NCBI GenBank assembly: GCA_031273045.1
Contig: JAISSQ010000244.1
Coordinates: 1-44,055, forward strand
Origin: Puniceicoccales bacterium
Lineage (GTDB): Bacteria > Verrucomicrobiota > Verrucomicrobiia > Opitutales > UBA953
Direction: 5' to 3'
Length of the DNA: 44,055 nucleotides
The translations under genes and the position numbers were made by a program. The notes under the pieces are model-generated. The model worked only from the letters and a program-made list of their open reading frames with translations, was not told the DNA's origin and did no database searches. Below are positions 1 through 44,055 of this stretch, piece by piece (the stretch's first letter is position 1; each line of letters opens with the position of its first letter).

Positions 1-2
1 AG

Positions 3-248
3 GACGGCATCACCGGTTGGGAACGCCACGCGAAGAACCCGATTATCACGAACGGCGCAAAGGGCGAATGGGACTTCTCCGCCGTCTATAAACCGTTCGC
101 GCTCTACGACGCCGACGCCCAAAAATGGCGCGTCTGGTTCAACGGTCGCAACGGCGCCCCCGAATACATCGGCATGGCAACCAAAGACGGTCCCGACTTG
201 GGCTTCGTGCCGGCAGCGGCGACGGCAGCGACGGCGGCGACGAAGTAA
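3..248 (+). CDS. C-terminal fragment of a glycosidase-like protein (GH130/GH43-like beta-propeller), truncated by window edge
   Basis: Open frame from base 3 to TAA at 246-248: DGITGWERHAKNPIITNGAKGEWDFSAVYKPFALYDADAQKWRVWFNGRNGAPEYIGMATKDG...; resembles repeats of GH43/GH130-type glycosidases. Confidence 0.55.
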   Translation, partial: DGITGWERHAKNPIITNGAKGEWDFSAVYKPFALYDADAQKWRVWFNGRNGAPEYIGMATKDGPDLGFVPAAATAATAATK

Positions 249-331
249 GATTTCCCACGGAACACACGAAATACACGGAAAGAGAAATTTTTCTTTCCGC
301 CGGTTTTCCGGCGCGTTCCCTCGACGGTCGC

Positions 332-1471
332 ATGCCTGTCCCTTCCTCTCCCCAGCCGCGCCGTCCCGTCGCGCCGCAGCGTCCCCAGCCCCAGCGTCCG
401 GGCGTCCCCCAGCAGATGACCCCGCAGCAGTTGGCGGCGCAGCAACAGGCGCAGGCGGCGGCTTATTACGCCCAGCAGCAACAGGCGGCCTACTATGCCC
501 AGCAACAGCAACAGGCCTATGCCGGCCAATACGCGCAACAACAGCAAGCGGCGGGGCAACCGGAGGTCGCCGGTGCCGGCGACCAGACCGACCCGAACGC
601 CGCCGCCGCTGCCGCCGCGCAGCAGCAACAGGCCGCTTACGAGGCGGCGCAGCAGCAATACGCGGCGCAACAAGCCGCCTACGCCGAGCAATACGCCCAG
701 CAGCAAGCCGCAGCCCAACAGCAAGCCGCAGCCCAACAGCAATACGCCGCCCAGCAGCAAGCGGCGGCACAGCAAGCGGCGGCGCAACAGGCGGCGCAGC
801 AGCAATACGCCCAGCAGCAGGCCGCTTATGCGGCGCAACAACAAGCCGCCTACGCGCAGCAGCAACAGCAGCAATCTTACGGCGGCGGTTACGGGTATCC
901 GCAATCGGCACCTTCGGGACCGGTCGGCTACGGCTCGTCGCCGGTCGGTTATTCCTCGGTTCCGGGACCGATTGGCTACGGTGCCTCCGCGCCGGTGGCG
1001 GCGCCCATGAGCCAAATCGAGTTGCTCAAGGCGCAGAAGCGCAAGCGGCGCGCCATCACGCTGGGCGTCACCGGCGGCGTCGTTCTCATCGCGCTCATCG
1101 CGCTGTTTATTGCCATCGCGATGACCGGCGGCATCGGCACTTCGGGCGAGAGCGTCGCCATCAAATACATGGACAAGAAGGATCCGAAGGGCAGCGGTTA
1201 CGTGGCGCGCAAAGCCGCCGGCACCGGCATTTTCTTCACCGACTACGTGTTCATCACGCGCGCTGCGGAGAAGAAGGCACTCGCGGAATACCGGCAGTTG
1301 GTCATCAGTCGCATGTTCCTGTTCGGTTGGTCGGTGAAGCAGGACGCCGCGTTGAGCGGCTACACCTCGGAGAACGACCTGCGCAACCATGCGGAGGAGA
1401 AAAAGTGGACACTCGGTCCGTGGATGAACGCCGACGGCGAAGTGGTCACATTCTCGGAGAAGGGGAAATGA
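332..1471 (+). CDS. Q/A/Y-rich low-complexity protein with a transmembrane helix and a C-terminal globular domain
   Basis: Internal ATG at 332 of ORF 125..1471; N-terminal PQRPQ/AAQQQ/YAAQQQ region, TM AITLGVTGGVVLIALIALFIAIAM, then a charged domain; stop overlaps murI start (ATGA). Confidence 0.75.
   Translation: MPVPSSPQPRRPVAPQRPQPQRPGVPQQMTPQQLAAQQQAQAAAYYAQQQQAAYYAQQQQQAYAGQYAQQQQAAGQPEVAGAGDQTDPNAAAAAAAQQQQAAYEAAQQQYAAQQAAYAEQYAQQQAAAQQQAAAQQQYAAQQQAAAQQAAAQQAAQQQYAQQQAAYAAQQQAAYAQQQQQQSYGGGYGYPQSAPSGPVGYGSSPVGYSSVPGPIGYGASAPVAAPMSQIELLKAQKRKRRAITLGVTGGVVLIALIALFIAIAMTGGIGTSGESVAIKYMDKKDPKGSGYVARKAAGTGIFFTDYVFITRAAEKKALAEYRQLVISRMFLFGWSVKQDAALSGYTSENDLRNHAEEKKWTLGPWMNADGEVVTFSEKGK
704..739 (+). 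repeat. 18-bp perfect tandem repeat (CAAGCCGCAGCCCAACAG)x2 within CAG/CAA/GCC-rich coding tract
   Basis: Read directly; lies in the Q/A-rich region at about 420-890. Confidence 0.85.
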
Positions 1472-2358
1472 TGGCGGAGCGCGCCGCCGGTGACGCGCCA
1501 ACCGCGTCCGCCGCCGCTGCCGGTGACGCGCGCCGGTTGCGCGTCGGCGTGCTGGACTCCGGCGTCGGCGGCCTGTCCGTGTTGCGCGAAATCATCGCGC
1601 TGCTGCCGGCGGTGGAGACGCTTTACGCTGGCGACACGGCGCGCTGTCCCTACGGCGGGCGACCGGCGTCGGAGGTGGCGGCGTTCTGCGGGGAACTCAC
1701 GCGCGGGCTGCTCGCGAGCGGCTGCGACCTCGTGGTCGTCGCGTGCAACACCGCCACGGCACTCGCCGTTGACGCCCTGCGCGCGGCGCATCCGGCGGTT
1801 CCCATCGTGGGCATGGAGCCGGCAATCAAGCCGGCGGCGCTCCATTCGCGGACGGGTGTCGTGGGCGTGCTCGCCACCGCCGGCACGCTGCGGGGCGGAC
1901 GCTTCCGGCGGACGAAGGAGCGGTTCGCGGGCGCGACGCGCGTCATCGAGGTTGTCGGCGCGGGCTTGGTGGAACTCGTCGAGCGCGGCGCGGCGGACAC
2001 GCCGGAGGCGGACGCGCTGCTACGTCCGTTGCTGGCACCGGTGCTCGAAGCCGGCGCGGACAAACTTGTTCTGGGCTGCACGCATTTCCCGTTCTTGCGC
2101 GAAGCGATTCGGCGCGTTGCCGGTGACGCGCTGGAACTCGTGGACTCCGGCGCGGCGGTGGCGCGGCGCGTCCGCGATTTGTTGCCGGCGACGCCCGCCT
2201 CGTCCGCCACCGGCAGCATCACCGGCAGTGCCACCGGCAACGCTCCGCCGGCGCGCCTGTTTTTCGCCACCGGCGACGGCGGAACGCTATCGCGCCTTGC
2301 CTCGCGCTTGCTGACTGGCGCGCCGGTTCAACTCCTGCCCGCCTTGCCCGCCTTGTAA
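1468..2358 (+). CDS. murI: Glutamate racemase
   Basis: Motifs GVLDSGVGGLSVLREI, VVACNTATALAVDALR, LVLGCTHFPFL; ATG at 1468 overlaps preceding stop. Confidence 0.93.
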   Translation: MMAERAAGDAPTASAAAAGDARRLRVGVLDSGVGGLSVLREIIALLPAVETLYAGDTARCPYGGRPASEVAAFCGELTRGLLASGCDLVVVACNTATALAVDALRAAHPAVPIVGMEPAIKPAALHSRTGVVGVLATAGTLRGGRFRRTKERFAGATRVIEVVGAGLVELVERGAADTPEADALLRPLLAPVLEAGADKLVLGCTHFPFLREAIRRVAGDALELVDSGAAVARRVRDLLPATPASSATGSITGSATGNAPPARLFFATGDGGTLSRLASRLLTGAPVQLLPALPAL

Positions 2359-3848
2359 CCGGCGAGCGCGTAGTAGAGCACGTAGCAGTAGCACGGCAGC
2401 ATGCAAATGAGGAACGCGAGTTGGAAGTTGATGTGGAACCAATCTTGCGAGCGGGCGTAGAACTGCGGGATGAGTGCGCCGCCGGCGATTGCCATAATCA
2501 GGAACGCGGAGCCGAGGTTCGTGAACTTGCCGAGACCGGCGATTGCCAGCGGGAAAATCGCCGGCCACATCACGGAGTTCGCCAAGCCGAGCAGCGCAAC
2601 AAAGAGCACCGACACCGGCAGCCACCCGAAGAGCGTGAGCGTCGAGCCGCCGGTGAGATAGGCGCCGGCGGTGAACAACGCGCCGAGCACAGCGCACACG
2701 GCGAGGGCGCGTTCCTGTTTGATGAAGCGCGGAATCGCGATGATGCCGCCGATGTAGCCGACGACCATTGCGCCGAGCGTGAACGATGTCAGGAAGCCCG
2801 CCTTCGCCGTCGGCACGTGCATTGCCTTGCCGTAAAGACCGATGGCGTCGCCAGCCATCACTTCGGCGCCGAGATACAGGAACAGGCACAACACGCCGAG
2901 CCACAGGTGCGGATAACTGAAAATGCTTTTGCGCGAACCACCGGCGGCGGCACCGGCGGCGGCGGCGGAGTCGTCGGCGTTGCTCTTTTCAACGTCAATC
3001 TCCGGCAGCGGCGAAAACAGGACGCCGATGGCGAGCAGCGCGAGAATTATCGCGAGGACGGTGTAGGGCTTGATGACGTTCTGCGCCAGCGCGTCGAGCA
3101 ACGCGGCGCGTTTGGCTTCGACCTCGGCGAGTGTCGCCTTCGCGGTGGCAAGTGCCTCGACTGCGGCGCCGGCGGCGTCAACAGCGGCGTTTGCCTTGGC
3201 GGTGCCGGTGGCGATGGTCTTGTTCAACTCAACAATTTTTTCGCCGAGCGCGACGACCTGCGGCTCGATGTCCTTCGCACCGCCGAGCAACAACACCGTG
3301 AACAACGCCGCGCCGATGACGCCGGCGGTCTTGTTGCAAATGCCCATTATGCTGATGCGCTTCGCCGCGCTTTCGAGCGGGCCGATGATTGAAATGTAAG
3401 GGTTCGACGCCGTTTGCAGAAACGCGAGGCCGGTGCCGATGATGAACAGCGCGGTCAGGAACAGCCCGAACGAGCGCCCATACGCGGCGGGAATGCACAG
3501 CGCGGCGCCGGCAGCCATCGCCGCCAACCCGATTGCCATTCCGCGCTTGTAGCCGGTGCGCGCCAGAATCGCCGCCGCCGGCAGCGCGAGCACGAAATAC
3601 GCCATATAGAACGCGAACGTCACGAAGAGCGCCTGCGCGTCCGTCTGCAAATCGCAGGCGAGTTTGAGGAACGGAATGAGCGCGCCGTTGAGCCACGTCA
3701 CGAACCCAAAAATGAAAAACAGCGCACCGATGATGGAGATGCTGATGAGGTATTGGGTGCCGGTCTGGTGGGCGGAGTTCGCGGAGGTCGCGGCACCGGC
3801 GGTGGCGGCGTTGCCGGCGTTGCCGGTAGCGGAGGCGGGTTGGGACAT
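2328..3848 (-). CDS. FHS-family sugar MFS permease (FucP/GluP-like)
   Basis: QYLISISIIGALFFIFGFVTWLNGALIPFLK, multiple TM helices, LAFLQTASNPYISIIGP; long TM4-5 loop. Confidence 0.88.
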   Translation of the reverse strand: MSQPASATGNAGNAATAGAATSANSAHQTGTQYLISISIIGALFFIFGFVTWLNGALIPFLKLACDLQTDAQALFVTFAFYMAYFVLALPAAAILARTGYKRGMAIGLAAMAAGAALCIPAAYGRSFGLFLTALFIIGTGLAFLQTASNPYISIIGPLESAAKRISIMGICNKTAGVIGAALFTVLLLGGAKDIEPQVVALGEKIVELNKTIATGTAKANAAVDAAGAAVEALATAKATLAEVEAKRAALLDALAQNVIKPYTVLAIILALLAIGVLFSPLPEIDVEKSNADDSAAAAGAAAGGSRKSIFSYPHLWLGVLCLFLYLGAEVMAGDAIGLYGKAMHVPTAKAGFLTSFTLGAMVVGYIGGIIAIPRFIKQERALAVCAVLGALFTAGAYLTGGSTLTLFGWLPVSVLFVALLGLANSVMWPAIFPLAIAGLGKFTNLGSAFLIMAIAGGALIPQFYARSQDWFHINFQLAFLICMLPCYCYVLYYALAGYKAGKAGRS

Positions 3849-3931
3849 GTTGGGACAAGAAAGCGCCGCCGGCGCAAAGTTCCGCCTTTCGCATTTTCGC
3901 GGGAACGGTTCGCGCTAACATGCGCCGCCGC

Positions 3932-4810
3932 ATGAAAGTTATCCGCGCCAAAAGCGCCGGCTTCTGCTGGGGAGTCGAACGCGCAATAGACATCGCCAAG
4001 GAATTCGCGACCAAGGGGCGGCGTCCGGTTTTCACCGACGGTCCGCTTATCCACAACAGCCAGATGATGGAAAAATTGGAGTCCGAGGGGATTCGGGAGG
4101 TCGGCGACTATGAGAGCCGCAGCCAACTGGACTTGAACCTCGACGACTCGCAGCGCGGCAAGGCGGTCATGGTGGTGCGCGCGCACGGGGTTTCGCCGGA
4201 GCGGCGCAAATACCTCAAATCGCTCGGAATGGAGTTTCGCGACGCCACCTGCCCCGACGTGGGCACCATCGCCGGTCACATCAACACGCACGCCAGCAAG
4301 GGCTTCTCGACGGTGATTTTCGGCGACCCGAAGCACCCTGAGGTCATCGGGCTGATGGGCTACACGCGCGGGCGCGGGCACGTCATCAAGAACGAGGGCG
4401 ACATCGCCTCGCTGCCACCGTTGGGCGACAAGGTGTGCCTCGTGTCGCAGTCCACGATGTTCACGTTCGAGTTCGAGCGGCTCGCGGAGTGCCTCAAGCG
4501 GGTCTATCCCGGCGTGCTCGTGTTCAACACGATTTGCGGCGCGACGCGCGAGCGGCAGGGCGATGTGCGCGTGCTCGCCGAACAGGGCGCGGAGGCAATC
4601 GTCGTCATCGGCGGTCGCCACTCGGCGAACACGGTCAAACTCGCCGCGCTCGTCGAGAAATACGGCCTGCCGTGCTTCCACGTCGAAACCGCCGAGGAAC
4701 TCGACCTGAACCGGTTGCGCCAATACAGCGTCGTGGGCGTCACCGCCGGCGCCTCGACGCCCGGTTTCCTCATTGACGAGGCGTGCGCGAAACTCACCGC
4801 CGCGCAGTAG
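3932..4810 (+). CDS. ispH: 4-hydroxy-3-methylbut-2-enyl diphosphate reductase
   Basis: MKVIRAKSAGFCWGVERAIDIA, conserved Cys (DATCPDVG, NTICGATRERQ), VVIGGRHSANTVKLA, GVTAGASTP. Confidence 0.95.
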   Translation: MKVIRAKSAGFCWGVERAIDIAKEFATKGRRPVFTDGPLIHNSQMMEKLESEGIREVGDYESRSQLDLNLDDSQRGKAVMVVRAHGVSPERRKYLKSLGMEFRDATCPDVGTIAGHINTHASKGFSTVIFGDPKHPEVIGLMGYTRGRGHVIKNEGDIASLPPLGDKVCLVSQSTMFTFEFERLAECLKRVYPGVLVFNTICGATRERQGDVRVLAEQGAEAIVVIGGRHSANTVKLAALVEKYGLPCFHVETAEELDLNRLRQYSVVGVTAGASTPGFLIDEACAKLTAAQ

Positions 4811-4928
4811 CGGCGGCAGTGACGGCGTCGTCACCGGCGACGCGCCGCCGGCGTCACCGGTGGTTGCGAAACTTTTTCCGCATGCCGTCTTGCCGCAACG
4901 CGGCGGCGCGGGTTCCCTCGGCGGCGTC

Positions 4929-5351
4929 ATGATTTCCGCCACTGTGCCCATTCGAGTCCGCTACGCGGAGACCGACGGCATGTCCGTCGCCTATCACGCG
5001 AATTACCTGACATGGTTTGAGGTCGCGCGCACGCAGTTGCTGGAGGACATCGGCGTCACCTACCGGAGTTTGGAGGAGGCGGGCTTCCTGCTGCCGGTGG
5101 TGGAGGCGAACCTGCGCTACCTCGCGCCGAGCCGCTACGACGACCGCCTCGAAGTGCTCGCCAAGGTCGTCGAGCCGCCCCGCGCGCGCATCCGAATCGA
5201 ATACGAAGTGCGGCGCGACGGACGCCTCCTGACCACCGGCTACACCGTGCACGCCTTCATGAGCCGCGAGGGGTTGCCGCTCAAGCCGCCCCAAATCGTT
5301 CAGGACGCCTTCGCGAAGGCGTTCGCGGAAGCGGCGAAGCAGGAGGGCTAA
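4929..5351 (+). CDS. Acyl-CoA thioesterase, YbgC/4-hydroxybenzoyl-CoA thioesterase hot-dog family
   Basis: VRYAETDGMSVAYHANYLTWFEVARTQLLEDIG motif; start chosen at MISATVPIRVRY. Confidence 0.88.
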   Translation: MISATVPIRVRYAETDGMSVAYHANYLTWFEVARTQLLEDIGVTYRSLEEAGFLLPVVEANLRYLAPSRYDDRLEVLAKVVEPPRARIRIEYEVRRDGRLLTTGYTVHAFMSREGLPLKPPQIVQDAFAKAFAEAAKQEG

Positions 5352-7042
5352 CCCCGCTTCTTTCCCGCCCCCTTGCCGACGGGGAGCGTGAGCCGGAAGG
5401 CGCAGCCGGAGACGTCGGCGAGATGAACGAGTTCGCCGCCGAGTTGGCGCGCGAGTTGGCGCGAGATGGCGAGACCGAGCCCGACCCCCGGCTTGCGCCC
5501 CGCCGCCGCCTCGGCGGAGCGGTGGAAGGGATTGAAAATCTTGCGGCGCGAGGCGCGCGGAATGCCGGGACCGTCATCGCGGAAATCGAACACCGCCAGC
5601 CCGTCGCGGACGTTGATTTCGAGTTCGGCGCGCCGCCCCTCGCCGGCGTATTTGGCGGCGTTGTCGGCGAGGTTGAAGAGGATTTGCTCGACGGCGGTGA
5701 TGTCGGTGCGCAACCGCGCGTCACCGGCGCCGGCGGCGGTGCTCTCGGCGAACGTCATGCCCGCGCCCTCCAAACGGGCGCGCAGACGGGGCGCGACGCG
5801 CTCCGCGATTTCGGAGAGTGCGAGCACGTCGTCGCGCCGCATCTTCTTGCCGCGTTCGAGGCGCGCGAAGCCGAGGACGTTTTCGACGAGGTGCGTCAGG
5901 CGCGTCGCCTCATCGCGCAGCGTGGCGATGTATTTCTTCGCGCCCTCCGGCGGCACCATGCCCTCGGCGAGCATTTCGGTGTAGAGTTGGAACGTGGTCA
6001 GGGGCGTGCGCAGTTCGTGCGTGACGGCGGAGACGAACGCGGCGCGCCGCTCGCTTAACGCGAGGATGGCGAAGAAGACGGAGGCACCGCCGGTGAGCGC
6101 GAGGATGGCGAAGAACCAGCACACGACGAGCACGAGGCGCGCCGAGGTGACAAGGGGCGTGGTGTCGGGCGGACGCGCGCCGGCGCAAAGCGTGAGCGGC
6201 ATCGGGAAGAGCGAGCGCGCCGCGCTATCCGCCGCGCCGGCACCGGCGGCACCACCGGCGGTGCCACCGCCCGCGCCGGCGGAGGAGGATTTGCGGATGT
6301 CGGCGGCGGGAAGTTCGCCGGTGACGCCTTCGAGGAGTGCCTCGCGCAACGCCGGCCAGTCCACCCACACGCCCTGAATGCAGTCGCCCTGCGGCGTGTC
6401 CGCGGCGCGCAGCAGAAAGAGGTCGTTTCCAATCCAGACCGGCAGCAGGGCGGAGACGCCGCCGAAGCGCCGCCGCTCGGAGGAACCGGCGCGCCCGCCA
6501 CCGGTGGCGGCCCCGCCGAGCGCGCCGCCGGGAATCTTGCCCAGCCCGCGCATGTGCGCGCTGACGGCGTGGAAGAACGCCGCGTGAAACTCGCCGGCGT
6601 TCGGGAAACGCGCGCGCAGTTCGGCGAGAACGCCCTCGGCGGCGACGGCGGCGGCGGTGCCGGCGAGAATGGCGGGCGTGGCGGCGACGAGGTCGGAGGA
6701 AATCTGGAAATGCAACCGCACGTAGGGCGGCGGCAGCGTCGGCAACGGCTGCGCGAAGGGCGTCTCCGGCGGCGTCTCGAAGAGCGCGTCCATGCGGCGG
6801 GTCTCGATGGCGACCCACTCGGCGAGGCGGACGGTGGTGTTGCGCGTGGCGACGTCGAGGGAGCGACCGAGGGCGCACTCGCGCAGTTCGGCGCGGCGCG
6901 CGGTTTCGATTTGGAGCAAACTCGCGCTGGTCCAGCCCAGCGCGAAGAAGACCATGACAAGGCACAAAGCAAAGACCGCCCGCGCCGAGGGGCGCGGCGC
7001 GGTCTTGATTTTCAGGGCGAGCAGTTGAAGGTGTCGGCGCAT
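5348..7042 (-). CDS. Two-component sensor histidine kinase
   Basis: N-terminal TM, extracytoplasmic region, second TM, HisKA (SAVTHELRTPLTTFQLYTEMLAEG), HATPase (NLADNAAKYAG, DFRDDGPGIP, GVGLGLAISRQLA). Confidence 0.93.
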   Translation of the reverse strand: MRRHLQLLALKIKTAPRPSARAVFALCLVMVFFALGWTSASLLQIETARRAELRECALGRSLDVATRNTTVRLAEWVAIETRRMDALFETPPETPFAQPLPTLPPPYVRLHFQISSDLVAATPAILAGTAAAVAAEGVLAELRARFPNAGEFHAAFFHAVSAHMRGLGKIPGGALGGAATGGGRAGSSERRRFGGVSALLPVWIGNDLFLLRAADTPQGDCIQGVWVDWPALREALLEGVTGELPAADIRKSSSAGAGGGTAGGAAGAGAADSAARSLFPMPLTLCAGARPPDTTPLVTSARLVLVVCWFFAILALTGGASVFFAILALSERRAAFVSAVTHELRTPLTTFQLYTEMLAEGMVPPEGAKKYIATLRDEATRLTHLVENVLGFARLERGKKMRRDDVLALSEIAERVAPRLRARLEGAGMTFAESTAAGAGDARLRTDITAVEQILFNLADNAAKYAGEGRRAELEINVRDGLAVFDFRDDGPGIPRASRRKIFNPFHRSAEAAAGRKPGVGLGLAISRQLARQLGGELVHLADVSGCAFRLTLPVGKGAGKKRG

Positions 7043-7072
7043 GGCGGAGTGGGCGGCTCGCTCGGACGCGCG

Positions 7073-7897
7073 TCAGGTATTCGGGGGCGCGGACGGAACT
7101 GCCGGCGGAACGACGGCAGTGGAAGTGACCGAAGCCGCCGACGCGCCGACGCCACTGGCGAAGGCGACGGAGGACGCGGAGGAAGTGGCGGCGGACACGG
7201 CATCGTCGGAGCCCGGACGGATGAACTGGTAGCCGCGGCTACGGACGGTCTGGATGACCTGCGCGCTCTTGTCGCGAATCTTTTCGCGCAGCCGCGCGAT
7301 GGTCATGTCAATCGTCCGCGTCTCGGTCTTCGGGTCGAGTTTCCACACGCGCAGCAGGATTTCGTCGCGGCTGACGACGCGCCCCGGGTGCGAGCCAAGG
7401 TAACGCAACAGGCCGAACTCGCGCTCGGTCAGCGGCGTGCGCGTGCCGTCATCGAAGATGAGGACGCGCTTGTTCATGTTGGCGATGCCGCCCGGAACGG
7501 GCAGGTCTTTGCAAATGACGACGCGACCCGGGCTGCGGCGCAGGACCGCCTCGATGCGGGCGAGCAGTTCCTTCGCGCTGAAAGGTTTCACAACGTAATC
7601 GTCGGCGCCGAGTTTGAGACCTTCGACGCGGTCGCCCTCGGCGCCCTTGGCGGTGAGGAGGATGACGGGAATGCCGGGGCGCTCCTCCTGAAGGCGCTCC
7701 ATGATTTCAAGGCCGCTCATGCCGGGGAGAACGATGTCAAGGAGAAGGAGGTCGAACTCGTCGTCGAGGGCGATGGCAAATCCCTCGGTTCCATTGGCGG
7801 CTTGGGTAACAGTGTAACCCGCGAAGGTGAGAGCGTCGGACACCCCGCGGCGGATGGCTTCGTCGTCTTCGACGACAAGAATCTTGTAGTTGCTCAT
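7073..7897 (-). CDS. OmpR/PhoB-family response regulator with low-complexity C-terminal tail
   Basis: MSNYKILVVEDDEAIRRGVSDAL, LLLDIVLPGMSGLEIM, winged helix LTEREFGLLRYLGSHPGRVVSRDEIL...SRGYQF; followed by S/A/V-rich tail. Confidence 0.92.
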   Translation of the reverse strand: MSNYKILVVEDDEAIRRGVSDALTFAGYTVTQAANGTEGFAIALDDEFDLLLLDIVLPGMSGLEIMERLQEERPGIPVILLTAKGAEGDRVEGLKLGADDYVVKPFSAKELLARIEAVLRRSPGRVVICKDLPVPGGIANMNKRVLIFDDGTRTPLTEREFGLLRYLGSHPGRVVSRDEILLRVWKLDPKTETRTIDMTIARLREKIRDKSAQVIQTVRSRGYQFIRPGSDDAVSAATSSASSVAFASGVGASAASVTSTAVVPPAVPSAPPNT

Positions 7898-8083
7898 TGG
7901 AGATGAAGTGCTTGGTAGTTGAATGATAGACGACACCGAACCTCGGCGTCGGCGGGGAATTAAACACCACCGGCGGGTTCTGCAAAGCCGTAGTTTTCTT
8001 AATTTTCAGAAAAAAATCGTAAGCGGTCGCATGCGTGTTTGAGTTGAATTTTTTCACGAACGGTGCACCGGCGGCGCACCGGT

Positions 8084-8124
8084 GGCGCGGGTTGAAAAAT
8101 CCGCCGGCGGCGCGGGTTGAAAAA
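8084..8124. repeat. 25-bp-period direct repeat containing GGCGCGGGTTGAAAAA twice
   Basis: 8084-8099 and 8109-8124 are identical 16-mers, interleaved with CCGGYGGC motifs, upstream of tRNA-Met. Confidence 0.85.
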
Positions 8125-8175
8125 AGTGCTTGCGCTTTTTCGCGCGGGGCTGTTTCCTGCGTCCCATCACTTGAT

Positions 8176-8252
<77 letters not shown>

Positions 8253-8264
8253 ATTTTCCGAGGG

Positions 8265-8297
8265 AGCCCGCCAGACAACGGCGGGCTTCTTTTTTGA
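8265..8297 (+). terminator. Rho-independent terminator after tRNA-Met
   Basis: AGCCCGCC-agacaac-GGCGGGCT followed by TCTTTTTT. Confidence 0.85.
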
Positions 8298-8403
8298 GCA
8301 CCACCGGTGACGCCGCCGGCACCGGTGCCGGCGCGAAAGAAAAGACAAACCCGACCGCCGGCGGCGCTCTTTCCGCAAAACACCCAAGAACTCCCAATCG
8401 AAC

Positions 8404-8946
8404 ATGAGCATCGAAAATCCAGACGACGCGCGGGCATGGCGGGAATGGTTCGCCCAGAACGGGGCGCGCTTCCTGCTGTGCGCCCGCCAATGGACGCGCT
8501 CCCACGCCGACGCCGAGGACGTCCTCCAAGACGCCTTCGCGCGCTTCTGGCGCAAGCAACGCCATCTGCCCGGCGACCCCGCCGCCCTCCTCATCACCTC
8601 AATCCGCCGCGCCGCCCTCGACCACGTCCGCCGCGAAACGCGACGCATCAACCGCGAGCAGGCCGCGCTCGTCCTCGACGGCGAGCCGGTCTCGTGGTTC
8701 GAGGCGCCCGACAGCGCCGAGGACAAACTTCTCGCCGACGCGCTCGAAAAACTGCCCGACGCCCAGCGACAGGTCGTCGCGCTCAAAATCTGGGGCGAGT
8801 TGACCTTCGACGAAATCGCCCGCCAGTTGGACTGCTCGCTCAACACCGTCGCCTCCCGCTACCGCTACGCCCTCGCCAAACTGCGCGAGACGCTCACCGC
8901 CAACTCCAACAACTTCGACAACCATGACCGCAAAGGACGCCTATAA
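8404..8946 (+). CDS. ECF-type RNA polymerase sigma factor
   Basis: SHADAEDVLQDAFARFWRK (region 2), LPDAQRQVVALKIWGELTFDEIARQLDCSLNTVASRYRYALAKLRE (region 4). Confidence 0.9.
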   Translation: MSIENPDDARAWREWFAQNGARFLLCARQWTRSHADAEDVLQDAFARFWRKQRHLPGDPAALLITSIRRAALDHVRRETRRINREQAALVLDGEPVSWFEAPDSAEDKLLADALEKLPDAQRQVVALKIWGELTFDEIARQLDCSLNTVASRYRYALAKLRETLTANSNNFDNHDRKGRL

Positions 8947-9577
8947 TTCCAACGACGATTTCGCCGACATCGAGAGCGCGCTGCGCCGCCTGTCCCCGCG
9001 CGCGCCGAGCGAACGCCTGAACCGCGCCGTCGCCGCCGAAATCGGCACCGGCAACGCCGCCGCGAACATCATCCGCGTCGCGCGCGACTTCTTCCTCAAC
9101 CACCGCGCGCCCGCCGCCGCCGCCGCATGCCTCGCGCTCGCCGCCGGACTGCTCGCCGCCACCGCCGGCGTCGTGCTCCAGACGGGCGACGCGAACCGCA
9201 CTGCCACCGGCGGCACGCAAGCGACGCCGCCGGTGTCGCCGGCGCCGCCGGCAACGCTCGTCGCGACGAACACGACGGGCGCGGCGAATGCGGCGACACC
9301 GCCGGCGGCGGCGTCGGTTCCGAACGCCGGTGCCGCCGGTGCCGCCGGTGCCGGCGCGAACGCGCAGAGCCGGCGTGTCGTGCGCAGCGTGGAGCCACTC
9401 GAACTGCGGCGCGCGCCGGACGGACGTTTCTTCCGCCCGTGGCGCGTTCAGTATCAGACCCGTCCCGCGCCCGCCGCCGGTGCCACCGGTGGCGCGCGTC
9501 CCGCCGTCCGCTTCGGTCAGCCCGCCGCGCAAAACGGCGAGGAGGAAATCCACTTCGTCAAACTGGACCTGATTTAA
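8924..9577 (+). CDS. Putative membrane partner of the ECF sigma factor (anti-sigma-like), unknown family
   Basis: Overlaps sigma gene by 23 bp; short N-terminal cytoplasmic-like domain (ADIESALRRLSPRAPSERLNRAVAAEIG), one TM (AAAAACLALAAGLLAATAGVVL), long A/T/G/P-rich extracytoplasmic linker. Confidence 0.65.
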   Translation: MTAKDAYNSNDDFADIESALRRLSPRAPSERLNRAVAAEIGTGNAAANIIRVARDFFLNHRAPAAAAACLALAAGLLAATAGVVLQTGDANRTATGGTQATPPVSPAPPATLVATNTTGAANAATPPAAASVPNAGAAGAAGAGANAQSRRVVRSVEPLELRRAPDGRFFRPWRVQYQTRPAPAAGATGGARPAVRFGQPAAQNGEEEIHFVKLDLI

Positions 9578-9607
9578 CCGCCGGTGGCACCGCCGCCGGT
9601 GGTGGCG

Positions 9608-10408
9608 TCAGAACGCCACGCCCGGAACGGAGAAGCGCAGGCCGGCGCCGTCGTGGAAGGTGGCGTATTCGGTGACGACCGCGCCTTCGGGGCCGCCCAT
9701 CATGAAGTGCCAACTCTCCGGCGCGGCGAGTTTGCGCACGGTGCCGTCGGCGGTGAATTTTTCGACGTGCACGCTTTTCAGGTGCGGCGTCTGCACCTTG
9801 GAGAGCAGCGCCTTCACTTCGGGGAATTTGTCGAGGTTCGGCTCGCCGATTTCGCTGAACGTATAGACGGTGCCGCGGCGCACGCGCCAACTCTCGATTT
9901 TGCACGGCAGCGTCGAGCCGTCGGCGTCCTTCGTCGGCAGGTGCTTGTGCTCGGCGATGCTCTGTCCGGGCAGGAGGAAAATTTCGTGTCCGAAGTAGCC
10001 CTCTTTCTTCTCGTTGACCCAGATGACGCCGCCCATTCCGAAGCGCGCGAAGTCGCCCTTGGCGAAGTCCACCGCCCAGAAGAAGTCCTTCCCCAAGCCG
10101 AACTTTTCGGGCTGCGTGAGCACGGCGTAAACCGGCTCGTGGTGCCGGCGCATGAGGTCGAAGTAGGCCTGCTTCGCCTTGGCGGGGTCGAACTTGCCGT
10201 TCGTGTAGAAGTCGGCGTTGCGGACGGGCGTGATGGGTTTGTCGCTCTCACCGGCGGCGGCGCAACAGGTGTCACCACCGGCGGTGCCGGACTTGTGGCA
10301 GCAGCCGGCGAGGGCGAGCGAGCCGGCGGCTGCGGCGAGCGCAAAGAGCGCGGTTAACGGGGCGCGGGATTTCGCTTTTTGGGCGTGGGAGGAAGGCGAG
10401 TGGTTCAT
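9608..10408 (-). CDS. Lipoprotein with cupin fold (D-lyxose-isomerase-like)
   Basis: Lipobox LALAGC; GHEIFLLPGQSIAEHKHLPT..., WRVRRGTVYTFSEIGEPN, VTEYATFHDGAGLRFSVPGVAF. Confidence 0.65.
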   Translation of the reverse strand: MNHSPSSHAQKAKSRAPLTALFALAAAAGSLALAGCCHKSGTAGGDTCCAAAGESDKPITPVRNADFYTNGKFDPAKAKQAYFDLMRRHHEPVYAVLTQPEKFGLGKDFFWAVDFAKGDFARFGMGGVIWVNEKKEGYFGHEIFLLPGQSIAEHKHLPTKDADGSTLPCKIESWRVRRGTVYTFSEIGEPNLDKFPEVKALLSKVQTPHLKSVHVEKFTADGTVRKLAAPESWHFMMGGPEGAVVTEYATFHDGAGLRFSVPGVAF

Positions 10409-11265
10409 CGGCGCGGGAGGGAATGGCTCGCGGCGGCGGCGTCAAGGAGTTCGCCGAGGGCGCCGGTGTTTTCGAGGACGAGGTCGGGCGCGCCACCGGT
10501 GCCGGCGGCGGCAGCGGCGTCGGCGCGGGTCGCCTCGCCGGAGAGGACGAGGACGCCGAGGCAGCCGGCGCGTTTCGCCATCGCGATGTCGGTGTAGATG
10601 CGGTCGCCGACCATCGCGACTTCGCCGGCGCGCAGCCCGTGGCGCGCGAGGATTCCGGCGAGCATCGAGGGGTCGGGCTTGCCGAAGACGCGGTCGGGCG
10701 CGCGACCGGTGGCGGCGGTGATTGCGGCGCAGATTGAGCCGCAGTCCACGAGCACCGTCGGCGCGTCGGTCGGGCAGACGAAATCGGGGTTCGTCGCGAA
10801 GTAGGGCAGTCCCTGTTTGACCCACCACGCGGCGCGGCACAGGCGGCCGTAGGTGAGCGAGAGGTCGAAGCCGGCGATGACGGCGTCGGGGCGGTCGGCG
10901 GGGTCGTCGGCGGTCTCGGCGAACCCGCTGCCGGTGAACTCGGCGCGCATTCCGGCGGTGCCGAGCAGGAAGAGGCGGCGCAGTTCGGGGCGTTCGGCGC
11001 GGAGGAAATCGCGCAGCGCGAGCGCGGAGGTGTAGAGACGGTCGGGCGTCGCCGGCAGTCCCAGCGCGGCGAGTTTCGCGAGGTATTCGGCGGCGGACTT
11101 CGACGGGTTGTTCGTGAGGAACGTGAAGCCGATTCCGAGCGCGTCGAGCCGCGCGAGGAACGGCCGCGTCCACGGGAAGAGCGTGCCGCCGTTATAGACG
11201 GTGCCGTCGAGGTCGAGCACGACGTGGCGAATGCCGGCGAGCGATGCGAGGGTGTCGGTGTTCAT
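10405..11265 (-). CDS. HAD-IIA family phosphatase (NagD/PGP-like)
   Basis: HVVLDLDGTVYNGGTLFPWT, FLTNNPSKSAAEY, GKPDPSMLAGILARHG, MVGDRIYTDIAMAKRAGC; ATG overlaps preceding TGA. Confidence 0.9.
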   Translation of the reverse strand: MNTDTLASLAGIRHVVLDLDGTVYNGGTLFPWTRPFLARLDALGIGFTFLTNNPSKSAAEYLAKLAALGLPATPDRLYTSALALRDFLRAERPELRRLFLLGTAGMRAEFTGSGFAETADDPADRPDAVIAGFDLSLTYGRLCRAAWWVKQGLPYFATNPDFVCPTDAPTVLVDCGSICAAITAATGRAPDRVFGKPDPSMLAGILARHGLRAGEVAMVGDRIYTDIAMAKRAGCLGVLVLSGEATRADAAAAAGTGGAPDLVLENTGALGELLDAAAASHSLPRR

Positions 11266-12773
11266 GCGGTTTGGGGATTGGCGGCACCACCGGCGGCGTC
11301 CTCCTCCTCCGCGTATCCGGTGGCTTTGGCGTTCCACATGAGGAGGAAGACGGCGCCGCCGGCGAGGGTCATCGCGAGCATGGCGGCGTAGGTGAAGTTC
11401 CAGCCGTAGTGCTGCGCGACGTAGCCGAAGCCGATTCCCGAAAGCGCGGTGCTCGCGTAGCCGAAGATGCCCGTCAGCCCGTTGGCGGTGGCGGCGGCCT
11501 TCTTCGTCGCCTGATTCGCGGCGGCGATGCCGACGAGCGCCTGCGGTCCGTAGATGAAGAACCCGACCGCGCACAACGGCGCGAGCAACGCCCAGAACGG
11601 CGCGCCGGCGGGGATTTGCCAGAACACGAACGCGAAGACGGCGGCGCCCGCCATGCACACGACGCACGCGCGGTGGGCGCGGCCTTTGAAAAAGCGGTCG
11701 GTCGCCCAGCCGGCAACGAGCATGCCGACGACGCCGGCGACCTCGAAGAGCGCGACGAGCCAGCCGGCGTTCGCCATGTCCACGTGCTTGGACTGGCGCA
11801 GGAGCGTCGGTCCCCAGTCGAGCACCGAGAAGCGCGTCACATAGACGAAGAAGTTTCCCGCGCCGAGTAGCCAGATGAGCGGGTTGCAAAACACCTTCTC
11901 GCGCAGCAACGCGCGGTGGCGGGCGGCGTCGTCATCACCAGTGCCACCGGCGGCGTCCTTCGCGGCGGCGCGCAGTTTCACGGTGGTTCCGGGCAGTTCG
12001 GGGAGGCCGACGGACGCGGGCGTGTCGCGCAGCAAAAACAGCAGCGCGATTGCGCCGCAGAACGCGATGGACGCCGGCAGCCAGAAGCACCACCGCCACG
12101 CGCCGGCGTGCGTCACGGGGTCGCCGAGGTTGCCCATGATGTAGCCGCACAGGATGACGACGAGACCGGCGCCGATGGAGTGCGAGGTGTTCCAGACGGA
12201 CATCTTGGTCGCGAGTTCGCGCGGCGGGACCCAGTGCGTGAGCAGCCGCGCGCACGGCGGGAAGCCGCTGCCTTGCAGGAAGCCGTTCACGAGCCACGTG
12301 ACGCCCATGAAGCCGATGAGCGTCGCGCCGACGCGCGCGCCGGCAACGGACGCGGCATCGCCGCCGGCGGTGACGGCACCGGTGGCACCGGCGGCGGTGG
12401 TGCCGGCGAGCCAAGCGGCGATTTCCGGCGCGAAGCCGAACACGGCGTTGGAGAGCGCGCACAGTGCCAGTCCCGCGCTCATGTGGACGCGCGCGTTGAA
12501 GCGGTCGGCGAGGAAGCCGTTCGCGAAGCGCGACAGCCCGTAAACGAGCCCGTTGGCGGTGAGGAACGCACCGAGGGCGGTCTTCTTGATGCCGAGGTCC
12601 GCCTCAATCCCCGGCATCGCCATGCTGAAATTTTTGCGGACGAAGTAGAACAGCGCGTAGCCGAGCATCGTCGCCAGAATCGTCCGCAACTGCCACCGGC
12701 GGAACCGCGCGCCGGCGGTGTCGCCTTCGGTGGCGCGCGGGGAGTCGTTCGTGGCGTGGGCGGGAGGAGGCAT
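11262..12773 (-). CDS. MFS transporter of the organophosphate:Pi antiporter (OPA; GlpT/UhpC) type
   Basis: LGYALFYFVRKNFSMAMPGIEADLGIKKTALGAFLTANGLVYGLSRFANGFLADRFNAR; GSGFPPCARLLTHWVPPRELATKMSVWNTSHSIG. Confidence 0.88.
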   Translation of the reverse strand: MPPPAHATNDSPRATEGDTAGARFRRWQLRTILATMLGYALFYFVRKNFSMAMPGIEADLGIKKTALGAFLTANGLVYGLSRFANGFLADRFNARVHMSAGLALCALSNAVFGFAPEIAAWLAGTTAAGATGAVTAGGDAASVAGARVGATLIGFMGVTWLVNGFLQGSGFPPCARLLTHWVPPRELATKMSVWNTSHSIGAGLVVILCGYIMGNLGDPVTHAGAWRWCFWLPASIAFCGAIALLFLLRDTPASVGLPELPGTTVKLRAAAKDAAGGTGDDDAARHRALLREKVFCNPLIWLLGAGNFFVYVTRFSVLDWGPTLLRQSKHVDMANAGWLVALFEVAGVVGMLVAGWATDRFFKGRAHRACVVCMAGAAVFAFVFWQIPAGAPFWALLAPLCAVGFFIYGPQALVGIAAANQATKKAAATANGLTGIFGYASTALSGIGFGYVAQHYGWNFTYAAMLAMTLAGGAVFLLMWNAKATGYAEEEDAAGGAANPQTA

Positions 12774-12783
12774 TCGCGGGCGG

Positions 12784-13640
12784 TCAGAACCGGATGCGGA
12801 AGGAGGCGTTGAAGCGGTGGATTGTGAGGGAGCCGAAGTCGGTCTCGTAGGTGTAGCCGATGTTGAGGGACTTGTTGCCGCCGAAGGTGAGTTCGACGCG
12901 CGGACCGGCTTGGAGGGTGTGCTCGGGCAGGGCGGGCGCGGTGATGCGGAAGGAGTTGCCGGAGGTGTCGTTCGCGAAGCGCGCGGTGATGGAGGCGTCG
13001 GTGTCGAGCATTTCGACGGTGTAGGCGACCTCGCAACCGAGGCGCAGGACGGCGCCGCTCCACGGGTTGATGAGCCAATTCAGACCGCTGCCGATGCGGA
13101 TTTGGAGCGAGTCCTGCGTGATTTCGTCGAGGTGCATGGCGGCGGCGGAACCCTTCTCGGAGAAGTTGCTGACGGTTGCGGAGACGTAGTCGAAGCCGGC
13201 GAAGGGCGTGAAACTGATGAATTTCGGGAGTGGGATGACGCTGCCGACGTAGAGGCCGGCACCGATGTCGGTGCCTTCGGGCTTCGCCGTCTTGCCGCCG
13301 AAGACGTCGTGTCCGCGCGTCTCGTAGGAGGAGTATCCGCCGTGGAACTGGGCGTCGAAGAAGAGCCAGTTGCTGGCGCGCAGGGAGGCGTAGAGCGTTC
13401 CGCGAATGTTTTCGCTGGTCGCCTTGTCGCCGTTGGAACCGCTGTGGAAGCGGGCGCGGGCGTTGTTGTAGCCGACGTTCGCGCCGAGGGTGAAGTGGGT
13501 GCCAAGGTCGGAGTCGAAGCCGACGAGCGCGCCGTAGGAGTCGATGTCGAACGCGGGGTCGTTCGCGCCCGGATTTTCGTATTTGGCGTAGGCACCGGTG
13601 CCGACGATGTAGGGTGCCCAGTTGATGGTGGTGTTCTGGA
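12784..13640 (-). other. Autotransporter beta-domain portion of the giant protein
   Basis: WAPYIVGTGAYAKYENPG...DIDSYGALVGFDSDLGTHFTLGANVGYN...FRIRF, alternating amphipathic strands with C-terminal Phe. Confidence 0.85.
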
Positions 13641-16600
13641 CGCCGCGTTCGTAGCGCAGGGCTTCGAGGTGCTCGCGCAGCGAGGAAGCCGCGTCGTGCG
13701 CGGCGGAGATGCTCATCGTCGGCAGTGCGGCATGCATGCTGGGGACGGTGGACTTGAACGCCTCGCCGGCGGTGCTGGCGTCGCTGCCGAGCAATTGGTA
13801 GATGGTCTCGCGGGCGGCGGCGGCACCCGGATTGGAGGACTTCAGGACGGTGTTGAGGTAGCGGGTGAAGTCGGAGAGCGAGTCGGGCAGGTCGAAGCCG
13901 GGGACGTCGCTCAGGTCGTCGGCGAAGATGACGGCGACGCCGTTGCCGGTCTTGTAGAAGAAGAACTTGCCGATGATTCCGAGGGCTTCGAGTTCGTTGT
14001 AGTTGCCGATGGTGTAGTTGCCGGCGATGGAGGGTTTGCCGTCAGCGGTGTTGTCATCAATGAAGAGTTCGAAGGTGGTGCCGGTGGCGGGCAGGTTGGT
14101 GTCGGCGGAGCCGAGTTCGGAGAAGTCGAGCGAGATGGTGGCGCCGGGCTCGAAGGTGACTGTGCCCGTGTAGTGGACGGCGTCGGAGATGTAGCCGCTG
14201 TCCGAGTAGTGCGTGGGGGTGGAGTAGGTGACCTTGAAGCCGACGTCGCCGGCGGTGGTGATGTCGCCGTTGACGGTGATTTTCCCGACGGGCGTTGTGT
14301 TGGAGAAGACGCTGGCACCGGCGGCGACGACGAGGTTGCCCGCGACGGTTCCCTGACCGGAGAGCAGGGAGTTGCGCGCGAGCGAGATGGTCTTTACGCG
14401 GATGAGCGTGTCCGCCTCGGCACCCAGCGAGAGGGACGCCCACGACTGGACTTCGAGCACGTTGAGCGAGGAGGAGGAGCCGCCGGCGACGAATTCGTAG
14501 GCGGCGTAGGCGCCGGCGAGCACGGTCTCGTTCGGGGCGAGCGAGATGATGCCGGTGCCGCGAATGCTGTCGCCGATTTGGAACGCGGGCGTGGTCACGC
14601 CGGCCTGAACGGGGACGGCGCCGTGGCGCAGTTCGAGCACGCCGGAGCCGGTGGCTTCGAGGTAGGCGTAGCCGTTGGTGTCGTAGGTGGCGGGGTCGCG
14701 CAGCGGCAGCGGCAGGTTCGCGGTGTCAATGATGAGGCGGCCTTCCTCGACGATGGTGCCGCCGGTGTGCTCCGAGACGCTGTCGAAGACGATTTCGCCC
14801 GGACCGCGTTTGACGATGTTGCCCTGTCCTTTGACGGTGACCTTGGAACCGGTGGTGACGCCGGTGCCGTCGCGGTTGAAGATGAGTTCGGCGTTGCGGA
14901 AGAGGAAGACCTCGACGGGGTTGATTTCGACGGCGTTGATGGCGCCGGAGTGGCCGCCGGAGCCGATTTGCAGTTTGGCGACATTGGCGGCGCTGGTGTC
15001 GCCGGTGTTGTTGCCGACGTAGATGTGGCCGGCGATGGCGTTGCTCTCGGTGAGCGTGACGAGGCCGCGCTCGACGGTGAGGAACGCGCCGGAGTCGGCG
15101 GTGATTTTCGACGAGACGACGGTGCCCAGCGCGTCGCCCGCCACGTAGGGTTTGCTGAAGCGGAAGTGGCCGCCGTTGTTGATTTGGATTTGCGCGCCGC
15201 CGGCGATGGTGCCCTTCGCGTCGCTGCCGTTGCCGAGTTGGAGAATGCCGGAGTTGACGACGATTGTGCCGTTGATGGAGATGTCGCCGGTGATGATGGC
15301 GAGCGAGGAGGGCGAGGTGCCGTTGACGGTGATGCTGGCGCCGACGCCGGAGACGTTCGCGCCGAGGTCGAGGTAGTGGTCGCGCGGTTCGGTGCCGGCG
15401 GGGGCGTCGCCCGGAACGAGGCGCAGTTCGCTGTTGGTGACGACGATGTTCGAGGCGGAGTAGGTCTTGGTGCGGGTCATCTCGGAGCCGTCCCAGATTT
15501 GGAACACGCCGTTCGAGATGTTGGTGATGCCGGTGGAGAGGTTGTCGCCGGTGAAGATGAGGCGACCCGGGTCGAGTTTCTGCAGTTCGCCGTCGCCGCT
15601 GATTTTGTTGGCGATGGTGTAGGTGCTGTCCCCGCAGTCGAAGATGAGCGCGCGGTTGTGCTCGCCGCCGTTGTCGTCGTCGCTGCCGAAGCGGATTTCG
15701 GCGTCGCCGAGAACGTTTCCGCCGTTGAGCACGTTCTGTCCGTCGCCGATGCGGATGGAGCCGTTGAGGATTTGGACGGTGCCGTGGATTTCGGGGTTCT
15801 CGGTGGTGAAGACGAGGGCGTTGGTGTTGTCCTTCGCGATGGTGCCGTAGGAGAGAATCTTGTAGTCGAAGATTTGTTTTTCGACGCGGTCGCCGTTGAA
15901 GAGCAGGGTGCCGTTTTGCTCAATCACGACGTCGTAGCCGCCGTTGGGCAGGGCGCCGACGGCGTATTGGGTGAAGGTGGTCGGGTTCGCGAAGGCGTCG
16001 AAAACGCCCGGATTGACGGCGTTCTCGTAGGTGCCGGCGACGATGACCGGCTTGGGCGCGTCGGTGCCGGTGTCAATCGAGTAGATGCTTCCGTCCGCCG
16101 CGTTGACTTGGACGCCGGTGACGCCGCGGTAGTTGCCGCCGCCGTCGGCATAGACGCCGAACGCCTTGACGCGTCCGATTGAACCTTCGGCGAGACCGGA
16201 GCCGACTTGGAGGGTGCCGTTGCGGATGATGGTGCCGCCGGTGTAGGCGTTGCGCTCGGAGCCGAGTTTGAGCGCGATGTTCGCGGTGGAGTCGTCAATG
16301 ACGAGGGAGATCTTCGCGCCCGCCGCACCGTCGGTGATGTAGCCGTAAAAGACGCCGGCGGCGGTGGCACCGGTGGTCGAGACGCCGTCCTTGCCGACGA
16401 CGAGTTGGATGGCGCCCGGAACGTCGCTGCTCACGACGGGGGTGTTCGGTCCGGCGGCGGTGCCGGAAGCGCCGCCCGCGAGCGAGCCGATGCGCACGGC
16501 GCCGCCGAGGGTTCCGGCGGCTTTGTAGCGGTCGAACACGGTTTCGCCGACGGTGCCGTTGCGGTCGAGGTCAATCTTGAGGGTCGTCCTGTCGGCGAGG

Positions 16601-19600
16601 GAGAAGTTGGCGGAGCCGAAGTTGGCGATGATGACGCCGCCGATTGTGGCGGTCTTATAGTTCGTCACCGTCTCTCCGTTTTCATCGGTATAAACGGACA
16701 TCACCACCGGCAGTCCGTTGTTCTCGGAGTGGGCGTTCTTGTTCTTCTTCGCGCGGAGGAGTTTCTCGAACGCGCTGTCCCAAACGGGACCGAGCCAGAC
16801 CTTGCCGTCCTCGGAGACGGCGCTGGCGGAGCGGACGATGACTTCGTCGTCCATCTTCGCGATTTGGGTCGCCGCGCCGTATTGCGTCGGGTCGAGCGCG
16901 GCGGCGGAGCCGAGGGCGGGCAGGCGGGCGATTTGGTCACCGGTGGCGCCGATGGCGACGCTGCCGGAGTCAACGCGGATGGTTCCCTCGAAGCGGCTCA
17001 CGTCGTCGCTCTCGTCGCCGGTGGCGTAGTTGCCTTCCTGCGTGAGGCGGGTGTTGGCGGCGAGGAAGAGCGTGTCGGTGTATCCGAGCGAGGGGTCGTT
17101 GTGGGTGGTGCCGTCCTTGATGAGGGTTCCGCGGTCGCCGCTGCCGGTGCTGTAGAGCAGACCGGTGATGCGCATGTCGCCGCCGGAGGTGTCGAAGGTG
17201 CCGGTGCCGCCGGAGAAAAAGTTGAAATCGTAGTCGAGGTAGCGCGGTGTGCCGGAGATGAGGGTGCCGCCGTAGAAGTCCACGCGGCCGGCGCGGACGT
17301 TGACGTCGGAGGAGGTGTCGCGCCGGCGGTTGAGGCCGAGGGCGAGGTCGGTTCCGAGGTAGATTGTGCCGTCGTAGATGATTGTGCCGCCGGCGTATTC
17401 GTTGTCGGCGAGCAGGTTGAGGACACCGGTGCCGCTCTTGACGAGGTAGCCGGTGGAGCCGCTCATGGGGCCGCTGTCGGCGGTGATGGTGTAGTCGCGC
17501 CCGATGCTGTTGTCGAAGCGCGCCTCGCCGAGGGTGACGCCTTCGGGGACGATTGTGACGAGGCGGCGCAGCGGGTCGCTGACTTGGTCGTCAAAGATGG
17601 CGGTGTCTCCGGGCGCGTAGGAGGTCTTTCCGACGCGCGAGATGGTGCCGTCGGGGTTCACGACCTCTTGGAAGAAGTTGGCACCGGTGGAGGCGGGGTC
17701 GCCCCACTGCTGGTTGGGGTCGCCGACCCAGTAGAGTTCGTTGCCGTAGGCGGTGGCATAGACGTCCATGTAAATCATCTTCCCGGCGGCGTCGTCGCGG
17801 AAGAGGATGGTGTAGCGCGGGTCGGTGAACTTGGACTGGTCCCAGCGGAACTCGACGAAGGAGTTGAGGATGGCGAGGCGTTCGGCGGCGTCGGCGGCGT
17901 CGGCGAATCCGTCCACATAGAGGGTGTTGTATTTGATGACTGGGTAGGAGACGGGAGTGTCGCCGGTGCCTTTTGCGAGGCGGTATCCGGCGCGCTCGTC
18001 GTCGCTGGATGGCATTACGGGGGAGATGATGAGTTCGCCGCCGATGGAGAGGTTTGTGACGACGAGGAGGTCGTTGGTCTGCGGGATGCGGGCGATGAGG
18101 GTTTCGCGGAGGGCGATTTCATCAGAGGTGAGCGTCGCGGGGTCGCGGGCGAGGAACTGCCGCTCGTCATAGGTGAGCGTGGAGGAGTTGAGGTTGGGGT
18201 CAACGGTCGAGGCGAAGGTGAACAGGATGGTCGAGGACGGGACGCCGACTTCGGTGCCGGCGGCGTTCTTGACGGAGGCGACGGTGGAGAGGGTGCCGTC
18301 AATGGTGAGCGTGGCGGCGCGGTCCACGACGATAATTTGGTTTCCGACGGGTTCGCCGGTGTAGGAGTCAATGATTGGCTCGGTGCCTTGGGAGCCGCCG
18401 ATATACAGGACGCCGCCCTGCAACTGGAAGTCGCCGATGAGGTCGGGCAGGGCGTCGTAAACGCCGGTGGTGAGGGTTCTGCCGGCGACGAGCGTGGAGC
18501 GGTTCAGGTAGTCCTCGCCGGAGATGGTGAAGTATTTCGGCGAGGCGGTGCCGCCGGCGTTGGAGCGCAGCAGGGAGACGTCGAGCACGGGGCGGTTCAC
18601 CTCGGAGACGGGCGCGTTCAGCCCCGGGTCAACGAAGATGTATTCGGACAGGAGCGAGGTGACGCGGCCGCCGAGGCGCAGGGTGCCTTCCTTGACGAGG
18701 GTGTTGCCGGTGTGCACGTCGCGTCCGCTCAACGTGAGGGTGCCGCCGCCGGTCTTGGCGAGGGTGAACTGGGAGAGCGATTTGCTGGCGGAGTAGGGGT
18801 CTCCGATGGAACCGGAGAAGGAGCGGTCGGCATTGCGGACGATGTTGAAGGTGAGGACGGAGTAGTTCTGCGGGTCTTCGACGAGCGGGCCGCCGTTGAC
18901 GATGCGGTTGAGGACGGCGGTGGTGGGGTCGGTGTCGAGCACCTCGAAGTTGCTCAACGTCTGGTTGATGCCGGTGGATGTGCCGAGGGAGAGGATGCCG
19001 TAGGGTTTGCGACCGGTTTCGGGGTCAACCGCGCTGGCACCAAAGACGATTTTGGAGGCGGAGTGGATGGCGTCGGTGATGGCGAGGCGCAACGTTCCTT
19101 CAACGAGCAGGGTGTCGCCGGTGTAAGTGTTCTTGGCGCCGAGAATCCATTCGCCGGTGCCGGTCTTTTTGAGCGTGGTGCGCTTGCGTCCGGTGGAGTC
19201 CGGCGGGTTCGGGAGGATGAAGCCGAGGATGTTCGAGTTGGTGTAACTCGTGGTTTTGCGGTCGCCGGTGAGTTCGAGGGTGACGGTCTGGACCGCCGAA
19301 CTCAGGTCAATCTGGATGATGAAGTTTTGTCCGGCGGGAGAGGTGAACTGCAGACCGCCGCCGGAGGTGACGGGGCGTCCGGGGTTCGAGTAGGAACTTT
19401 CGATAATCGCGCCGCCGTCGCCGATGGTGAAAAGGCGTTGGAAGACGGAATTGTTGACCGTCACCGTCCCGGACGGTTCGTAGGTGCTTTTGAGGCGGGC
19501 ACCGCCGGAGATGTAGAGTTTGCTGGCTTGACCGTCATTGCCCGGGGTCGGGTCGCCCAGAACGCCGGAGGTGGCTGTATAGGTGAGCGGCGCGGTGAGG

Positions 19601-22600
19601 ATGAGGGTGCCGGCAAGGATGCGCGTGGCACCGGTGTAGTTGCTGGCGGCACCGCCGAGGGTGAACTCGCCAAGACCGGTCTTCACGATGGAGATGTTCG
19701 CGTCGTAGGCGCCAGTATCTATCGGGTTGATGATGTTGTAGCCCTCCGTGACGGCGACGCCGGAGGTATTGGTGTCCCGCAGGTCGCGCGCCTCATCGTA
19801 GATTTCCTCGTTCACGCCGAGGAAGGCGGTGCCGAAATTGGTGAGGCGGCCGATGGTTCCGCTGAAGATGTTGTAGTTTTCCTTTCCTTCCGGCCAATCG
19901 GGGATGGTGGTTGTCGCGGGGTCGCTGTCGTAGAGCGCGATGTCGAGGTAGAGGGTGCCGGTGATGGAGTTTTCCGTGCCGGCGATGTCGCTCATGTCGG
20001 CGTGATACGTCGTGTGGGCGTGCGCGATGTGGCTGTAGGAGTCGCCGGAGAGGAAGTGCAGGGTCTGGCGGGTGCCGTCCACGAGGGTCAGCGCGCCGGC
20101 GGAGAGGGTCAGCGCGGTGGATTGCGCGCCGCGCGTGGCAAGTTGCTCGGCGGAGAGCGGGGTGCTGGCGTAGTGCTGCAACGGCTTCGCCTGCGGGATG
20201 ATGTTCGTGACCGCGACGGCGTCCTTCGCGCGCAAAATCAGGTTGCCGTATTGGCGGACGCGGATGCCGCCGGGGACGTCGAGGGTCTTCACGCCGTTCT
20301 GACCGGCGGTGTCTTGGTCGTTGGCGTGGATATAGACGAACGCGCCGTCAATGATGAGTTGCCCGGAACCGTCGGTGTAAGTGCCGTCCGAGTTCTTCTG
20401 GCTGGCGGAGAGTTGGATGACCGGCGCCGCGCCGCGAAACACGAAGAGCGAGGAGGGGGCGTTGCCGTTGCCGAAGGACTCGGAGGTGTCCACGAAGGCG
20501 TCGTCCGGCAGGTTGTTTCTCGGCACCGTGTCCACGCGCCGGATGGTGAGGTCGCCAAGACCGGTGACGCGCACGATTTCCATGTTCGCGTAGGCACCGA
20601 TGGTCGCCGAGCCGAGGAGGCGGACATCGCTCACTCGAGGCAGATTCTCGGCGAGGTAAATGTCGGCACCGTCCTCCACCAAATACTCCAAATCAAGGAG
20701 ACCGAGGACGGTGAAGTCGTTGAGGTAGCCGGCACCGAGCAGGTTGGAGAGCGCGCCCGCCTTCTCCGTGCGCTCGCGGACGCGCGACCCGGCATTATTC
20801 ATGCCATAAACGTCAATGCTCACGCCGTCGCCTTTGATTTCGATGGGGGCCGTGATGTCGTTATTGCGGATGTCGAAGGTGCTGCCGGCGGCGGTGGAAG
20901 TGCCGGAGGAAGAGGGGCGGACGGTGATTCGGCTGGTGCTGCCGACGGGGTTTGTCGAATTGCCAAGCAGCGAGACGCGCCCTTGCTCGACAAGCAACTG
21001 CCCGTCGAAATTCGAGCCGTCTTCGAGTTCGAGGTAGAACGCGCCGGTGCCGGTCTTGAGGACGCCTATTTTCGCGCCGTTGGTGTTGGACAGCGTGCCG
21101 TAAAAGTAGAAATTCCGCGTCCCCTCGCCGAGGGTCAGCCAACTGGATGTCTCCGCCGCCGGCTCGTCGCCGCCACCGCCGGCACTGATGTTGTCATAGA
21201 CGGTGCCGCCGCCGATGAGCGCGTTCATCGAAACGCTCGTGCCGTTGATGTTCAGTTCGGCACCCGTCGCGACGGAAACATAGGAGGACGCCTTGCTCGT
21301 GCCGTGCGGAATGGCCTCCGTGTTGTCCACGACCACGCGCCCTTGGCTGATGAGAAGCGGACCGTTGAAGGAGTTCGCGCCGGCGAGGACGAGCACGCCG
21401 TAGCCGGTCTTGGTGACGCCGGCGGTCGAAGAGGTCGAGGGGGTGATGGAGCCGTTGATGATGAACGCCATCGTGTCGGTCTCACCGTTCCAGATTGAGG
21501 CGCCGCCCATCCGGTCCTCGGGAATGGCGTTCAGCGTCGGCGAGACGCGCAGCGTCAGCGAGACGTTTCCAAGCAGGATGCCGCGATTGGCGTGCAGCGA
21601 GACGTGCGTGTCCTGATACGTGATGCCGTTGAACTTCACGTTCGACAGGACGGGCGCAGAGGAGGAGCCGGTGCTGGACGTGGGGGTGTTGACGTAGATG
21701 TTGTCCGCATCCACTTCCGACGGCTCGGCACCGAGCGACCGGTCACCGGCAATGCCGAGGAAGCCGGATTCGAGGCGCGTGCCGCCGCTGAACGTGTTGT
21801 TCGCCTCATTCAGGAACCATGCGCCGGTGCCGGTGGACGCGCCGTTGACGGTGCCGGGGAAGAGCGTGTTGTTGTCCAATGTCGCGCTCTTGATGAGGGT
21901 CAGCACCCCGTTTTCGGGGTCATTCAGGGTGAGCGAGAGAATGCCGCCTTCGATGTTGCCGGACTGGAACGTCGCATAACCGACACTGCCGGCGTTCTGA
22001 CCGGCGGCACCATAAAGGTAAATCTCACGGTTGCCGCTGCCGGCGAACTCAACAGCGCGGTCCTTGTTCGAGAACCACACACGACCGTCCGCGATTTCCA
22101 GATAGTATTTCTGCACACCGGCGGCGTCGCCCGACGAACCGGGCAAGCCGAGCGTGAAGTTGCGGTTCGTCATGATGTTCACCGACGGCACCGACGCCAC
22201 CGGCGTGTCGAGCGGTGTGCCGGTGGTGAAATCCTGCGCGCTCTGGCGGATGCGCAGGCGCGTGCCGCTCGCCAGAACAAGCCAGTCCGAGGGAGCGGTG
22301 GCGGCGGCGGCGTTGATTTCCGCCTGCGTCGCGGTGTCGGCAAGCAGGGCGACACCACCGGTGCCGAGTGCCGAGGGCTGCCCGAAATTCGTCAGCAACG
22401 GGCGGATGCGCACTTCGGCTCCGGGATCGTTCCAGTCCGCGGGAACGGGGCTGCCCTCGGCGTCCAGCGCGCCAATCCATTCGCCCGGAACGCCGCCGTC
22501 GTCGAGGTCGAGTGTGTTTTTCTCAACGATTGTTTTGCCGGTGAAGGTGTGCGCGCCGGAGATTTGCAGAATGCCGGAGTCGGTTTTGCGAATGCCGGCG

Positions 22601-25600
22601 ACACCGGCGATGCGCCCGTTGTAGTAATTCTGGCTGTAACGGTAGTCAAAGACGCCGTCGGGCTCGTTCTCCCCCACATCCGCCGTGCCGTCGGTGTATT
22701 CGATGGTGAGATTGAGTTTTGACGGCGTGATTTGCGTGACGCCTTCGGAGCCGGTGATGGTGATTTGGCGCGGCTTGACCTCGCCGCTGACGTTGGCGAC
22801 CACCGAGGAACCGTTGGTCTGGAAAATCACCGAGTCGTAGTTGTAGAAGCCGTCGTAAATGGGGGTGCCGGTGACGGAATTCAGCCCCGCCGTGTTGTCC
22901 TGCCAGAAGAGGTCGCCGTCGGTTTCCTCAACGCGCCAGAGTTGCGGCGTCTCGTTGCGCCAGACGAGTTCGTGGTTGCCGGGACCGTTCACCGCAAGGG
23001 AGACGGTTTTCTGCGCGGCACTGTAGGCGAGCGAAAGCGAGGTGATGCCGCGCGGGGTCTCCTCCGACGAAAGGGTCTGACTCTCGTAACCGGCAACGGT
23101 GGTGACGACGCCGGTCAGGGTGTCGGTGTAGGAGAACGTGAGCCGCTGCAGCACGGTGTTGGTGGAGCCGGCGGTGGCGGCGTCGTCGAGCGTCGAAGTG
23201 CTCCAAGTCAGCACGGGGAACGAGACGGTGCCGCCAACCTCCGCCGCGCCGGGGACGCCGCTGGGGAAGGCAAAGTCGAGGTTCAGCGCGCCGGCGGCGT
23301 CGGGCACGACGAGGTTGCGCACGAGCAGGTAGCCGTGGCGGGCGAGGCGGACGTCGTTGTCGTCAACCTCCACCGCCGGCGCGTTCACAGCGAAGCGCAA
23401 CGAGCCGCCGGGGACCGCCACCGCGCCGTCGGTCACGAGCGTCTCGCCGGCACCGCGAATGGTCAGCGTGCCGTCAATGGCGAGTCCGTAGCGCGAGGAC
23501 GAGGTGGTGTCGCCGACGGCGAGCAGGTGGTTGTTCGACAGGGCGATGTCGCCGTAAATGGTCGGTTCATCGAGGGAGACGGTTCCGCCGTCCGCGAGCA
23601 GGACTCCGGCGCGCGAGACGTAGTCCTCGTTGTTGCGACCGGTGAGGGCGGGCGAATTGTCCACGCGCAGTTCGAGCGTGTGCGTCGCGTCCTCGGCGTA
23701 GCGCAGGTCGAGTTGTCCGCCCGACTCGATGACGAGCGAGGAGGTCTGCGGGCGGATGAAGCCGCGCAACGGGGTGTAGGTGGTCGTGACGCCGGCAGCG
23801 TCAGTGCCGCTGATGGCGTCCGAGACGTTCAAGATGCTCGTTTGGGTCGTCACGGTGACCGCGCCGGGGTCTTCCTCCGTCCCTGCCGGTGTCCTGACTT
23901 CGACCTGATAGAGGGCGGTCTCCGGCGTGAGCGCGACGTAGCCGGTCTGCGGGTTCGCCCCGGTGATTTCCGAAGGCAGAATCAGCGGCGCGCCAAAAAT
24001 CAGCGTGCCCAGCGCGACGGTGGTGCGTCCGGTGTAGGACGCCGAGGCGAGCGCGAACTGCCCCAGTCCCTGCTTGGTGAAATTGCCCGCGCCGAAAACG
24101 TCCTGCCGGAAGTATTCGACGACGTTCATGTAGGCGGGCAGCGGCGGGTCGGCGAGCGACGCGATGGACGCGGGCTCGGTGCCCCATTTCGCGAAGAAGT
24201 CCTCGCGGTGGATTTCGAGCGTGGCGTTCGCGCGCACCTCGAACGATTTCAGGTTGTCGCCAAGGTCAACGCCGTCGGTGAGTTTGAGCGTGCCGGACTG
24301 GACGACGGTGCCGCCTTTGTAGTCGAGATTGCCGCCGAGGGTGAGCACGCCGTCGCCGGTTTTGACGAGGTTGAGCAGGCCGTCAATGCGCCCGCTGTAT
24401 TCGCTGTTCACGCCGGCGTAGGAGCCGTCGGAAAGCAGACGCGAACTGTTGATGGTGAGGGTGACGAGGGCGTCCTGCAGGAGCGGGTCGGTGGTCTCGT
24501 AGTAGATGCGCCCGCTGCCGTTGCCGGAGAGCGGTCCGATGGCTTCGGAGTGGCCGTTCATGTTGAGGACGCCGCCATCGAGCGTCACCGGCGCGGTGTC
24601 GTAAATCTGGTCCTCGCCGCTGCCGGCGAGGATGACCGTGCTCGGACCGGAGGTGTCCGCGACGACGGTCAGTCCACCGGCACCGACGGCGTAGGTGTCC
24701 GTCTTGTTGAGCAGGACGGTGTTGCCGCCTTCGACGCGGATGCCGGCACCGAGGTTCGGCTCGGAGCCGAACAACTCCACGGTGTAGGGCGCGCTCGTCG
24801 TCTGGCGCGTGAAGCGGAGCACGCCGCCGGCACCGATGATGTCGGCGGTGCCGCCCGTCCCGTAGGCGTCACCGGCGGCGGTAACGGGCACGCCGCTGTA
24901 GAAGATGCCGTTGACGGTGCCGCTCATCGCGGTCGCCTCCGGCAGGACGAGCGAGACGACGCGCTCAATCGAGTAGGTGACGGCGGCGGTGCCGGAACCG
25001 CCCGGCGCGTTGAACGTGGCGACGCCGGAGGCGGGAACGTTGATGGTCAGACCGTGGCGCAGTTGTTCGGGGTCGCCGTCGGCGTTGGTCAGCGCGCGGT
25101 TCGCCGCCTTCTCGTTCTCGGTCAGGCCGAGGGTGTGCGAGTAGGCGTTGTAGTCGGTGCCGGTGTCGCGCGCGGGGTCGTAGGCGAGCGTGGCACCGGG
25201 GAAGAGGGAGAGGACGCGCCACTTCGCGGGGTCGCTGCCGGTGCTCGATGCGCCGAGCGAGGAGACGTTGCGCACGTCAATCTTGCCGGTGTCGGCGTTC
25301 GCGGGAGTGTTCGGATATTTGTAGGTGAGCCAGCCCTCACGCACGACGATGTCGCCGGTGAACGCGCTGTTGTCGCCGGTGAGCAGCGAGGGGTCGTCGT
25401 AGTGCCCGTCGGTCATGCCGGCGGGGTCGAGGCGTCCGGTGAGGATGAGGTTCGCGGAGCCGCGCTTGTAGAGGACGCCGTCGCCTTTGAGTGTCGCCGC
25501 GAGGGTGACGGTGCTGGTGGCGGCGCCTCGGAAAATGTCGAGCGCGGGGTGCGCGATGGCGTCGCCCAGAAGCAGGTGCCCGCTGGTTCCCGAAGAACCG

Positions 25601-26454
25601 CCGTTGCCGGTGACCGGTGCGTCGTCGCGCCACAGGGTGATGGTCTGCACGCCGGAGAGGTTGCCCTCGGTGCTGCCGGTGCCGACTTGCAGCGTCGCGC
25701 GCGGGAAAATCTCAATGCTGCCGGTGAAGCGCGAGGTGTCGCCGGTGAAAATCAGCCGGCTGAACGCGCCAATCCAGAACGTGGGCGGAGTGCCGCTCGT
25801 CGGTATCGGGTCGGCGCGAAACGCCAGACCGATGGAAAGGGTGTGGTCGCCAATGCCTTCCAACGAAACGAGCGAGCCGGAAATCGTGCCGATGTTGTTC
25901 GTGATATTGCCGCCGCCGACGCCGCTAATCGCCGTAATCCGCGCGTCCCCAAGCAGGGTCACGGTTCCGGTGACGGTGGCGTTGTTCGTGATTTGCAGCG
26001 CGCCGAAAATGCGGTCACCGGTGGCGGCGGTGCTCTCCACGTAGCCGTTGCCGAGAATGAAAAAATTGTTTCCCGCAACATCGCCGTCGCGGACAAGCGC
26101 CGTGGTTTCAGGGTTCACGCCGGCATAAACCAGCGAATCGTCCGCATAAAAATCGTAGCCCCAAATCTCGCGGTCATTGCCCCCGCTGGCAATCGTTCCG
26201 GTGACAACATGGGCTTCGGCGGGAATGGTGTGCGTGACACTCCACGGCGAGCCGTCGGAATTTGCGCCGGTAAGGGTAATCGTGTTGCCGGCGACGACGG
26301 CACCGGCGGCGCTCGGAGCAACGGGGAAAACACTGGCGGCGGCGGCACCAAGGCCGAGGGAGGCGGCGGCGGCGAGAAGGAGTTTGCGCGCGGGGCGGCG
26401 CGACGGGGTTTCCGGCTTGGCTTGGCGGGGGAAAACGAGGGAGGACTTTTTCAT
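12784..26454 (-). CDS. Giant autotransporter-associated beta-strand repeat protein (4556 aa) with C-terminal autotransporter beta-barrel
   Basis: Signal peptide (ARKLLLAAAASLGLGAAAASVFPVAPSAAGA); at least about a dozen PATR-type motifs (e.g. LTLGGNLDYKGGTVVQSGTLKL, LVLAGANSFNGPLLISQGRVVV, WILGAKNTYTGDTLLVEGTLRL, IVFDSVSEHTGGTIVEEGRLII); terminal barrel ending HRFNASFRIRF. Confidence 0.93.
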   Translation of the reverse strand: MKKSSLVFPRQAKPETPSRRPARKLLLAAAASLGLGAAAASVFPVAPSAAGAVVAGNTITLTGANSDGSPWSVTHTIPAEAHVVTGTIASGGNDREIWGYDFYADDSLVYAGVNPETTALVRDGDVAGNNFFILGNGYVESTAATGDRIFGALQITNNATVTGTVTLLGDARITAISGVGGGNITNNIGTISGSLVSLEGIGDHTLSIGLAFRADPIPTSGTPPTFWIGAFSRLIFTGDTSRFTGSIEIFPRATLQVGTGSTEGNLSGVQTITLWRDDAPVTGNGGSSGTSGHLLLGDAIAHPALDIFRGAATSTVTLAATLKGDGVLYKRGSANLILTGRLDPAGMTDGHYDDPSLLTGDNSAFTGDIVVREGWLTYKYPNTPANADTGKIDVRNVSSLGASSTGSDPAKWRVLSLFPGATLAYDPARDTGTDYNAYSHTLGLTENEKAANRALTNADGDPEQLRHGLTINVPASGVATFNAPGGSGTAAVTYSIERVVSLVLPEATAMSGTVNGIFYSGVPVTAAGDAYGTGGTADIIGAGGVLRFTRQTTSAPYTVELFGSEPNLGAGIRVEGGNTVLLNKTDTYAVGAGGLTVVADTSGPSTVILAGSGEDQIYDTAPVTLDGGVLNMNGHSEAIGPLSGNGSGRIYYETTDPLLQDALVTLTINSSRLLSDGSYAGVNSEYSGRIDGLLNLVKTGDGVLTLGGNLDYKGGTVVQSGTLKLTDGVDLGDNLKSFEVRANATLEIHREDFFAKWGTEPASIASLADPPLPAYMNVVEYFRQDVFGAGNFTKQGLGQFALASASYTGRTTVALGTLIFGAPLILPSEITGANPQTGYVALTPETALYQVEVRTPAGTEEDPGAVTVTTQTSILNVSDAISGTDAAGVTTTYTPLRGFIRPQTSSLVIESGGQLDLRYAEDATHTLELRVDNSPALTGRNNEDYVSRAGVLLADGGTVSLDEPTIYGDIALSNNHLLAVGDTTSSSRYGLAIDGTLTIRGAGETLVTDGAVAVPGGSLRFAVNAPAVEVDDNDVRLARHGYLLVRNLVVPDAAGALNLDFAFPSGVPGAAEVGGTVSFPVLTWSTSTLDDAATAGSTNTVLQRLTFSYTDTLTGVVTTVAGYESQTLSSEETPRGITSLSLAYSAAQKTVSLAVNGPGNHELVWRNETPQLWRVEETDGDLFWQDNTAGLNSVTGTPIYDGFYNYDSVIFQTNGSSVVANVSGEVKPRQITITGSEGVTQITPSKLNLTIEYTDGTADVGENEPDGVFDYRYSQNYYNGRIAGVAGIRKTDSGILQISGAHTFTGKTIVEKNTLDLDDGGVPGEWIGALDAEGSPVPADWNDPGAEVRIRPLLTNFGQPSALGTGGVALLADTATQAEINAAAATAPSDWLVLASGTRLRIRQSAQDFTTGTPLDTPVASVPSVNIMTNRNFTLGLPGSSGDAAGVQKYYLEIADGRVWFSNKDRAVEFAGSGNREIYLYGAAGQNAGSVGYATFQSGNIEGGILSLTLNDPENGVLTLIKSATLDNNTLFPGTVNGASTGTGAWFLNEANNTFSGGTRLESGFLGIAGDRSLGAEPSEVDADNIYVNTPTSSTGSSSAPVLSNVKFNGITYQDTHVSLHANRGILLGNVSLTLRVSPTLNAIPEDRMGGASIWNGETDTMAFIINGSITPSTSSTAGVTKTGYGVLVLAGANSFNGPLLISQGRVVVDNTEAIPHGTSKASSYVSVATGAELNINGTSVSMNALIGGGTVYDNISAGGGGDEPAAETSSWLTLGEGTRNFYFYGTLSNTNGAKIGVLKTGTGAFYLELEDGSNFDGQLLVEQGRVSLLGNSTNPVGSTSRITVRPSSSGTSTAAGSTFDIRNNDITAPIEIKGDGVSIDVYGMNNAGSRVRERTEKAGALSNLLGAGYLNDFTVLGLLDLEYLVEDGADIYLAENLPRVSDVRLLGSATIGAYANMEIVRVTGLGDLTIRRVDTVPRNNLPDDAFVDTSESFGNGNAPSSLFVFRGAAPVIQLSASQKNSDGTYTDGSGQLIIDGAFVYIHANDQDTAGQNGVKTLDVPGGIRVRQYGNLILRAKDAVAVTNIIPQAKPLQHYASTPLSAEQLATRGAQSTALTLSAGALTLVDGTRQTLHFLSGDSYSHIAHAHTTYHADMSDIAGTENSITGTLYLDIALYDSDPATTTIPDWPEGKENYNIFSGTIGRLTNFGTAFLGVNEEIYDEARDLRDTNTSGVAVTEGYNIINPIDTGAYDANISIVKTGLGEFTLGGAASNYTGATRILAGTLILTAPLTYTATSGVLGDPTPGNDGQASKLYISGGARLKSTYEPSGTVTVNNSVFQRLFTIGDGGAIIESSYSNPGRPVTSGGGLQFTSPAGQNFIIQIDLSSAVQTVTLELTGDRKTTSYTNSNILGFILPNPPDSTGRKRTTLKKTGTGEWILGAKNTYTGDTLLVEGTLRLAITDAIHSASKIVFGASAVDPETGRKPYGILSLGTSTGINQTLSNFEVLDTDPTTAVLNRIVNGGPLVEDPQNYSVLTFNIVRNADRSFSGSIGDPYSASKSLSQFTLAKTGGGTLTLSGRDVHTGNTLVKEGTLRLGGRVTSLLSEYIFVDPGLNAPVSEVNRPVLDVSLLRSNAGGTASPKYFTISGEDYLNRSTLVAGRTLTTGVYDALPDLIGDFQLQGGVLYIGGSQGTEPIIDSYTGEPVGNQIIVVDRAATLTIDGTLSTVASVKNAAGTEVGVPSSTILFTFASTVDPNLNSSTLTYDERQFLARDPATLTSDEIALRETLIARIPQTNDLLVVTNLSIGGELIISPVMPSSDDERAGYRLAKGTGDTPVSYPVIKYNTLYVDGFADAADAAERLAILNSFVEFRWDQSKFTDPRYTILFRDDAAGKMIYMDVYATAYGNELYWVGDPNQQWGDPASTGANFFQEVVNPDGTISRVGKTSYAPGDTAIFDDQVSDPLRRLVTIVPEGVTLGEARFDNSIGRDYTITADSGPMSGSTGYLVKSGTGVLNLLADNEYAGGTIIYDGTIYLGTDLALGLNRRRDTSSDVNVRAGRVDFYGGTLISGTPRYLDYDFNFFSGGTGTFDTSGGDMRITGLLYSTGSGDRGTLIKDGTTHNDPSLGYTDTLFLAANTRLTQEGNYATGDESDDVSRFEGTIRVDSGSVAIGATGDQIARLPALGSAAALDPTQYGAATQIAKMDDEVIVRSASAVSEDGKVWLGPVWDSAFEKLLRAKKNKNAHSENNGLPVVMSVYTDENGETVTNYKTATIGGVIIANFGSANFSLADRTTLKIDLDRNGTVGETVFDRYKAAGTLGGAVRIGSLAGGASGTAAGPNTPVVSSDVPGAIQLVVGKDGVSTTGATAAGVFYGYITDGAAGAKISLVIDDSTANIALKLGSERNAYTGGTIIRNGTLQVGSGLAEGSIGRVKAFGVYADGGGNYRGVTGVQVNAADGSIYSIDTGTDAPKPVIVAGTYENAVNPGVFDAFANPTTFTQYAVGALPNGGYDVVIEQNGTLLFNGDRVEKQIFDYKILSYGTIAKDNTNALVFTTENPEIHGTVQILNGSIRIGDGQNVLNGGNVLGDAEIRFGSDDDNGGEHNRALIFDCGDSTYTIANKISGDGELQKLDPGRLIFTGDNLSTGITNISNGVFQIWDGSEMTRTKTYSASNIVVTNSELRLVPGDAPAGTEPRDHYLDLGANVSGVGASITVNGTSPSSLAIITGDISINGTIVVNSGILQLGNGSDAKGTIAGGAQIQINNGGHFRFSKPYVAGDALGTVVSSKITADSGAFLTVERGLVTLTESNAIAGHIYVGNNTGDTSAANVAKLQIGSGGHSGAINAVEINPVEVFLFRNAELIFNRDGTGVTTGSKVTVKGQGNIVKRGPGEIVFDSVSEHTGGTIVEEGRLIIDTANLPLPLRDPATYDTNGYAYLEATGSGVLELRHGAVPVQAGVTTPAFQIGDSIRGTGIISLAPNETVLAGAYAAYEFVAGGSSSSLNVLEVQSWASLSLGAEADTLIRVKTISLARNSLLSGQGTVAGNLVVAAGASVFSNTTPVGKITVNGDITTAGDVGFKVTYSTPTHYSDSGYISDAVHYTGTVTFEPGATISLDFSELGSADTNLPATGTTFELFIDDNTADGKPSIAGNYTIGNYNELEALGIIGKFFFYKTGNGVAVIFADDLSDVPGFDLPDSLSDFTRYLNTVLKSSNPGAAAARETIYQLLGSDASTAGEAFKSTVPSMHAALPTMSISAAHDAASSLREHLEALRYERGVQNTTINWAPYIVGTGAYAKYENPGANDPAFDIDSYGALVGFDSDLGTHFTLGANVGYNNARARFHSGSNGDKATSENIRGTLYASLRASNWLFFDAQFHGGYSSYETRGHDVFGGKTAKPEGTDIGAGLYVGSVIPLPKFISFTPFAGFDYVSATVSNFSEKGSAAAMHLDEITQDSLQIRIGSGLNWLINPWSGAVLRLGCEVAYTVEMLDTDASITARFANDTSGNSFRITAPALPEHTLQAGPRVELTFGGNKSLNIGYTYETDFGSLTIHRFNASFRIRF

Positions 26455-26580
26455 GGATGGAAAAGCGAGGAGAGGAAGACGGGTGTGGAGTGCGTGGGAA
26501 AGTGGGAGATGGAAAAAACGGTGCGTCGGGAAAACGAGGGGAGGTTGGAAAATTCGGGACGGGGGGAGTTACAGAAAATG

Positions 26581-26606
26581 CCGCAACGAGGCAATTCAAG
26601 TTGCGG
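26581..26606 (-). terminator. Possible hairpin terminator downstream of rsfS
   Basis: CCGCAAC-12 nt loop-GTTGCGG; followed on the minus strand only by a weak T tract (CATTTTCTG). Confidence 0.35.
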
Positions 26607-26658
26607 GAAAAATGAGGGTTTGCGCACCGGTGGCAAGACGGCAAAGCGCGCCCGCGCA

Positions 26659-27336
26659 CTACCGGCGCGCCCACAACTGCTCCAAGCGATAGTTGCTCCG
26701 TTGCGCCGGCAGGAAGAGGTGGAAAACGACATCAAAAGCGTCCACCACGCACCAGCCGCTCTCCGTCCGCCCGTCACTGCCCAAAACCACCTCCTCCATC
26801 TCCGCGAGTTCCCGCTCCAACGCCACGCGCAACGCCCGCAAGTGCGGCTCTGAAGTGCCCGTCGCAATCACCAGAAAATCCGTCACCGGCGACTTTCCGC
26901 GAACGTCCACCACGACAACGTCCTCCGCCTTCTTCTCGTCCAGTGCCCGCAGGCACCGCGAAACCAGCGGCGGATGCGCCACCTCCGGCGAAGGGCCAAC
27001 GGAGCGCGGCGACGAAGGGGCTGCCTTCTTCGGCGAAGCGTTAACGGAGCGCAGCGGAGTTAGCGACGCCGGCACCTTCGGCTCCGCCGCCGGTGCGGAC
27101 GAGGACGAAGCGCGCTTTGCCGCGCCACGCCGCTCGATGACGCCCGTGAGCAGGGACGTCCCCGCCGCGCGCCCGCGAACCTCCGAAACCGCCCGCGCCG
27201 CAATCTCCGCAAGCGTCGGCACCGCGCCGACACCACCGGCAATGCCACCGGCAGCGGCTTTTTGGGTAGCACTTTTGGGGGCGGATTTCGCGCTCGCGCT
27301 CGTCGCGGCGCGCTTTCGGGCTGGGGGGCGGCTCAT
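26659..27336 (-). CDS. rsfS: Ribosome silencing factor RsfS with long A/S/K-rich N-terminal extension
   Basis: LDEKKAEDVVVVDVRGKSPVTDFLVIATGTSEPHLRALRVALERELAE...GWCVVDAFDVVFHLFLPAQRSNYRLEQLWA. Confidence 0.9.
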   Translation of the reverse strand: MSRPPARKRAATSASAKSAPKSATQKAAAGGIAGGVGAVPTLAEIAARAVSEVRGRAAGTSLLTGVIERRGAAKRASSSSAPAAEPKVPASLTPLRSVNASPKKAAPSSPRSVGPSPEVAHPPLVSRCLRALDEKKAEDVVVVDVRGKSPVTDFLVIATGTSEPHLRALRVALERELAEMEEVVLGSDGRTESGWCVVDAFDVVFHLFLPAQRSNYRLEQLWARR

Positions 27337-28031
27337 GAGTAAAGGTTGCGCTGTTGAATGATTTTGCGGACGCCAGCGGGCAAGAACAATTCCAGCGACA
27401 GCCCGCGCCGCGCGCGCTCGCGCACCTCGGTCGAACTGATATCCACCCGCCGCTCCGGCAACCAAACCACCACCGGCGACACCGAACCGCTGCCGGCACC
27501 GCCACCGGCGGCACCGACGGCATCACCACCGGCGGTTATCCCTCCGTCCACTGCGGCGCAGCCGCCACTACTTCCCCATTCCCCATTCCCCATTCCCCAT
27601 TCCCCTTGGAGCGAAGCGGCTCTCCGCCCTGCCACCGCGAACCGCACCAACTTTGCGAGTTCCTCGGCGCGGTGCCACCGGTGCAGTTGCGCCGCTTGGT
27701 CGGCACCGACGAGCCAGAACAATTCCGCCTCCGGTCCGAACCGCCGGCGAAGATGGGTCGCCGTGTCGAACGAAAAACTCAGCCCGCCGCGCCGCACCTC
27801 GAAGTCCTCGACTTCGAGCCACGGGAACTCCGCCGCCGCCGCCCGCGCCAGTTCAAGCCGCGCCGCCGCCGGTGCCACCGCCTCGCGCCCTTTCAGCGGC
27901 GACGCCGCCGCCGGCACTAACAGCACCAAGTCCAGCGCAAGGTGCTCGCGCGCGTCCTGCGCCAGAAACAGGTGCCCCGCGTGCGGCGGGTCAAACGTCC
28001 CGCCCAAAATGCCCACGCGATGCGGATTCAT
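27333..28031 (-). CDS. nadD: Nicotinate-nucleotide adenylyltransferase
   Basis: MNPHRVGILGGTFDPPHAGHLFLAQDARE, WLVGADQAAQLHRWHRAEEL, RVDISSTEVRERARRGLSLELFLPAGVRKIIQQRNLY. Confidence 0.93.
   Translation of the reverse strand: MNPHRVGILGGTFDPPHAGHLFLAQDAREHLALDLVLLVPAAASPLKGREAVAPAAARLELARAAAAEFPWLEVEDFEVRRGGLSFSFDTATHLRRRFGPEAELFWLVGADQAAQLHRWHRAEELAKLVRFAVAGRRAASLQGEWGMGNGEWGSSGGCAAVDGGITAGGDAVGAAGGGAGSGSVSPVVVWLPERRVDISSTEVRERARRGLSLELFLPAGVRKIIQQRNLYS
27574..27601. repeat. Heptanucleotide tandem repeat (CCCCATT)x4 inside nadD
   Basis: Four perfect consecutive copies, followed by partial CCCCTTG; encodes GEWGMGNGEWG on the minus strand. Confidence 0.97.
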
Positions 28032-28756
28032 CGCGGGGAGACGCCTTTCGCGAGCGCGCCGGCAATGCGCGCGGCGACCTCCGGCTTCTCACCGGTGGTG
28101 TTGATTTCGTGATAAGGGAAGTGCCCGCGCAACGCGCGCAACGGCTCGACGGTCTCCGCCATGAAAATGCGGTGCCGCCGGCGGGCGAGTTCCTCGTCGG
28201 TGTCGGTCTTGCGCGCGCCTTGCCCCGCCGCCGCCGCCTCGCGCCCGCGCTGCAACTGCCGGCGCGCGCTCTCGTCCTCGTCCACAAGCAGTGTGCCGAC
28301 GCGGAACTCCGGCGCGGCGAAGCGTCCGCCGGAGTCGCGGGCGAGTCCGGCAAGCCGGTGGTGGAGCAACCGCAGGAACTCCGCCTGAACCGCCGTGCGC
28401 GGAAAGCCGTCCACGATGACGCCCTCGCGGTAGCACGGCTCGGCGAGTTTCTCGAGCAGCAGCGCCGCCACCTCGCTGTCGCCGACAAGTTTGCCGGCGT
28501 CAATGAGCGCGCGCGCCTGCGGACTCTTGAGCAAGTCGCTCGTCACCACCGGTGCCGCCTCGACGCCAAGGTGCCGCTGAATGACCGGCGTGTGCGTCCC
28601 CTTGCCCGCGCCGGGCGCGCCGTTGAGCCAGAAAACCCGCTTCGGAAACGGAAAGCCGCCGGTGGCGGAAAACGCCCCACCGATTTGGCGCCAGACGGCG
28701 TCGAGCAGTTCTTTCGCGGCGACAACCGGTGCCACGCTGGCGGTTGGATTGCTCAT
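28028..28756 (-). CDS. Adenylate-kinase-like nucleoside monophosphate kinase
   Basis: P-loop VFWLNGAPGAGKGTHTPVIQRHLG, VVTSDLLKS, VIVDGFPRTAVQAEFLR. Confidence 0.82.
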   Translation of the reverse strand: MSNPTASVAPVVAAKELLDAVWRQIGGAFSATGGFPFPKRVFWLNGAPGAGKGTHTPVIQRHLGVEAAPVVTSDLLKSPQARALIDAGKLVGDSEVAALLLEKLAEPCYREGVIVDGFPRTAVQAEFLRLLHHRLAGLARDSGGRFAAPEFRVGTLLVDEDESARRQLQRGREAAAAGQGARKTDTDEELARRRHRIFMAETVEPLRALRGHFPYHEINTTGEKPEVAARIAGALAKGVSPR

Positions 28757-28795
28757 CTCGGACCGGCAGTGTGCCCGCCGTGCAAATCCTCGAAA

Positions 28796-28833
28796 GAAAA
28801 AAGACCGCGCCCGAAAATCGGACGCGGTCTTCA
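28796..28833 (-). terminator. Rho-independent terminator downstream of tRNA-Tyr
   Basis: Minus strand AAGACCGCGTCC-gattttc-GGGCGCGGTCTT followed by TTTT. Confidence 0.85.
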
Positions 28834-28840
28834 TTGAAAG

Positions 28841-28928
28841 TGGTGGTGGGGGAGGGAGTCGAACCCCCGAAGCGCGGAGCGCGGCAGATTTACAGTCTGC
28901 ACCCTTTGACCATCTTGGTTACCCCACC
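28841..28928 (-). tRNA. tRNA-Tyr(GTA)
   Basis: Minus strand GGTGGGG acceptor, GACTGTAAATC anticodon region (GTA), long variable arm, TTCGACT T-loop, CCCCACC-A-CCA. Confidence 0.95.
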
Positions 28929-28993
28929 AGAGGACGTGCACACTGTCGCCCCGCCGCCACCGGCGCAAGGATTTTTTTCACGACGGCAGTCAA

Positions 28994-29047
28994 GGCGTGC
29001 AAGGCGGCAATCAGGGCGTGCAAGGCGGCAAGCAGGGCGTTCAAGCG
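28994..29047. repeat. 21-bp tandem repeat GGCGTGCAAGGCGGCAAKCAG, about 2.5 copies
   Basis: 28994-29014, 29015-29035, partial 29036-29047; one mismatch between the first two copies. Confidence 0.85.
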
Positions 29048-29358
29048 GACAAATACCTCCCAACCCATCCAAGCGCGGTCTCTACGACCGGACGCCCATT
29101 TCTTCCGGCAACCGAGCGTTCGCCGTCACCCCCAAATCCCAAGCCAAGCCCCGCAAGGGAAACCGCAAAGCGGCAGAGTGGCGAGGTAGCGAGGCGGCGG
29201 CGTAACCGCCAGTGAGTTGGGCTTGCTCCCCGCCACCCCACTTCCACCGTCCCAACATGGCAAGAAGTTACGGACAGGGACACTCGAACCATCGAACCAC
29301 GCCGATGGTCACAACAAACGCCGCAAACACGGTAGCACACATCTGCGTGGCTCTTGTT

Positions 29359-29490
29359 TTATCTGGTTTGATTCGAAGTTTGGCTCGTTGGACGAATGGG
29401 AGGCCGCGGCGATGTCGCGACTTGTCCCTGTCCTCCCAATTTCACCATCCCTTTGGTTATCAGGATCAGGTTTTTCGATGAATCACTCAT
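29359..29490 (-). CDS. 43-aa Pro/Gln/Ser/Thr-rich small protein
   Basis: MSDSSKNLILITKGMVKLGGQGQVATSPRPPIRPTSQTSNQTR; AAAGGAG Shine-Dalgarno 9 nt upstream of the ATG, located in the 3' end of the upstream ORF. Confidence 0.5.
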   Translation of the reverse strand: MSDSSKNLILITKGMVKLGGQGQVATSPRPPIRPTSQTSNQTR

Positions 29491-29495
29491 GATAA

Positions 29496-30113
29496 TTATC
29501 TCCTTTCTACTTGGTTGACTGTTGCAGTGATGCTGTAGGAAATATGGCTCTCGTTATCTTGGACGTCAACATTAAATACATTGCCACAAGAGCAATCTGT
29601 TTGAGGGACAACGACAGGGTATTCAATTGATATTTCATTTGGGTTTGCGCTTACGTAAACCAGTTGAATTGCCGTCCCATCATCGACTTTTCCCCCAACG
29701 TCTTTATAGAGAATAACGTCCTGCATTACCAGTTCTTTTGTTTCTGATATCTCAGAAAAGAACAAAATCTTGCCATAATAAACGAGATCAAAATCCTTTT
29801 TCCTAACTCTGACAAACACCCATCCCTTGCTTTGTGTATTCTTGACATTTATTTTCAGAAAAGATGTCCATATATTCTGAGATGCCCCAGTGCCGTTGTG
29901 GAGGAAAAATCCCCAAACTACTCTTCTTGTCCCAATAAAGCACTGTTTCCACAAGAAAGACGGCAAGATATGAAAATGTCGAAAAAGCAAAAATTTTCAG
30001 AAAAACCTGCCAAGATGTTTCGGGGCGTTCGGGAGCAAGACGTTTCAGCAGGCAATAGACGATAATTCCCGGTATCGCCAACTGCAAAACGCGAAAAGTA
30101 TAGGCGTCAAAAC

Positions 30114-30117
<4 letters not shown>
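29496..30117 (-). pseudogene. DUF6338-like membrane protein gene split by a single frameshift (N-part 29803-30117, C-part in the frame of 29496-29990)
   Basis: N-part: LAIPGIIVYCLLKRLAPERPETSW...FAFSTFSYLAVFLVETVLYW; C-part: KGWVFVRVRKKDFDLVYYGKILFFSEISETKELVMQDVILYKD; deleting one T at the T4 run (29859-29862) fuses them as ...EYMDIFLKINVKNTQSKGWVFVRVRKKD... Confidence 0.6.
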
Positions 30118-33398
<3,281 letters not shown>

Positions 33399-33509
33399 GA
33401 GTGAAGGAAAGTCGAGTTTCTCCGCGCCGGAGCGCGCCGCCTTGCGCGAAGCGTCCCGTGCTGCCCGCCGAGCAAACCCGCCCCCGCCGGCGCCGGCAAG
33501 AAAGGACGC

Positions 33510-33559
33510 GCCGCGACGCCGCTTTTGATGTCGCCAACCACCGGCGGCGCGGCTTTTTT
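33510..33559 (+). terminator. Terminator-like hairpin upstream of tRNA-Leu
   Basis: GCCGCGACGCCG / CGGCGGCGCGGC (one mismatch) followed by TTTTTT. Confidence 0.4.
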
Positions 33560-33572
33560 GCGCGTCCCCTCC

Positions 33573-33657
33573 GCCCGGGTGGTGAAATTGGCAGACACGC
33601 TGGATTTAGGTTCCTGTGCCGCAAGGCGTGCGGGTTCAAATCCCGCCCCGGGCACCA
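33573..33657 (+). tRNA. tRNA-Leu(TAG)
   Basis: GCCCGGG acceptor/CCCGGGC, GGATTTAGGTTCC anticodon region, long variable arm, TTCAAAT T-loop, ACCA end. Confidence 0.95.
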
Positions 33658-33708
33658 TTTTCCCAATCGCCACCGAACGCCACCGGTGGCGCGCCGGCAA
33701 CGCCCCGC

Positions 33709-34194
33709 CTACGGTTCCAGCGACATCCGCTCGCAGGCGCGTTCGAGCACGGCGCGCACGTGGGCGTAAATCCCCGGCGTGCGCTGCTCGGAGTTGCCGG
33801 CGACGTTGAGCGAGCGCGGACATTGCAGGCGCAAGAACTCGCACAACGCCTCGGTATCCGCCGCGACATCGGGAAAATTCTTCAAAATCACGTGCGGCTT
33901 GCGGTGCCGCCTTATCGCGACAAGCGCGGTGCCGGTGCCGCGCGAGAGCGGCTCGACGGCGTCGAAAATCACCGTCGCGTCCGCAATCGTCGCGTTGAGG
34001 CGCGTCCGTTCGGGATATTCGGCGGTGGCGGTCTCGATGAGTTTGTAGCGCCGGTGGAGCGGTCCGTCGAACGCCAGCCGCCCCAGCGGGCAGTAGCCCT
34101 TGATGCGGATGCCGTGTTCGAGCGCGAAATCAAGGCCGGCGCGGTCGGCACCGGTCTGACCACCGGAAATGATTGTCGTCGGAAAATTTGGCAT
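33709..34194 (-). CDS. Putative molybdenum carrier / SLOG-like protein (YpsA-related)
   Basis: TTIISGGQTGADRAGLDFALEHGIRIKGYCPLGRLAFDGPL..., YPERTRLNATIADATVIFD, SRGTGTAL, RTPGIYAHVRAVLE. Confidence 0.85.
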   Translation of the reverse strand: MPNFPTTIISGGQTGADRAGLDFALEHGIRIKGYCPLGRLAFDGPLHRRYKLIETATAEYPERTRLNATIADATVIFDAVEPLSRGTGTALVAIRRHRKPHVILKNFPDVAADTEALCEFLRLQCPRSLNVAGNSEQRTPGIYAHVRAVLERACERMSLEP

Positions 34195-34241
34195 GCGCGC
34201 GAACCTTTCTGCGAAGACCCCTCAAAATGAAACCGCGCCGC

Positions 34242-35246
34242 TCACGCCGCGCTCCGCTTCCCGCGCTTACTCCGCGCGGAACCGGCAACGGCGACGCCGC
34301 CACCACCGGCGGCACCGGCGGGAACGTCGCCACCGGCGGCAACAGCGCCGTCGCCGGCGGCGAAATCCGACGAGCGCAGCGACTCGATGAACTTGCGCAT
34401 CGCCGGCGTCAGCACGAAGCCGCTGCGATGAATCACCGCCAGCGGGCGCGGCGGAAACGGCGCGCCCTTCACCTCCAGCCCGACGAGCGCGCCCTGCGCC
34501 ACCTCCTGCCGAATCGTCGAGGACGGCACCAACGCCAGCCCGATGCCGACCTCCACCGCGCGCTTGAGCGTCTCCACGTTGTCGAACTCGCGCACGAGCG
34601 AAACGTCCACGTTGTGGTCGCTCAAAATCTGGTCGATTGCGCGGCGCGTCGGCACGTCTTGGTCGAACCCGATGAACCGCTGACCGGCGAGGTCGCCGAG
34701 GTTGATTTCGCGCCGCTCCGCCAGCGGGTGGCGCGGATTGCACGCGACCACGAGCCGGTCGTGCGCGAACGGAATGATTTCGATGTTCTTCGCGCGCGTC
34801 GGATACGCCACCAAGCCGAGGTCCACCTCGCTCTGCAACACGTCCTCAACGACCATGTTCGAGCGCCGGTATTCGACACGCACGTCCACCGCCGGATAAC
34901 TCGCCAGAAAACGCCGCACCACCGGCGGCAACTCGTGGAACCCAATCGTGTAGATTGTCGAAATGCGAATCGCGCCGCTGATTTGGTCGCGCATTTCCTG
35001 CAACGCACCTGTCGCGCGCTCGTGGCAACGCAGAATCTCGCGCACCGCCTCGTTGAGCCGCTCGCCCTCGCGCGAGAGCCGGAAACGCTTCGATGTCCGG
35101 TCCACCAAAAGCACCTTGTAATAGTTCTCCATTGCCCGCAGTTGCTGGCTCACGGCGGACTGCGTCACGCCGTTGAGTTTCGCGGTTTTGGAGAAACTGC
35201 GCGTGTCCACCAAGTCCGCGAAAATCTTCAAACTCTCAATGTGCAT
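34242..35246 (-). CDS. LysR-family transcriptional regulator with low-complexity C-terminal tail
   Basis: MHIESLKIFADLVDTRSFSKTAKLNGVTQSAVSQQLRAMENYYKVLLVDRTSKRFRLSREGE. Confidence 0.92.
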   Translation of the reverse strand: MHIESLKIFADLVDTRSFSKTAKLNGVTQSAVSQQLRAMENYYKVLLVDRTSKRFRLSREGERLNEAVREILRCHERATGALQEMRDQISGAIRISTIYTIGFHELPPVVRRFLASYPAVDVRVEYRRSNMVVEDVLQSEVDLGLVAYPTRAKNIEIIPFAHDRLVVACNPRHPLAERREINLGDLAGQRFIGFDQDVPTRRAIDQILSDHNVDVSLVREFDNVETLKRAVEVGIGLALVPSSTIRQEVAQGALVGLEVKGAPFPPRPLAVIHRSGFVLTPAMRKFIESLRSSDFAAGDGAVAAGGDVPAGAAGGGGVAVAGSARSKRGKRSAA

Positions 35247-35365
35247 TGGGTCGCGCACGATACCCGCCCCCGTCGGCAAGTCGAGACGCGCGTTTCCGCC
35301 ACTGCCGCCACCGGCGGCGCCGGTGCCTGCCGCCCGCGTTCCGGCGCGGTCACACTGCGCCCGCT

Positions 35366-37237
35366 ATGAACTCCCCAACCCTGCCGCACCTGCCGCTCGT
35401 CCCGCTCCTCGCCGCCCTCCTCTCCGCAGCCCCCGCCGCCGCCGTCAAATCCGCCGCCGCCGGTGATGCCGGTGACAACGCCGCCGCCATCGTACGCGTC
35501 CCCCTCCCCGCCGGCGGCGCGTTCTACTTCGCCATTCGCGACCGCCTGCTCTTCCTCTCCACGAACCGAGGCGAACTGCTTCGCGCGCTCGACGCTAAGT
35601 CCACCGGCAACGCGCTCTCCCGCGCCGACGAGTTTCGCGTCATGCGCGCCAAACTCCCACCCACCGCCGCCACGCGCGCCTACGTCTATCTCTCCGACCC
35701 GTTCATCCGCCGCCTCACGTCGCCGGCGGTGAAAATCGGTCAACTGCGCCGCGCCAACACCGCCGCCGTCCTCGCCCGCCTCTCCGCGCTCGCGCTCCTG
35801 CACCGGCGCGACACCGGCACCGACCCCGCCTCAATCGCCGACCTCAAAAACGCCGGCTACCTCGACGCCGACGCGCCGCTCGAAGACGAGTTCTCGCTCG
35901 CGCCGGGCTGCGTCGCCGTCTCCAACAAATGGGGGCGCCTCGCCGCGCTCACCACGCTCGAAGCCAACCCCGCCACCACCGGCACCGCGCAGGAAATCCG
36001 CGCCTACTCGCGCTACCGCAACAACTACGCCTCGTTCTGGCGGCAATACTTCGACCCTATCGCCATCCGCCTCGACGTGGAGCGTGGCAGGCGCAACGCC
36101 AACCGCATCTCGCTCGAAACCTACATCCTGCCGCTCCTCGACAACTCGCTCTACAACGCCCTCGCCGCCACGCTCAACGCCGCCGGTCCGCCGCGCGCCA
36201 TCATGCCGGAATTTGCCACCCAGCCCGTCGCCACGCTCGCGTTCTCGCTGCCCGCCGCCGACACGCGCGGCCAAGGTGCCCAACTTCTGCGCGAAATCAC
36301 CCAGTTCGACCATTGGGAGACACTCAACCGGCACCTCACCGGCGAAGCCGTCATCGCCGTCGGCGACGCCGCCCCCGTCATCCAGATGTGGTTTCCCGGT
36401 CTGACACGCTTCAGCGAAGCCACCGGTCTCGGACGCCGCGACCCTGCGGAATTCCTCATCGCGCCGGTCGTCGCCGCCCTGCTCACGCGCCCCTGCGACC
36501 TCGCCTTGCGCGTGAAACGCGGCTCCACCGGCATCGTTCAAGACCTGTTGCGCTCGCTCGAAAGCAGGAACGTGTTCGACTGGCTGCGCCTCGAAGTCGG
36601 CGAATACTCGCCCAAGCAACTCCTGCTCACGTTCACGCTCGCCGGTGCCGCCCGCTTCGAACTCGGCGTCTCGCTCGAAGGCGAATGGTTGCACTTCTCC
36701 AACCACCCGTGGAACCCGAACCCAATCCGCGGCACCGCACGCAGCGATTCCGGGTGGTTAAGACCCGCCGGCACCGGTGCTGCCGCCCGTGGCGCTCACG
36801 CCGCGCTCGAACTCGTTCCTTCGCAAATCCGCGCCGGACAGGAGCAGGCGTTCACCGCTGCCAACCTTGCCCGCCGAAACTCGCTCTACGCCGACGCCGC
36901 CGCGCTCGCCCCGTGGATTTTCGCTTACGGCTGCTCGCCCGACGAAGCCGTCCGCCTGCGCCGCGCCGCCCTCGGCGAATCCCCAACCCTGCCCGCCGAT
37001 GCCACTCTGCAACTCGTCCCCGCCACCGGTGGCAAGAAACCCGCCGAGAAGACCGACTCCTCCGCCCGCCTCACGCTCACGTCGCACGGCTCATGGCTCC
37101 ACCAGCGCAACACCCCTGTCAAATACGACTACTCCGACCCGGGCTTCTTCGGCGGAATCCATTCCGCTCTGCTCTGGCTGCGCTTCGAGGACACAGGTCT
37201 GCGCACCCGCCTCGAACTGCAAACCACCGGCCGCTGA
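35366..37237 (+). CDS. Exported hypothetical protein
   Basis: Signal peptide-like LPLVPLLAALLSAAPAAAVKS; about 620 aa; no confident family. Confidence 0.7.
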   Translation: MNSPTLPHLPLVPLLAALLSAAPAAAVKSAAAGDAGDNAAAIVRVPLPAGGAFYFAIRDRLLFLSTNRGELLRALDAKSTGNALSRADEFRVMRAKLPPTAATRAYVYLSDPFIRRLTSPAVKIGQLRRANTAAVLARLSALALLHRRDTGTDPASIADLKNAGYLDADAPLEDEFSLAPGCVAVSNKWGRLAALTTLEANPATTGTAQEIRAYSRYRNNYASFWRQYFDPIAIRLDVERGRRNANRISLETYILPLLDNSLYNALAATLNAAGPPRAIMPEFATQPVATLAFSLPAADTRGQGAQLLREITQFDHWETLNRHLTGEAVIAVGDAAPVIQMWFPGLTRFSEATGLGRRDPAEFLIAPVVAALLTRPCDLALRVKRGSTGIVQDLLRSLESRNVFDWLRLEVGEYSPKQLLLTFTLAGAARFELGVSLEGEWLHFSNHPWNPNPIRGTARSDSGWLRPAGTGAAARGAHAALELVPSQIRAGQEQAFTAANLARRNSLYADAAALAPWIFAYGCSPDEAVRLRRAALGESPTLPADATLQLVPATGGKKPAEKTDSSARLTLTSHGSWLHQRNTPVKYDYSDPGFFGGIHSALLWLRFEDTGLRTRLELQTTGR

Positions 37238-37244
37238 CCACCGG

Positions 37245-38600
37245 TCACTTCCGCGCCGCCGCCGTTGCCGCCGGCGGCTTGAGCGTGACGAGTTCGATTT
37301 CGCTCGGACGGCACGAGCCGAGCAGGATGGGCGGCGTGTTGCCGCGCACGAACATCTCCGGCTCCGGTTCGATGCGCGGGAAGCCCTTGCGCTCGCGGGC
37401 GTTGTTGATGCGTCCGAGCATGAGAAAATCGAGCACGAGCGGGTTCGCGCTCAACCACAGGCGCGGCTCGGAGACGCAATGGTTCGCGTCGAACTTCGGT
37501 CCGCCGACGAACTGGTAGCGTTCGAGCGCGAGGACGTGGAAGACGAGCGAGCGCTGGAATTCGGGAATCGCCGCGACCTCGATGGCGACCTTCTGCGCGT
37601 TGGCAGGATTGTCCAGAAAGCGCCGCTGGTTGCTGATGTTCCAGATGGTCGCATTGCCCAGCGCGCCGGAGACGCCGAGCGCCGGACTGTCGAGCGCGAC
37701 GGCAAGGTTCAGCCAGAAGTCCATCTGCAAGAACAGCGACGCCGGCAGCATGCTCTGCTTGTCCGAAAGCATGCGCTCGGCGGCGAAATCGCCCTGCTTG
37801 GCAAAGATTTCGCGCGACGGTAGCGGGTTCTCGTAGAACCACCGGCGGCTGTAGTATTTGCCGGTGTCGAGCGCGAGCACGGGGCAGCCCTCGAAGGTCT
37901 CGACCCCGCCGCCGTCGACGCGCAACGGCGCGAGATAGCCGCTCTCGCGCAACGTCCGCTCGCTCAAGTCCACGATGTAAATGCGCCCGCGCTCGAAGCC
38001 GCGCCGCTCCAGCGCGCGGATGGCGGCGCGCACAAGGTTCTTGGGCGTCGCGATGCCCGGACCGGACTCGGTGTAAATCTTCAGCCCGACGCTGCCGGCG
38101 CGACCGGGCTTGAGCGCGCGACCGGTGCGCGTCTCGAACGCGGTGAACAGACCGGAGACGGCGTCGTCGTAGGAGCGGCGCGAAAAGTTCGGCAGTTGCG
38201 CCTCGAAGAGCAGCCGTAGCGGGTTGACCGGACCGGCGGCGGCGGCGGGCTTTTGCGCCGGCGGCGTCACCGGTGCCACCGGTGGCGCGTCCGTCGCCGG
38301 TCTCGCCGGCTTCGTTTCCTCGGAGACAAGCCCGGGCGCGATTCCGGGCGTGAGTAGCGGGCTGTCGGGAATGTCCGGCGCGGCGGGTTTCGCCGGCTCC
38401 GGTGCCACGGGTTTCACCTCCTCGGTGACAATTCCGGGCGCAATGCCCGGCGCGAGCAACGGGCTGTCCGAAATGTCCGGCACATCGGGCTTCGCCGCCG
38501 GTGACGGTTTTGCCGCTTCCGGCGCGGCGAACAGCGTCCGCGCCGGCGCGAACGCGAGCGCGGCGGCGAGGAGAAGCATGGCTTTCGCAAAGGTCGGCAT
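37245..38600 (-). CDS. Exported hypothetical protein with duplicated Pro-rich linker
   Basis: Signal peptide MLLLAAALAFAPARTLFA; repeats PDISDSPLLAPGIAPGIVTEEVKPVAPEP / PDIPDSPLLTPGIAPGLVSEETKPARPA; unassigned C-terminal domain. Confidence 0.7.
   Translation of the reverse strand: MPTFAKAMLLLAAALAFAPARTLFAAPEAAKPSPAAKPDVPDISDSPLLAPGIAPGIVTEEVKPVAPEPAKPAAPDIPDSPLLTPGIAPGLVSEETKPARPATDAPPVAPVTPPAQKPAAAAGPVNPLRLLFEAQLPNFSRRSYDDAVSGLFTAFETRTGRALKPGRAGSVGLKIYTESGPGIATPKNLVRAAIRALERRGFERGRIYIVDLSERTLRESGYLAPLRVDGGGVETFEGCPVLALDTGKYYSRRWFYENPLPSREIFAKQGDFAAERMLSDKQSMLPASLFLQMDFWLNLAVALDSPALGVSGALGNATIWNISNQRRFLDNPANAQKVAIEVAAIPEFQRSLVFHVLALERYQFVGGPKFDANHCVSEPRLWLSANPLVLDFLMLGRINNARERKGFPRIEPEPEMFVRGNTPPILLGSCRPSEIELVTLKPPAATAAARK
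38295..38480. repeat. Roughly 102-bp degenerate tandem duplication (34-aa period) in the Pro-rich linker
   Basis: Two modules sharing PDI.DSPLL.PGIAPG.V.EE.KP. Confidence 0.75.
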
Positions 38601-38683
38601 GAGGCGGCGGATTACCCCTGAAAAGCGCTCCCGTGGCAAGCGCGGCTTGCTCCGCGCGTCCGCCCGCCGCTACCGTCGGCGGC

Positions 38684-39808
38684 ATGGACGAAGAAGGCAA
38701 CCGCTCCCCGCTCGCTTCCCCGCTCAACCTCGAAACGCTCGGCGTTGACCTCGCCACCGCCGCCGTCGCCGCGTTGCCGGGCTACGTTCCGGGCGAGCAG
38801 CCGCAGGAGGCGGGCTGGCTCAAACTCAACACGAACGAGAACCCTTACCCGCCGTCGCCGGCGGTCGCCGAGGCAATCCGGCGCGAACTCGGCGCCGACG
38901 GCGCGTCGCTGCGGCTCTACCCGAACCCGAGAAGTTCGCCGCTGCGCGCGGCGGCGGCGGCGTTCCACGGGCGCGGGCTGACCGAGCAAAACGTCGTCGC
39001 CGGCAACGGCTCGGACGACGTGCTCAACCTGCTCGCGCGCGCCTACTCCGACGCCGGCAAGTCGGCGGGGATGCTCATGCCGAGTTACTCGCTCTACCCC
39101 GTGATTGCGGGGCAGACGGCAGCGTCGCTGCGCGAGGTGCCGGTGGCGGAGGACGGGGAGTTCGAGCCGGAACGCGTCGCCGGCAGCGGCGCGAACATTT
39201 TCTTCCTGACGAACCCGAACGCGCCGCTGGGCGTCGTGATTGACGCGGAACTCATCCTCGAAACGCTGCGGCGCTTCCGCGGCATTCTGGTCGTGGACGA
39301 GGCCTACGCGCCCTTCGCGCCGCGCGACTGCGTCGGGCTGCTCGCCGAGTTCCCGAACCTCGTCATCACGCGCACGTTCTCGAAGGCCTACTCGCTCGCC
39401 GGACTGCGCGCCGGCTACGCGCTCGCCTCGCCGTCGGTGGCGGCGGTCTTGGACAAGGTTCGCGACAGTTACAACCTCGACCGCCTCGCGCAGGTCGCCG
39501 CCGTCGCCGCCCTCGGCGACCGCGACTACTACGCCGGCACCATCGCCGCCGTGTGCCGCACGCGCGACGCCACCGCCGCCGCGTTGCGCGGACGCGGTTG
39601 GCGCGTCCTGCCCAGCGGCGCGAACTTCATCGCCGCCGAACCGCCGCCGCCGTTCTTTGCCCGCGACGTCGCCGCGTTTTTGCGCGACCGCAAAATCCTC
39701 GTCCGCCACTTCGCGAAAAGCCCGTTCACGGTGCGCCTCCTGCGCATTACCATCGGCACCGACGCCGAGATGGCGCGCTTCTTCGCCGCCCTCGACGAAC
39801 TGCGGTGA
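38684..39808 (+). CDS. hisC: Histidinol-phosphate aminotransferase
   Basis: LKLNTNENPYPPSPAVAEAI, GNGSDDVLNLLARAY, NPNAPLGV, ITRTFSKAYSLAGLRAGYALA, LVRHFAKSPFTVRLLRITIG. Confidence 0.93.
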   Translation: MDEEGNRSPLASPLNLETLGVDLATAAVAALPGYVPGEQPQEAGWLKLNTNENPYPPSPAVAEAIRRELGADGASLRLYPNPRSSPLRAAAAAFHGRGLTEQNVVAGNGSDDVLNLLARAYSDAGKSAGMLMPSYSLYPVIAGQTAASLREVPVAEDGEFEPERVAGSGANIFFLTNPNAPLGVVIDAELILETLRRFRGILVVDEAYAPFAPRDCVGLLAEFPNLVITRTFSKAYSLAGLRAGYALASPSVAAVLDKVRDSYNLDRLAQVAAVAALGDRDYYAGTIAAVCRTRDATAAALRGRGWRVLPSGANFIAAEPPPPFFARDVAAFLRDRKILVRHFAKSPFTVRLLRITIGTDAEMARFFAALDELR

Positions 39809-39891
39809 CATGGCTGCGCCGGTGACGGGGCGCGTGGTTGCCGCCTTTGCGCTTCACAGTCCCGCCGCGCTGAACAAAGTCCGCCGGCGAC

Positions 39892-41178
39892 ATGAGCACC
39901 TCCTCCTTCGCCGGCACCACCGGCACCGCTTCCTCCGCCGCTGCTGTTTCCCCCGCCGCCACGCCCGAAAAAGGCGAGTTCGCGCACTTCATGCTGAAAG
40001 AGATTTTCGAGCAGCCGGACGCGCTCCGCGCCGCCCTCGAAGGGCGGACAAAAATCATCCGCAACGGGGACGAGGTAGGAAACGAGATATTGTTGGACAC
40101 TGAGTTTTTCGTTGGGAAGTTCGAGGCGGGCAAAGATCCCTTTAACCTTTGGCTCCGTAGCGTGCGTCTCCTTGGTCACGGCACCTCGCTCTACGCCGGA
40201 ATGGTCGCCAAATACGCCTTCGAGAAATTCACCAAAGTTCTCGTCATAACCAACGACCTCGCCGCCGATTTCCGCGACCGCTTCCCAGAATTCGACCCCG
40301 CGGCCGCCAAGGGAAATCTGCCGGAGCGCGAGGAAGACGACGAATGCGACGGTTTCATCGCTGTTTCGCAGTCCGGCGAAACCACCGACACCGTCGGCGC
40401 CGCCCGCGTCGCCCGCAATCTCGGTTCGCCGGTGCTGGCGCTGTGCAACGTCATGAACTCAACGCTCGCCCGCGAGGCCGACGCCGCCATTGACGTGCGC
40501 GCCGGCAAGGAGGTCTCCATTGCTTCCACAAAGGCATTCACGAACCAAGTCGCCATCCTTCTCGCGCTCGCGCTCAAGTTCGGCGCCTGTCTGCGCTCGG
40601 TCGATGACGGCGCTGATGATTGCGAAGACCTCCAAAAATTTTCCGCCGCCCTTGCCGGCATTCCCGAACTCGCCGCCGCCGTGCTCAAGGAGGCGGGAAA
40701 AATCGCCGACATCGCCGGAAACTACCACGAATACGACGACGTCTTTTTCATCGGTCGCGGTCCGCTCTACCCCGCCGCGCTCGAAGGCGCGCTCAAACTG
40801 AAGGAGACCGCCTGCGTGCATTCCGAGGGCTACCAGTCCGCCGAGGTCAAACACGGCCCCTTCGCGCTGCTCGACCGGCGCTGGGCGGTCGTTGCGCTCG
40901 CCGCTGGCGAGAAGGGAACGAACGTTCGCGACGGCACGCTCGCCGTCGCCGCCGAATGCCGCGCGCAGGGTGCCCGCGTTCTGGGCGTCATCAACGCCGG
41001 CGACACCGAGGCCGCCGCCGTGTTTGACGACGTGATTGAGGTGCCGGCGTCGAACGCGCTCATCGCGCCCATCCCCGTCGTCATCGCGCTCCAACTCTTC
41101 GCCTACAACGTCGCCGTCAAGCGCGGCATGGACATTGACCACCCGCGCAACCTCACCAAAGCCGTCCTCGTGGAATGA
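39892..41178 (+). CDS. SIS-domain protein homologous to the isomerase half of GlmS (no glutaminase domain)
   Basis: HFMLKEIFEQPDALRAALEGR, GHGTSLYAG, AVSQSGETTDT, GRGPLYPAALEGALKLKETACVHSEGYQSAEVKHGPFALLD, KRGMDIDHPRNLTKAV. Confidence 0.88.
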   Translation: MSTSSFAGTTGTASSAAAVSPAATPEKGEFAHFMLKEIFEQPDALRAALEGRTKIIRNGDEVGNEILLDTEFFVGKFEAGKDPFNLWLRSVRLLGHGTSLYAGMVAKYAFEKFTKVLVITNDLAADFRDRFPEFDPAAAKGNLPEREEDDECDGFIAVSQSGETTDTVGAARVARNLGSPVLALCNVMNSTLAREADAAIDVRAGKEVSIASTKAFTNQVAILLALALKFGACLRSVDDGADDCEDLQKFSAALAGIPELAAAVLKEAGKIADIAGNYHEYDDVFFIGRGPLYPAALEGALKLKETACVHSEGYQSAEVKHGPFALLDRRWAVVALAAGEKGTNVRDGTLAVAAECRAQGARVLGVINAGDTEAAAVFDDVIEVPASNALIAPIPVVIALQLFAYNVAVKRGMDIDHPRNLTKAVLVE

Positions 41179-41222
41179 CGCCGCGCGCCGCCACCGCTGC
41201 GGAGCGGCACCACCGGTGACGG

Positions 41223-42254
41223 TCACAGTGCCTTGACTTCGGCAACAGTCAGACCGGTGTAGCGGGCGATTTTGGCGGACGGTTCGCCGTCGGCTTTCAT
41301 CTGGCGGGCAATCTCGACCTTTCCTTCCGCGCGTCCTTCCGCGCGCCCTTTCGCGTGCCCTTTCGCGTGCCCTTCCGCGAGACCTTTCGCCAATGCTTTC
41401 GCCGTGGTGTCGCGCATTCTTCTCTTCATGGCGTTCACGAGGGTTTTTTCGACGCTCACGCTGTCCCAGTAGCGGTCGTAGTCGAAGAGTTGTTCCTTGG
41501 TGTAGGAGGCGCGCTGGAGGCATTCGACAGCGTCGCGCAATTCGCGCTTGCTACGCAGTTCCGGCGGAACGGTCTCCGCGCCGTTGTCAATGGAGGTGAG
41601 AAAGCGCAGCCACAGGTCGCGTTCGCTCAATTTCGCGCCACCACCGGTGCCACCGGCGGCGCTCTTTTTGCCGGTTTTTGCCCCGTTCTTCGCGCTGGCT
41701 TTCGCAACGGTTTTCGCGCCGTTTTTCGCTTCGCCGGCAGTGGCACCGGCACCGGCACCGGCGCACTTCGCCTTGAACTTCGGCAGTTCGACGAGCACGA
41801 ATTCCAATCCCTCGATTTGTTTGTCGGGATGTTCTTTCTCATAGACGCCGTAGGAGTGGTAATAATCGGGACCGTTGTCGAAAATCTCGTTGATGAAGTT
41901 GAGCGAATAGACCGGCCGCAAACTGTCGTAGGATTCGCCGATGTCCACCTGCGAGACAATGGCTTTGCTGGCGTTGAGCAGGATGCGGTTCTTGAAAGCG
42001 GTGGTCCATTCCATCTGCATTTCGACGATGAATTTGCGCCCTGTGGAGTCGGTGCATTGCACGTCAACAATGGTGTTTTTGAGCGGCTTGATTCGGGGCA
42101 ACAACTCGCCGGACTCGAATTCGATGTCGGTGATTTTCTGGTCGGGGCGCAGCGGCAACAGCGCGTTCAGCAACGAGATGCAACGCTCCTTGTGCTGCGG
42201 GTCGGCGAAGACCTTCTTGAAGGTCACATCGGCTTTCGGTGAGAGGTAACTCAT
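41223..42254 (-). CDS. Rpn-family PD-(D/E)XK nuclease (recombination-promoting nuclease/putative transposase)
   Basis: LSPKADVTFKKVFADPQHKERCISLLNALLPL, IVDVQCTDSTGRKFIVEMQM, C-terminal KG(L/H/R)AEG repeats. Confidence 0.88.
   Translation of the reverse strand: MSYLSPKADVTFKKVFADPQHKERCISLLNALLPLRPDQKITDIEFESGELLPRIKPLKNTIVDVQCTDSTGRKFIVEMQMEWTTAFKNRILLNASKAIVSQVDIGESYDSLRPVYSLNFINEIFDNGPDYYHSYGVYEKEHPDKQIEGLEFVLVELPKFKAKCAGAGAGATAGEAKNGAKTVAKASAKNGAKTGKKSAAGGTGGGAKLSERDLWLRFLTSIDNGAETVPPELRSKRELRDAVECLQRASYTKEQLFDYDRYWDSVSVEKTLVNAMKRRMRDTTAKALAKGLAEGHAKGHAKGRAEGRAEGKVEIARQMKADGEPSAKIARYTGLTVAEVKAL
41325..41396. repeat. 12-bp tandem repeat (about 6 copies, variants of TTTCGCGTGCCC)
   Basis: Encodes AKGLAEGHAKGHAKGRAEGRAEGK in the Rpn C-terminus. 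Confidence 0.88.
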
Positions 42255-42461
42255 GGCGGCGGCGGAAACGGGTGAACGTAAAAACGGCGGCGGTGCGGCG
42301 GCGGCGAAAGTGCCGGCGGCGGTTTGCGGCGCGACAGGAAGCGCGGCACCGGCGGGAAGTCAAACACGGACGCCAACGGAAGCGCAGGTTCCGACCGCAT
42401 CGGCGAACGTCGCTCTCCGACCCGGCAACGCCGCTACCCGCCTGCTACCGGTGGCTGTCCG

Positions 42462-43559
42462 TCAGAGCGGCAGTTTGGAGGTCAGCGGGTCGGAGGAGCG
42501 CGAGGCGGCGGGTTTCGGCGCGGCGGCGGCGTCGCCGGCGGTGTTTCCGCTTCCCGCAAGACCCGGAGCGGTGTGACCGGTTTCGGGCGGGGTGAGCAAC
42601 AACGGCGCGTTTTCCAGCCCGACGATGCGTTCGGAGAATTCGTCCGAACCGGAGGCGTTTCGTAGCAGCCGCTGCACCATGCCCATCTTGGCGTCGAGAT
42701 TGTCCACGAGGGACACGAAAATCGCTTCGGGCGTTGCCGGCAGCGTCGCGGCCCCGAATTCGCGCGTTCCGTGGTGGCTGAGCAGGATGTGTTCGAGGCG
42801 TTCGAGCAACGAGGGCGCGAGTTTGGTTTTCAGACCGTGCTTGCGGACGAGTTGGTAGCCGATGACGAGGTGTCCCTGCAGGTTGCCGAGGCGCGTCACG
42901 CGCGTCGCCAATCCCTGCGAATATTCGAGCACCTTGCCGGAGTCGTGCAGGATGACGCCGGCAAGCGCGAGCGACGGGTCAATCTGCGGATAGAGCGGCA
43001 GTAGAGCGCGCGCGTCCCGCGCCATGTGGAGCGTGTGCTCAAGCAGACCGGCGCGGTAGGCGTGGTGCATGGAAATCGCGGCGGGGCTGACGCGGAAGGT
43101 CTCGCCAATCTCGTCGAAAACCGCGCTGACGGTGGCGCGGATTCCCTCGTGTGGAATAGCGGCGATGCATTCGAGCAACTCCGCCCACATGGCGTCGGCG
43201 TCCTCCGGCGCGACCTCGACGAGCGCGTCGAGTTCGGCGGCGGTCAGTCCGGCGGGGTCGCGCACGCCGGCGTTGTTGAGGCGCGGCGCGAAGCGTCCCT
43301 GATAGGAGTCGGAGACGGCGTCCACGCGCAGAATCGCGCCCTCGACGGCGGCGTTGAGCACCTCGAACGCGGCGGTGTCGGAGAAGACCGTGCTGTTGAA
43401 CGAGCCGGTGCGGTCACCCAGTTCGACGGACAGGTAGGGGTTGCCGTTTTTGGCGGTTTTTTCCGCCTTTCGCCGCAGGATGAAAACGCCCGAAAACGGG
43501 ACGCGTTCGGGCGGCAGGGATTTGGCGGACTGAATCGTGGTCGGGACGCTGGCGGACAT
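42462..43559 (-). CDS. OB-fold/HD-domain 3'-5' exoribonuclease, YhaM-like
   Basis: FSGVFILRRKAEKTAKNGNPYLSVELGDRTGSFNSTVF, HHAYRAGLLEHTLHMARDA, GVILHDSGKVLEY, HILLSHHGTREFGA. Confidence 0.88.
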   Translation of the reverse strand: MSASVPTTIQSAKSLPPERVPFSGVFILRRKAEKTAKNGNPYLSVELGDRTGSFNSTVFSDTAAFEVLNAAVEGAILRVDAVSDSYQGRFAPRLNNAGVRDPAGLTAAELDALVEVAPEDADAMWAELLECIAAIPHEGIRATVSAVFDEIGETFRVSPAAISMHHAYRAGLLEHTLHMARDARALLPLYPQIDPSLALAGVILHDSGKVLEYSQGLATRVTRLGNLQGHLVIGYQLVRKHGLKTKLAPSLLERLEHILLSHHGTREFGAATLPATPEAIFVSLVDNLDAKMGMVQRLLRNASGSDEFSERIVGLENAPLLLTPPETGHTAPGLAGSGNTAGDAAAAPKPAASRSSDPLTSKLPL

Positions 43560-43632
43560 GGAGCGCGGGAGGTTGAAGAACGCCGCCGGCGCGACAAGCG
43601 TGTTTTCGGTAGCGGCGGCGTGGCGGTGGTGC

Positions 43633-44055
43633 TCAATGCTTGTCCCACGGGAGCGTGACTTTGACGGGTTGGTGTTCCCAGACGTTTGTCACCGAGAAGA
43701 CCTGACCGCGGCCGAGGATGTCGCGCGGGTCGAGAGCGTGTTTGACGGCGAGCATCGCGGCGATTTCGGCGTTGCTGTGTTGCAGGTGCAGGAAGGGGGA
43801 TTTCGTGATGCCGATGCCGTGCTCGCCGGTGATGGCACCGCCGAGTTCGACGACCTTTTTCATCATCAGCGCAATGCCCTTCTCGGCGCGCCGGCACTGC
43901 TCCGGGTCGGCGCGCGAATACATGATGTGAATGTGGAAATTGCCGTCGGCGGCGTGTCCGAAAGTGGGCGTCGCGAGACCGGTGCGTGCGTGGATTTCGC
44001 GGGCGTAGCGAATGAGCGGCGCGTAGCCGGCGAGCGGCACGACGACGTCTTCGTT
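43633..44055 (-). CDS. FAD-linked oxidase C-terminal region (GlcD/D-lactate dehydrogenase-like), truncated at window edge
   Basis: NEDVVVPLAGYAPLIRYAREIHARTGLATPTFGHAADGNFHIHIMY...GGAITGEHGIGITKSPFL...ALDPRDILGRGQVF. Confidence 0.88.
   Translation of the reverse strand, partial: NEDVVVPLAGYAPLIRYAREIHARTGLATPTFGHAADGNFHIHIMYSRADPEQCRRAEKGIALMMKKVVELGGAITGEHGIGITKSPFLHLQHSNAEIAAMLAVKHALDPRDILGRGQVFSVTNVWEHQPVKVTLPWDKH

Follow-up and report, generated by a model that had tools for sequence, protein, structure and literature searches.

The nadD gene of an uncultured, Opitutae-like member of the Verrucomicrobiota was found to contain an in-frame stretch of repeat-derived DNA, and this stretch is probably an incomplete copy of a modular repeat element that is dispersed over the genome and specific to the species, selfish and similar in behaviour to the Rickettsia palindromic elements (RPE); the copy would be translated and is probably neutral. 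The gene lies in a window of 44,055 nucleotides, by which the whole stretch of DNA analyzed is meant, belonging to a fragmented MAG of 3.12 Mb (247 contigs, 84% complete). The features recognized at the locus, in window positions, are the following.

27333..28031, minus strand: nadD, nicotinate-nucleotide adenylyltransferase, 232 aa, interrupted in frame; matches to TIGR00482, NF000840 and PF01467.
27466..27623, minus strand: the entire repeat-derived stretch, approximately residues 137-188 of NadD, with a net gain of about 35 codons by alignment with 33 NadDs.
27606..27623, plus strand: module T, TTGGAGCGAAGCGGCTCT, encoding RAASLQG in the nadD frame; copies genome-wide.
27571..27605, minus strand: heptamer array, a family A variant, (GGGGAAT)x~5 on the coding strand, from TRF and further copies of the family.
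27553..27565, no strand assigned: module H, a 13-base hairpin GCGGC-GCA-GCCGC folding into a small stem; exact copies genome-wide.
27466..27537 (about), no strand assigned: GC-rich CCGGCGG/CACCGG repeat part of frame-neutral units (repeat families D2 and D11), encoding the GGITAGGDAVGAAGGGAGSGSV stretch.

The ORF scored 148.5 bits with the curated equivalog profile TIGR00482 (cut-off 112.45) and 151.4 with NF000840 (cut-off 150). The motifs GGTFDPPHAGH and ISSTEVR were unbroken, in agreement with the catalytic patterns G-G-T-F-D-P-P-H-x-G-H and SSTxxR of NadD, and the invariant columns G10, G11, F13, D14, P15, H17, H20 and R204 were retained. An AlphaFold model (40 sequences) kept the NadD fold, with 168 residues of pLDDT >90, and the top Foldseek matches of this model were solved NadDs (TM about 0.85-0.9 on the target). 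A PF01467 profile search of the MAG (84% complete) gave nadD and one further member, so that nadD is the sole candidate found for the NadD step. A decaying pseudogene is very hard to reconcile with an open ORF, unbroken catalytic motifs and scores over the curated cut-offs. An assembly artefact might be suspected in so fragmented a MAG, the more so as tandem repeats may produce assembly errors (PMC6868369); this is equally improbable, since the array of about 35 bp fits within one read and identical modules occur in many contigs. In the window, rsfS (26662-27321) adjoins nadD and has an N-terminal low-complexity extension of about 120 residues with GGCGAAGCGTTAACGGAGCGCAGCGGAG-like repeats, probably more repeat-derived coding sequence.

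The insert stands in the loop between FAVAGRR and VVWLPERR. A preliminary description of this DNA had proposed, among its checks, an alignment with the NadDs of relatives and an AlphaFold model. For the alignment, 33 NadDs were compared, 29 of them from whole genomes of relatives and four from named Opitutae; seven belonged to the same genus (193-207 aa long) and the others to the same family or order or to the named Opitutae. All 33 lacked the insert, leaving an alignment gap of about 34-35 residues at its site, and no conserved, structured sequence common to the relatives was seen there, which bears out the earlier statement that typical NadDs do not have it. The relatives carry at this place a loop of 13-14 residues, which the insert stretch replaces; the net extra length is therefore about 35 aa, and the earlier figure of about 50 aa, although referring to a real insert, was overstated. 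Its limits of 27471-27620 marked the right place but fell slightly short, because module T (TTGGAGCGAAGCGGCTCT) reaches 27623. In the model, pLDDT was <50 at residues 152-179 and averaged 31-52 across residues 141-180, from which we infer a disordered loop that the fold would tolerate.

The sequence quoted in the preliminary description, with a heptamer tract and a second repeat type in the gene of an essential enzyme, was recovered exactly. The tract is a perfect one, (TTCCCCA)x4.9 with 100% match at 27572-27605 by TRF. Because 7 and 3 share no common factor, an array of 7-base units is read as one and the same heptapeptide whichever frame is used; in the nadD array this heptapeptide is GEWGMGN, and translation of the insert would yield peptides such as AASLQGEWGMGNGEWGSSGG. 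While the observation is confirmed, the interpretation as two repeats nested locally is only partly supported: the two repeat types are there, but together they form one copy of a modular family dispersed over the genome.

When the genome was searched with the DNA of the insert, numerous partial matches appeared. In a sample of 1.34 Mb, part of which was picked for having matches, the 15-base core of module T (GGAGCGNAGCGGCTC) had 13 exact copies against none in the reversed-sequence control, (NNTCCCC)x3 had 38 against none, and module H (GCGGCGNAGCCGC) had 112 against 12. With its perfect heptamer tract and this genome-wide enrichment of its modules over the reversed control, the nadD composite exceeds chance. 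The repeat is built of GCGGCGYAGCCGC, which forms a small hairpin, the spacer CACTNCTT, an array of heptamers (GCTCCCC, ATTCCCC or TGCCCTT/TATCCCT) and TTGGAGCGAAGCGGCTCT; at unrelated loci its parts stand in the order CCGGCGG-type part, GCGGCGCAGCCGC, ATTCCCC/GCTCCCC heptamers and TTGGAGCGAAGCGGCTCT. The nadD order of module H, heptamers and module T is the same as in these copies and can be aligned in hpnC, uvrA and others; nadD, hpnC (L208) and L215 all translate module T as RAASLQG. GC-rich repeats of period 9, 12 and 15 resembling the CCGGCGG/CACCGG part of nadD are likewise abundant across the genome.

Among the 1833 arrays of all short tandem kinds that TRF reported in the 1.34 Mb, about 149 were of period 7, nearly all belonging to four families: A (AGCGGGG/AATGGGG), B (AAAGGGC/AAGGGAT), C (ACCACTG/ACTGGCC) and D (AAGGATG). 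These families made up 104 clusters in the sample. Its unbiased part, 0.80 Mb long, had 48 clusters, a density of 6 per 100 kb or about 190 per genome; 16 of the 48 were in frame within genes. Many copies are two-armed, a heptamer array being followed by a partly conserved spacer and then by the same heptamer inverted, and the five that were folded gave z values of -4.7 to -7.5 against shuffles. The nadD copy has a single heptamer arm and folds no better than its shuffles (z = -1.06); since it amounts to half an element, unlike the two-armed copies, it could have another origin. Tandem arrays of other periods were also seen, such as those of period 14 with the unit CACATGGAGCGCCG at many places of the genome (e.g., L155:810-838 and L246:11307-11348) and, in the window, a 21-bp repeat x3 at 28984-29045 beside tRNA-Tyr (28841-28928).

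A rival reading of the insert is local slippage, by which the nadD loop would have grown in place from short GC-rich seeds as a microsatellite expands, with no copied element arriving. The richness of the genome in short tandem repeats and the different lengths of the arrays among loci agree with it. Slippage does not, however, put the same non-repetitive modules (TTGGAGCGAAGCGGCTCT, GCGGCGCAGCCGC and the inter-arm spacers) beside arrays at unrelated loci, and we regard it as an unlikely source of the insert, although it may set the number of heptamer units.

Arrival of a copied element is also what the state of the other loci points to. Frames there were called from codon usage, by a caller that was 86% correct on windows of its own training genes. 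An open frame common to both flanks enclosed 35 of the 101 scorable clusters, the value for random positions being about 50%. Seventeen clusters were initially classed as having a stop or frame change. One of these proved to be a second in-frame insert of uvrA; the others lay after a stop codon or between genes or were unclear, and no clear broken gene was found among them. Accordingly, about 36 clusters in the 1.34 Mb, approximately one third of all, lie within genes with the frame kept and no stop introduced. The sequences to the left and right of the insert showed homology in a single frame for GatA, UvrA (two inserts), HpnC, HpnE, a CzcA-type RND protein, MurF, ThrC, a TPP enzyme, an MFS protein, an SNF2 helicase and a GH127 protein. 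In-frame copies lie within, or between parts of, proteins of curated families, whose profile scores exceeded the cut-offs for GatA (525.5 bits vs 481), ThrC (237.8 vs 167), HpnC (281.9 vs 250), HpnE (300.6 vs 283) and the CzcA-type RND protein (853.9 vs 701). UvrA (L223:2-2995, C159 of the same genome) is alignable to 2r6f on both flanks of its two inserts, one of which, of about 60 aa, separates LSGGEAQR from LDEPTTGLH, the Walker B motif of the second ATPase.

Several very long or joined frames were noticed as well. HpnD-HpnE (L217:7190-9808) and NuoC-NuoD (L225:4996-6906) are single open frames across heptamer arrays, and insertion may have fused these neighbouring genes. The ORF L215:3-9323 holds a heptamer insert, and the window itself contains at 12784-26454 an ORF of 4556 aa with a C-terminal stretch resembling an autotransporter barrel.

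As the inserts lie within conserved enzymes, they might be removed or skipped by RNA splicing, ribosome bypassing or protein splicing and so never be translated; bypassed elements are known from some mitochondria. A skipped insert needs neither a frame nor a lack of stops, and the frame is kept: about 36 in-gene clusters are open and in frame, and no clear out-of-frame interrupted gene was met. With no Rfam intron match in the window in addition, skipping appears extremely improbable.

A functional role is also improbable, if somewhat less so. It could take the form of phase variation through gain or loss of 7-nt units, every such change shifting the frame because seven is not a multiple of three, or of a G-quadruplex in the nadD mRNA tuning translation. 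The (GGGGAAT)x~5 array on the coding strand matches the G4-run pattern of a predicted quadruplex, and comparable heptamers of the GGGNATC type are seen to fold into G4s in vitro (PMC4692102). Nevertheless, OFF variants should be lethal for an essential enzyme with a single candidate gene, in-gene copies occur in both orientations, some with a G-rich and some with a C-rich sense strand, and the genes concerned appear functionally unrelated.

Occupation of genes depends on the heptamer family. The family A units and AAAGGGC are free of stop codons on both strands, while TGA occurs on one strand of ACCACTG and AAGGATG and TAA on one strand of AAGGGAT; the variant ACTGGCC abolishes the stop of family C. 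Clusters lay in genes in 22 of 37 cases for families A and B, 12 of 40 for C and 1 of 24 for D (A/B vs D, Fisher p = 8e-6), a dependence that purifying selection on inserted repeats would give.

The 20-base heptamer probe CTCCCCGCTCCCCGCTCCCC matched 50 times in the own genome, five times in G024 and once in G012, both members of the family, and not at all in eight genomes of the same genus. A second 20-base probe, CAGTGGTCAGTGGTCAGTGG, had 85 matches in the own genome and none in 56 relatives, including the eight of the same genus; 13 of 388 genomes of the phylum were positive. Because the probes are abundant in the own genome and absent in its congeners, the proliferation of the heptamers looks recent and species-specific. 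Among 38 genomes, the module T core was present only in G000, G001, G003 and G005. The same-genus copies in G001, G003 and G005 were considered as possible instances of the same insertions and rejected, for they are mostly other, apparently intergenic palindromes without these heptamers and so give no evidence of shared insertion. Elsewhere in the phylum G337 and G375 are rich in heptamers; the former, of another family, has a different unit, (GGTGACT)n, with 184 matches to a 21-base pattern, a repeat that came to light through the reversed control pattern and suggests independent heptamer expansions within the Verrucomicrobiota.

The element that we propose would combine small hairpin modules with short arrays of 7-base tandem units, two of which are often inverted relative to each other and so make one large hairpin. 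A copy would have reached nadD at a surface loop after the split from the sister species, and would have survived there because its length kept the frame and family A heptamers lack stops in every frame on both strands. Translated as a disordered loop, it would affect NadD hardly or not at all. The spread of the element was probably selfish, by non-autonomous copying through transposition in trans or through template switching or gene conversion, with later selection clearing the copies that break genes. A search for the Y1/REP transposase (PF01797) gave no match in the MAG (84% complete), the control genomes being positive.

In behaviour the nearest known elements are the RPE, dispersed, non-autonomous inverted repeats of about 100-150 bp that are inserted into numerous unrelated protein genes with the frame kept and are translated as additional segments (PMC10969869). 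These 'protein-coding palindromes' share in-frame insertion in many unrelated genes with the present repeats. The host here belongs to another phylum, the arms are built of 7-base tandem units from several families where RPE have a unique palindrome, and the whole is a mosaic of exchangeable modules. As regards the stable palindromic stem-loop of RPE, the two-armed copies fold better than shuffles and the one-armed nadD copy does not.

In repeat unit the nearest are the GGGNATC heptamers of Xanthomonas and Nostoc and the TAACTGA repeats of Beggiatoaceae. The former have a period of 7, often at least four units, a genome-wide distribution and G4 compatibility, and are 89-93% intergenic in Xanthomonas and 68% between genes in Nostoc, so that about one third lie within genes in the latter (PMC4692102). 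The unit GGGGAAT of nadD is one base off the Nostoc GGGGA(C/T)T, but the units found here (GGGGAAT, GGGGAGC, AAGGGCA/AAGGGAT, AGTGGTC and AAGGATG) do not conform to GGGNATC or GGGGA(C/T)T. Nor are families A and B mainly intergenic, for about 60% of their clusters, and roughly a third of the clusters of all families, lie in frame within genes; several heptamer families are moreover joined with hairpin modules in inverted pairs. The TAACTGA units are genome-wide direct repeats of patchy taxonomic distribution (PMC4679880); they are mostly intergenic, just upstream of start codons, and consist of one stop-containing unit, whereas the in-gene units here are stop-free. REP/BIME, palindromes mobilized by RAYT, also form mosaics of short palindromic units scattered over a single genome, but REPs lie outside genes and are linked to Y1 transposases. 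MITEs are characterized by terminal inverted repeats and a target-site duplication; inverted heptamer arms were seen in many copies here. In a limited search of the literature, elements of this kind were not found reported for Verrucomicrobiota.

We suggest, as a tentative proposal, that these repeats form a class of selfish repeat not described before, in which the building block itself is adapted to coding DNA: stop-free heptamers with one peptide in all three frames would have let a hairpin element of 100-200 bp enter core genes repeatedly, with translated inserts in at least about 50 genes (nadD, gatA, uvrA and murF among them) of one uncultured Verrucomicrobiota species. Rickettsia is the best-known setting for selfish elements that enter core protein genes in frame, and the present case would add another lineage, unrelated to the first, in which the architecture differs. 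Annotators should be cautious not to take such inserts for domains. A rule that stop-free heptamers occur in genes and stop-bearing ones are kept out would make it a testable matter whether mobile repeats create new protein segments and what determines their tolerance.
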